NCBI GenBank assembly: GCA_017466375.1
Contig: JAFTUH010000005.1
Location: 1-38,766, forward strand
Direction: 5' to 3'
DNA: 38,766 bases
DNA from: Clostridia bacterium
Lineage (GTDB): Bacteria; Bacillota; Clostridia; Oscillospirales; CAG-272
The notes beneath the pieces were generated by a model. It was not told the DNA's origin. It saw only the letters and a program-made list of their open reading frames with translations, and searched no databases. Both the position numbers and the translations under genes were made by a program. Shown here in pieces: positions 1 to 38,766 of this stretch (position 1 is the stretch's first letter; every line of letters begins with the position of its first letter).

Positions 1-249
1 ATCATTGACTGCATCCGCACCACCCTGGAGGCTACCCCGCCGGAGCTTGCCTCCGACATTTACGACAACGGCATCATGCTTGCAGGCGGCGGCGCGCTTC
101 TCTCCGGTCTTGACATGCTCATCAGCCGCGTGACCGGTATCCGCACCACGATTGCCAAATCTCCCCTAGACTGCGTTGCCGTCGGTATCGGACACGTGAT
201 CGAAAGCGTGAGCGAGTTGTCCGGCATCGTGACGTTCCGCAGCAGATAA
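1..249 (+). CDS. mreB: Rod shape-determining protein MreB, C-terminal end (5' partial)
   Basis: The window opens in frame inside this gene; 82 codons and the TAA stop are visible. The translation has the MreB/actin-fold C-terminus: a TPPELASDI stretch, the nucleotide-binding LAGGGALLSGLD loop, and PLDCVAVGIGHVIE before the end. MreB is the cytoplasmic actin homologue that forms membrane-bound filaments and positions the lateral wall synthesis machinery. mreC follows after 28 bases and then mreD and a PBP2 gene, the usual elongasome order, so this is the elongation MreB rather than a lone paralogue. The start and promoter lie outside the window. Confidence 0.95.
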   Translation: MIDCIRTTLEATPPELASDIYDNGIMLAGGGALLSGLDMLISRVTGIRTTIAKSPLDCVAVGIGHVIESVSELSGIVTFRSR

Positions 250-277
250 CAGAAACAATACAGTGAAAGGAGCCTCT

Positions 278-1117
278 ATGCGGGATTTTCTGAAAAACAA
301 ATTTTTCATAGCGATCTCCGTCGCCGCTGTTCTTCTCGTCGCGGTGCCGAGCATTCTGTCCGCCGCCGGGGCTGCCATCCCCTTGAGGAATGCCGTAAAT
401 GTCATTACAACACCGCTGCAGAAATGCTTCGGCTACATCACCAATGCCGTAGACGGATTCGTTTCCTACTATACGAAATTCGACGATCTTGTCTCGGAGA
501 ATGCCGCCCTCAAAAAAGAAAACGCGGCGCTCCGTGACCGTTTATACAACGCCGAAGAAATAGAAAAAACAAACGACTATCTCAGCCGATTCCTTGAAAT
601 GAAACGTGCGCACACCGATTTCACATTTGCCGAGGCAAACGTGATCGGCAGCGGCAGCGGGAATTACATGACCGTATTTACAGTGGACCGCGGCACAGCA
701 CACGGGATACAGCAAGGCATGCCTGTCGTCAGCGACACGGGTGTGATCGGATACGTGGACGAAGTCGGTCTGACGTGGGCGAAAATCCGCACGCTGATCG
801 AATCGTCCTCCTCTATCGGCGGGTATATCGAACGCACCGGCGAGCTCGGTCTGATTGAGGGGAATTTCGATCTGTCTGCCGAGGGGCTTTGTGAGATCAC
901 GTATCTTGCCGCCGATTCCGATATCCGCGTCGGCGACCGCATCCTCACCAGCGGATACGGAAGCGTGTATCCGCGCGATCTCGTCATCGGCACCGTCACG
1001 GAGATCATCCCCGACGACATCAGCCGCACACTGACGGCACGCATCGCCCCTGCCGCTACCCTCGAAGATCTCAGGAAAGTGATGATCATCACCGATTATG
1101 AAACCGTTACCGAATAA
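278..1117 (+). CDS. mreC: Rod shape-determining protein MreC
   Basis: This 279-residue protein has one N-terminal membrane segment (about residues 8-30), a coiled coil rich in Glu, Lys and Leu (about 65-100) and a beta-sheet periplasmic-type domain with the MreC signatures NVIGSGSGN, VDRGTAHGIQQGMPV and GDRILTSGYG. MreC is the extracytoplasmic scaffold that links MreB, MreD and PBP2. The ATG at 278 was chosen because AAAGGAG at 266-272 sits at the right distance; a GTG at 263 is in frame but lies on top of that site. The 3' end overlaps mreD by 20 bases. Length and order match other Firmicutes. Confidence 0.95.
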   Translation: MRDFLKNKFFIAISVAAVLLVAVPSILSAAGAAIPLRNAVNVITTPLQKCFGYITNAVDGFVSYYTKFDDLVSENAALKKENAALRDRLYNAEEIEKTNDYLSRFLEMKRAHTDFTFAEANVIGSGSGNYMTVFTVDRGTAHGIQQGMPVVSDTGVIGYVDEVGLTWAKIRTLIESSSSIGGYIERTGELGLIEGNFDLSAEGLCEITYLAADSDIRVGDRILTSGYGSVYPRDLVIGTVTEIIPDDISRTLTARIAPAATLEDLRKVMIITDYETVTE

Positions 1118-1940
1118 CCGTCCGCCGAAAAAAGGCGGGAGCGTTCCCGGACTGCACGGACTGAATCCGGCGGCAAGGGCGGCAAAAGACGCACGGCGCT
1201 ACACGAAAAGCGGTTCGACCAAGTCGGTACCGCCTCAAAAACGGCAGCCGCCGAGCACGCCTCCGAAGGCGAAGGTGCAAAGCGCCGTGAAGGCGCCGAG
1301 TACGCCGCAGACGCGTCCTGTACGACGCGCACGCCGCCGTCCGCTCACACCGAAGGAGCGCGCGATCCGCTATCTGAAAAAGAAGCTCGCCGCGATCCCG
1401 TACCTGCTTCCCGAGGGCGAAACGCTGATCAAGGCACTGATCTCCGCCGGGCTGATCCTCCTGTTCGTCCTTCTGCAGACGACGGTGTTTGCCCGATTCC
1501 GCCCGTTCGGCGCAATCCCTGATCTGATCCTGCCGCTGATCGTCGCACTCTCCTTGACGGAGGGCGAGAAATGGGGCGCTGTCTGCGGTCTCGCCGCTGC
1601 TTTCGTCATTGAATCGGTTGGGTCCTCCGGCGTCACGCTGCTGCCGATTCTGTACGCTGCTGTCGGCTATCTATGCCCCATCATCACAAGGGAGCACATG
1701 ACCGACTCCGTTCCCGTGCGCGTTCTGCTCACCGCCGTCACAGGTGTCGCACGCGCCGTCTTTACGCTGATCTACCTCGGCATCCACGCCGATCCGTTCC
1801 GCTTCTTCCCTCTGTGCGGATCGATCGTGCTTCCGGAATACGCCGCTACCTTTTTTCTGGCACTGCTGCCGCATCTCGCGGTGTATCTCTGCCTGCATCC
1901 CTTCCACAAATCCCGCGCGGAGCGAACGGAAACGCTCTGA
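1098..1940 (+). CDS. mreD: Rod shape-determining protein MreD with long basic N-terminal extension
   Basis: The C-terminal part (about residues 108-270) is a typical MreD: several hydrophobic helices with ARFRPFGAIPDLILPLIVALSL-type sequence and a YLCPIITREHMTD loop. It is an integral membrane elongasome subunit that partners MreC. The protein is 280 residues, against about 165-175 for most MreD. The extra ~105 residues are low complexity, rich in Pro, Lys, Arg and Ser, and predicted cytoplasmic. No alternative in-frame start is evident just before the first membrane helix. The ATG at 1098 lies inside the 3' end of mreC without a well-spaced ribosome binding site, so translation is probably coupled to mreC. 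The extension looks coding because it stays open with no stop in this frame. Confidence 0.87.
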   Translation: MKPLPNNRPPKKGGSVPGLHGLNPAARAAKDARRYTKSGSTKSVPPQKRQPPSTPPKAKVQSAVKAPSTPQTRPVRRARRRPLTPKERAIRYLKKKLAAIPYLLPEGETLIKALISAGLILLFVLLQTTVFARFRPFGAIPDLILPLIVALSLTEGEKWGAVCGLAAAFVIESVGSSGVTLLPILYAAVGYLCPIITREHMTDSVPVRVLLTAVTGVARAVFTLIYLGIHADPFRFFPLCGSIVLPEYAATFFLALLPHLAVYLCLHPFHKSRAERTETL

Positions 1941-1979
1941 TTACGCACCACCCGATTCAAACGGAGAAAGGAACGCACC

Positions 1980-4070
1980 ATGAACAAAAAACGCGCTTTT
2001 ACGATACGGTACGTCTCTCTCGCCGTGTTTTTCATCCTTGTCTGCCTGATTTATATCGCACGGCTTATCAATATCCAGATCGCCGGGCAGGATTACTACA
2101 CCACCATCACCGGCAGCACGTACTCCTACCGCACGGAAGTCATCCACGCCCAGAGAGGCGAGATCTTCGACCGGGGCGGCGTACCGCTCGTCGTGAACGT
2201 ATACACCTATTCCCTAAGGCTGGATGCCGGCAGTATGCCAAAGCTACAGGCGGATAAAAATGACGTGATCCTCACCGTCCTCCGTGAAGCAAAAGCGGCA
2301 GGCGAGGATGCTTCGTTCACCCTGCCCGACTCCCCGTTCACCGTCCGCACGAATGAATCCGGGGACACGGTTCACTACGAATACAATCCTGCCTATTTTG
2401 AAACCAATATGGGCACGAAATTCTATAAGCTCGTCACGCAGCTCTCCTGTACGGAGGAAAGTCCCGCCGAGGATACCGCCGCCGCACTTCTGAAACGGTA
2501 CGGCATCGCGGATACGGCCAAGGACGGCACGCGGACGTATCACTACTCCGCCGAGGACGCACAGCTGCTGCTCGCCCTCCGTCTCCATATGGAGCTGTCT
2601 GATTTTTCCACGGTAGTGCCGTACACGATTCTCTCCGACGTCTCCCTGCCGTTTCTCTCACGGATCGCGGAATCGGGACTGCGCGGCGTGCTCCCTCACA
2701 CCACCGCCGAGCGGGAATATACCCACCCCGGTTACGCCTCCCACATCCTCGGACGGATGGGAAAAATCACCAAGGACACGAAGGATTACTACCTCGCCCT
2801 CGGCTATCCGCTGGATGCCACAGTCGGCATATCCGGCGCGGAGCAGGCGTTTGAAACGTATCTGCGCGGAGAGGACGGCACGCTCACGATCGTGGAGGAT
2901 GCCTACGGCAATGTCGTCGATCAGTACGTAAGCCGTGAGCCGCGCGCCGGTTCCGACGTGTATCTAACGATCGATATCGCCATGCAGATGAAGGCGGAGG
3001 AAGCACTCGCCGCAAACATCCAGCTCATCGTGGATAACGCAATCGCAAGCGGCAAGGAGCTCTCCGGTGAGGATGCCGACGCAGGCGCACTGACCGCCGT
3101 TGACGTGGATACGGGCGAAATTCTTGCGCTCGCCTCCGCACCGACATACAATCTTGCCACGTACAACGAGGATCGCGTCGCTCTCAATGAAGACACACGC
3201 GCCCCGCTGTTCAATCGCGCACTCAGCGGCACGTACCCGCCAGGCTCGACATTCAAGATCGGTGTTGCCGCCGCGGCTTTGACGGAGGGGATCATCACGC
3301 CGACAACGTACATCCACGCCAAAGGTGTGTACGAATATTACTCCACCTACACGCCGACCTGCTGGATCTACAACATGTACGGCGGCTCGCACGGCTCCAT
3401 CAACATAACGACCGCGATTCAGGAATCGTGTAACTACTTCTTCTACGAGGTCGGCCGCCTTCTGACGATCGAAACGATGAACAAATACAGCAAGGCGCTC
3501 GGTCTGGGTGTTCCGACCGGCATCGAGCTCGGGGAGAAGACAGGCGTTCTTGCCGGACCCGATTACAGAAACGAGCACGGTCTCGGCGCATGGAATCCGG
3601 GTGACACGCTCGCCGCCGCCATCGGACAGGCAGAGAATCTGTTCACGCCCCTCCAGCTGAGCGTGTATATGTCCGCGATCATCAACAGCGGCACGAGAAT
3701 GCAGGCGCATATTCTTTATAAAGTCGAATCGTTCTCCGGCGAGGTTCTGTATCAGGTCGAGCCTACCGTGGCGGACAACACGATCCAGCTTTCGGGCGAG
3801 GTACACGATCTGCTTCTGAACGCGATGCGGCGCGTTACCGAGAACGGATCCGCGGCGCGCGTTTTCAGCTCCTACCCGATCGAGGTGGGCGGCAAGACCG
3901 GTACCGCGCAGGTCAACGAAAACGAGAGCAACAACGCGATCTTCACGGCGTTCGCGCCGTTCAACGATCCGCAGATCGTTGTATCCTGCATCATTGAGCA
4001 CGGTGCCAACGGTACCGACGCCGGTTATGCCGTGCGCGACGTGTTCGATCATTATTTCGGAATTGAATAA
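1980..4070 (+). CDS. mrdA: Penicillin-binding protein 2, elongasome transpeptidase (class B)
   Basis: This 696-residue class B PBP has a single N-terminal membrane anchor (about residues 10-32), a dimerisation domain starting with the AQRGEIFDRGG motif near residue 58, and a transpeptidase domain. The three active-site motifs are intact: SxxK with the acylated serine at S423 (S423-T-F-K426), SxN at S483-C-N485 and KTG at K639-T-G641. It cross-links peptidoglycan during lateral wall growth and is a beta-lactam target. The gene follows mreD after 39 bases with a GAAAGGA site, so it is in the same operon. Position and length favour elongation PBP2 over the division or sporulation paralogues FtsI/SpoVD; no PASTA domain is present. 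No rodA follows, so that partner must be encoded elsewhere. Confidence 0.93.
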   Translation: MNKKRAFTIRYVSLAVFFILVCLIYIARLINIQIAGQDYYTTITGSTYSYRTEVIHAQRGEIFDRGGVPLVVNVYTYSLRLDAGSMPKLQADKNDVILTVLREAKAAGEDASFTLPDSPFTVRTNESGDTVHYEYNPAYFETNMGTKFYKLVTQLSCTEESPAEDTAAALLKRYGIADTAKDGTRTYHYSAEDAQLLLALRLHMELSDFSTVVPYTILSDVSLPFLSRIAESGLRGVLPHTTAEREYTHPGYASHILGRMGKITKDTKDYYLALGYPLDATVGISGAEQAFETYLRGEDGTLTIVEDAYGNVVDQYVSREPRAGSDVYLTIDIAMQMKAEEALAANIQLIVDNAIASGKELSGEDADAGALTAVDVDTGEILALASAPTYNLATYNEDRVALNEDTRAPLFNRALSGTYPPGSTFKIGVAAAALTEGIITPTTYIHAKGVYEYYSTYTPTCWIYNMYGGSHGSINITTAIQESCNYFFYEVGRLLTIETMNKYSKALGLGVPTGIELGEKTGVLAGPDYRNEHGLGAWNPGDTLAAAIGQAENLFTPLQLSVYMSAIINSGTRMQAHILYKVESFSGEVLYQVEPTVADNTIQLSGEVHDLLLNAMRRVTENGSAARVFSSYPIEVGGKTGTAQVNENESNNAIFTAFAPFNDPQIVVSCIIEHGANGTDAGYAVRDVFDHYFGIE

Positions 4071-4073
4071 AAT

Positions 4074-4104
4074 AAAGCCTCACTTCACCGGTGAGGCTTT
4101 TCTT
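4074..4104. terminator. Bidirectional terminator between PBP2 gene and ECF S component gene
   Basis: A perfect 10-base-pair stem, AAAGCCTCAC (4074-4083) with GTGAGGCTTT (4091-4100), carries a 7-base loop and is followed by a T-rich run on the plus strand, with an A-rich run on the other side. It sits between two convergent genes and can serve both. Confidence 0.85.
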
Positions 4105-4658
4105 TATTTCTCATACCGTCTCTCGATCAGCCGTGCCGCCTGCAGTGCTGCAACCAGCGTCGGAATCAAAATGAGATGGATCACGATCCCCGGCAGAGAC
4201 GTGACAAAATACGCCGTCGCCCATACGGAAAACGAATACTCCCCTGCGGCGAAGATCAGTGCCTTGGCCGCGCCGGCTACAACGCGTCCGAACAGCATCG
4301 ACGTAAGGAGACTTATGTACAGATCGGCATACAGATATCCCGTACGGACGAAGCGCATCAATGCGCCTGCGGCAAGTCCGTACACGGCGCACTCGACCAG
4401 CATCGGCGGCAGATACGCCATAGCAGGCATGGACGTAATCACGGATGACAGAAGCGGTCCCGCAATCCCGCAGGCGAGCCCCCAGAAGGGACCGCAGATC
4501 AGTCCGCACAACAGCACGGGGATATGGATCGGCGAGAGGACGCTCCCCGCATTGGGGATGGAATGGAACGCAATCGGCAAAACGACGCACAGCGCCGTAC
4601 ACAGAGCTGCGATGACGATACTGCGCACGCGCAGGCGGGATGTGAGCTTTGTTTTCAT
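4104..4658 (-). CDS. ECF transporter S component (substrate-binding membrane subunit)
   Basis: A 184-residue hydrophobic protein with about six membrane helices. It carries the pattern seen in S components of energy-coupling-factor vitamin transporters of the PF12822 type: a basic N-terminus, then HIPVLLCGLICGPFWG, then GPLLSSVITSMPAM and a long VECAVYGLAAGALM helix. S components bind one vitamin or metabolite in the membrane and are powered by EcfA/EcfA'/EcfT, none of which is encoded here. The substrate cannot be read from the sequence. The ATG at 4658 was preferred to an upstream ATG at 4691 because a GGAGG site lies at 4666-4670. The gene has its own promoter and a structured leader. DUF3842 and a P-loop kinase are just upstream on the same strand. 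Confidence 0.82.
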   Translation of the reverse strand: MKTKLTSRLRVRSIVIAALCTALCVVLPIAFHSIPNAGSVLSPIHIPVLLCGLICGPFWGLACGIAGPLLSSVITSMPAMAYLPPMLVECAVYGLAAGALMRFVRTGYLYADLYISLLTSMLFGRVVAGAAKALIFAAGEYSFSVWATAYFVTSLPGIVIHLILIPTLVAALQAARLIERRYEK

Positions 4659-4820
4659 GGTGAATCCTCCGAAAAAATACTGCGGACGCAAAAGAAAAAC
4701 GCCGCGAAAAGGCGTCCTCCGTTCAACAGGGACGAATCACCTTCGCGGCGATCATTTCGATTGGAAAATGGGTGACTGCAATGCTTTCTTCGGAAAGCGG
4801 CGGCTTCTTCGTGAAGTCTG
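4659..4820 (-). promoter_or_regulatory. Structured 5' leader with terminator, candidate riboswitch or attenuator of the ECF S component gene
   Basis: About 160 nt separate the predicted transcription start from the start codon. Read 5' to 3' on the minus strand it contains a GCTTTC/GAAAGC hairpin with a CGAA loop (4795-4780 region), a CATTT/AAATG stem nested inside a TCACC/GGTGA stem, and then an intrinsic-terminator-like element. In that element CGCCGCGAA (4750-4742) pairs perfectly with TTCGCGGCG (4708-4700), with an inner CGTCC/GGACG stem, followed by TTTTTCTTT (4699-4691). The 5' arm of the terminator lies within the span closed by TCACC/GGTGA, which is the arrangement expected of a switch. 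I could not match it to TPP, FMN, THF, preQ1, cobalamin or T-box consensus sequences by eye. Confidence 0.5.
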
Positions 4821-4825
4821 TACCT

Positions 4826-4854
4826 ATTATACACGCTTTCGCCGCCGATTGCAA
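4826..4854 (-). promoter_or_regulatory. Sigma-A promoter of the ECF S component gene
   Basis: On the minus strand, TTGCAA (4854-4849) is followed by a 17-base spacer and a perfect TATAAT (4831-4826). It lies just after the stop codon of the DUF3842 gene, so the S component gene can be transcribed independently of the upstream genes. Confidence 0.8.
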
Positions 4855-4862
4855 GAGGATTC

Positions 4863-5291
4863 TTACAAAAGCGCGCGGATTTCGTCACATGCGGCATCCA
4901 AAAGTGCAGAAATCCGCAGATCTGACACGCCTGCGACAATATTCCCGCACTGATTTACGGGGATCAAAATCCGCTTCGCCGCGCTCTGTCCGACAGCGAC
5001 AGCCATCGCTGGAGAGATCTCTCCCCAAAGCGCATCCGCAATCACGATACCGATCGGACCGATGATAACGTCCGCACGTCTGGCGGCGACGATCACGGCG
5101 TTCTCCCCCGTCGCGGCATGATCCGCCCCTGCTTTGTGCATCGCGGCGGTGGCGGCACTGTTCGTGCCTACGGCGGTGATCTCCAAAACCGTCCCGTCCC
5201 ACTCCTTGCGCAGGGCGGTGACGATCTGCCTGCCGAGTCCGCCTCCCTGTCCGTCAATCACGACGGCGCGGAGCCTTTTTTTCTCGCTCAT
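4863..5291 (-). CDS. DUF3842 family protein
   Basis: A 142-residue soluble protein of the DUF3842 family (PF12953), of unknown function. It begins with a glycine-rich Rossmann-like turn (VVIDGQGGGLGRQIV) and ends with a VNQCGNIVAGV stretch typical of the family. The ATG at 5291 is preceded by GGAG; longer in-frame extensions upstream run into the preceding gene and lack a ribosome binding site. It starts 13 bases after the stop of the kinase gene, so the two are probably cotranscribed. Members of this family are often seen in Clostridia close to ECF S component genes, as here. The nucleotide-binding-like fold is an inference from the glycine pattern; no catalytic residue can be named. Confidence 0.82.
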   Translation of the reverse strand: MSEKKRLRAVVIDGQGGGLGRQIVTALRKEWDGTVLEITAVGTNSAATAAMHKAGADHAATGENAVIVAARRADVIIGPIGIVIADALWGEISPAMAVAVGQSAAKRILIPVNQCGNIVAGVSDLRISALLDAACDEIRALL

Positions 5292-5304
5292 ATCCGTTCT
5301 CCTC

Positions 5305-6363
5305 TCAGTCCGAATTGGTTGTGTCGATCCCGAAATCCGCACGCTCGCGGACAGAGAAGGCGCGCGCATACGCCGTCTCCATCGGAATCCATTCGTTGAC
5401 AAATCGCGCGTACAGCGCCTCGTTTGCGCACCGATTCTGCAAACGTGCCGCCTGCTCCTCTGCCGTACAGGCAACGTACGCCGTCAGATCATACCGGGCG
5501 CGGAGTGCAGGATGCAGCGCATACGATCCCTCCACCACGGTAAGCGCGCGGACAGGCACCGCGACCGTCTCGCCAAGCGCCATCCGGGAGCAGTCAAAAG
5601 CGCGGTAGGAAAACGGTGCACCCGTTCCGAGGTACGGCGAGACCTCCTCACAAAAGCGCTCGTAATGTATGTTGCCGCCAGCCTCGGCAAGCCGTTCGGG
5701 CGTGCGCAGATCGGGCGGCAGGAAGAAATCGTCCATACGGACAACGGCCGCGCCGTACAGATCGGACAGCAAATCTGCCAGCGTGGATTTGCCGCTGCCG
5801 CACATACCGTCGATGGCGAGCACCGTTCGCTTCCCTGCCGCCATGCGCGTATCGATCGCGAAAAGAAGCGGCAGATACGGCGTGAATGCGGCAGGAATCA
5901 CGCGATACGCAGGCTTGTACGCCGCGCGGTATTCCGCCGAATGGTGCACGGACGGACAGCCTGCCGATCTCCATTCTGCAACAGCCGACTCCCACTCCGC
6001 GGCGGAAAACGGCGTCTCACCGCACTTTGCCGCCTCGCTCACCTCCGCCAAGGATGCCGTCATCCTATCCGCGTCACCCCGGCGGATTGACGCACCGCGC
6101 ACAAACAGGCGGGCGAACGTATCCAGTGACGCGCGCGGAAGCCCGTTCAGATACACCCGTGAAATCCCGCCGCCGATCGGCTCAATGCGCGGGCATTCTG
6201 CCGTTTGCGGCACAGTTTCATATTCCCGCGTGAGATACGATCGCACGTGTGCAAGATCCGGGGCAATATGCTCACCGCCGAACGTACGCTGATAGAGAAG
6301 CTTGATCACATCCGTCGGACGCATCTGCGGATACCGACGGATGTGTTCTTTCAGAATTCGCAT
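5305..6363 (-). CDS. Uridine-kinase-like P-loop kinase with unassigned N-terminal domain
   Basis: A 352-residue protein in two parts. Residues 1 to about 165 form a domain I cannot assign (start ILKEHIRRYPQMRP, with conserved-looking YQRTFGGEHI near 24-33). From about 178 there is a uridine kinase/phosphoribulokinase-type P-loop domain: Walker A G186-MCGSGKST-194, a DDFF substrate-binding motif at 211-214, and an EGSYALHP strand at 278-285. It probably phosphorylates a nucleoside or a nucleoside-like vitamin in the cytoplasm; the substrate is not evident. The ATG at 6363 has a GGAGG site; the frame remains open further upstream but through the SLH gene terminator. It sits in one unit with DUF3842, next to a vitamin-type transporter gene. 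Confidence 0.8.
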   Translation of the reverse strand: MRILKEHIRRYPQMRPTDVIKLLYQRTFGGEHIAPDLAHVRSYLTREYETVPQTAECPRIEPIGGGISRVYLNGLPRASLDTFARLFVRGASIRRGDADRMTASLAEVSEAAKCGETPFSAAEWESAVAEWRSAGCPSVHHSAEYRAAYKPAYRVIPAAFTPYLPLLFAIDTRMAAGKRTVLAIDGMCGSGKSTLADLLSDLYGAAVVRMDDFFLPPDLRTPERLAEAGGNIHYERFCEEVSPYLGTGAPFSYRAFDCSRMALGETVAVPVRALTVVEGSYALHPALRARYDLTAYVACTAEEQAARLQNRCANEALYARFVNEWIPMETAYARAFSVRERADFGIDTTNSD

Positions 6364-6382
6364 AAATCCTCCGTACAGAAAG

Positions 6383-6408
6383 AAACGGCATGATCGCTCA
6401 TGCCGTTT
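6383..6408 (-). terminator. Intrinsic terminator downstream of the SLH protein gene
   Basis: A perfect 10-base-pair stem, AAACGGCATG (6383-6392) with CATGCCGTTT (6399-6408) around a 6-base loop. On the minus strand it is followed by TTTCTTTCTG. It lies 13 bases after the SLH gene stop and 19 bases before the kinase start, so the kinase gene either relies on readthrough or on a promoter not recognised. Confidence 0.8.
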
Positions 6409-6421
6409 CGGTATCAGATAC

Positions 6422-9400
6422 TTAGTGCAGCTGAATGCGCACAGGGGTGTACGAGCTCGATCCGGTATCCAGCATGAGCCATACGTACTTATAAGAGGCA
6501 CCTGCCGTTACGTCGATGAAGTTCGATGCACCCTTGGTAACCGGCTGGGCATCGCCAATACCGTTCTGCACCTGGTAGGGATACGTTCCCGTAAAGGTTG
6601 CGTTCGTATACGTTGTGTTGGAGTTCGTGTAGAAATACTTCAGCGTACCGGTAATATTCGGCGTGAAGAAAATGAGAACGCCCTCCAGATCAGGATCAGA
6701 TGCAAATCCGGTTGCAGAGGACGGCTGTGTGCCTGTATTCCCCGTACCGCCGGAGAGCGGAACGAAGATCGGCTCCGTCGTCGTGGTGCCGTTATCCATC
6801 CAGACAACGATATTCTTGAGGGTCTTAACGTGCTCGCCTGCCGCCGTTGCCGTGGGGATATACAGCTTCTGCGGGGTAAGGGAGGTAACCTGCAGCGTAC
6901 CCGAGGTGATCGCTATGTACTCCAGCTCCTCGAGAGACTGGCTGAAATCACCGATCGAATCCGTATTGGTGAAGTAGTAGCGGAGCTGACCTGTCATCTT
7001 CGGATAGAAGTTAAGGTAATCACCGCTGACGTACGGCGTGGTGTAGAAGCCTGTGCCGATCGTAGTCGTGCCGGACGTTGTTCCGCTTACGGGAATAACG
7101 ATCGGCTGGCAGAACGGCGTCTCATTCGTAGCGACGTTCGACTTCTGGAGCATCAGAACGAGGTAGGAGTAGCCGATCGGCGCCGTAATCGTCTTCGTTC
7201 CGCTGCCCGCGTTTACAGAGAACGTACCGAGCATGCTGCCGGAAAGACCGGAGTTATAATACGTATTGACGAAGGATGCAGAATCCACAGGAGCCACGGA
7301 AGACGTGGAGAAGTAGTACAGGAGCTGACCTGCGGAGGTCATGTTATAAGTAAGTGCCAGAGACGAGCCGGTCAGCTTCGAGGTCGGTCTGACAGAGAAG
7401 CCCGTGCCGGACATATTCTCCGTTACCGTGCCGCCGCTGGTACCGCCGCTGGTGGATACCACGATGGGCAGATACTCTGTACCGGAACCGTCAACCAGCA
7501 TAAGGACGACGTATTTCGGCAGAATCTCATTGACAATCGTAATCTGGATGTTGTACGTCTTCTTACCGTTGATATAGAAGATACCTGCGTAGGAGCCGGT
7601 ACCGGAGCCCGCACTCATCTCCGCCTCAACGATGCGCTTGACGTCATCCGTCAGCGGAACGGTATTGCTGTCGGTGTAGTAGTAGTAGATCTTACCGCTG
7701 CTGACGCTCGGCGTTACCGTCGTCTGATGTGCTCTCTTGTACGGCGTGGAGCAGTACGGCGTACCGGTGAAGCCGGTCGTCGTGGGCTGTGCCTGTACAG
7801 GATCGTTCGTGCCGCCAACCAGCGGAATGAGCACCGGCGTCATTTTGGTCTGACCGATGACAGCCATGAGTACGATATAACTGGAGTTGATACCAATCTC
7901 GTTCTTGATAGCGGTCTTGATGTTCTGGGAGCCGGAGCGAAGCGTGCATGCGCCGCCGGACGGATCCTCCAGATACATACCGGTCTTGTTTGCCCAGTTC
8001 GTTTCGAACTCGGAAACACTCGGCGCAGATGCATTATTCGTGATGTAGTAGAAGAGCTGACCTGCGCTTGTTGCCTGCACAGTGAGGTAGAAATATCCGC
8101 TCGTCATATAGCTCGTGGGCGTAGACGAGAAGCCCGTACCTGCAAGATTTGCCGTACCTGCAACGGGGAGCACAACAAGTACCGGCTGGTACGTTACGCC
8201 CGACGCCGTCAGACGAAGCACCATATACTTATACGCCTGCGCTACCAGCTGATTGGACAAAGCATTGTAATAGGAATCCGGAGATACGCTGATGGAGCCC
8301 TTGGCAGATGCCGCGACAGCTGCATACGAGGTCGTGAACTGTTCCGAAGTCGGAAGCGTAGAGGATGTCGTGTAGTAATACTCAACGGTACCGACCTTTG
8401 AAGCGGCGAATCCGAGGAAGAGATCCTCACCGTTCTTCTGGACGAACGGTGCGGTGACGAAGCCGTTATCCGTAGCACCGACGTTCGTGCCGCTCTTGGA
8501 GATCACGACGGGCTGGAAGCGGTTTCCGCTTGCATCCATCACGATTACGACGAGATACGGATATCCTGCGACGTTGCTGGTCAGCACGGTATTCTTAGAA
8601 GCCTGCTGATTTGCATTGACGGACAGCTCACCCTTATAGACAGCAGCGTTGTGCATCGTGGAGAACGTATCCACCGTAGGTGCGGTATTCGTCTTTGCGT
8701 AGTAGTAGTAGACGTAGCCCTTAACGGTAGGCTTCACAGTCAGCTTATCATACGTACCGCTGACGGTGAGCGTGGGCGTAGCCGTAAAGCCGGAGGATGC
8801 TCTGTTCGGAAGAACGACCGGCTGATATTTCGTCGTTCCGCTCGAATTCTGGAGCATTACAACAACGTAGGAATATGCGGAAATAACGGAGGCGGTACCG
8901 ACATCCTTATCAAACGGTACGTTTGCCGTTGCAAGGAAGCTATCCTTAACGGAAGCCGCATTGTACAGGCTCGTAAAGTTCGACGCGGTGGGAACGGATG
9001 CAGTATTCGTATAATAGTAGTAGACCTTACCGTCAACCGAAGGCTTACCGGTCAAATATCCGTTCGCAGTGGTGGTATACATCGTAGGAGCAACAGCAAA
9101 GCCGGAAGCACTTGCATCTGCCGAGCCGGTGTAGGAGGTGCCGGCAAACGATGCGCTCAGACCGGAGGCAACCGTGTACTTACCGGGCATCATCTCTGCC
9201 TTGAAGCCGGATGCATTGACAGTCACGCCCTTGAGCGTACCGGAACCGGTCAGCGTAGAGTTCTTCGCACCGCTTGCAACCGTCATCGCGGTTACCTCAG
9301 TACCCGAAGCCGCACTTGCCTTGACGGGCGTCTTCGCGTTCAGAGCAGCAACCTTCGTGCCCTCGTTCAGCGTTACGTTCACCGTATAGGCACTGTCCGT

Positions 9401-10243
9401 GCAGTCAACGATCAGCGTCTTGACGTCGCAGTCAGTGAAGGTCACGGACGAGCTGCCGCGGATGATTACCGTCTCCAGATCGCATCCGCTGAGCATGACA
9501 ACGCCGCCGGACGCACCCTCGGTGATATACAGCTCACCGGCGATCTCCGCGTTGTTGACGATCACGCCGGACTTGGCGATGACTGCATTGGCAGCCGCAG
9601 CGCCTGCATCGGTGCCCGTTGCGGACGCTTTATAGATCGTACCTGCGGCGCGATAAAGGATCGCTGCCGCCTCGCATCTTCTGAGGACACGGGTGGGACT
9701 GAAATTGCCCGTCTCGTCGCCGTTGAAGAGCCCTTCATATGTAGCCTGCAGAACGTAGTCCTGATACTTGATCTTGATAGTGCCGTAATCCTTGTACGTG
9801 GACGAGGGAGATTTCTTGCTCTCATCCAGCGCGAGATAGCGGACAAGCAGTGCCGCTGCCTCCTCACGCGTCAGCTGACCGTTCGGATCCAGCTCCGTGC
9901 CGTAATTCAAAAGGAATCCCTGCGCGGCAGCCTTCTGCACGTACGGATAGAACCAGTCCGTCGATTTGACGTCGGTATAGTTGACCGTCGCCGTCTTCGT
10001 AAGACCGAACGTCTCAACGATCATCTTAATAAACTGGACGCGGGTAACGGGATCCGCGGGACGGAACGTATTGTCCTCCGCATAGCCGTTCAGAACGCCT
10101 TTCTCCACCATGTAGTTGATCTGGCTCTTCGCCCACGAGACAGAGCTCGGCCACTTTGCCTCATCGGCAAACGCAGCGAACACTGCCGGCACAGACGAAA
10201 CCAGCATCCATACAGCAAGGAAGAGGGATAAAACCTTTTTCAT
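6422..10243 (-). CDS. SLH-domain surface protein with eight Tyr-rich repeats
   Basis: A 1273-residue secreted protein. Residues 1-26 are a signal peptide ending near VFAAFA. Three S-layer homology domains follow (about 28-80, 88-140, 150-202), which bind pyruvylated secondary wall polysaccharide. Residues about 225-380 are rich in short beta strands with regularly placed Val, Ile and Thr, resembling a parallel beta helix or beta roll. From 380 to the C-terminus there are eight repeats of about 95-125 residues, each opening with GF..xP, then an aromatic YYYxT strand, then Y.YVVLML and a closing xPVxIP. I do not recognise the repeat. No sortase motif, catalytic motif or transmembrane helix is visible after the signal, so a structural or adhesive role is likely. 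ATG 10243 was chosen from the signal peptide and an upstream GGAGAA; the frame is open above it to 10339. Confidence 0.88.
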   Translation of the reverse strand: MKKVLSLFLAVWMLVSSVPAVFAAFADEAKWPSSVSWAKSQINYMVEKGVLNGYAEDNTFRPADPVTRVQFIKMIVETFGLTKTATVNYTDVKSTDWFYPYVQKAAAQGFLLNYGTELDPNGQLTREEAAALLVRYLALDESKKSPSSTYKDYGTIKIKYQDYVLQATYEGLFNGDETGNFSPTRVLRRCEAAAILYRAAGTIYKASATGTDAGAAAANAVIAKSGVIVNNAEIAGELYITEGASGGVVMLSGCDLETVIIRGSSSVTFTDCDVKTLIVDCTDSAYTVNVTLNEGTKVAALNAKTPVKASAASGTEVTAMTVASGAKNSTLTGSGTLKGVTVNASGFKAEMMPGKYTVASGLSASFAGTSYTGSADASASGFAVAPTMYTTTANGYLTGKPSVDGKVYYYYTNTASVPTASNFTSLYNAASVKDSFLATANVPFDKDVGTASVISAYSYVVVMLQNSSGTTKYQPVVLPNRASSGFTATPTLTVSGTYDKLTVKPTVKGYVYYYYAKTNTAPTVDTFSTMHNAAVYKGELSVNANQQASKNTVLTSNVAGYPYLVVIVMDASGNRFQPVVISKSGTNVGATDNGFVTAPFVQKNGEDLFLGFAASKVGTVEYYYTTSSTLPTSEQFTTSYAAVAASAKGSISVSPDSYYNALSNQLVAQAYKYMVLRLTASGVTYQPVLVVLPVAGTANLAGTGFSSTPTSYMTSGYFYLTVQATSAGQLFYYITNNASAPSVSEFETNWANKTGMYLEDPSGGACTLRSGSQNIKTAIKNEIGINSSYIVLMAVIGQTKMTPVLIPLVGGTNDPVQAQPTTTGFTGTPYCSTPYKRAHQTTVTPSVSSGKIYYYYTDSNTVPLTDDVKRIVEAEMSAGSGTGSYAGIFYINGKKTYNIQITIVNEILPKYVVLMLVDGSGTEYLPIVVSTSGGTSGGTVTENMSGTGFSVRPTSKLTGSSLALTYNMTSAGQLLYYFSTSSVAPVDSASFVNTYYNSGLSGSMLGTFSVNAGSGTKTITAPIGYSYLVLMLQKSNVATNETPFCQPIVIPVSGTTSGTTTIGTGFYTTPYVSGDYLNFYPKMTGQLRYYFTNTDSIGDFSQSLEELEYIAITSGTLQVTSLTPQKLYIPTATAAGEHVKTLKNIVVWMDNGTTTTEPIFVPLSGGTGNTGTQPSSATGFASDPDLEGVLIFFTPNITGTLKYFYTNSNTTYTNATFTGTYPYQVQNGIGDAQPVTKGASNFIDVTAGASYKYVWLMLDTGSSSYTPVRIQLH
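6425..9106 (-). repeat. Array of eight Tyr-rich protein repeats in the SLH protein
   Basis: Protein-level repeats, by residue of the 1273-residue product: 380-483, 484-592, 593-702, 703-822, 823-946, 947-1063, 1064-1177 and 1178-1273. Shared landmarks are a GF(x)3P start, a Gly two or three residues before (Y/F)YYxT or YYF.T, a following Asn/Ser and often Pro, Phe around 12-15 residues later, a Y.Y(V/L)VLML strand and an ending of the form PV(V/I)(I/L). The units are diverged at DNA level, so this is an old array rather than a recent tandem duplication. Confidence 0.8.
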
Positions 10244-10348
10244 GTGTGTATTCTCCGTTTCTTTATAATCCTTGTTATTGCCATCACGCATTTTCGGCGT
10301 CCGCCAAATTAGACAGATGCAGATTGTGCGCAAAAACACCTACTCTAT

Positions 10349-10376
10349 AGTATACATCATCTTTGAAATATGTCAA
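10349..10376 (-). promoter_or_regulatory. Sigma-A promoter of the SLH protein gene
   Basis: On the minus strand, a perfect TTGACA (10376-10371), a 16-base spacer and TATACT (10354-10349) give a strong promoter with an untranslated leader of about 100 nt before the ATG at 10243. The surrounding region is AT-rich, as is common for highly expressed surface-protein genes. Confidence 0.75.
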
Positions 10377-10450
10377 CGGAATTTCATAAGATTTTTGTTA
10401 CTTTTTTGTCAATTTCGGCAAATTCGTCGTTTTGACAACAGATTTTCCTC

Positions 10451-11011
10451 TTATTCAGGCGAATCCTCCCGCAGAAACGCGGCAATTGCCTTCATATCGG
10501 TATACATGGCCTCTTTCTTTCCGGGATCGCGCAGAAGCGCCGCCGGATGGAAAACTGCGGTCATGGTAAATCCGTTTTTCGTAACGAACACACCGTGCTC
10601 CTTCGTGATTTTGTAGTCCGGCTTAATGAGCCGCATGGCAGAAATCCGTCCGAGGCAGACGATGATCTTCGGCGAGATCAGCCGCACCTGCCGGCGCAGA
10701 TAATCAATGCACGCGTCCTGCTCTTCAGGCAGCGGATCGCGGTTTTCGGGCGGACGGCATTTGAGAATGTTCGCGATATAGACTTCCTCGCGCGCAATCC
10801 CGACCGCTTCCAAATATTTGTCGAGCAGTTTTCCCGCCGCACCGACGAAGGGGATTCCCTGCTCATCCTCTTTTTGACCGGGCGCCTCCCCGACAAACAT
10901 GAGCTTCGCCGTTTTCGATCCTGTTCCGAACACGCAGTTCGTCCTGGATTGAGACAGCGAACACTTCGTACAAGCACGGCATTGTTCCTCAAGCGATTCC
11001 CACGTTTCCAT
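10451..11011 (-). CDS. Uracil-DNA glycosylase, family 4 (iron-sulfur type)
   Basis: This 186-residue enzyme removes uracil from DNA to start base excision repair. It carries the family 4 motif GEAPGQKEDEQGIPFVG (residues 41-57) with G-E-A-P-G in the first loop, and the HPAALLR motif at 155-161. Four cysteines with the spacing of the family's 4Fe-4S cluster are present: C14, C17, C85 and C101. Length is normal. The ATG at 11011 is preceded by GAGGTGA, and a TATAAT lies 27 bases further upstream (11043-11038) with a poor -35. The gene stands alone between the SLH protein gene and the gatB terminator. Family 4 enzymes are best known in thermophiles but are widespread in Clostridia. Confidence 0.92.
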   Translation of the reverse strand: METWESLEEQCRACTKCSLSQSRTNCVFGTGSKTAKLMFVGEAPGQKEDEQGIPFVGAAGKLLDKYLEAVGIAREEVYIANILKCRPPENRDPLPEEQDACIDYLRRQVRLISPKIIVCLGRISAMRLIKPDYKITKEHGVFVTKNGFTMTAVFHPAALLRDPGKKEAMYTDMKAIAAFLREDSPE

Positions 11012-11037
11012 ACCGTCACCTCACTTTTGTTTTCTAT

Positions 11038-11043
11038 ATTATA
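11038..11043 (-). promoter_or_regulatory. Probable -10 element of the uracil-DNA glycosylase promoter
   Basis: A perfect TATAAT on the minus strand, 27 bases upstream of the ATG. No good -35 hexamer is seen 16-18 bases further upstream, so the call rests on the -10 and the AT-rich setting. Confidence 0.45.
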
Positions 11044-11057
11044 CTATAATTCGACGA

Positions 11058-11089
11058 AAAAGGAAAGAGATTGTTCCGATTTTCCTTTT
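11058..11089 (-). terminator. Probable terminator of the nfo-gatCAB operon
   Basis: AAAAGGAAA (11058-11066) pairs with TTTCCTTTT (11081-11089) across a 14-base loop, 16 bases beyond the gatB stop. The stem is AT-rich and therefore weaker than the others in the window, but the minus-strand copy ends in TTTT. Confidence 0.5.
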
Positions 11090-11105
11090 AGTAAATTGTT
11101 CCTGT

Positions 11106-12524
11106 TCAGCGGCACAGCGCATCGATCAAGCGGCGCGTGATCTGCGCGTCTGCCCGTCCGGCGCTTTTCTTCATGACGGCACCGACGAGCACCTGCTTGG
11201 CTTTCTCTTTTCCCTCACGGATCTGTCGGACAACATCGGGATTCTCCTGCATTGCCGCACGGACAAGCGCTTCGATTTCGCCCTCGTCCGAAAGGACAAA
11301 CATCCGCTCCCGCTTGGCGATCGCTTCGGGATCCCCGCCGCCGCAGCAGAGGGAGACGAGCTTACGGGCAGATGCGGCGGTGATTTCACGTCCGTGCATC
11401 TTCTCCGCAATCCATGAAAGCGCGTCAGGTGCGATTTCGGGTGCGCTCTCCCCCTCGGGAAACGCCTCCCCGATCAAGAGATTCGCCGCTGTCTCCGCGG
11501 CATCGGTGCGCCCGATCACGGCATCAAAATACGCGGCGACCGCAGGCGTTTCCGTCAGCCGCTCCGTATTTGCAGCAGAGATGCCCGCTTCCGAAAACCG
11601 ACGGCGGTACGTCTCCGGCATCGGCGGGAGCGACGCGCGGATCTCCTCCACCTCAGCAGGGGAGATCATAAGCGCCGGCAGATCCGGCTCGCGCATATAG
11701 CGGTAGTCGGCGGCGCTCTCTTTTTTCCGCATGAGCACCGTCGTGCCCGTCGCCTCATCGTACCGTCTCGTCTCGGGCGTAATTTCACCGCCCGCCTCTA
11801 AAATCTCCGCCTGCCGCAGAAATTCGTACGCGATCGCCTTGCCGGCAAACGCGATGGAGTTGATGTTCTTGATCTCTGTGCGCACACCGAATGTGCTTTC
11901 TCCGCGCAGACGCACGGACAGATTCACATCGCACCGCATGGAGCCCTCGTTCATGCGGCAGTCAGAGATCCCCGCGAACACGAGCCGTTCTCTGAGCGCA
12001 CGCAGATACGCACGTGCCTCCTCTGCCGATCGGATATCCGGCTCGGACACGATCTCGATCAGCGGCACGCCGCATCGGTTGTAGTCGATCTTTGTAAGAG
12101 CACCGTCATGCATCAGCTTCCCCGCATCCTCCTCGAGATGGATGCGCGTGATCCCGATCTTTCGCGCGCCCCCCTCCGTCTCCACGGTGATAGCGCCGCC
12201 TTGGCAGATCGGCTCATCATACTGCGTAATCTGGTACCCCTTCGGCAGATCGGGGTAAAAATAATGCTTCCGATCAAAATGGGTATGCAAGGCGATTTCG
12301 CAGTCCGTGACCAGTCCCGCCGCGATCGCAAAACGTACCGCGCGTCGGTTGAGCACAGGCATCGTCCCGGGGATGCCGAGACAAATCGGGCAAACATGCG
12401 TGTTCGGCGCACCGCCGTACGCCGCAGAGCATGCGCAGAAGATCTTGCTCTCCGTCCGCAGTTCCGCGTGGACCTCGAGCCCCACGATCATTTCATATTT
12501 ATCAAACAGATAGGATTTATTCAT
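11106..12524 (-). CDS. gatB: Aspartyl/glutamyl-tRNA amidotransferase subunit B
   Basis: This 472-residue subunit binds misacylated Glu-tRNA(Gln) or Asp-tRNA(Asn), activates the side chain with ATP and transfers ammonia delivered from GatA. Evidence includes the EMIVGLEVHAEL start, the zinc-type cysteines C30, C32, C45 and C48, the conserved HFDRKHYFYPDLPKGYQITQ segment and a C-terminal tRNA-binding YqeY-like tail ending RLIDALCR. The ATG at 12524 has a GGAGG site and overlaps the gatA stop by 8 bases, so translation is coupled. It is the last gene of the nfo-gatC-gatA-gatB unit. Length is normal for the family. Confidence 0.97.
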   Translation of the reverse strand: MNKSYLFDKYEMIVGLEVHAELRTESKIFCACSAAYGGAPNTHVCPICLGIPGTMPVLNRRAVRFAIAAGLVTDCEIALHTHFDRKHYFYPDLPKGYQITQYDEPICQGGAITVETEGGARKIGITRIHLEEDAGKLMHDGALTKIDYNRCGVPLIEIVSEPDIRSAEEARAYLRALRERLVFAGISDCRMNEGSMRCDVNLSVRLRGESTFGVRTEIKNINSIAFAGKAIAYEFLRQAEILEAGGEITPETRRYDEATGTTVLMRKKESAADYRYMREPDLPALMISPAEVEEIRASLPPMPETYRRRFSEAGISAANTERLTETPAVAAYFDAVIGRTDAAETAANLLIGEAFPEGESAPEIAPDALSWIAEKMHGREITAASARKLVSLCCGGGDPEAIAKRERMFVLSDEGEIEALVRAAMQENPDVVRQIREGKEKAKQVLVGAVMKKSAGRADAQITRRLIDALCR

Positions 12525-13917
12525 TTTCCGCCTCCAGTGCCGACGCCGCGGCAAACAGGATCGCCTCCCCCATGCGCGGCGCGATCAGCTGCATCCCGAT
12601 CGGCAAACCGTCCGTGGGGACAGGAACGCTGATCGCGGGCATTCCCGACAGAGATGCCGCCGTGCAAAGCGAATCGATCGCGCGGTACGGCACAGCATCC
12701 GCCGCGATCTCGTCGGTGCGGCATGCCGTATCCGACACGGTGGGGATGAGAATCACGTCGCAAAGCGCAAACTGCGCCGCCATCTGCTCCGTGATCTCGG
12801 CGCGCAGGGTGCAGGCGCGTTCGTAATACTCCGCCCGTCCGTCCACGGACAGCGCGTATGCGCCCGCCAAAAGCCGCCGTTTCACCTCATGCCCGAACGC
12901 AGAGCGTGCGCGGCTCATCTCCTCAGCGAAGCTGGCACCATCTGCGGCATACCCGTATCGGATACCGTCATAGCGCGCGAGATTGGACGACGCCTCCGAC
13001 GCGGCGATCAGATAGTACGCCGTGTAGCAGTCGTCCGCGGACGGAATCGTAATATCGATAAGGTGGGCGCCCTTCTCCGCAAGAGAATCGGCACTCCGCC
13101 TATACGCCGCACGGACATCAGGCGACAGGTTTGGCGGATTGTTGACCACACCAACACGCATCCCGCGCACGCCGCCATCGATGGCGCGCAGAAAATCCTC
13201 AAGCGAATCTGTACGGGCAAGGCTCGTCATATCGCCGGAATCGGGTGCGGCACAAGCATCAAGCACGATCGCGGCGTCGCGCACCGTTTTCGTGACGATC
13301 CCGACCGTATCGAGCGAGGAGGCAAACGCGATCAGCCCGCGGCGGGAAATTCTGCCGAACGTCGGCTTCAGTCCCACCACGCCGCAAAAAGAGGCGGGCA
13401 CGCGCACGCTTCCGCCCGTGTCCGATCCAATGGCAAAGACCGCCTGCCCGTCAGCAACGGCGGCGGCACTGCCCGACGAGCTTCCGCCGACGATCCGATC
13501 GGGATACAGCGGGTGCCTGACCGCGCCGAACGCGCTGTCCACACCGGCGGCGCCCATGGCAAATTCGTCCATATTCGTTTTTCCGAGAAGCACCGTCCCC
13601 GCCCCGGCAAGATTCTCCCAAACGGCGGCGGAGTACGGCGGCACAAAATCAGAAAGCATGCGGGAAGCGGCCGTCGTACGCACACCCCGGATGACAAAGC
13701 TATCCTTGATGGCGGCAGGAATGCCGCAAAGAAGGCTTCCCTCCCCGGCGGCAAGACGGCGATCCGCCTCCTCCGCCGCGGCGAGAGCGAGATCAGCTGT
13801 GACGGTGAGAAACGCGTTCGTCTCTGCCCTCTCCGCGATCCGGGCAAGCGACTGCTCCGCAAGATCCCGTGCGCGAATCTCCCCGGCGCGCAGACGCGCG
13901 GCAAGTGATTCGATCAT
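12517..13917 (-). CDS. gatA: Aspartyl/glutamyl-tRNA amidotransferase subunit A
   Basis: This 466-residue amidase-signature enzyme hydrolyses glutamine and channels ammonia to GatB. The Ser-cisSer-Lys triad is present with exact family spacing: K71 in AAIKDSF, S146 in GGSSSGSAAA and S170 in GSDTGGSVR. The ATG overlaps the gatC stop as ATGA (13914-13917) and the 3' end overlaps the gatB start, so the three subunits are translationally coupled. Presence of GatCAB means the organism makes Gln-tRNA and perhaps Asn-tRNA indirectly. Confidence 0.97.
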   Translation of the reverse strand: MIESLAARLRAGEIRARDLAEQSLARIAERAETNAFLTVTADLALAAAEEADRRLAAGEGSLLCGIPAAIKDSFVIRGVRTTAASRMLSDFVPPYSAAVWENLAGAGTVLLGKTNMDEFAMGAAGVDSAFGAVRHPLYPDRIVGGSSSGSAAAVADGQAVFAIGSDTGGSVRVPASFCGVVGLKPTFGRISRRGLIAFASSLDTVGIVTKTVRDAAIVLDACAAPDSGDMTSLARTDSLEDFLRAIDGGVRGMRVGVVNNPPNLSPDVRAAYRRSADSLAEKGAHLIDITIPSADDCYTAYYLIAASEASSNLARYDGIRYGYAADGASFAEEMSRARSAFGHEVKRRLLAGAYALSVDGRAEYYERACTLRAEITEQMAAQFALCDVILIPTVSDTACRTDEIAADAVPYRAIDSLCTAASLSGMPAISVPVPTDGLPIGMQLIAPRMGEAILFAAASALEAENE

Positions 13918-14189
13918 GATTCCCCTCCGACCGTACGGGATACGGCAATACAGCCGTCCCGTTCCTTTTTTGACAGCGCGGTCAGCGCCGCGGAATCTTC
14001 ATACGGGCGTGCCGTATCCTCGCGAAGTGCATCTGCCGTCACGGCATGAGATACACTATTCGCCCCCGTCGGAGCCGGCATCGTTTTCCCCATCGCGAGA
14101 ATGTTCTCCATATCCGCCTGCAGACGCTCAGCCTCCTTCGCATCGGGTGTGAGCATCGCAAGCGCGGCGATGTTTCGGATATCGGACAT
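13914..14189 (-). CDS. gatC: Aspartyl/glutamyl-tRNA amidotransferase subunit C
   Basis: This 91-residue protein is the small structural subunit that holds GatA and GatB together. It shows the usual helical start (IRNIAALAMLTPDAKEAERLQADMENILAM) and a Pro/Asp/Glu-rich C-terminal tail with LREDTARPYEDS. The start ATG at 14189 has a GGGAGG site and overlaps the last base of the nfo stop. The sequence is less conserved than GatA or GatB, but the position immediately before gatA and the length leave little doubt. Confidence 0.92.
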   Translation of the reverse strand: MSDIRNIAALAMLTPDAKEAERLQADMENILAMGKTMPAPTGANSVSHAVTADALREDTARPYEDSAALTALSKKERDGCIAVSRTVGGES

Positions 14190-15031
14190 CACACGTCCTC
14201 CCGCCACGATTTGAGCAGAGCGATCTCCGCCGCGTATCCGTCAAGATCGCACGGCGTCTCAAGATAAAACGGCTTCTCCTTGAGGAGCGGATGGTTGATG
14301 ATCCGCTTAATTCCGTCGGCGGTGAGATTGCCATCCCCGATTTTCTCGTGGCGGTCCTTGTGTGCGCCGAGCGGATTTTTACTGTCGTTCAAATGAATCG
14401 CGTGCAGGCGTGAAAGCCCGATCACACGGTCGAATTCGGCAACAACCGCATCCGTATCGCCGGCGATATCGTAACCGCCGTCGTGGATATGGCACGTATC
14501 GAGGCACACACCGACCTTGTCCGCAATCTCGGGGCGAAGCAGATCAAGAATCGCGCGGAGCTCCTCAAATTTGCCGCCGATCTCCGTACCCTTGCCCGCC
14601 ATCGTTTCGAGCAGCACCGTGGTGGACTGCGCGGGTGTGACGATCGCGTTGAGCATATCGGCGATCATGACGATGCCTGCCTCCGTGCCCTGCCCAACGT
14701 GGCATCCGGGATGAAAATTGTACAGCGATCCGGGCAGATTCTCGAGGAAGCGAAGCTCCTCTGCCATCGTATCGGCAGTATACTTGCGGATATGCTCGTC
14801 CTTCGCGCACGGATTGTACGTATACGGCGCATGCGCCAGAGGTGCGGAAAAGCCGTGCTCCTCCATAAGGCGGCGAAGCGCCGCTACATCCTCCGGCGAG
14901 GGCGTTTTCGATTTGCTCCCGCGCGGATTGCGTGTGAAATACTGAAAGGTGTTGCCGCCTGCATAAAGGGCATCCTTGCCCATGGCTTCGTATCCGCCGG
15001 CAACGGACACGTGACATCCGATTTTGAACAT
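14189..15031 (-). CDS. nfo: Endonuclease IV (AP endonuclease)
   Basis: This 280-residue TIM-barrel enzyme with three zinc ions cuts DNA 5' to abasic sites. Family motifs are clear: GCHVSVAGGYE at the start, LAHAPYTYN, FHPGCHVG, VCLDTCHIHDGGYD, HLNDSKNPLGAHKDRHE and a final YLETPCD, which supply the zinc-binding His, Asp and Glu residues. ATG 15031 follows an AGGAG site; an upstream extension of 28 codons would run through a hairpin cluster and is rejected. It is the first gene of a unit with gatCAB, a joint with no functional link I know of. Confidence 0.96.
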   Translation of the reverse strand: MFKIGCHVSVAGGYEAMGKDALYAGGNTFQYFTRNPRGSKSKTPSPEDVAALRRLMEEHGFSAPLAHAPYTYNPCAKDEHIRKYTADTMAEELRFLENLPGSLYNFHPGCHVGQGTEAGIVMIADMLNAIVTPAQSTTVLLETMAGKGTEIGGKFEELRAILDLLRPEIADKVGVCLDTCHIHDGGYDIAGDTDAVVAEFDRVIGLSRLHAIHLNDSKNPLGAHKDRHEKIGDGNLTADGIKRIINHPLLKEKPFYLETPCDLDGYAAEIALLKSWREDV

Positions 15032-15048
15032 AGTAAATCTCCTTTGAT

Positions 15049-15259
15049 GGGGAGGGACTTTTTGCAAAAAAGTCCCTCCCCGCGCGAGATTGCCGTAGGC
15101 AAGCTCGACGCACATGATGCCCGCCTTTTGGCATCATGTGCACCCCTCCGCAAAAACCTTTATGGCAATTGACAAGGAAGCAGAAACCAGACGTCAGCTT
15201 CCTATTTATAAAAGTTTTTGAAAGAGGTTCGGGGAAAACTTTTCTCAAAAAGTTTTCCC
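15049..15259. repeat. Cluster of near-perfect hairpins between nfo and pnuC
   Basis: Within 211 bases there are four strong inverted repeats: 15049-15063 with 15067-15081 (15 pairs, 3-base loop), 15085-15094 with 15098-15107 (10 positions, one mismatch), 15110-15121 with 15130-15141 (12 pairs) and 15232-15243 with 15248-15259 (12 pairs, 4-base loop). Between the last two, GGAAGC/GCTTCC (15176-15202) forms a weaker stem. The last hairpin could end pnuC transcripts and the first three lie in the nfo leader. The density suggests a REP-like or small mobile palindromic element. Confidence 0.75.
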
Positions 15260-15302
15260 TGATTATTTCTATCTATTATTTTACCAATTCCCGCGGATTC
15301 TG

Positions 15303-15986
15303 TCAAGCCGACTGCCGCCGCTCCATCCGCCGCCAGCTGACAAATCCGTATATATCATTGACCAGAAACGCGGCAAAGCAAACAATGACGGACAGATATG
15401 TGATATCCGCAAGTGCCGCCAATATCCACAACACGATCAGCACTACGTCGTTCGCGGCATATGCCAGCGCATAATACGGACTGCGGCGTGCGGTGAGATA
15501 TGCCGCGGCGAAGCTGGTTGTAACGGACACCGTACTCGGAAGCAGATTCGCCGTCCCGAATGCGGCAAGGATGAAATAAAAGCCGGCGGTGACAGCGGCA
15601 GTCAAAAGCGTGAGCAGAATCCACTCCCGTGCACCGATACGGCCGACGCGCACCTCGGCACGTCTTCCCTCGTACGGATTTTTCAGCCACGAAACGAGTG
15701 CGACGACCGCCATCGGCAAAGTCATACCGAGGTAGGTGATCATCTCCCCGTAATACGAAAAGGAATACGAGATCACGCCGTACAGGATGCTGAAAACGAT
15801 CATCAGCACCTGCCCGATCGGGTTTCCCTTCGCGCAGAAGATCAGCGACGTCACTCCGATCAGCGATGCCGCAAGCGTCAGATAGCTCCCGCGATCAAAC
15901 AGCAGAAAGGACGCAAGGATACAAAGAACGGACACGCCCCACAAAACGCGCTCCCCTTTTGTGAAATACCGATACAGTTTTTTCAT
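15303..15986 (-). CDS. pnuC: PnuC-type nicotinamide riboside / vitamin transporter
   Basis: A 227-residue integral membrane protein with about seven helices and PnuC-family features: the YGVISYSFSYYGEMITYLGM segment, a WLKNPYEG loop, and YYALAYAANDVVLIVLW before the last helices, ending NDIYGFVSW. PnuC proteins carry nicotinamide riboside by facilitated diffusion; related PnuT and PnuX carry thiamine or riboflavin, so the substrate is not certain. ATG 15986 is preceded by GGAGG. The gene is monocistronic, with a consensus promoter and a terminator-like stem immediately before the ribosome binding site, implying regulated expression. Confidence 0.9.
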   Translation of the reverse strand: MKKLYRYFTKGERVLWGVSVLCILASFLLFDRGSYLTLAASLIGVTSLIFCAKGNPIGQVLMIVFSILYGVISYSFSYYGEMITYLGMTLPMAVVALVSWLKNPYEGRRAEVRVGRIGAREWILLTLLTAAVTAGFYFILAAFGTANLLPSTVSVTTSFAAAYLTARRSPYYALAYAANDVVLIVLWILAALADITYLSVIVCFAAFLVNDIYGFVSWRRMERRQSA

Positions 15987-15995
15987 AATTCCTCC

Positions 15996-16085
15996 AAAAA
16001 AGCATCCGCGCACGTATCTTCAAAGACCTAACGATACGCACACGAATGCTCCGCATTCTCTACCCGGTGGCAGATGATTCAGTTT
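15996..16085 (-). promoter_or_regulatory. pnuC leader with terminator and competing hairpin, candidate riboswitch
   Basis: On the minus strand a 17-base-pair stem (16049-16033 with 16018-16002, four G-U pairs, 14-base loop) is followed directly by six T residues (16001-15996) and then by the GGAGG of pnuC at 15995-15991. Upstream, GAATGC-GGA-GCATTC (16058-16044) is a hairpin whose 3' arm is the start of the terminator stem, so the two are mutually exclusive. A further hairpin, CTGCC/GGTAG with an ACCG loop, sits 5' of it. This is the layout of a transcription attenuator or small riboswitch; I cannot match the ~40-nt upstream part to a known aptamer with certainty. Confidence 0.6.
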
Positions 16086-16090
16086 TGAAA

Positions 16091-16119
16091 AGTATACCAC
16101 ACGCCGCCCGTTTTGTCAA
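16091..16119 (-). promoter_or_regulatory. Sigma-A promoter of pnuC
   Basis: A perfect TTGACA (16119-16114), a 17-base spacer and TATACT (16096-16091) on the minus strand, about 105 bases before the pnuC ATG. Confidence 0.85.
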
Positions 16120-16187
16120 GGGCGCGGTATGATTTCGCCGTCCGGCGCATACAATACTATCCGAATCATAAGCGGGGAGGTGACGCC

Positions 16188-17027
16188 GTGCGCAAGGGAA
16201 AGCATACATCCGTCTGGGACGTGCGGCATCTCATTCGCGTTCTGAAAGAAATTGCCGCCGTCTTCCGCCGGGACATGGTTCCCGTATACGCGGCGCAGGC
16301 GTCTTTTTTCCTCCTGCTTGCCTCGGTACCTTTCCTCGTTCTGATGCTCAATATCGGCAAGATCTTCTTTCGATCGGTCTCTGACGACGTGCTCTCTCTG
16401 CTTGAAAACATACTGCCCGCCGCACTCCACGGCACCGTCGGTGCACTCGGCGAGCAAATCGCTGCAGGCGGCGGCATCCCGCTTCTCTCCGTCTCGGCGG
16501 CGACGGCCTTCTGGAGTGCGTCGCGCGGGATGGCGGCACTGGAGCGCGGTCTTGCCGGCGTGTACGGCGTGAACGTAAGCCGCGGTCTTTTCCGCGATAT
16601 CCTGCGCTCACTGACGTACACCGTTACCCTGATTCTGCTTATATTCGTAACGCTGATCCTGCTCGTGTTCGGTGCACAGCTGGCAGACGGGATCATGTCC
16701 GTCCTCCCCTCCCTTGAGGGGCCGATCACCGCCGTTCTGGAGGCGCGAGGCGTCTTCGTCTTTCTCACGCTGACGGCGTTTTTCACGCTCGTTCACCGTG
16801 TGATCGTGAAGGATGCGCCGATTCTGCCGGGCGCCGCCCTTTCCGCCGCCGGATGGATGCTGTTTTCCTATCTTTATTCCCTGTATGTGCAGATCTTTCC
16901 GCGCGCGTCGTATCTCTACGGATCGCTTGCCCTCTTCACTGTACTCATGCTGTGGCTATATTTCTGCATGATTATCTTTCTCACCGGCGCGGAGGTGAAC
17001 AAGTGGATCGGGCACACGCGGGTGTAA
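16188..17027 (+). CDS. YihY/BrkB family membrane protein
   Basis: A 279-residue membrane protein of the YihY/virulence factor BrkB family (PF03631), with about six helices. Family marks are VYAAQASFFLLLASVPFLVLML in the first helix, FWSASRGMAALERGLAGVYGV in the middle and FTVLMLWLYFCMIIFLTGAEVN at the end. The older annotation as ribonuclease BN is wrong for this family; the function remains unknown. The GTG at 16188 is chosen because GGGGAGGTGA lies just before it; the frame extends upstream to 16113 but that would overlap the pnuC promoter. It is divergent from pnuC and 74 bases ahead of a DtxR-type regulator. Confidence 0.88.
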   Translation: MRKGKHTSVWDVRHLIRVLKEIAAVFRRDMVPVYAAQASFFLLLASVPFLVLMLNIGKIFFRSVSDDVLSLLENILPAALHGTVGALGEQIAAGGGIPLLSVSAATAFWSASRGMAALERGLAGVYGVNVSRGLFRDILRSLTYTVTLILLIFVTLILLVFGAQLADGIMSVLPSLEGPITAVLEARGVFVFLTLTAFFTLVHRVIVKDAPILPGAALSAAGWMLFSYLYSLYVQIFPRASYLYGSLALFTVLMLWLYFCMIIFLTGAEVNKWIGHTRV

Positions 17028-17044
17028 TGTTTACAAATCTGCCC

Positions 17045-17073
17045 TTGCAATTTCTCCTCCGATATGGTATCAT
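17045..17073 (+). promoter_or_regulatory. Promoter of the DtxR-family regulator gene
   Basis: TTGCAA (17045-17050), a 17-base spacer and TATCAT (17068-17073), 28 bases before the ATG, in an AT-rich stretch following the yihY-type gene. Confidence 0.6.
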
Positions 17074-17101
17074 ATTTATATATTCCAAAAGGAGGTACGG
17101 C

Positions 17102-17476
17102 ATGGCAATTCACGAAGCTGCCGAGAATTATCTCGAAACCATCTATATGCTGCGCAAGAAGAACGGTCACTGCCGTTCCATCGATGTGGCAACCGATCTC
17201 GGCTACTCCAAACCGACTGTCAGCATTGCGATGCGGAATCTGCGTGCGTCCGGGCACGTTCTGGTGGATGACGCGGGGGATTTGACTCTGACACCGCTCG
17301 GACTGGAGATTGCCCAGCGCATGTACGAGCGGCACGAGGTCATCGCGTCGTTTCTGATCGCCATCGGTGTCCCTGAGGAGATCGCGTACCACGATGCGTG
17401 CAAAATTGAGCACGACATCTCCCCCGAAAGCTTTGCCGCGATCAAGGAAAACCTGCCGAAGCTTACAAAAGAATAA
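17102..17476 (+). CDS. DtxR/MntR-family metal-dependent transcriptional regulator
   Basis: This 124-residue protein has an N-terminal winged helix (about 8-65) and a short dimerisation/metal domain (about 70-124), without the SH3-like domain of DtxR. It represses metal uptake or related genes when bound to a divalent metal. Aligned by eye to MntR and DtxR, the ligand positions are N9, E12, H78, C100, E103 and H104. The cysteine at 100 matches DtxR C102 rather than MntR E99, and N9 replaces MntR D8, so iron rather than manganese may be the effector. AGGAGG precedes ATG 17102. It is MntR-length but DtxR-like in ligands; the target genes are not apparent here. Confidence 0.9.
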   Translation: MAIHEAAENYLETIYMLRKKNGHCRSIDVATDLGYSKPTVSIAMRNLRASGHVLVDDAGDLTLTPLGLEIAQRMYERHEVIASFLIAIGVPEEIAYHDACKIEHDISPESFAAIKENLPKLTKE

Positions 17477-17479
17477 CCG

Positions 17480-17510
17480 AAGCCGCAGAGGAAATCCCCT
17501 GCGGCTTTTC
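17480..17510. terminator. Bidirectional terminator between DtxR-family and radical SAM genes
   Basis: AAGCCGCAG (17480-17488) pairs with CTGCGGCTT (17499-17507) and is followed by TTC and a T-rich run. It lies between the ends of two convergent genes. Confidence 0.85.
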
Positions 17511-17511
17511 T

Positions 17512-20133
17512 TTATGCAAATTCGGTGAAATTTTCCGTGAGCAGCGCTTCTCTCGTGATCTCATGCCACGTATCGTCGGTGATGAGATCGCTTTCTTTGG
17601 CGATCGCGTCTACGATGTAGGACGGATTCAGATAGTTCTGCGCACTGCTTGCCGTAATCGCTTCGATCACGACCGTGCCGGTCTGTGCATCATACCGCGC
17701 ACGCAGATCGCGGATCAGCGTTGTGATATCGACCTCTTTCTCGCCGCTTTTCGACTTCTTCAGCATGACCACGGGGGATTTGAATCGCTCCGTGATCCAT
17801 GCGGCGTGCGCCTCGTCCGCCCTCGGCGAATGGATCACCACGGACGAGCGCGCCCACTCGATATCCGTAAGCTTCGTCACGCGATCGTACACGTCAATGA
17901 TCCGCACACCGGCAGGCGCGGCGGCAGAAAGACGGGCGAGCACCTCCTCATTCGGCAGATCCGCACGGATGCGCAGATCCATGACCTCGCCGCTTCCGCC
18001 CGTACCGACGGACAGGGGGGACGCAAAGACGATCTTCGGACGCGGATTGAAGCCCTCCGAATAGTACACGGGCAGTGCCGAGCGCGTGATGATGTGCGCC
18101 ATGATCCGCGCGAGATCGAGGTGGCCGATGTAGAGCGCCGGCTCCTCCTTCGCAAAACGGACACGGATCGGGCGGTACTCCACCTTCACAGGCATCTCTG
18201 CCGCCGGCTTCTCCACGGTCTCTGTGGGCGCGGATACGACCGCGGGGGCTTTTCCCTCACCCGATTTCGGACGCATCTTGCCGCCGGGGCACCACGTGCA
18301 CTTCTCCGCGTCAACAAGCGAATTCACGCCGCACGCAGAGCATGCATCGTGACAGCCGGGCGTAGGCGTACCGACTTGCGATTTATGACGCTCACGCAAA
18401 AGGAACTCTCTCGACACGCCGCAGTCGATCATATCCCACGGCAGAATCTCGCCGTCGGGGATCGACCGGTTCGCATAAAACGCGGGATCAACACCGGCGC
18501 GCGCAAACACGTCCATCCATTTTTCGTAATTGAAGAACTCCTCCCACGCGTCAAAGCACATGCCCTCCTTATGCGCAAGCTCAAGGGCATCTGCCACACG
18601 GCGGTCACCTCGCGCAAGGACTGCCTCGACGTGCGAGGTGGAAGCGTCGTGATAATTGAAGCGGATCTTGCGGTCGCGGATCTGCGACAGGACGAATTTC
18701 TGCTTTCTCTCAAGCGACTCCATCGTATCCTGCCCTTCCCACTGGAACGGCGTCATCGGCTTCGGAATGAAGCACGCCGCGCTGATCGTGACCTGCGGCG
18801 GACGGGCGCGGTTTCTCTCGGGCGTCTCGTAAAACGCGTCGATGACGTGCTTGGCGATCTGTGCGATCCCGGCGAGGTCCTCGTCCGTCTCCCCGGGCAG
18901 ACCGATCATGAAATACAGCTTGACCTGATTCTTTCCGGCGGCAAACGCGATGCGGCAGGCGTTCAGAATCTCCTCCTCGGAGACGTTTTTGTTGATGACG
19001 TCCCTGAGTCTCTGCGTACCCGCCTCGGGCGCAAACGTGAGCGTAGAGGTGCGGACGGAGGAGATTTTCTCCATCAGCTCCTTGGTAAAGCTGTCCGCGC
19101 GCAAAGACGGCAGGGAGAGATTGATTTGTCTGTCATTCGTCCAGCGGAGGAGCGCATCGGTCAGCGCAGTGATATCGGTATAATCGCTGATGGACAGCGA
19201 CATGAGGGAGATTTCCTCATATCCCGTATTCTCCACCGTAGCCTTGGCAAAATCGCACAGGACGGGCACAGATTTTTCACGGACAGGACGGGAGATGAAG
19301 CCCGCCTGGCAGAATCGGCATCCACGGACACAGCCGCGGTAGACCTCAAGCGTGACGCGATCCTGCACCGTTTCGATCAGCGGCATGACGGGTGCGGTCG
19401 GCACGACGGTATGATCGACATCGGCGACGATCCGCTTGACGATTTTCGCGGGAACGTCCTCGTATTTCGGCGTAATCGAGGCGATCGTGCCGTCCGCATG
19501 GTAGGCGATATCGTACAGCGACGGAACGTAGAATCCGTCAAGATGAGACGCCGCACGGAGGAACGCCTCCTTCGTGAACGTGCCGTTCTCCTTCATAGAA
19601 AGATACAGCCGGGCAAGCTCGGGCAGTGCCTCCTCGCCCTCGCCGATCGAAAAAATATCAACAAACGGCGCCATCGGCTCGGGATTGTACGCACACGGAC
19701 CGCCCGCTAAGATGATCGGCGCATCCGCACCGCGCGACTCGGCACGCAGGGGAATCCCGGCGAGATCCATCATATTGAGCACGGTCGTATAGCACATCTC
19801 GTACTGCAGCGTGAACGCGACGACGTCAAAATCACCGACTGCGTCCCCGCTTTCGTGCGTGAACAGTGGGATCCCACGCGCGCGCATCTCCGCCTGCATA
19901 TCCGTCCACGGGGCGTATACGCGCTCGCACCACACGCCGTCAACCGCGTTGAGCGCCTCCGTTAAAATCCGCATACCGAGATTGGACATACCGATCTCGT
20001 ACGTATCGGGGAAGCAGAACGCGACGCGCATCTTTACATCCGCGAGATCCTTGAAAACAGAGCCCTGCTCGCCGCCCGTATAGCGCCCAGGCTTCGTGAT
20101 CTTTGAAAGAAACGGGCGAATATCTTCTCTCAT
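17512..20133 (-). CDS. Radical SAM protein fused to DUF2344 (TIGR03960 + TIGR03936)
   Basis: This 873-residue fusion has a B12-binding-like N-terminal domain (about 35-240), a radical SAM core (about 255-500) with the cluster motif C268-x3-C272-x2-C275 in RGCVRGCRFCQAG, a cysteine-rich linker (C594, C598, C601, C612, C615) that could bind zinc or a second cluster, and a DUF2344 domain from about 653 starting YRPIRVRFAKEEPALYIGHLDL. The combination is the TIGR03960/TIGR03936 architecture common in Clostridia; its reaction is unknown, with links to RNA or ribosome modification only inferred from gene neighbours in other genomes. ATG 20133 has a GAAAGGA site. A strong terminator separates it from the upstream gene and no clear promoter was seen in the short gap. 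Confidence 0.92.
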   Translation of the reverse strand: MREDIRPFLSKITKPGRYTGGEQGSVFKDLADVKMRVAFCFPDTYEIGMSNLGMRILTEALNAVDGVWCERVYAPWTDMQAEMRARGIPLFTHESGDAVGDFDVVAFTLQYEMCYTTVLNMMDLAGIPLRAESRGADAPIILAGGPCAYNPEPMAPFVDIFSIGEGEEALPELARLYLSMKENGTFTKEAFLRAASHLDGFYVPSLYDIAYHADGTIASITPKYEDVPAKIVKRIVADVDHTVVPTAPVMPLIETVQDRVTLEVYRGCVRGCRFCQAGFISRPVREKSVPVLCDFAKATVENTGYEEISLMSLSISDYTDITALTDALLRWTNDRQINLSLPSLRADSFTKELMEKISSVRTSTLTFAPEAGTQRLRDVINKNVSEEEILNACRIAFAAGKNQVKLYFMIGLPGETDEDLAGIAQIAKHVIDAFYETPERNRARPPQVTISAACFIPKPMTPFQWEGQDTMESLERKQKFVLSQIRDRKIRFNYHDASTSHVEAVLARGDRRVADALELAHKEGMCFDAWEEFFNYEKWMDVFARAGVDPAFYANRSIPDGEILPWDMIDCGVSREFLLRERHKSQVGTPTPGCHDACSACGVNSLVDAEKCTWCPGGKMRPKSGEGKAPAVVSAPTETVEKPAAEMPVKVEYRPIRVRFAKEEPALYIGHLDLARIMAHIITRSALPVYYSEGFNPRPKIVFASPLSVGTGGSGEVMDLRIRADLPNEEVLARLSAAAPAGVRIIDVYDRVTKLTDIEWARSSVVIHSPRADEAHAAWITERFKSPVVMLKKSKSGEKEVDITTLIRDLRARYDAQTGTVVIEAITASSAQNYLNPSYIVDAIAKESDLITDDTWHEITREALLTENFTEFA

Positions 20134-20153
20134 AGGAATTCCTTTCGCTTGTC

Positions 20154-20184
20154 AAAAAAGAGGGAGGAGCGCACTCCTCCCTCT
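20154..20184 (-). terminator. Terminator downstream of the P-type-ATPase-like gene
   Basis: An 11-base-pair perfect stem, AGAGGGAGGAG (20159-20169) with CTCCTCCCTCT (20174-20184) and a 4-base loop. On the minus strand it is followed by TTTTTT. Confidence 0.85.
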
Positions 20185-20195
20185 CCGATTTACTT

Positions 20196-22748
20196 TTATT
20201 TGATGAACAGCTTCGTCGTGAGCATCGCGGGAATCAGCCAGAACAGCTGATTGGCGGCGACCATCCAAGATTTCAGCGCGCCGACGTTCTGCGACATCAT
20301 TACGATGACGAGCACCAGAAGCGATACGATCGCAGATACAATGCTGATGACCGTATTCGTGCCCTTGACGCTGAGCACCATATCGCAGTAGGAAAGCACC
20401 TGCAGAAGCGACTTCGTCGTGCCTCTCGTGACGATACCGGAATCGGCACGCTCAACCGCCTCGGTCCCCTCCGTATTGCGCACGATCTTCAAAGGATACT
20501 GCTTGCCGCGCACCTTGGAGAAGATCATCTCCTCGTCAATATTGGGATCCAGCGTCTTCACGCAGACGCACGTACCGCCCTTCGTAAACTGACGGAGGAT
20601 GAACTCGAAATCGGCATCCATACCGTAGCGGATGTACATCTTCGCGATCAGCGCACCGTCGCGCAGCATATACAGGATGCTGAGATCTCCCTGTACGTAC
20701 GAATCCTCCTCGACGACCTCGACGGGCACCTCAAATCCGAGTTCCGTAAGTACCGCCGAACGTCCGAACAGGATCTGTCTGCCGTCCACGCTTGTTTCGA
20801 GATAGCCAACACCTGCCGAGAGGATATTCACGTCAGCAGAGCGCTCCATCTCCATCGTAGCGAGGGAGAACACGTCAGAAAGCGGTCCGCCGGCTGCACA
20901 GAATGCACTTGCCGCGTAATACAGCACGCGGTCAATGCGGTTGTTGTTGTAAATCTTGATGTTCTGCACCTTCACGCTGACGGAGGGGAAGACGTTCTTA
21001 TCGTCGAAGGAGACGATCGACGCGCCTGCGTACTCCTCAAGCGACGGCTCACCGACGATGGTACTGTCGTACTCATACGCCTCACGGTTCGCCTTATAGA
21101 AGGGATAGCTGTATGTAAAGAACATGGAAGCGGGCACGACACCGATCAGCGTCAGATACGCGATGGTGATCGCATCACGGGAGGTAGAGCCGCCGATCAT
21201 CGCAAAGACCGCCATCAGCACAGCGGCGGCAACGATGCACGAAAGCATAGCGCCTACATAGATGCGGGTACTGTTCAGAATCGCCCCGGTACGGGCAAAG
21301 TATCCGTCCACGAAATCCGCGCGGGTGATGCGGAGCACGTCGGGACTGCCCTCCTCCGTTGCACCGAAGACACGGCTTTCCTCGGAATTCTCCGTAGCCT
21401 CGATCCGGTTAAACACGTACTTCTGCCGTTTGGAAGAAACGATATTGAAGCTGAACGCCTCCCGCTTCGTATTGAAGTAGGTGAAGATGAGTGACAAAAG
21501 CGCGACAACGGCAACGGGGAAATTGTAGAGCACCGGCTCGCCGCCCGCAGACGGATTCGCAATCACGGCAAGGATCACGGAATACACGACAGCGAACACG
21601 CTCAGAACGGACAATACGCTCTCCGGCGTCGGACGCATCGTGACCAGATTGGTGAAGCCGGCGAAAATCTGCTCATACGCAAGTGCGCACACGAGAAGCA
21701 GCAGCTGCAGGCTCATCATGATATTCACCACGGGATACACCGCAGGATCCAGTGCGCCGCTGAACTGCACGCCGAACAGGGTAATATTCTCAAAGAAGAA
21801 CAGAAGCACCGTAAGAACTGCAGCCGCGATCATTTTGATCTTCAGGGATTTCAGCGCAAACTTATACGCATCGGCAATCTGCGGGATCTGCGAACGGTCC
21901 GTGTACTCGTATTCGAGCGCCTGCTTCTGCTGACGGCTGTACTCCTTCTGCTCATCCTTCAAACGGTCAGCGGCCTTATCCGCCGAGCCTTTACCCATCT
22001 TTTTATCGAGCTGATCCTCCATACCGAGGGCAACCCACAGGCTGATATCCTTTTCATCCATACCGGACGTATCGATGACGTCCTCACCGGGAGTCTCCTC
22101 CCCGTCGATTGCCACGAATCCGCCGTCTGTTTCTACCTCCGCGTCTTCGGAAGCGGACTCCGCGTCGGCGTCCTCGTCCTGCGCGGAAGCAGACTCCGCT
22201 GCGGGGGCAAAAATCCCCTCTCTGTCCTCAGCGGGAGCGCTCTCGCTCTCCTCAACCAGCTCGGAGAAAATCTCGCTGTCGGGAGCGGCGGATTCCTCCT
22301 CCGGCTCCTCGTGGTGCAAGAGACGGGCAAACAAACCGCCCAGCTTCTTGCGCGGCACGGACTCTTCCTCCGCAGGCGCATCCGCCGGCTCTTCCGCAGG
22401 CTGTTCTTCGGGCAGATCAGCCGTCTCTTCAGACTCCTCGGGAGTTGCCTCCTCCGCGCTGTCCTCACCGAACCACACAAACGGCTCCTCACCGTTTTCT
22501 TCCTCGGTCTCCTCCTCTACGGCAAGAGACGGGAGCTCGTCCACTTCCTCCGTTACCACGGGAGCAGACGCCTCCGCAGCCGGCTTATCAGATTTCTCCT
22601 CCGAATAATTGGGGAGATATTTTTTCAAGAGGTCCTGAATATTGAGTTCGCTGTCTCCTCCGGCATCAGCAGGCGCCGCGGGATCTGCCGTCACAGCATC
22701 TCTCACATCGCGCTCATCGTTCTGTGCGGAATTGAATTTTGTACTCAT
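20196..22748 (-). CDS. Degenerate P-type-ATPase-like membrane protein with acidic N-terminal tail
   Basis: This 850-residue protein has two halves. Residues 1 to about 270 are disordered and very acidic (runs of Glu, Ala, Pro, Ser). Residues about 300-850 have eight hydrophobic segments (near 305-322, 340-360, 378-398, 408-424, 498-517, 527-547, 800-818, 828-846) around a large cytoplasmic part, the layout of a heavy-metal-type P-type ATPase. Just after the sixth segment, where such enzymes have FDKTGTLT, there is F581-DDKNVFP: the Asp is present but the KTGT motif is lost. No TGES-type motif is seen, and the hinge GDN region reads KTLDPNID. It is therefore probably not an active pump. Start at ATG 22748, 52 bases after rlmB. 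Function unknown; assignment is by eye. Confidence 0.7.
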   Translation of the reverse strand: MSTKFNSAQNDERDVRDAVTADPAAPADAGGDSELNIQDLLKKYLPNYSEEKSDKPAAEASAPVVTEEVDELPSLAVEEETEEENGEEPFVWFGEDSAEEATPEESEETADLPEEQPAEEPADAPAEEESVPRKKLGGLFARLLHHEEPEEESAAPDSEIFSELVEESESAPAEDREGIFAPAAESASAQDEDADAESASEDAEVETDGGFVAIDGEETPGEDVIDTSGMDEKDISLWVALGMEDQLDKKMGKGSADKAADRLKDEQKEYSRQQKQALEYEYTDRSQIPQIADAYKFALKSLKIKMIAAAVLTVLLFFFENITLFGVQFSGALDPAVYPVVNIMMSLQLLLLVCALAYEQIFAGFTNLVTMRPTPESVLSVLSVFAVVYSVILAVIANPSAGGEPVLYNFPVAVVALLSLIFTYFNTKREAFSFNIVSSKRQKYVFNRIEATENSEESRVFGATEEGSPDVLRITRADFVDGYFARTGAILNSTRIYVGAMLSCIVAAAVLMAVFAMIGGSTSRDAITIAYLTLIGVVPASMFFTYSYPFYKANREAYEYDSTIVGEPSLEEYAGASIVSFDDKNVFPSVSVKVQNIKIYNNNRIDRVLYYAASAFCAAGGPLSDVFSLATMEMERSADVNILSAGVGYLETSVDGRQILFGRSAVLTELGFEVPVEVVEEDSYVQGDLSILYMLRDGALIAKMYIRYGMDADFEFILRQFTKGGTCVCVKTLDPNIDEEMIFSKVRGKQYPLKIVRNTEGTEAVERADSGIVTRGTTKSLLQVLSYCDMVLSVKGTNTVISIVSAIVSLLVLVIVMMSQNVGALKSWMVAANQLFWLIPAMLTTKLFIK

Positions 22749-22800
22749 ACACACAAACCATCCAATCCTCAAAAATTTTGTATGTCTTTCTGAAAGGGAA

Positions 22801-23667
22801 TCACGTGCGCTGCATCCGTGCCGCATGACACAGAATCACAGATGCCGCGGTCGATACGTTCAAAGAGTTGACCTTGCCGTACATCGGAATCGAGACGATG
22901 AAATCACTTTTCTCGCGGACGAGGCGGCTGACGCCCTCCCCTTCGCTTCCGAGCACGATCGCGGCCGGCGTATTGAAATCCGTTTCGTAATACGGAGTGC
23001 CTCCCGCCTCCGCGGTGAAGATCCACAGTCCCATTTCCTTGAGCTGCTCGATCGTCGCGGCGATATTCTGCACCTTGGCAATCGCCATATGTTCAAGTGC
23101 ACCGGCAGACGCGTTCGTGACGACGGGGGTAAGTCCGACCGCACGCCGCTTCGGCAGGATAAGTCCGTGTGCACCGGCGCATTCGGCACAGCGGATAACC
23201 GCACCGAGATTATGCGGATCCTCAATGCCGTCCGCGATGACGATCAGCGGCTTCTCACCGCGATCACGCGCGATCTGCACGATCTCCTCAACGGTAACGT
23301 ACTGCTTTTCCGCCGCCATTGCCGCGACGCCCTGATGATGGGCACCGCAGGTCATATTATCCAGCTTCTGACCGTCCGTTTCGATCACGGGGATACCGAG
23401 GCGGATCGCCTCCGCCACAATGACGGTAATCGATCCCTCTCGGTCGCCGGCGCGGACGAAGATTTTATCGACCGATCTGCCGGATTTGAGAAGCTCCCGC
23501 ACAGAATTCCGTCCGCAGACGATATTCTCGGGGGCAGTCGCTTCCTGCCGCGGCTCTCTTGGCGGACGGTGCTCGGACCGATCGCCGCGATCACCCTTAC
23601 GGGGACGGTTGTCATACGATTTTTTTCCGTTTGCGCCATAGCGGCGCTTCTGCGTAAATTCAGGCAT
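22801..23667 (-). CDS. rlmB: TrmH-family RNA 2'-O-methyltransferase (RlmB-like)
   Basis: This 288-residue SPOUT methyltransferase very likely makes Gm2251 or a similar modification in 23S rRNA. A basic, disordered N-terminal tail (1-46) precedes the substrate-binding domain (about 47-125, NIVCGRNSVRELL) and the catalytic domain. The three SPOUT motifs are present: N153 and R159 in DPHNLGAVIR, LGSEGEGVSRLV at 239-250 and the knot motif IPMYGKVNSLNVSTAAS at 260-276. The ATG at 23667 has only a weak ribosome binding site. A TATAAT lies at 23727-23722 without a good -35. The P-type-ATPase-like gene follows and is probably cotranscribed. Specificity between RlmB and other TrmH paralogues is inferred from domain layout. 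Confidence 0.88.
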   Translation of the reverse strand: MPEFTQKRRYGANGKKSYDNRPRKGDRGDRSEHRPPREPRQEATAPENIVCGRNSVRELLKSGRSVDKIFVRAGDREGSITVIVAEAIRLGIPVIETDGQKLDNMTCGAHHQGVAAMAAEKQYVTVEEIVQIARDRGEKPLIVIADGIEDPHNLGAVIRCAECAGAHGLILPKRRAVGLTPVVTNASAGALEHMAIAKVQNIAATIEQLKEMGLWIFTAEAGGTPYYETDFNTPAAIVLGSEGEGVSRLVREKSDFIVSIPMYGKVNSLNVSTAASVILCHAARMQRT

Positions 23668-23836
23668 ATACTAATCCGGCCGAGCCGATCCTTTCCGTTT
23701 TGGGCATACATATACATATATATTATAACATACAATTCGCGCTTTGTATATACTATTTTTTGTTTTTTCGTTGAAAATCGTCGCCAAGAGGGGAATTTAT
23801 TGGCAAACCGGAAGCAAAAAATCCCCCAAAAACAGG

Positions 23837-23871
23837 AAAAAGGAGACACGGAAAACCCCGTATCTCCTTTT
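23837..23871. terminator. Terminator downstream of the zinc-ribbon gene
   Basis: GGAGACACGG (23842-23851) pairs with CCGTATCTCC (23858-23867); in the minus-strand RNA this is a 10-base-pair stem with one G-U pair, followed by TTTTTCC. A TTTT run on the other side makes it usable in both directions. The 23672-23836 stretch beside it holds only AT-rich sequence and the rlmB promoter region. Confidence 0.82.
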
Positions 23872-23903
23872 GAACCTGACAATTCCTGTCCAAGGTCAGC
23901 GGA

Positions 23904-24182
23904 TTACTGCTGCTCCTTGATTGCTGCAAAGCACTCGCTGCAGTATACCGGTCTGTCGTTGCTGGGCTGGAAAGGAACCTTTGCTTCCTTACCGCATCTT
24001 GCGCAAACAGTGGTAAACATCTCTCTCTGCGCCTTGCTTGCGTTCTTGCGTGCATCGCGGCAGTTCTTGCAGCGCTGGGGCTCGTTCTGGAAGCCCTTCT
24101 CTGCGTAGAATTCCTGCTCGCCTGCGGTGAATACGAATTCGTTGCCGCACTCTTTGCACGTCAGAGTCTTGTCCTGGTACAT
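23904..24182 (-). CDS. Double zinc-ribbon protein (CxxC-x17-CxxC)
   Basis: A 92-residue protein with two zinc-binding modules. The first (about 9-42) has CKEC followed by CKNC, as in PF13451-type probable zinc ribbons. The second (about 60-85) is CARC, exactly 17 residues, then CSEC, matching the CxxC-x17-CxxC domain described as TIGR04272. The protein is small, soluble and basic in the middle; such ribbons usually bind nucleic acid or protein partners, but no role is known. GAGGTTT precedes ATG 24182. It lies downstream of the sigma factor gene with 142 bases between, holding a GACGG/CCGTC hairpin without a T run, so cotranscription is possible. Confidence 0.87.
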   Translation of the reverse strand: MYQDKTLTCKECGNEFVFTAGEQEFYAEKGFQNEPQRCKNCRDARKNASKAQREMFTTVCARCGKEAKVPFQPSNDRPVYCSECFAAIKEQQ

Positions 24183-24324
24183 GTTTCAAACCTCGCTAAT
24201 AAAATAGGATAAAATTTTGCCCTCGACGGAGTTCAACCGTCACCTTTGAAATTACAACGCTCTTGCATTAAGCTATTCGGGCTTACATATATAAATGCGG
24301 CTTGCGCGCGCATGAATATCGGAG

Positions 24325-24909
24325 TCAGTCAGAAGAAAGCAAGCCTTTGATCTTAACGCGGATTCGGTACAAAGCGTTGCTTACGGATTTTTCCGTCTTG
24401 TCGACGTGCAGCGCGATCTGCTTCACGGACATACCACTGATATACTGCTCAAATATGCGGTTTTCATAGGGAGAGAGTGCCGCGCGGATCTTTTCGCGCA
24501 AAGCTCCCGTTTCGGAGGCAGACAACAGCTCCGAAAGCGCATCCCGGCCACCCGTCTCCACCACCTCTTTGGATCCGCGGCGCGACACACGCGCTCCTGC
24601 GGACGACTTCCGCCAGAGGGAGACGAGAGAATTGCGGATACAGATTTTTGCATACAGACCGAACGTGATGCCCTTCTTTTCGGGATCGAACGTATTCGCC
24701 GCGCGGTAAAGCGCAAGCCGGGCCTCCTGCTGCAGATCCTGCTCACCGATCGCGGCGCCCTCCGCCATGGCAGCGAAGGAAGGTGCGAACTGTGCACTCA
24801 TGGATTCGATCAGCGGGGCGTACTGCAAGGCAAGCTCCTCAAACGCACTCTGGTCTCCGTCGGCGACTCGCCTGAGGAGGATATCTGCTGCATCCGTCAA
24901 CTTTTCCAC
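24325..24909 (-). CDS. RNA polymerase sigma factor, sigma-70 family (SigH-like)
   Basis: A protein of about 190 residues with sigma region 2 (about 20-105; DLQQEARLALYRAANTFDPEKKGITF) and region 4 (about 142-190; LSPYENRIFEQYISGMSVKQIALHVDKTEKSVSNALYRIR, a helix-turn-helix). No ECF-type anti-sigma partner lies next to it. The region 2 pattern resembles SigH of spore formers, but it is shorter and more diverged. The frame begins with GTG at 24909, but the AAGGTGG that could act as ribosome binding site covers that codon; the TTG three codons later (24900) is better spaced and may be the true start. A strong promoter lies upstream. Confidence 0.85.
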   Translation of the reverse strand: MEKLTDAADILLRRVADGDQSAFEELALQYAPLIESMSAQFAPSFAAMAEGAAIGEQDLQQEARLALYRAANTFDPEKKGITFGLYAKICIRNSLVSLWRKSSAGARVSRRGSKEVVETGGRDALSELLSASETGALREKIRAALSPYENRIFEQYISGMSVKQIALHVDKTEKSVSNALYRIRVKIKGLLSSD

Positions 24910-24936
24910 CTTAAATCTTTACAGATTTATGAATAC

Positions 24937-24964
24937 ATTATATCATATAATACAGATTTGTCAA
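24937..24964 (-). promoter_or_regulatory. Sigma-A promoter of the sigma factor gene
   Basis: A perfect TTGACA (24964-24959), 16-base spacer and perfect TATAAT (24942-24937) on the minus strand. This is one of the strongest promoters in the window. Confidence 0.85.
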
Positions 24965-25082
24965 TACTTAACGAAAAATTTTTTTATTTTTGTGATATTT
25001 TGTGCGTCACATCACCTAACATACGTGAAAATGTGTGCGCATCCGTCATGATTCGTACATTTTCGATGTGAAATATTCATCA

Positions 25083-25658
25083 TTATTCGAAAATATAGTT
25101 CACATCTCCGCTGAGCAGCGCGAGGATTCCGCGGTAAATGATCTCCGGCTTATCGGCAAAATTGCGGGTCACGCGGTCGAGCTTACGGCGGTCGTCGAGG
25201 CGCAGATCGACACTGAAGACCTTCCCGTTTTTGTCCTTGATGGAGCAGTGATACATGAACCCGTCACCCTGCGGCTCATAGCTCTGATCGACCGTAGCGC
25301 CAAGCCGTTTCAGCGAGAGATGGCGCAGCGCGCTTCGTTCGCCCTGTTCGCGCACGGTAATCATGAGGCTCTCGCCAAGCACGTGTGCGATCTCACGACC
25401 GGTCGCAGTGATCTCAAACATCTCCTCGTCCTTGTCCTCCTCAGCGAGGTGGAGCTGTGCCGCATCCTCCTCGGCGCGGGCGATATGACCGGCATCGAGA
25501 AGCTGGAAAAAGCAATCCGCAAAGTCGAAAAAACGCACGATGCCGTCCTGCACAACAATCGAGCCGAGCGTGTTGTAATCGAGCGGATACCCGATCTTAT
25601 CGAGCAGGAACAGAATAAAGATTTTTATCTCGTTTTTATCCCGAAGCGGGGTAGGCAT
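25083..25658 (-). CDS. DUF4364 family protein
   Basis: A 191-residue protein of the DUF4364 family (PF14277), found mainly in Clostridia and of unknown function. The N-terminal half (about 8-95) has a winged-helix-like pattern with IKIFILFLLDKIGYPLDYNTLGSIV; the C-terminal half begins with YEPQGDGFMYHCSIKD. This suggests a regulator, but no DNA-binding evidence exists here. ATG 25658 has an AGGAG site; the frame stays open upstream through the terminator of the peptide-binding protein and is not used. The gene stands between that terminator and the sigma factor promoter, and no promoter of its own was recognised. Confidence 0.82.
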   Translation of the reverse strand: MPTPLRDKNEIKIFILFLLDKIGYPLDYNTLGSIVVQDGIVRFFDFADCFFQLLDAGHIARAEEDAAQLHLAEEDKDEEMFEITATGREIAHVLGESLMITVREQGERSALRHLSLKRLGATVDQSYEPQGDGFMYHCSIKDKNGKVFSVDLRLDDRRKLDRVTRNFADKPEIIYRGILALLSGDVNYIFE

Positions 25659-25698
25659 ATGCGGTCTCCTTTCGCGATCTGATTTGTATTTACGGGAG

Positions 25699-25733
25699 AA
25701 AAAGAGATGCCGCATGGTGAAATGCGACATCTC
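25699..25733 (-). terminator. Terminator of the peptide-binding lipoprotein gene
   Basis: GAGATGCCGCAT (25704-25715) pairs with ATGCGACATCTC (25722-25733); in the minus-strand RNA this is a 12-pair stem with one G-U pair, followed by TTTTT at 25703-25699. Confidence 0.85.
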
Positions 25734-25754
25734 CTGTACGTCAGATTTCGGGTA

Positions 25755-27506
25755 TTATTCCTCTTCCTCACCGCCGGCGGGAGTCGCCTCAACGGGAAGA
25801 TATGCGGTGTAGTTCTTGAGCTTCATTCTCGTGAACACTCTCGTTGCGTAGTAGGAAGATTTGTAGCCGGAGAGATCGTCGTGAATGAGGTATGCATCCT
25901 GCAAAAAGACGAGCGGAACGATCGGCATATCTTCAAGCAGCATCTTCTCGGCGTTGTGCAGAATCGCAGCACGGGCAGCAGCATTATCCTCAGCCTGCGC
26001 CTGCTCGATCAGTGCGTCGTACGCCTCGTTTGCATAGCCGGTAACGTGACCGAACAGGTCATACGTCTCGGAATTCATATCCACACCGTTGCCGGAGAAC
26101 TCCAGTGCAAACGGAGCGAGTGCGGAGAATGCGTCGGGCGTGAGCATCTGCATATCGATACCGATTACATCGAAGTCACCGGAGGTATACTTCTCCGTAA
26201 ACGTATCGTAGTACATAACCTTCTCGTCATCGTCAACCTGTACGGGCTGTACCTCTTTGATCTTCACCGTGAAGCCGAGGCTTTCCCAAACGCCCTTGAC
26301 GTACTGTGCGATCGCACGGTCAACCTCGTTCGGGCGGATGGAGATGGTGAAGGAGCCGCTCGTGACGCCTGCCTCTTTCAGGAGAGCCTGTGCGCCTGCG
26401 ACGTCCGCGGAGGTATTCAGAATCGAGCCGCCTGCCTCGCGGAAGGAGGTGCCTCTCTTCGTCTCAAAGACGCCGTACGGGATCAGACCGGTAGCCGCCT
26501 TTGCGTATGTAACGATATTGACAATCTCATTTCTATCGATTGCCATGGAAAGTGCCTTGCGGACACGGGCATCGGAGAAGAGCTTGTTGTTCGTATTGAA
26601 ATAGTACGTGTGCGTAGCCATCTCGTCGGTGATCGTTGCCTGCTTCTTGTATGCGGCGCGCTTTGCCAGCGGGATCTCGTCCAGATAGAAGAGCTCGCCT
26701 GCCTCAAACTTGGCAAGCTGTGCCTCCGCATCACCGTAGGAATAGTTCGTTACCAGACGGTACGGAATTACGTACTTATCGACAGCCTCTTTCTTCTCGG
26801 AATCGGTGAAGTAGTAGTTGTTGCGGTCCAGGCGGAGACTCTCGCCCTTGCCCATTACCTTGATAGCGAACGGACCATTCGTGATGATGTTGGCAGCCGC
26901 CTTACCGAAATGCTCCTCACGGGACACGAGATCCTCACGCAGCGGAACAAGTGCCGCAGAAGCGGTGGCCGTAAAGAATGCATCGATATCCGGCTTCTCA
27001 TCAAAGTTTACCTGCAGGACGTAAACGTCGACTGCGGAAACGCCGAGGTCATCGACGGACATATCGCCGAGCTTGATATCGCGTGCGTTGGTGATGTCGT
27101 ACAGCAGGGCTGCAGCCTCGCTCTTGAAATCGGGGTCGAGGATGCGCTTCCACGCGTACACGAAGTCCTGTGCCTGTACGGTACGGCCGTCAGACCACTT
27201 GGTGGACTCCAGCGTAATGAGCAGATACCAGCCGTCCTCGTCGTTGCCGCGGAGCTCGTACTTCTTCATCAGGGCCTTTTCCCACTTACCCTTTGCATTC
27301 AGGTTCGTGAGACCTTCGTAGATCAGATCGTAGATCTTGACCATTGCGTTATCGTTATAGTGAAGCGCCGGATCCAGATCCGTCAGCTCCGTTGCCAGAT
27401 AGACATCAATAATCATGCCTTTGTTGTCGCCTTCGATCGTGGTACAGCTGACCAAAGCCGTCAAAAGCATTACAGCGCAAAGCAGCAGGGACAGAACTCG
27501 TTTCAT
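25755..27506 (-). CDS. Oligopeptide-type ABC transporter substrate-binding lipoprotein
   Basis: This 583-residue extracellular binding protein belongs to family 5 (OppA/DppA type). It has a lipoprotein signal peptide with the lipobox L18-V-S-C21, so the mature protein is lipid-anchored at C21. Family segments include DLDPALHYNDNAMVKIYDLIYEGL near the N-terminus, TKWSDGRTVQAQDFVYAWKRILDP and FSDARVRKALSMAIDRNEIVN. The tail is acidic (GGEEEE). It should bind peptides or a similar ligand for import, but no permease or ATPase gene lies next to it, so it is an orphan that may share a transporter or act as a sensor. GAGGAGGA precedes the ATG. Confidence 0.93.
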   Translation of the reverse strand: MKRVLSLLLCAVMLLTALVSCTTIEGDNKGMIIDVYLATELTDLDPALHYNDNAMVKIYDLIYEGLTNLNAKGKWEKALMKKYELRGNDEDGWYLLITLESTKWSDGRTVQAQDFVYAWKRILDPDFKSEAAALLYDITNARDIKLGDMSVDDLGVSAVDVYVLQVNFDEKPDIDAFFTATASAALVPLREDLVSREEHFGKAAANIITNGPFAIKVMGKGESLRLDRNNYYFTDSEKKEAVDKYVIPYRLVTNYSYGDAEAQLAKFEAGELFYLDEIPLAKRAAYKKQATITDEMATHTYYFNTNNKLFSDARVRKALSMAIDRNEIVNIVTYAKAATGLIPYGVFETKRGTSFREAGGSILNTSADVAGAQALLKEAGVTSGSFTISIRPNEVDRAIAQYVKGVWESLGFTVKIKEVQPVQVDDDEKVMYYDTFTEKYTSGDFDVIGIDMQMLTPDAFSALAPFALEFSGNGVDMNSETYDLFGHVTGYANEAYDALIEQAQAEDNAAARAAILHNAEKMLLEDMPIVPLVFLQDAYLIHDDLSGYKSSYYATRVFTRMKLKNYTAYLPVEATPAGGEEEE

Positions 27507-27584
27507 GGTATGGAATCATCCTCCTCGTGGTAAAAAGCGGTAGCGGCACGCTGACAGAGACACTCGTGCACAATACTTCGTTAT

Positions 27585-27613
27585 ATTATATCATCTTTAG
27601 CGCGCAGAATCAA
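27585..27613 (-). promoter_or_regulatory. Sigma-A promoter of the peptide-binding lipoprotein gene
   Basis: TTGATT (27613-27608), a 17-base spacer and a perfect TATAAT (27590-27585) on the minus strand, about 80 bases upstream of the ATG. Confidence 0.7.
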
Positions 27614-27713
27614 CAGCGTATTTTCGAAAAAGCGAAAGTTTCGGACAGATGCACAATATTTTTATTGAAAATTTGGCGATTTTAACAGGTTTTTGCCTTT
27701 CAAACGCGTCTTA

Positions 27714-27744
27714 TGCATACCACCGCGCGGCAGGGGCATACTGA
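27714..27744 (+). promoter_or_regulatory. Forespore-type (sigma-F/sigma-G) promoter of gpr
   Basis: TGCATA (27714-27719), a 17-base spacer and CATACTGA (27737-27744), close to the sigma-G consensus TGaATA and CATACTA; a sigma-F reading is also possible with GG before the -10. It lies 32 bases before the gpr ATG, and in Bacillus gpr is known to be read by these two forespore sigma factors. Confidence 0.6.
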
Positions 27745-27776
27745 AATCAAGAATCCGACGTAAAAAGGAGCACAAT

Positions 27777-28661
27777 ATGGAAAATTACGGAAGAACAGAT
27801 CTTGCGTGCGAGATGCCGAAAGGAGCAGACGGACGGGGTGTTCACGCCCGTTGGGACACGCGCTACGGGATCGACACGGAGATCACCGTGATCACGCCCG
27901 GTGTCGGCGAGGAGGAAACAGGCAGACGCGCCGGACGGTACGCCACCCTGCACTGCGGAAAGATCTGGCTGCTCGACAAGGAGGAAAGCGCACGGGCGGC
28001 AAAAGCGACTGCGGCAGTTCTCTCCTCTTTCCTGAAGGAAGCAACGGGCGAGGTGCCCGGGCACGGATGCTCCGTTCTGATCGCGGGGCTGGGCAACCGA
28101 TTCATCACCCCCGATTCGATCGGTCCGCGCACGGCGGATCTCGTAACGGTGACGCGGCACGCTGCCGGAGAAGAATATCTCCCCGCCATCCTCGGCTGTG
28201 CAAGCGTTTCCGCCATCTCGCCGGGCGTGCTCGGACAGACGGGAATTGAAGCCGCCGAGCTTGTTGCGGATGCGGCACGTGCTGCGGGAGCCAAGGCTGT
28301 CATCGCCGTGGATGCGCTTGCCGCACGCTCGACGAAGCGGCTCGCCGCCACGATTCAGATAGCGGACACAGGCATCCAGCCGGGCTCGGGTATCGGCAAT
28401 CACCGCGCCGCGATCACAAAAGAAACGTGCGGTGTGCCCGTGATTGCACTCGGCGTACCGACGGTGGTGGATTCCTCCACACTCGTCTGGGACGCTTTGG
28501 AGAAGGCGGGCATCGACTCCCCCTGCGAGGAGCTGATCCGCGTACTGGAGGAAGGGCGCAGCTACATCGTCTCCCCGAAGGAGAGCGATCGGATCGCGGA
28601 TACGGTATCCGCCCTGCTCGCCTGCGCGCTGAACCGGCTCTTCACCCCCGCGCTTCTGTGA
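27777..28661 (+). CDS. gpr: Spore germination protease GPR
   Basis: This 294-residue protease degrades small acid-soluble spore proteins during germination; it is made as a zymogen in the forespore. It carries the RTDLACEM start typical of the family (residues 6-13), LIAGLGNRFITPDSIGP, VSAISPGVLGQTGIEA and AVDALAARSTKRLAATIQI. ATG 27777 has AGGAG six bases upstream; the frame is open further back to 27693 but would swallow the promoter and ribosome binding site. It is slightly shorter than Bacillus GPR (about 370), as is usual in Clostridia. spoIIP follows after 61 bases, the same order as in Bacillus. Confidence 0.95.
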   Translation: MENYGRTDLACEMPKGADGRGVHARWDTRYGIDTEITVITPGVGEEETGRRAGRYATLHCGKIWLLDKEESARAAKATAAVLSSFLKEATGEVPGHGCSVLIAGLGNRFITPDSIGPRTADLVTVTRHAAGEEYLPAILGCASVSAISPGVLGQTGIEAAELVADAARAAGAKAVIAVDALAARSTKRLAATIQIADTGIQPGSGIGNHRAAITKETCGVPVIALGVPTVVDSSTLVWDALEKAGIDSPCEELIRVLEEGRSYIVSPKESDRIADTVSALLACALNRLFTPALL

Positions 28662-28722
28662 GCATACGGATGCCGGCAGACGCATATATATAAGACAAAA
28701 AGGACAGGCAAAGGAGATCGCC

Positions 28723-29949
28723 ATGACCGATAAAACCGCTCAGAAATACGCGGGCATCCCGCCCAATACGGAGTGCCGCGCGCTCGTTCCGTACGTACCG
28801 CCGAACGATGTGGGCAAAAGATCGCCCGGCACACGTCTTCTCACGTTCGTCTGCGCGATCTGCTGCCTGTTCTCACTGATGCTCGTATTCGTAAATGTGA
28901 TGCTGACGACGGACAACGTAACCCCCGCGGACGTCTTCTTGCGCCTCGCGGAGAGCGCTTTTCTCGGCATGGCAGAGATCACCCCCGTACAGCAGGCAGA
29001 CGTGCCATCCTTCCCCGTCACCGATCCGTCGGAGAGCGCGGAAACGGACAGCGCGCTTTCGCCTGCCGTACCGCCTGACACCTCATCCGACACGGATACG
29101 GACAATCCGCCCGTACAAAACGAGCCGACATACCCGATCGAGGCAGCGGACGTCAGCTGCGGCGGTGATGTGTACGCGCTCTACAACGAAACCGCCTACG
29201 AGCCGGATCTTGCGGCACTGCTCAAAGCGCCGCTGACGCTGTCCCCGCAAACAGCAGACGCCCCGTACATTCTGATTATCCACACGCACGGCACGGAGGC
29301 ATACACCGCCGCAGGTACGGATACATACACAGCCGAGGACACGTTCCGCTCGACGGATATGGCAGAGAACGTCGTCGCCGTCGGTGCGGTCATGGCGGAA
29401 TATTTTGAATCCGCAGGCATCCCGACCGTCCATGTGACGGAGATGTTCGACGCGGTCTCCTACACGGATTCATACGCCCTTGCCGCCGAAGCGATCCGCG
29501 CGTATCTCGCAAAATATCCGTCCATACAGATCGTGCTGGACGTGCACCGCGACTCGATCATCCGTACGGACAATACAAAAATCCGTCCCGTGACAACGAT
29601 CGGCGGCGAGGACGTCGCGCAGTTCATGATCGTTGCGGGAACGGATTACAAAGGGGCAAATCACCCGTACTGGCGGGAAAATCTTTCCTTCGCCCTGAAG
29701 ATTCAGGAAAATCTGATCGAAAGTGCTCCGCATTTTGCACGTGCGATCAATCTGCGCGGTGCCGCCTTCAATCAGCAGTACACGAAGGGATCGCTTCTTC
29801 TGGAGATCGGCTCGTGCGGCAACACACTTGAGGAAGCAAAGCGCGCGGGGAAGCTGGCAGCACAGGCGATCGCGACGGTTTTGAAGGAATCGGGACAGAC
29901 GAAACGCCCGATCACACTCACGGCATCGTTTGCACCGCGCGCGGATTAA
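28723..29949 (+). CDS. spoIIP: Stage II sporulation protein P
   Basis: This 408-residue protein is the amidase/endopeptidase part of the DMP complex that thins septal peptidoglycan to drive engulfment. It has a cytoplasmic N-terminus, a membrane anchor (about 38-62), a Pro/Ser/Thr/Asp-rich linker (about 95-140) and the catalytic domain from about 180, with H187-T-H189 in LIIHTHGTEAY, H275 in VLDVHRDSI and E361 in GSLLLEIGSCGN, the pattern of zinc amidases. GGAG precedes the ATG. It is in an operon with gpr, and its end overlaps the convergent HAD gene by 4 bases. Confidence 0.96.
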   Translation: MTDKTAQKYAGIPPNTECRALVPYVPPNDVGKRSPGTRLLTFVCAICCLFSLMLVFVNVMLTTDNVTPADVFLRLAESAFLGMAEITPVQQADVPSFPVTDPSESAETDSALSPAVPPDTSSDTDTDNPPVQNEPTYPIEAADVSCGGDVYALYNETAYEPDLAALLKAPLTLSPQTADAPYILIIHTHGTEAYTAAGTDTYTAEDTFRSTDMAENVVAVGAVMAEYFESAGIPTVHVTEMFDAVSYTDSYALAAEAIRAYLAKYPSIQIVLDVHRDSIIRTDNTKIRPVTTIGGEDVAQFMIVAGTDYKGANHPYWRENLSFALKIQENLIESAPHFARAINLRGAAFNQQYTKGSLLLEIGSCGNTLEEAKRAGKLAAQAIATVLKESGQTKRPITLTASFAPRAD

Positions 29950-30776
29950 CCGAACAGGAGCGCATCTGCCTCCGCGAGGCTTTCAAGCACCATATCGGGG
30001 CGCATGGATTCCTCCGTTGCCTCGACATCTGCCATCGTGCTCTCCCCCGTAAGAACGAGCGCGGCGGTGATTCCGTGCCGTTTACCCGTGGCGATATCCG
30101 TATAGATACGGTCGCCGAAAATGCACATATCCGCACGGTCCACGCCCGTGATCTCGCAGATCATCTCTGCCGTTTCGGGATACGGCTTGCCGAAATACGT
30201 AGGCGTTACGCCCGTAGAAGCCGTGACCGCCGCGGCGATCGCACCGCTGTCGGGGATGAATCCCGTCTCGGTCGGGCAGTTGAAATCGGGATGCGTACAC
30301 AGATACTCCGCACCGGCACGGATATTCTCACACGCGATGCTCAGCTTCTCGTAAGTAAGCGTCGTATCAAAGCTCGTGACGACAACGTCCGCCCGTGCAT
30401 CGGGATCGGTGAGCTCGCCCTTGCGGTCACAGATCATCGGAACGCCCGCACGGGAAAACTCATCCCACAGCTCGGGCGTACCGAGCAGATAGACCTTCTT
30501 GCCCTGACGGTTTCTCGTGAGGAATGCGGCCGTCACGTCGCCCGACGTCATGATCTCGCCCTCGCGCGGATCAAACCCGAGACGGGCAAGTTTTGCGTAA
30601 TAATACGTTTTTGAATGGGAGGCGTTGTTCGTGAAAAACAGGACACGCTTCCCGTTTTCTCTGAGTTTGCCTATAAAGCTGACGGCAAACGGAAACGGCA
30701 CGCCGCCGAGATAGATCGTTCCGTCCATATCGAAGATGAACAGCTGTTTTGCGGCAAGGATTTCTTTCGGATTCAT
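29946..30776 (-). CDS. HAD-IIA family sugar/aryl phosphatase (NagD-like)
   Basis: A 276-residue cytoplasmic phosphatase of HAD subfamily IIA. The nucleophile and acid/base are D16 and D18 in FDMDGTIYLGG; then FFTNNASHS (motif II), the IIA cap domain, a FGKPYPETAEMI segment with the motif III lysine, and the metal-binding CIFGDRIYTDIATG. Likely substrates are sugar phosphates, nucleotides or phosphoglycolate; the family is promiscuous. GGAGG precedes ATG 30776. It is convergent with spoIIP, overlapping it by 4 bases with no terminator between, and divergent from coaW. Confidence 0.9.
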   Translation of the reverse strand: MNPKEILAAKQLFIFDMDGTIYLGGVPFPFAVSFIGKLRENGKRVLFFTNNASHSKTYYYAKLARLGFDPREGEIMTSGDVTAAFLTRNRQGKKVYLLGTPELWDEFSRAGVPMICDRKGELTDPDARADVVVTSFDTTLTYEKLSIACENIRAGAEYLCTHPDFNCPTETGFIPDSGAIAAAVTASTGVTPTYFGKPYPETAEMICEITGVDRADMCIFGDRIYTDIATGKRHGITAALVLTGESTMADVEATEESMRPDMVLESLAEADALLFG

Positions 30777-30808
30777 AGTTGCCTCCTACGGTAATTCTGT
30801 AAAAATGA

Positions 30809-30837
30809 TTGCTTTTATATAAAAAATATGGTATACT
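30809..30837 (+). promoter_or_regulatory. Promoter of coaW
   Basis: TTGCTT (30809-30814), a 17-base spacer and TATACT (30832-30837), 36 bases before the ATG. The -10 lies inside a short inverted repeat TATAC-TGTT-GTATA, which might be an operator. Confidence 0.65.
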
Positions 30838-30873
30838 GTTGTATAATCCGATCCCCCATCAAGGAGGTTTACC

Positions 30874-31722
30874 ATGAGTTCCCATGTGATTATCGGCATC
30901 GACGTCGGCGGAAGCACGACAAAAATCGGCGGATTTGACCTGACGGGCGGCAAGCGCCGTCTGATCGAACCGCTTTTCGTGCGCGCGACCGATCCGATCA
31001 CGTCCATCTACGGCGCGTTCGGCAAGTTCACCGATCTGAACGGACTTGCCCTTACCGATATTGAAAAAGTGATGATCACCGGCGTCGGCTCGTCCTACGT
31101 CCAGCGCCCGATCTATTCCCTGCCGTGCGAGGTCACGCCCGAATTCCGCTGTATCGGTCTGGGCGGACTGTATCTTTCCGGACTGGACCGTGCCATCGTT
31201 GCAAGTCTCGGCACGGGGACCGCACTCGTCCACGCGGAACGCGGATGCGCTCCGCAGTATCTGGGAGGCACGGGTGTCGGCGGCGGTACGCTGATGGGCC
31301 TTGCCAAAAAAATGCTCGGCATGGAGAATCTCGACCACATCGAAGAGCTTGCCCGTGAGGGGGACCTCTCCCGGGTGGATCTGAAGATCAGCGATCTGAC
31401 GAAGCAGGACATCGTGCCCGGTTTTTCGGATCAGATGACGGCGTCCAACTTCGCAAACGTGAGCGACATCACGACGAAATCCGATATTGCCCTCGGCATT
31501 ATCAATCTTGTCTTCGAGACGATCGGCATGGTGGCAATCTTCGCCGCACGCAATCATCACGTCAAGGATATCGTCCTGACGGGCAATCTGACGAGCGTAG
31601 AGCGTGCGCCTGAGGTATTCGGCACACTGAACAAGATGTTCGACATGAACTTCATGATTCCGGAGCGTTCGCAGTTCGGTCCCGTGATCGGTGCCGCGCT
31701 GTCGGGATGCTCGGCAAAGTAA
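30874..31722 (+). CDS. coaW: Type II pantothenate kinase
   Basis: This 282-residue kinase of the ASKHA fold phosphorylates pantothenate in the first step of coenzyme A synthesis. Phosphate-binding motifs are GIDVGGSTTKIGGF (about residues 8-21), ITGVGSSYV, and SLGTGTALVHAE with GGTGVGGGTLMGL. The adenosine motif is IVLTGNLTS. Type II enzymes are usually not inhibited by CoA. AAGGAGG precedes ATG 30874. The gene is monocistronic, with its own promoter and a bidirectional terminator. Bacterial type II kinases occur in staphylococci, bacilli and many Clostridia. Confidence 0.93.
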   Translation: MSSHVIIGIDVGGSTTKIGGFDLTGGKRRLIEPLFVRATDPITSIYGAFGKFTDLNGLALTDIEKVMITGVGSSYVQRPIYSLPCEVTPEFRCIGLGGLYLSGLDRAIVASLGTGTALVHAERGCAPQYLGGTGVGGGTLMGLAKKMLGMENLDHIEELAREGDLSRVDLKISDLTKQDIVPGFSDQMTASNFANVSDITTKSDIALGIINLVFETIGMVAIFAARNHHVKDIVLTGNLTSVERAPEVFGTLNKMFDMNFMIPERSQFGPVIGAALSGCSAK

Positions 31723-31734
31723 CAAAAGACATAC

Positions 31735-31762
31735 AAAAACGGTGGAAATTCCCACCGTTTTT
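31735..31762. terminator. Bidirectional terminator between coaW and hom
   Basis: AAAAACGGTGG (31735-31745) pairs with CCACCGTTTTT (31752-31762), 11 pairs with a 6-base loop, followed by more T residues. It sits between convergent genes. Confidence 0.9.
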
Positions 31763-31775
31763 TGTTTTGCATCAA

Positions 31776-32999
31776 TCAGAGCAGACGGAGCACAGACTCG
31801 ACCGTACCCGGCAAAGCCGCGATCGCTTTCGCAGCCGCCTCCTCGGCGAGAATCGGTGTTACGAATTCCGCCACGCCTGCTGGCGTTCCCGGAACCTCCG
31901 TCACATCGCCGAACAGAAGACGTGCGGCATCCATAACCTCCTGCACCGATGCATCCGAAACGCGGATGTACATGCGGTTTTTGCTCTCGGCAAACGGACG
32001 GACGAATCCAGCCGGTGCCTTCTTCCACGTGCGGTTGGATTCCGTTTTGTACGCACCGCTGAGTGCCGCGGTCACGTCGGAGATCACAGCGCCTGCAGTA
32101 GGATAGCGTCCGGCACCGCGTCCGTAATACATGACGTCGCCGGTCAGCGAAGTGACTGCGGATACGGCGTTGTACACGTCATCGACATGCGCGAGCGGAT
32201 TCTTTCCGTCCACGATGCGCGGGCAAACGGACACGGACACGCCATCACCCTCGCGGACGAAGGAGCCGATCAGCCGGACGGCACCGCCGAGACGCTTGGC
32301 AGCATCGATATCCGCCGTCGTAAGCTTGGACATCGTTTCGGTATATACATCCGCCTCGTTTACGATCACGCCCGTCGCCACAGCGGTGAGGATCATGATC
32401 TTTCTCTGCGCATCAAAGCCGTGGATATCGGCAGACGGGTCCTTCTCGGCATAACCGAGCTGCTGTGCTTCGGCGAGTGCCTCCTCAAAGGAGATGCCGC
32501 CGTCACGCATGCGTGTGAGGATGTAGTTCGTCGTACCGTTCAGAATGCCGCGGACAGCGGTCACGGTATCGGAAGCAAGGCTTGTACGGATGGATCGGAT
32601 CAGCGGAATACCGCCGCCGACGCTTGCCTCATACAGGTATGCAACGCCGTTTTCATCGGCAAGGCGCATCAGCTCCTCACCGTGCTTGGCAACGAGCTCC
32701 TTATTGGAGGTGACGACGTGCTTGCCCGCCTTCAAAGCGGCAGAGGAAAATGCCAGCGCAGGATTGACGCCGCCCATCGTCTCGACAACGAGATCGATCT
32801 CGGGATCGTTTATGATGATATTCACGTCGTGGATGACGCGATCCGCATACGGTGAGTCGGGGAAATCTCTGAGATCAAGGATATATTTGACGTAAACGTC
32901 ATCTCCGGAAGCTTCACGGATCATAGCAGCATTTTCGTCAGTGAGGGAAACGACACCGCCGCCGACAACGCCGAATCCGATTACAGCAATTTTCTTCAT
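31776..32999 (-). CDS. hom: Homoserine dehydrogenase
   Basis: This 407-residue enzyme reduces aspartate semialdehyde to homoserine in the threonine/methionine branch. The NAD(P) motif is GFGVVGGG (residues 8-15), followed by VVETMGG, KHVVTSNKELVAKHG, the substrate motif YEASVGGGIPLI and GILNGTTNYIL with KDPSADIHGFDAQRK. The C-terminal ~65 residues (from RMYIRVSDAS) look like a short ACT-type regulatory domain, so feedback control by threonine is possible. ATG 32999 was taken over an in-frame TTG at 33008 because GAAAGG is best spaced for it. It is monocistronic; aspartokinase and thrB/thrC are not in the window. Confidence 0.95.
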   Translation of the reverse strand: MKKIAVIGFGVVGGGVVSLTDENAAMIREASGDDVYVKYILDLRDFPDSPYADRVIHDVNIIINDPEIDLVVETMGGVNPALAFSSAALKAGKHVVTSNKELVAKHGEELMRLADENGVAYLYEASVGGGIPLIRSIRTSLASDTVTAVRGILNGTTNYILTRMRDGGISFEEALAEAQQLGYAEKDPSADIHGFDAQRKIMILTAVATGVIVNEADVYTETMSKLTTADIDAAKRLGGAVRLIGSFVREGDGVSVSVCPRIVDGKNPLAHVDDVYNAVSAVTSLTGDVMYYGRGAGRYPTAGAVISDVTAALSGAYKTESNRTWKKAPAGFVRPFAESKNRMYIRVSDASVQEVMDAARLLFGDVTEVPGTPAGVAEFVTPILAEEAAAKAIAALPGTVESVLRLL

Positions 33000-33051
33000 A
33001 CTAAACAACCTTTCCGAAAGTCAGATTTCTGAAAAATTATACATATACAGT

Positions 33052-33080
33052 AGTATACCACAGAAAATCCGTCTCCGCAA
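33052..33080 (-). promoter_or_regulatory. Promoter of hom
   Basis: TTGCGG (33080-33075), a 17-base spacer and TATACT (33057-33052) on the minus strand, about 52 bases before the ATG. A second TATAAT at 33041-33036 lacks a -35. Confidence 0.6.
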
Positions 33081-33124
33081 GAGATTTGCGGGAATTTTTT
33101 ATCGGTTTGCAGGGAAGCCCTCCG

Positions 33125-33553
33125 TTAATCTGCGAGATTGATTACCCGCTTCCTCTTTCGTTCTGCGATTCTTTTATATTTCGCCGCACCGCCGATATCA
33201 TGGGTCACATACGTCACCACTGTATCCGCCTGCGCAAGCATCCATCTGTTCCGTTTGTCAATCGCATATCTCGGCGGCGTATTTTCCAATCCGTCCGGAT
33301 ACACGGTTTCTGTATTCGCGGCACTGAATCCCCGTGTGCTTTCCGGCATGTACGCAAGCACAACAGCATAACGGATATGCGGATACACCACCTTCAATTT
33401 TTTGAGTATACCCAAAGCCATATCATCAAACCGGCCTTGATTTCCCAAATAAAATGTCTCCGCGCCTTCCTCAATCAGATTTACAAGGATGTCACGAAGC
33501 AAATCCCGCACACCGTCGGGCGTGTCTCTGTGACCAAAAAACGTGCAAATCAT
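33125..33553 (-). CDS. SLOG-family small protein
   Basis: A 142-residue cytoplasmic protein beginning with a Rossmann-like strand and the motif FFGHRDTP (residues 5-12), then FYLGNQGRFDDMAL and, near the end, VVTYVTHDIGGAAK. These match a SLOG-type nucleotide-binding fold seen in small stand-alone proteins of gut Clostridia. SLOG proteins are proposed to bind nucleotide-derived ligands; no reaction is established for this group. AGGAG precedes ATG 33553. It is divergent from an XRE regulator, and its extended -10 promoter lies between two 14-base inverted repeats, so the regulator probably controls it. Confidence 0.85.
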   Translation of the reverse strand: MICTFFGHRDTPDGVRDLLRDILVNLIEEGAETFYLGNQGRFDDMALGILKKLKVVYPHIRYAVVLAYMPESTRGFSAANTETVYPDGLENTPPRYAIDKRNRWMLAQADTVVTYVTHDIGGAAKYKRIAERKRKRVINLAD

Positions 33554-33569
33554 ATTTTTCGCTCCTTTT

Positions 33570-33669
33570 TGTGGGATATATCGTAATTATAGCACATTTT
33601 CCTCAAAATTGCGATATATCCCACACGATTTATCGTAGATTTGGGTAAAATCAAATCACAGATATATCG
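33570..33669. promoter_or_regulatory. Operator-like inverted repeats between SLOG and XRE genes
   Basis: TGTGGGATATATCG (33570-33583) is the exact inverse of CGATATATCCCACA (33612-33625), with starts 42 bases apart, four helical turns. A palindrome ACGAT-TT-ATCGT follows at 33625-33636, and a third GATATATCG lies at 33661-33669. The repeats flank the SLOG -10 element and the likely XRE promoter (TTGCGA 33609-33614, TATCGT 33631-33636), as expected for autoregulation by the XRE protein. Confidence 0.65.
33586..33594 (-). promoter_or_regulatory. Extended -10 promoter of the SLOG gene
   Basis: TGCTATAAT on the minus strand (33594-33586), a perfect -10 with the extended TGn motif and no clear -35. 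It lies between the two arms of the inverted repeat, 33 bases before the ATG. Confidence 0.65.
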
Positions 33670-33684
33670 AAAGGGCGGTGCACG

Positions 33685-33927
33685 ATGACAATCAAACAAG
33701 CAGTTGAGAAACGTATTCTCCAGTTGTGCGACGAACGCGGCATCGCCGTGAATACCCTCGCCAATCTGTCCGGTGTTTCACCGTCCACCGTTTACAGCAT
33801 GCTGAACGAAAAAAGCCGGAATCCCGGCATTGTCTCTTTGAAAAAGCTGTGTGACGGGCTGGAAATCAGCATCCGGGAATTTTTTGACAGCGATCTGTTT
33901 GACGATCTTGAACAGGAAATCAAATAA
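33685..33927 (+). CDS. XRE-family helix-turn-helix regulator
   Basis: An 80-residue single-domain Cro/CI-type DNA-binding protein. The helix-turn-helix spans about residues 20-45 (VNTLANLSGVSPSTVYSMLNE), followed by KKLCDGLEISIREFF, the usual end of the five-helix fold. There is no ligand or dimerisation domain. The ATG at 33685 has AAGGGCGG upstream. It is divergent from the SLOG gene over a repeat-rich operator region, which suggests a two-gene regulatory unit in which it represses both promoters. The lysine codon before the stop runs into the terminator. Confidence 0.9.
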   Translation: MTIKQAVEKRILQLCDERGIAVNTLANLSGVSPSTVYSMLNEKSRNPGIVSLKKLCDGLEISIREFFDSDLFDDLEQEIK

Positions 33928-33952
33928 AAAGCCACCTCAAGGGTGGCTTTTT
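33926..33952. terminator. Bidirectional terminator between XRE gene and mtnN
   Basis: AAAAAGCCACC (33926-33936) pairs with GGTGGCTTTTT (33942-33952), 11 pairs and a 5-base loop, overlapping the last bases of the XRE stop codon and just before the end of the convergent mtnN. Confidence 0.9.
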
Positions 33953-33956
33953 CATA

Positions 33957-34658
33957 TTATCTTTCCGCCTTCAGAAACGCACGGACAACCTCCGCACTTT
34001 TCGCCGCGGCAATCTTCACAAACGTGGGATAATCCATCGTTGCCTCCTCGTTTCCGCCGTCGGAGATGGCACGGATGACGGCAAACGGGATCTGATTGAC
34101 CGTGCAGACCTGTCCGATCGCGGCACCCTCCATCTCGCAGGCGATCGCACCAAACGTGTCGCGGATGTACGTTTTCTTTTCAGTATCCGCCACGAACTGA
34201 TCCCCCGAAGCGATCGTACCGACAACGTAGCGGATCTCCCTCTCGGCAAGGACAGCGGTGATACGCGCGCGCAGATCACCGTCGGCGGGCATACGGACGA
34301 GATTCAGCCCCGAGATGAGTCCGACCGGATCCCCGATCGGGGAGGTATCCATATCGTGCTGGACGACGTTCTCCGCGATCGCGAGATCGCCGATCGAGAG
34401 CTTATCCGTGAGCGTGCCCGCCACGCCCGTATTGATGATGGCACGCACGTCGTATTTGAGGATCATTGCCTGTGCCGCCATTGCAGCAAACACCTTGCCC
34501 ACGCCGCAGACGGACAGCACGACGGGCACCCCGTCCAAAATTCCTTTGATGAACGTGAGACCGCCTGCAATCTCGACCTCCCTGTTTTCCAAAGCGGCGG
34601 CGAGGGTATCGATCTCCACCTGCATCGCGCCGATAATGCCGATCGGCTGTTTACTCAT
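33957..34658 (-). CDS. mtnN: 5'-methylthioadenosine/S-adenosylhomocysteine nucleosidase
   Basis: This 233-residue enzyme cleaves S-adenosylhomocysteine to adenine and S-ribosylhomocysteine, and methylthioadenosine likewise. Catalytic residues are visible: E15 in GAMQVEI, M176-E177 in CEMEGAA for ribose binding and D200 in AISDGG. Length matches the family. The ATG lies 8 bases inside the end of luxS, the next enzyme of the cycle, so the two are translationally coupled with luxS first. Together they detoxify S-adenosylhomocysteine and yield the autoinducer-2 precursor. Confidence 0.96.
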   Translation of the reverse strand: MSKQPIGIIGAMQVEIDTLAAALENREVEIAGGLTFIKGILDGVPVVLSVCGVGKVFAAMAAQAMILKYDVRAIINTGVAGTLTDKLSIGDLAIAENVVQHDMDTSPIGDPVGLISGLNLVRMPADGDLRARITAVLAEREIRYVVGTIASGDQFVADTEKKTYIRDTFGAIACEMEGAAIGQVCTVNQIPFAVIRAISDGGNEEATMDYPTFVKIAAAKSAEVVRAFLKAER

Positions 34659-35550
34659 AGCAAAAACTCCATTCTTCTTTTTGATTCAGTACGTCCAGAT
34701 ACGCCGCGCACTCGCGCTTGGCATCCGCAAGATCAAGATCGAGATAATTGCCGCACTCGATGCGGGATGCACCGAAAACTTCGCCCTCGTGGGCGAGAAT
34801 TTTCGCAAGCGTATCCTTGACAACGGCGAGCACCGTTTCATGGGATGCATCGCGGACGAGGAGATAAAATCCCGTACGGCAGCCCATCGGACCGAAGTAG
34901 AGGACGCTATCCGCGATCGCGCTGTTGCGGACGTAGGTGGCAAACATATGCTCAACGGAATGTGCCGTGCGCGTATCCATAAACTCACCGCCGTTCGGCT
35001 TTCGTGTGCGGAGATCGTACGTCGTCACGTCGCCGTCCACGCGGGAGATGTAGATGCCCGGCGTGAGCTTATCGTGATCGACCGTAAAGCTGGTGATGCG
35101 CTGAATTGTATCCATGGTTGACTCCTTTTCAAGTCTCTTTTTTCTGTCCGCGCTCCATCTGCGGCAGGCGTTGATAAATGCGGTAACACACACGGCAATC
35201 ACGCACATACCGCCCTCCATCAGTGTGACGATCACACCGACCAAAAGGCAGAAGTAAAGATCCGTATCATAACTGTACTGAGGCTCACGATAGAGCAGAA
35301 GTCCCTGCCCGAGCAGGATCACCGTCATTGAAGCAACCGCAAAAATATACCGTCCGCGCCGCGCGAGAGTATACCAAAGCACGCTTATAAGTGCGAAAGC
35401 AGGCACGAAAAGCGTATAATACCCAACAGGTGACGCGCCGAGAAAATCACTGGCGCCCGTCAATCGCAGTGCCAGCGGTATCGCATACACGAAAGCGACG
35501 GCGAGTAAGATATACAAAATCTCAATCGAATATTTCCGCAAAGTACGCAT
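34651..35550 (-). CDS. luxS: LuxS (S-ribosylhomocysteine lyase) with in-frame N-terminal membrane domain
   Basis: One uninterrupted 299-codon frame. Residues 1-145 have four or five hydrophobic segments (about 9-27, 45-62, 69-87, 98-126) and end in a basic stretch. Residues 146-299 are a full-length LuxS, which converts S-ribosylhomocysteine to homocysteine and the autoinducer-2 precursor. In LuxS numbering the metal ligands H52 and H56 (HSVEH) and C121 and the catalytic C79 (GPMGCRTGF) are intact. The first ATG (35550) has GAGGTGG; the LuxS ATG at 35115 has its own strong AAAAGGAG site. So either a membrane-bound LuxS is made, or the site gives free LuxS by internal initiation, or both. mtnN overlaps the end. 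The membrane part is not recognised. Confidence 0.85.
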   Translation of the reverse strand: MRTLRKYSIEILYILLAVAFVYAIPLALRLTGASDFLGASPVGYYTLFVPAFALISVLWYTLARRGRYIFAVASMTVILLGQGLLLYREPQYSYDTDLYFCLLVGVIVTLMEGGMCVIAVCVTAFINACRRWSADRKKRLEKESTMDTIQRITSFTVDHDKLTPGIYISRVDGDVTTYDLRTRKPNGGEFMDTRTAHSVEHMFATYVRNSAIADSVLYFGPMGCRTGFYLLVRDASHETVLAVVKDTLAKILAHEGEVFGASRIECGNYLDLDLADAKRECAAYLDVLNQKEEWSFCYE

Positions 35551-35627
35551 GGTCCACCTCCGCAGAGCATTTTTCTTATTGTATCATATTTTGAAGCAAA
35601 ATGGAAGAGGGGAAAAGATTTTCACAC

Positions 35628-35659
35628 AAAAAGCCGCCGACTTACGCCGACGGCTTTTT
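35628..35659 (-). terminator. Terminator of the ATP synthase operon
   Basis: AAAAAGCCG-CCG (35628-35639) pairs with CG-ACGGCTTTTT (35648-35659); in the minus-strand RNA it is a 12-pair stem with one G-U pair that ends in TTTTT. It lies about 75 bases after the atpC stop. Confidence 0.8.
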
Positions 35660-35675
35660 CCACAAAAGTATTGGT

Positions 35676-35719
35676 CGAGCTTTTTCAAAAGCTCGCGGGG
35701 TATGGGGCGGCGCCCCATA
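35676..35719. repeat. Pair of palindromes just after atpC
   Basis: CGAGCTTTT-TC-AAAAGCTCG (35676-35695) is followed by TATGGGGCG-G-CGCCCCATA (35701-35719). Both are near-perfect, and the second ends 12 bases from the atpC stop. They resemble in style, though not in exact sequence, the hairpin cluster at 15049-15259. Confidence 0.7.
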
Positions 35720-35731
35720 TTCCCTTTCCCC

Positions 35732-37416
<1,685 letters not shown>

Positions 37417-37419
37417 TCA

Positions 37420-38247
37420 TTATGCCTGTGCGCCTGCGACGATCTCCGTGATCTCCTGCGTGATCGCGCTCTGACGGGCACGGTTGTACTGCAGCGTCAG
37501 CGAATCGATCATGCCGACGGCATTTTTCGTCGCGGTATCCATGGCAAAACGGCGTGCCGCCAGCTCCGCGGCAAAGGATTCGACCGCCGCCGCATACACC
37601 GTTCCCGCGATGTATTCGGGAATGATCGCGGAGAGCACCGTTTCGGCATCCGGCTCGTACACGGGACGCACAGCGACCGTCTCCGTTCTCTCCTGCATCT
37701 CAAGCGGCAGAAGCTGCTGAACACCTGCCTCCTGCGACAGCATGGACACAAATTTCGTGGACGCGATATGCACCGCGCCGATCTCGCCCCTATCAAACCG
37801 ATCCTTGACCGCCTGCGCGATCTTTGCACATTCGGCGGAGGTAACCGTTTCGGCGGAAATCTCACCGATGCCGAAGGACGCATATCCGCGCCGTGCGTAA
37901 TAATCCGCCGCGCGCCGTCCGATCGGCAGGACGAAATCGCCCTCGCGCAGATTTTGCACAACCGCTTTGAAGATATTCGAATTATACCCGCCTGCCAGCC
38001 CGCGATCGCCTGCGATGACGATCCACAAAGCCGGCAGATCCTCACGCACCTTGGCATACGCGCTCTCGGGCGTCGCCAGATCGGCAAATGCCTCGGCAAG
38101 GATCTCGCGGTAGAAGCTCGCCCCGTCCATACGGGCACGGGCGCGCTTCATTTTGGAGGATGCGACCAGCTCCATCGCTTTCGTGATATGCATGGTGGAA
38201 TCGACACTGCGTATGCGTGCTTTCAGCGCTTTCGTATTCGCTCCCAT
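37420..38247 (-). CDS. atpG: ATP synthase F1 gamma subunit
   Basis: This 275-residue central stalk subunit turns inside the alpha-beta ring. The N-terminal helix has LKARIRSVDSTMHITKAMELVASSKM and the C-terminal helix AVGMIDSLTLQYNRARQSAITQEITEIV, the two conserved ends that form the rotor coiled coil; a central IVIAGDRGLAGGYNSNIF is also typical. GGGGAA precedes ATG 38247 and only 3 bases separate it from the atpA stop. Length is normal. Confidence 0.97.
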   Translation of the reverse strand: MGANTKALKARIRSVDSTMHITKAMELVASSKMKRARARMDGASFYREILAEAFADLATPESAYAKVREDLPALWIVIAGDRGLAGGYNSNIFKAVVQNLREGDFVLPIGRRAADYYARRGYASFGIGEISAETVTSAECAKIAQAVKDRFDRGEIGAVHIASTKFVSMLSQEAGVQQLLPLEMQERTETVAVRPVYEPDAETVLSAIIPEYIAGTVYAAAVESFAAELAARRFAMDTATKNAVGMIDSLTLQYNRARQSAITQEITEIVAGAQA

Positions 38248-38250
38248 ACG

Positions 38251-38766
38251 TTATTCCCCTTTGAGGAACGTATCCGTATAGGCGGAAAGCGCCTTTGCGA
38301 GTGCCTCGTTATCCTCATCGGTGAGGACACCCGTCTCACGGATGCGGCGCATCAGCTCACTCTCCTGCACACGGAAATGCTCACGCAGTCCCGCCTCGTA
38401 AGCACGCACGTCGGATACGGGCACCCGATCGAGATAGCCCTCGATGGCGGCGTAGATGATCGCCACCTGATACTCAACCGGCACAGGGGCGCTCTTGTCC
38501 TGCTTCAGAATCTCCACGATTCGCTCGCCCTGCGCCAGACGCGCCTTCGTATCGGCATCCAGATCGGAGCCGAACTGCGAGAACGCCTGCAGCTCACGGT
38601 ACTGCGAGTAGATCAGTTTCAGCCTACCGGCGACCTTCTTCATCGCCTTGATCTGTGCCGATCCGCCGACACGGGAGACGGACACACCGGGATTGACCGC
38701 CGGGATTACGCCCGCGTGGAACAGCTCGGTTTCGAGATAAATCTGTCCGTCCGTGATGGAGATAAC
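38251..38766 (-). CDS. atpA: ATP synthase F1 alpha subunit, C-terminal part (5' partial)
   Basis: The last 171 codons and TAA stop are present; the frame is open to the window edge. The sequence begins with VISITDGQIYLETELFHAG and PAVNPGVSVSRVGGSAQ, the highly conserved region around the arginine finger (in SVSRVGG), and continues with the C-terminal helical domain ending AYTDTFLKGE. It is a non-catalytic nucleotide-binding subunit. An internal ATG-like start at 38685 is not a gene start. The rest of the operon (atpB, E, F, H) should lie upstream, outside the window. Confidence 0.97.
   Translation of the reverse strand, partial: VISITDGQIYLETELFHAGVIPAVNPGVSVSRVGGSAQIKAMKKVAGRLKLIYSQYRELQAFSQFGSDLDADTKARLAQGERIVEILKQDKSAPVPVEYQVAIIYAAIEGYLDRVPVSDVRAYEAGLREHFRVQESELMRRIRETGVLTDEDNEALAKALSAYTDTFLKGE

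Follow-up and report, generated by a model that had tools for sequence, protein, structure and literature searches.

The window analysed here is a stretch of 38,766 nucleotides, and the gene under study occupies positions 20196..22748 on the (-) strand. It is an intact open reading frame with an ATG at 22748, and codes for a putative pseudo-P1B-ATPase of 850 amino acids; an alternative start at an upstream ATG would lengthen the product to 876 amino acids and overlap the adjacent rlmB gene. The latter (22801..23667, (-) strand) encodes a SpoU-family 23S rRNA methyltransferase with matches to Pfam PF00588 and PF08032, and in 33 to 35 of about 40 loci compared from some 25 families of the order it immediately precedes the pseudo-ATPase gene on its strand, usually at a distance of 60 nt or less; in genome G610 an rlmB-like frame is likewise found just upstream. 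The two genes are probably in the same operon and expressed from a shared transcript, and this linkage carries no functional inference and says nothing about the cell envelope. A search of the same 40 or so loci for other neighbours conserved across the order gave none besides rlmB, and the pseudo-ATPase gene has no conserved output-domain or regulator gene next to it. In some families the downstream position is taken by a gene that we assume, only from reading its sequence, to be EF-G-like (9 loci), or by a radical-SAM/DUF2344 gene (7 loci).

The protein begins with a long acidic tail (residues 1-272; 21933..22748, (-) strand) with 84 Asp or Glu residues compared to 21 Lys or Arg, and residues 1-227 are predicted to be disordered in the full-length model, with a pLDDT of about 30; the acidic, disordered stretch of about 270 residues that had been described ahead of the membrane part is thus confirmed. 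Within the tail is a candidate docking motif, SELNIQDLLKKYLPNYS (residues 33-49; 22602..22652, (-) strand). The first six transmembrane helices of the AlphaFold model (residues 285-560; 21069..21896, (-) strand) are interrupted by a reduced A-domain remnant (residues 443-488; 21285..21422, (-) strand) that lacks TGE(S), and are followed by the pseudo P and N domains (residues 561-778; 20415..21068, (-) strand), assigned from the model, the fold search and profile-profile alignment, and by the last two modelled transmembrane helices (residues 779-849; 20202..20414, (-) strand). The pseudo P and N domains contain the apparently dead phosphorylation site FDDKNVFP (residues 581-588; 20985..21008, (-) strand), which the alignments place at the position of FDKTGTLT, the sequence GGPL (residues 620-623; 20880..20891, (-) strand) at the position of the N-domain SEHP motif with the His lost, and TLDPNI (residues 732-737; 20538..20555, (-) strand) at the TGDN position, including Asp734.

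Searched as a single sequence the window protein is nearly silent. No Pfam or NCBIfam model reaches its curated cut-off, the match to TIGR01525 (E 0.0065) is far under the NCBIfam curated cut-off, and a single-sequence search of the PDB returned no match. The best Pfam match, TgpA_N (E 0.005), was set aside as it is under cut-off and found in one member only. Because these matches are weak, a family profile was needed to test the P-type-ATPase reading, and a profile of 54 members searched against the PDB by sequence identifies LpCopA with an E-value of 4e-34, a resemblance to P1B ATPases that is far beyond chance; profile-profile alignment (hhalign) with five true P1B pumps gives a probability of 99 and an E-value of 6e-18. 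The structural comparisons agree. The AlphaFold model of the core, built with 11 homologues (pLDDT 79.7), has LpCopA as its top PDB match (4bbj, Foldseek E 2.5e-18; 3rfu, VIA Z 23.6 across 487 residues), followed by ATP7B, HMA4 and ZntA, and the helix order in the model is that of the P1B pumps, with the insertion after the fourth helix, the P/N region after the sixth, and a final pair of helices. The P-type-ATPase-like core proposed in the sequence-only reading is therefore recovered as a predicted P1B ATPase fold.

The catalytic motifs are a different matter, as seen from a multiple alignment of 57 family members. DKTGT (scored as D[KR]TGT) is intact in 0/57, and its columns retain Lys in 0/57, Gly in 1/57, and the last Thr in 1/57. 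The multiple and profile-profile alignments both place FDDKNVFP without gaps on the FDKTGTLT of true P1B ATPases, such that D582 takes the column of the catalytic Asp and D583 that of the Lys, and the earlier assignment of F581-D582-D583-K-N-V-F-P to the P-type phosphorylation region holds in both. Conservation differs between the two acidic positions: D582 itself is not conserved, with Asp in the catalytic column in 24/57 members, the window protein included, but the neighbouring D583 is, with Asp in 50/57. Of the A domain only about 46 residues are left in the model, forming a short insertion between helices in which the TGES columns are gapped or unconserved, in agreement with the reported absence of TGES; a TGE[SA] string occurs somewhere in three members, in none of them at the aligned A-domain columns. 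The GDGxND hinge is deleted in all 57 members, and the identification of KTLDPNID as the hinge has to be revised, since T732-L-D734 corresponds to the TGD element, in which the Asp persists in 55/56 members and the Thr in 39/56. The His column of SEHP has His in 0/57 and Gly in 40/57, and the CPC columns keep Pro in 51/57, with Cys in 2/57 at the first Cys position and in 0/57 at the second; the window protein itself retains Pro539 of this motif and has substitutions at both Cys positions. Gly662, Tyr708 and Asp734 are nearly invariant across the family. With DKTGT, GDGxND, the SEHP His and CPC all gone, the description of a dead pump core stands, and phosphorylation, ATP binding, dephosphorylation and metal binding are predicted to be lost, ATP hydrolysis and metal transport being judged from these motifs. 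As a homologue of P1B ATPases that fails the motif-defined features of that family, the protein is best regarded from its sequence as a pseudoenzyme derived from a P-type ATPase, and not filed as one.

The gene is widespread in the order and close to single-copy. Homologues are present in 57/59 relatives, one copy each with rare exceptions, and the family profile finds the gene in 184 of 197 genomes sampled from the order (150 of the 155 of good quality), where the reading frame is, again with few exceptions, open; among the genomes scored as negative, at least one appears to have the gene truncated by the end of a contig (L151). In genomes sampled from the rest of the class, profile searches did not find the family; every match there was to an ordinary P-type ATPase and spanned no more than about 280 positions (E about 1e-35 or weaker). 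In the core, dN/dS between orthologues of the same genus is 0.09-0.22, at nearly saturated synonymous sites, and a 0.7-Mb genome that is 97% complete (G610; L214, G610:C4) retains the gene with a profile E-value of 2e-67. The relatives with homologues include metagenome-assembled genomes from sheep, goat, roe deer and rabbit samples, and one genome has two family copies (G015:C112 and G015:C92; L026 and L031), reflecting either a true duplication or mixed strains.

Because DKTGT is intact in no member and dN/dS is low, we regard the protein as a lineage-wide pseudoenzyme under purifying selection, and no orthologue was found with the intact motif that would make the window copy a simple decay product, which upholds its earlier description as a conserved protein. 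The degenerate catalytic motifs are what would be expected of a decaying copy without function, but decay of an ordinary pump is ruled out by the family-wide loss of the motifs, the retention in 184/197 genomes, the dN/dS values and the presence in the 0.7-Mb genome, and we give it a negligible probability. The near-universal occurrence, even in so small a genome, indicates that the pseudo-pump is probably important and lineage-specific in its role.

A short motif near the start of the acidic tail offers a lead to that role. FSLDDILAEF or a close form lies within the first 15-60 residues in many families, and most families of the order share it. The window's own family has the form S-x-D-E-L-L-K-K-L, which in the window protein reads LNIQDLLKKYLP, and the motif is the only helix of at least 4 residues among the first 227 of the full-length model (residues 37-44), at low confidence (pLDDT 43-48). 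A regular expression for the motif applied to 787 neighbourhood open reading frames gave 21 matches, 17 of them at the start of the pseudo-ATPase protein, and none at the terminus of any other protein.

A 16-position model of the motif (A3) was searched over the 197 genomes of the order. Apart from family members and their fragments at contig ends, it matched six proteins (E 2e-5 to 1.2e-2), all with the motif at a terminus. These are an ABC-2 permease (N-terminal) and its probable fragment (N-terminal), a second pseudo-P-type ATPase (N-terminal), LspA (C-terminal), a small membrane protein (C-terminal), and an LCP protein (N-terminal). VanW-domain proteins in four genomes have weaker N-terminal matches (E 0.03-0.35). 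The strong part of this recurrence is the LspA series: in 11 genera of family f14, LspA has a long C-terminal extension that looks disordered and closes with the motif, consensus [FY][SD]LEDILAEF, leaving 0-3 residues to the stop codon (L149, L200, L201, L203, L205-L210 and L212; the identity as LspA is by Pfam for four of the 11 genera). The C-terminus of LspA is cytoplasmic by the known topology of the enzyme. Beyond the order, genomes of the class give no match better than an E-value of 0.017, and in the sampled genomes the terminal peptide and the pseudo-pump share the same order-limited distribution. Single matches are not proof, because one internal match, in an RsmB-like methyltransferase, scored an E-value of 0.004. 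Internal or natural-sequence matches in proteins that we take from their sequences to be RadA, RlmB, aconitase, RsmB, SpoIIIAG and Hsp33 were treated as chance, and LCP proteins were rejected as a motif-bearing class (0/30 sampled loci, an approximate count as a few loci were read on the wrong strand). In the carrier classes other than LspA the motif is rare.

Several of these carriers are described further here. The ABC-2 permease is of the polysaccharide-export type (L125, 247-1569, (-) strand) and the probable fragment is from the N-terminus of a homologue (L158), both with the motif near the start and, after it, a long linker of low complexity. A two-helix membrane protein without a Pfam match (L150, 1830-2708, (-) strand; L143, 1489-2547, (-) strand) has a charged tail that ends YDIDDILxE/D. 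The second pseudo-P-type ATPase, of the NKTGT type, is real and was seen in one genus only, g240, in two genomes (L147, 538-2589, (-) strand, and L168). At the phosphorylation site one of them has FNKTGT and the other FSLSGT; HP and TGDN persist, and the motif is N-terminal.

The reading that we favour, to which we assign a little less than an even chance, is that a pseudo-P1B-ATPase has been reused as a membrane adaptor or scaffold, with a cytoplasmic partner shared with envelope machinery. A heavy-metal pump of the P1B, CopA-like type would have been captured in an ancestor of the order and converted to a non-catalytic membrane protein, with the eight-helix core and the folded P and N domains remaining as a platform. 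The long, acidic, flexible tail would reach into the cytoplasm and carry a short amphipathic helix as a docking peptide for a putative partner, and LspA in many genera, and sporadically an ABC exporter, VanW, LCP and two-helix proteins, would dock through the same peptide at a cytoplasmic terminus. We infer the sharing because other envelope membrane proteins carry the same terminal peptide, and this common motif lends circumstantial support, at the level of sequence, to the suggestion in the sequence-only reading of a scaffold or regulator tied to the envelope. Against an adaptor are the diverged motif of the window's own family, in which a search for a second carrier of the LNIQDLLKKYLP form gave none above background, the rarity of the motif in protein classes other than LspA, the internal methyltransferase match, which shows that the motif model also picks up chance sequences, and a gene linkage that is confined to rlmB.

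Other roles for the retained fold need to be weighed against the adaptor. It could be a sensor of a ligand or of membrane state, with the pseudo N and P domains taking up a metal, nucleotide or lipid and changing shape, no hydrolysis being involved, and the tail passing this on to a cytoplasmic signalling partner; persistence of the P/N fold and of the nearly invariant Gly662, Tyr708 and Asp734 despite lost catalysis suggests selection on the fold or its movement, but the CopA residues for ATP binding (the SEHP His) and metal binding (CPC) are lost in all members and there is no conserved output domain or regulator gene alongside, such that we consider a sensor unlikely. Somewhat more doubtful is that the pseudo-pump is itself the receptor, with its pseudo P and N domains binding the terminal peptide of its own tail in cis, which would be self-inhibitory, and that of LspA and other proteins of the envelope in trans, thereby organising lipoprotein processing and wall-polymer export. 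A regulatory subunit, a dead pump that pairs with or titrates the live P-type ATPases of the same cell, is improbable: a P-type ATPase A domain is indeed encoded at six further loci of the window's genome, and the five for which a KTGT-bearing frame was read keep both DKTGT and the TGE motif, but no pump gene recurs next to the pseudo-ATPase gene in about 40 loci and nothing in the data ties them together. Residual transport by an ATP-independent, non-canonical route through the membrane core would make use of the eight helices and the commonly kept Pro at the CPC position, but with the metal-coordinating Cys and all of the energising residues gone, and the conserved terminal motif left without a role, we think it very improbable.

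The adaptor candidate can be set beside several known systems. The P1B-type ATPases (CopA, ZntA; TIGR01525, PRK10671) share its fold, with eight helices, an insertion after helix 4, and P and N domains after helix 6, whereas the pseudo-pump is without DKTGT, GDGxND, TGE, SEHP and CPC, has a reduced A domain, and has a long acidic N-terminal tail in place of the P1B metal-binding domains. KdpB of KdpFABC, a structural match in the fold search of the core, is a P-type ATPase core within a larger assembly, but it keeps the catalytic residues that the pseudo-pump core lacks and hydrolyses ATP. The terminal motif can be compared to the FtsZ C-terminal peptide, a short docking peptide at the terminus of a bacterial protein; both are short, conserved, helix-forming ends of a disordered linker and presumed to bind protein, but the motif described here differs in sequence, is on membrane proteins, and would serve a hub that is putative.

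Pseudoenzymes made from P-type ATPases seem almost unknown in bacteria. Literature searches gave no paper on one, and no earlier description of either the pseudo-P1B-ATPase family or the terminal motif. The nearest published parallel found is Plasmodium guanylate cyclase beta, which also has a degenerate P-type ATPase domain, a P4-ATPase domain retained without most of its signature residues (PMC6592433); that domain is eukaryotic, of the P4 type and fused to a guanylate cyclase, whereas the pseudo-pump is of P1B type, stands alone, and is found across a bacterial order. A gene that nearly every genome of a large order of gut Clostridia carries in single copy has no Pfam or NCBIfam name, and the terminal peptide, by its recurrence, offers a direct experimental route to a possible membrane-organising hub shared with LspA.

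Elsewhere in the window, a 1305-amino acid open reading frame (6422-10339, (-) strand) contains three S-layer homology stretches, and a SpoIIP domain protein is encoded at 28723-29949 on the (+) strand, which suggests that some or all of the sporulation genes may be present in the organism.
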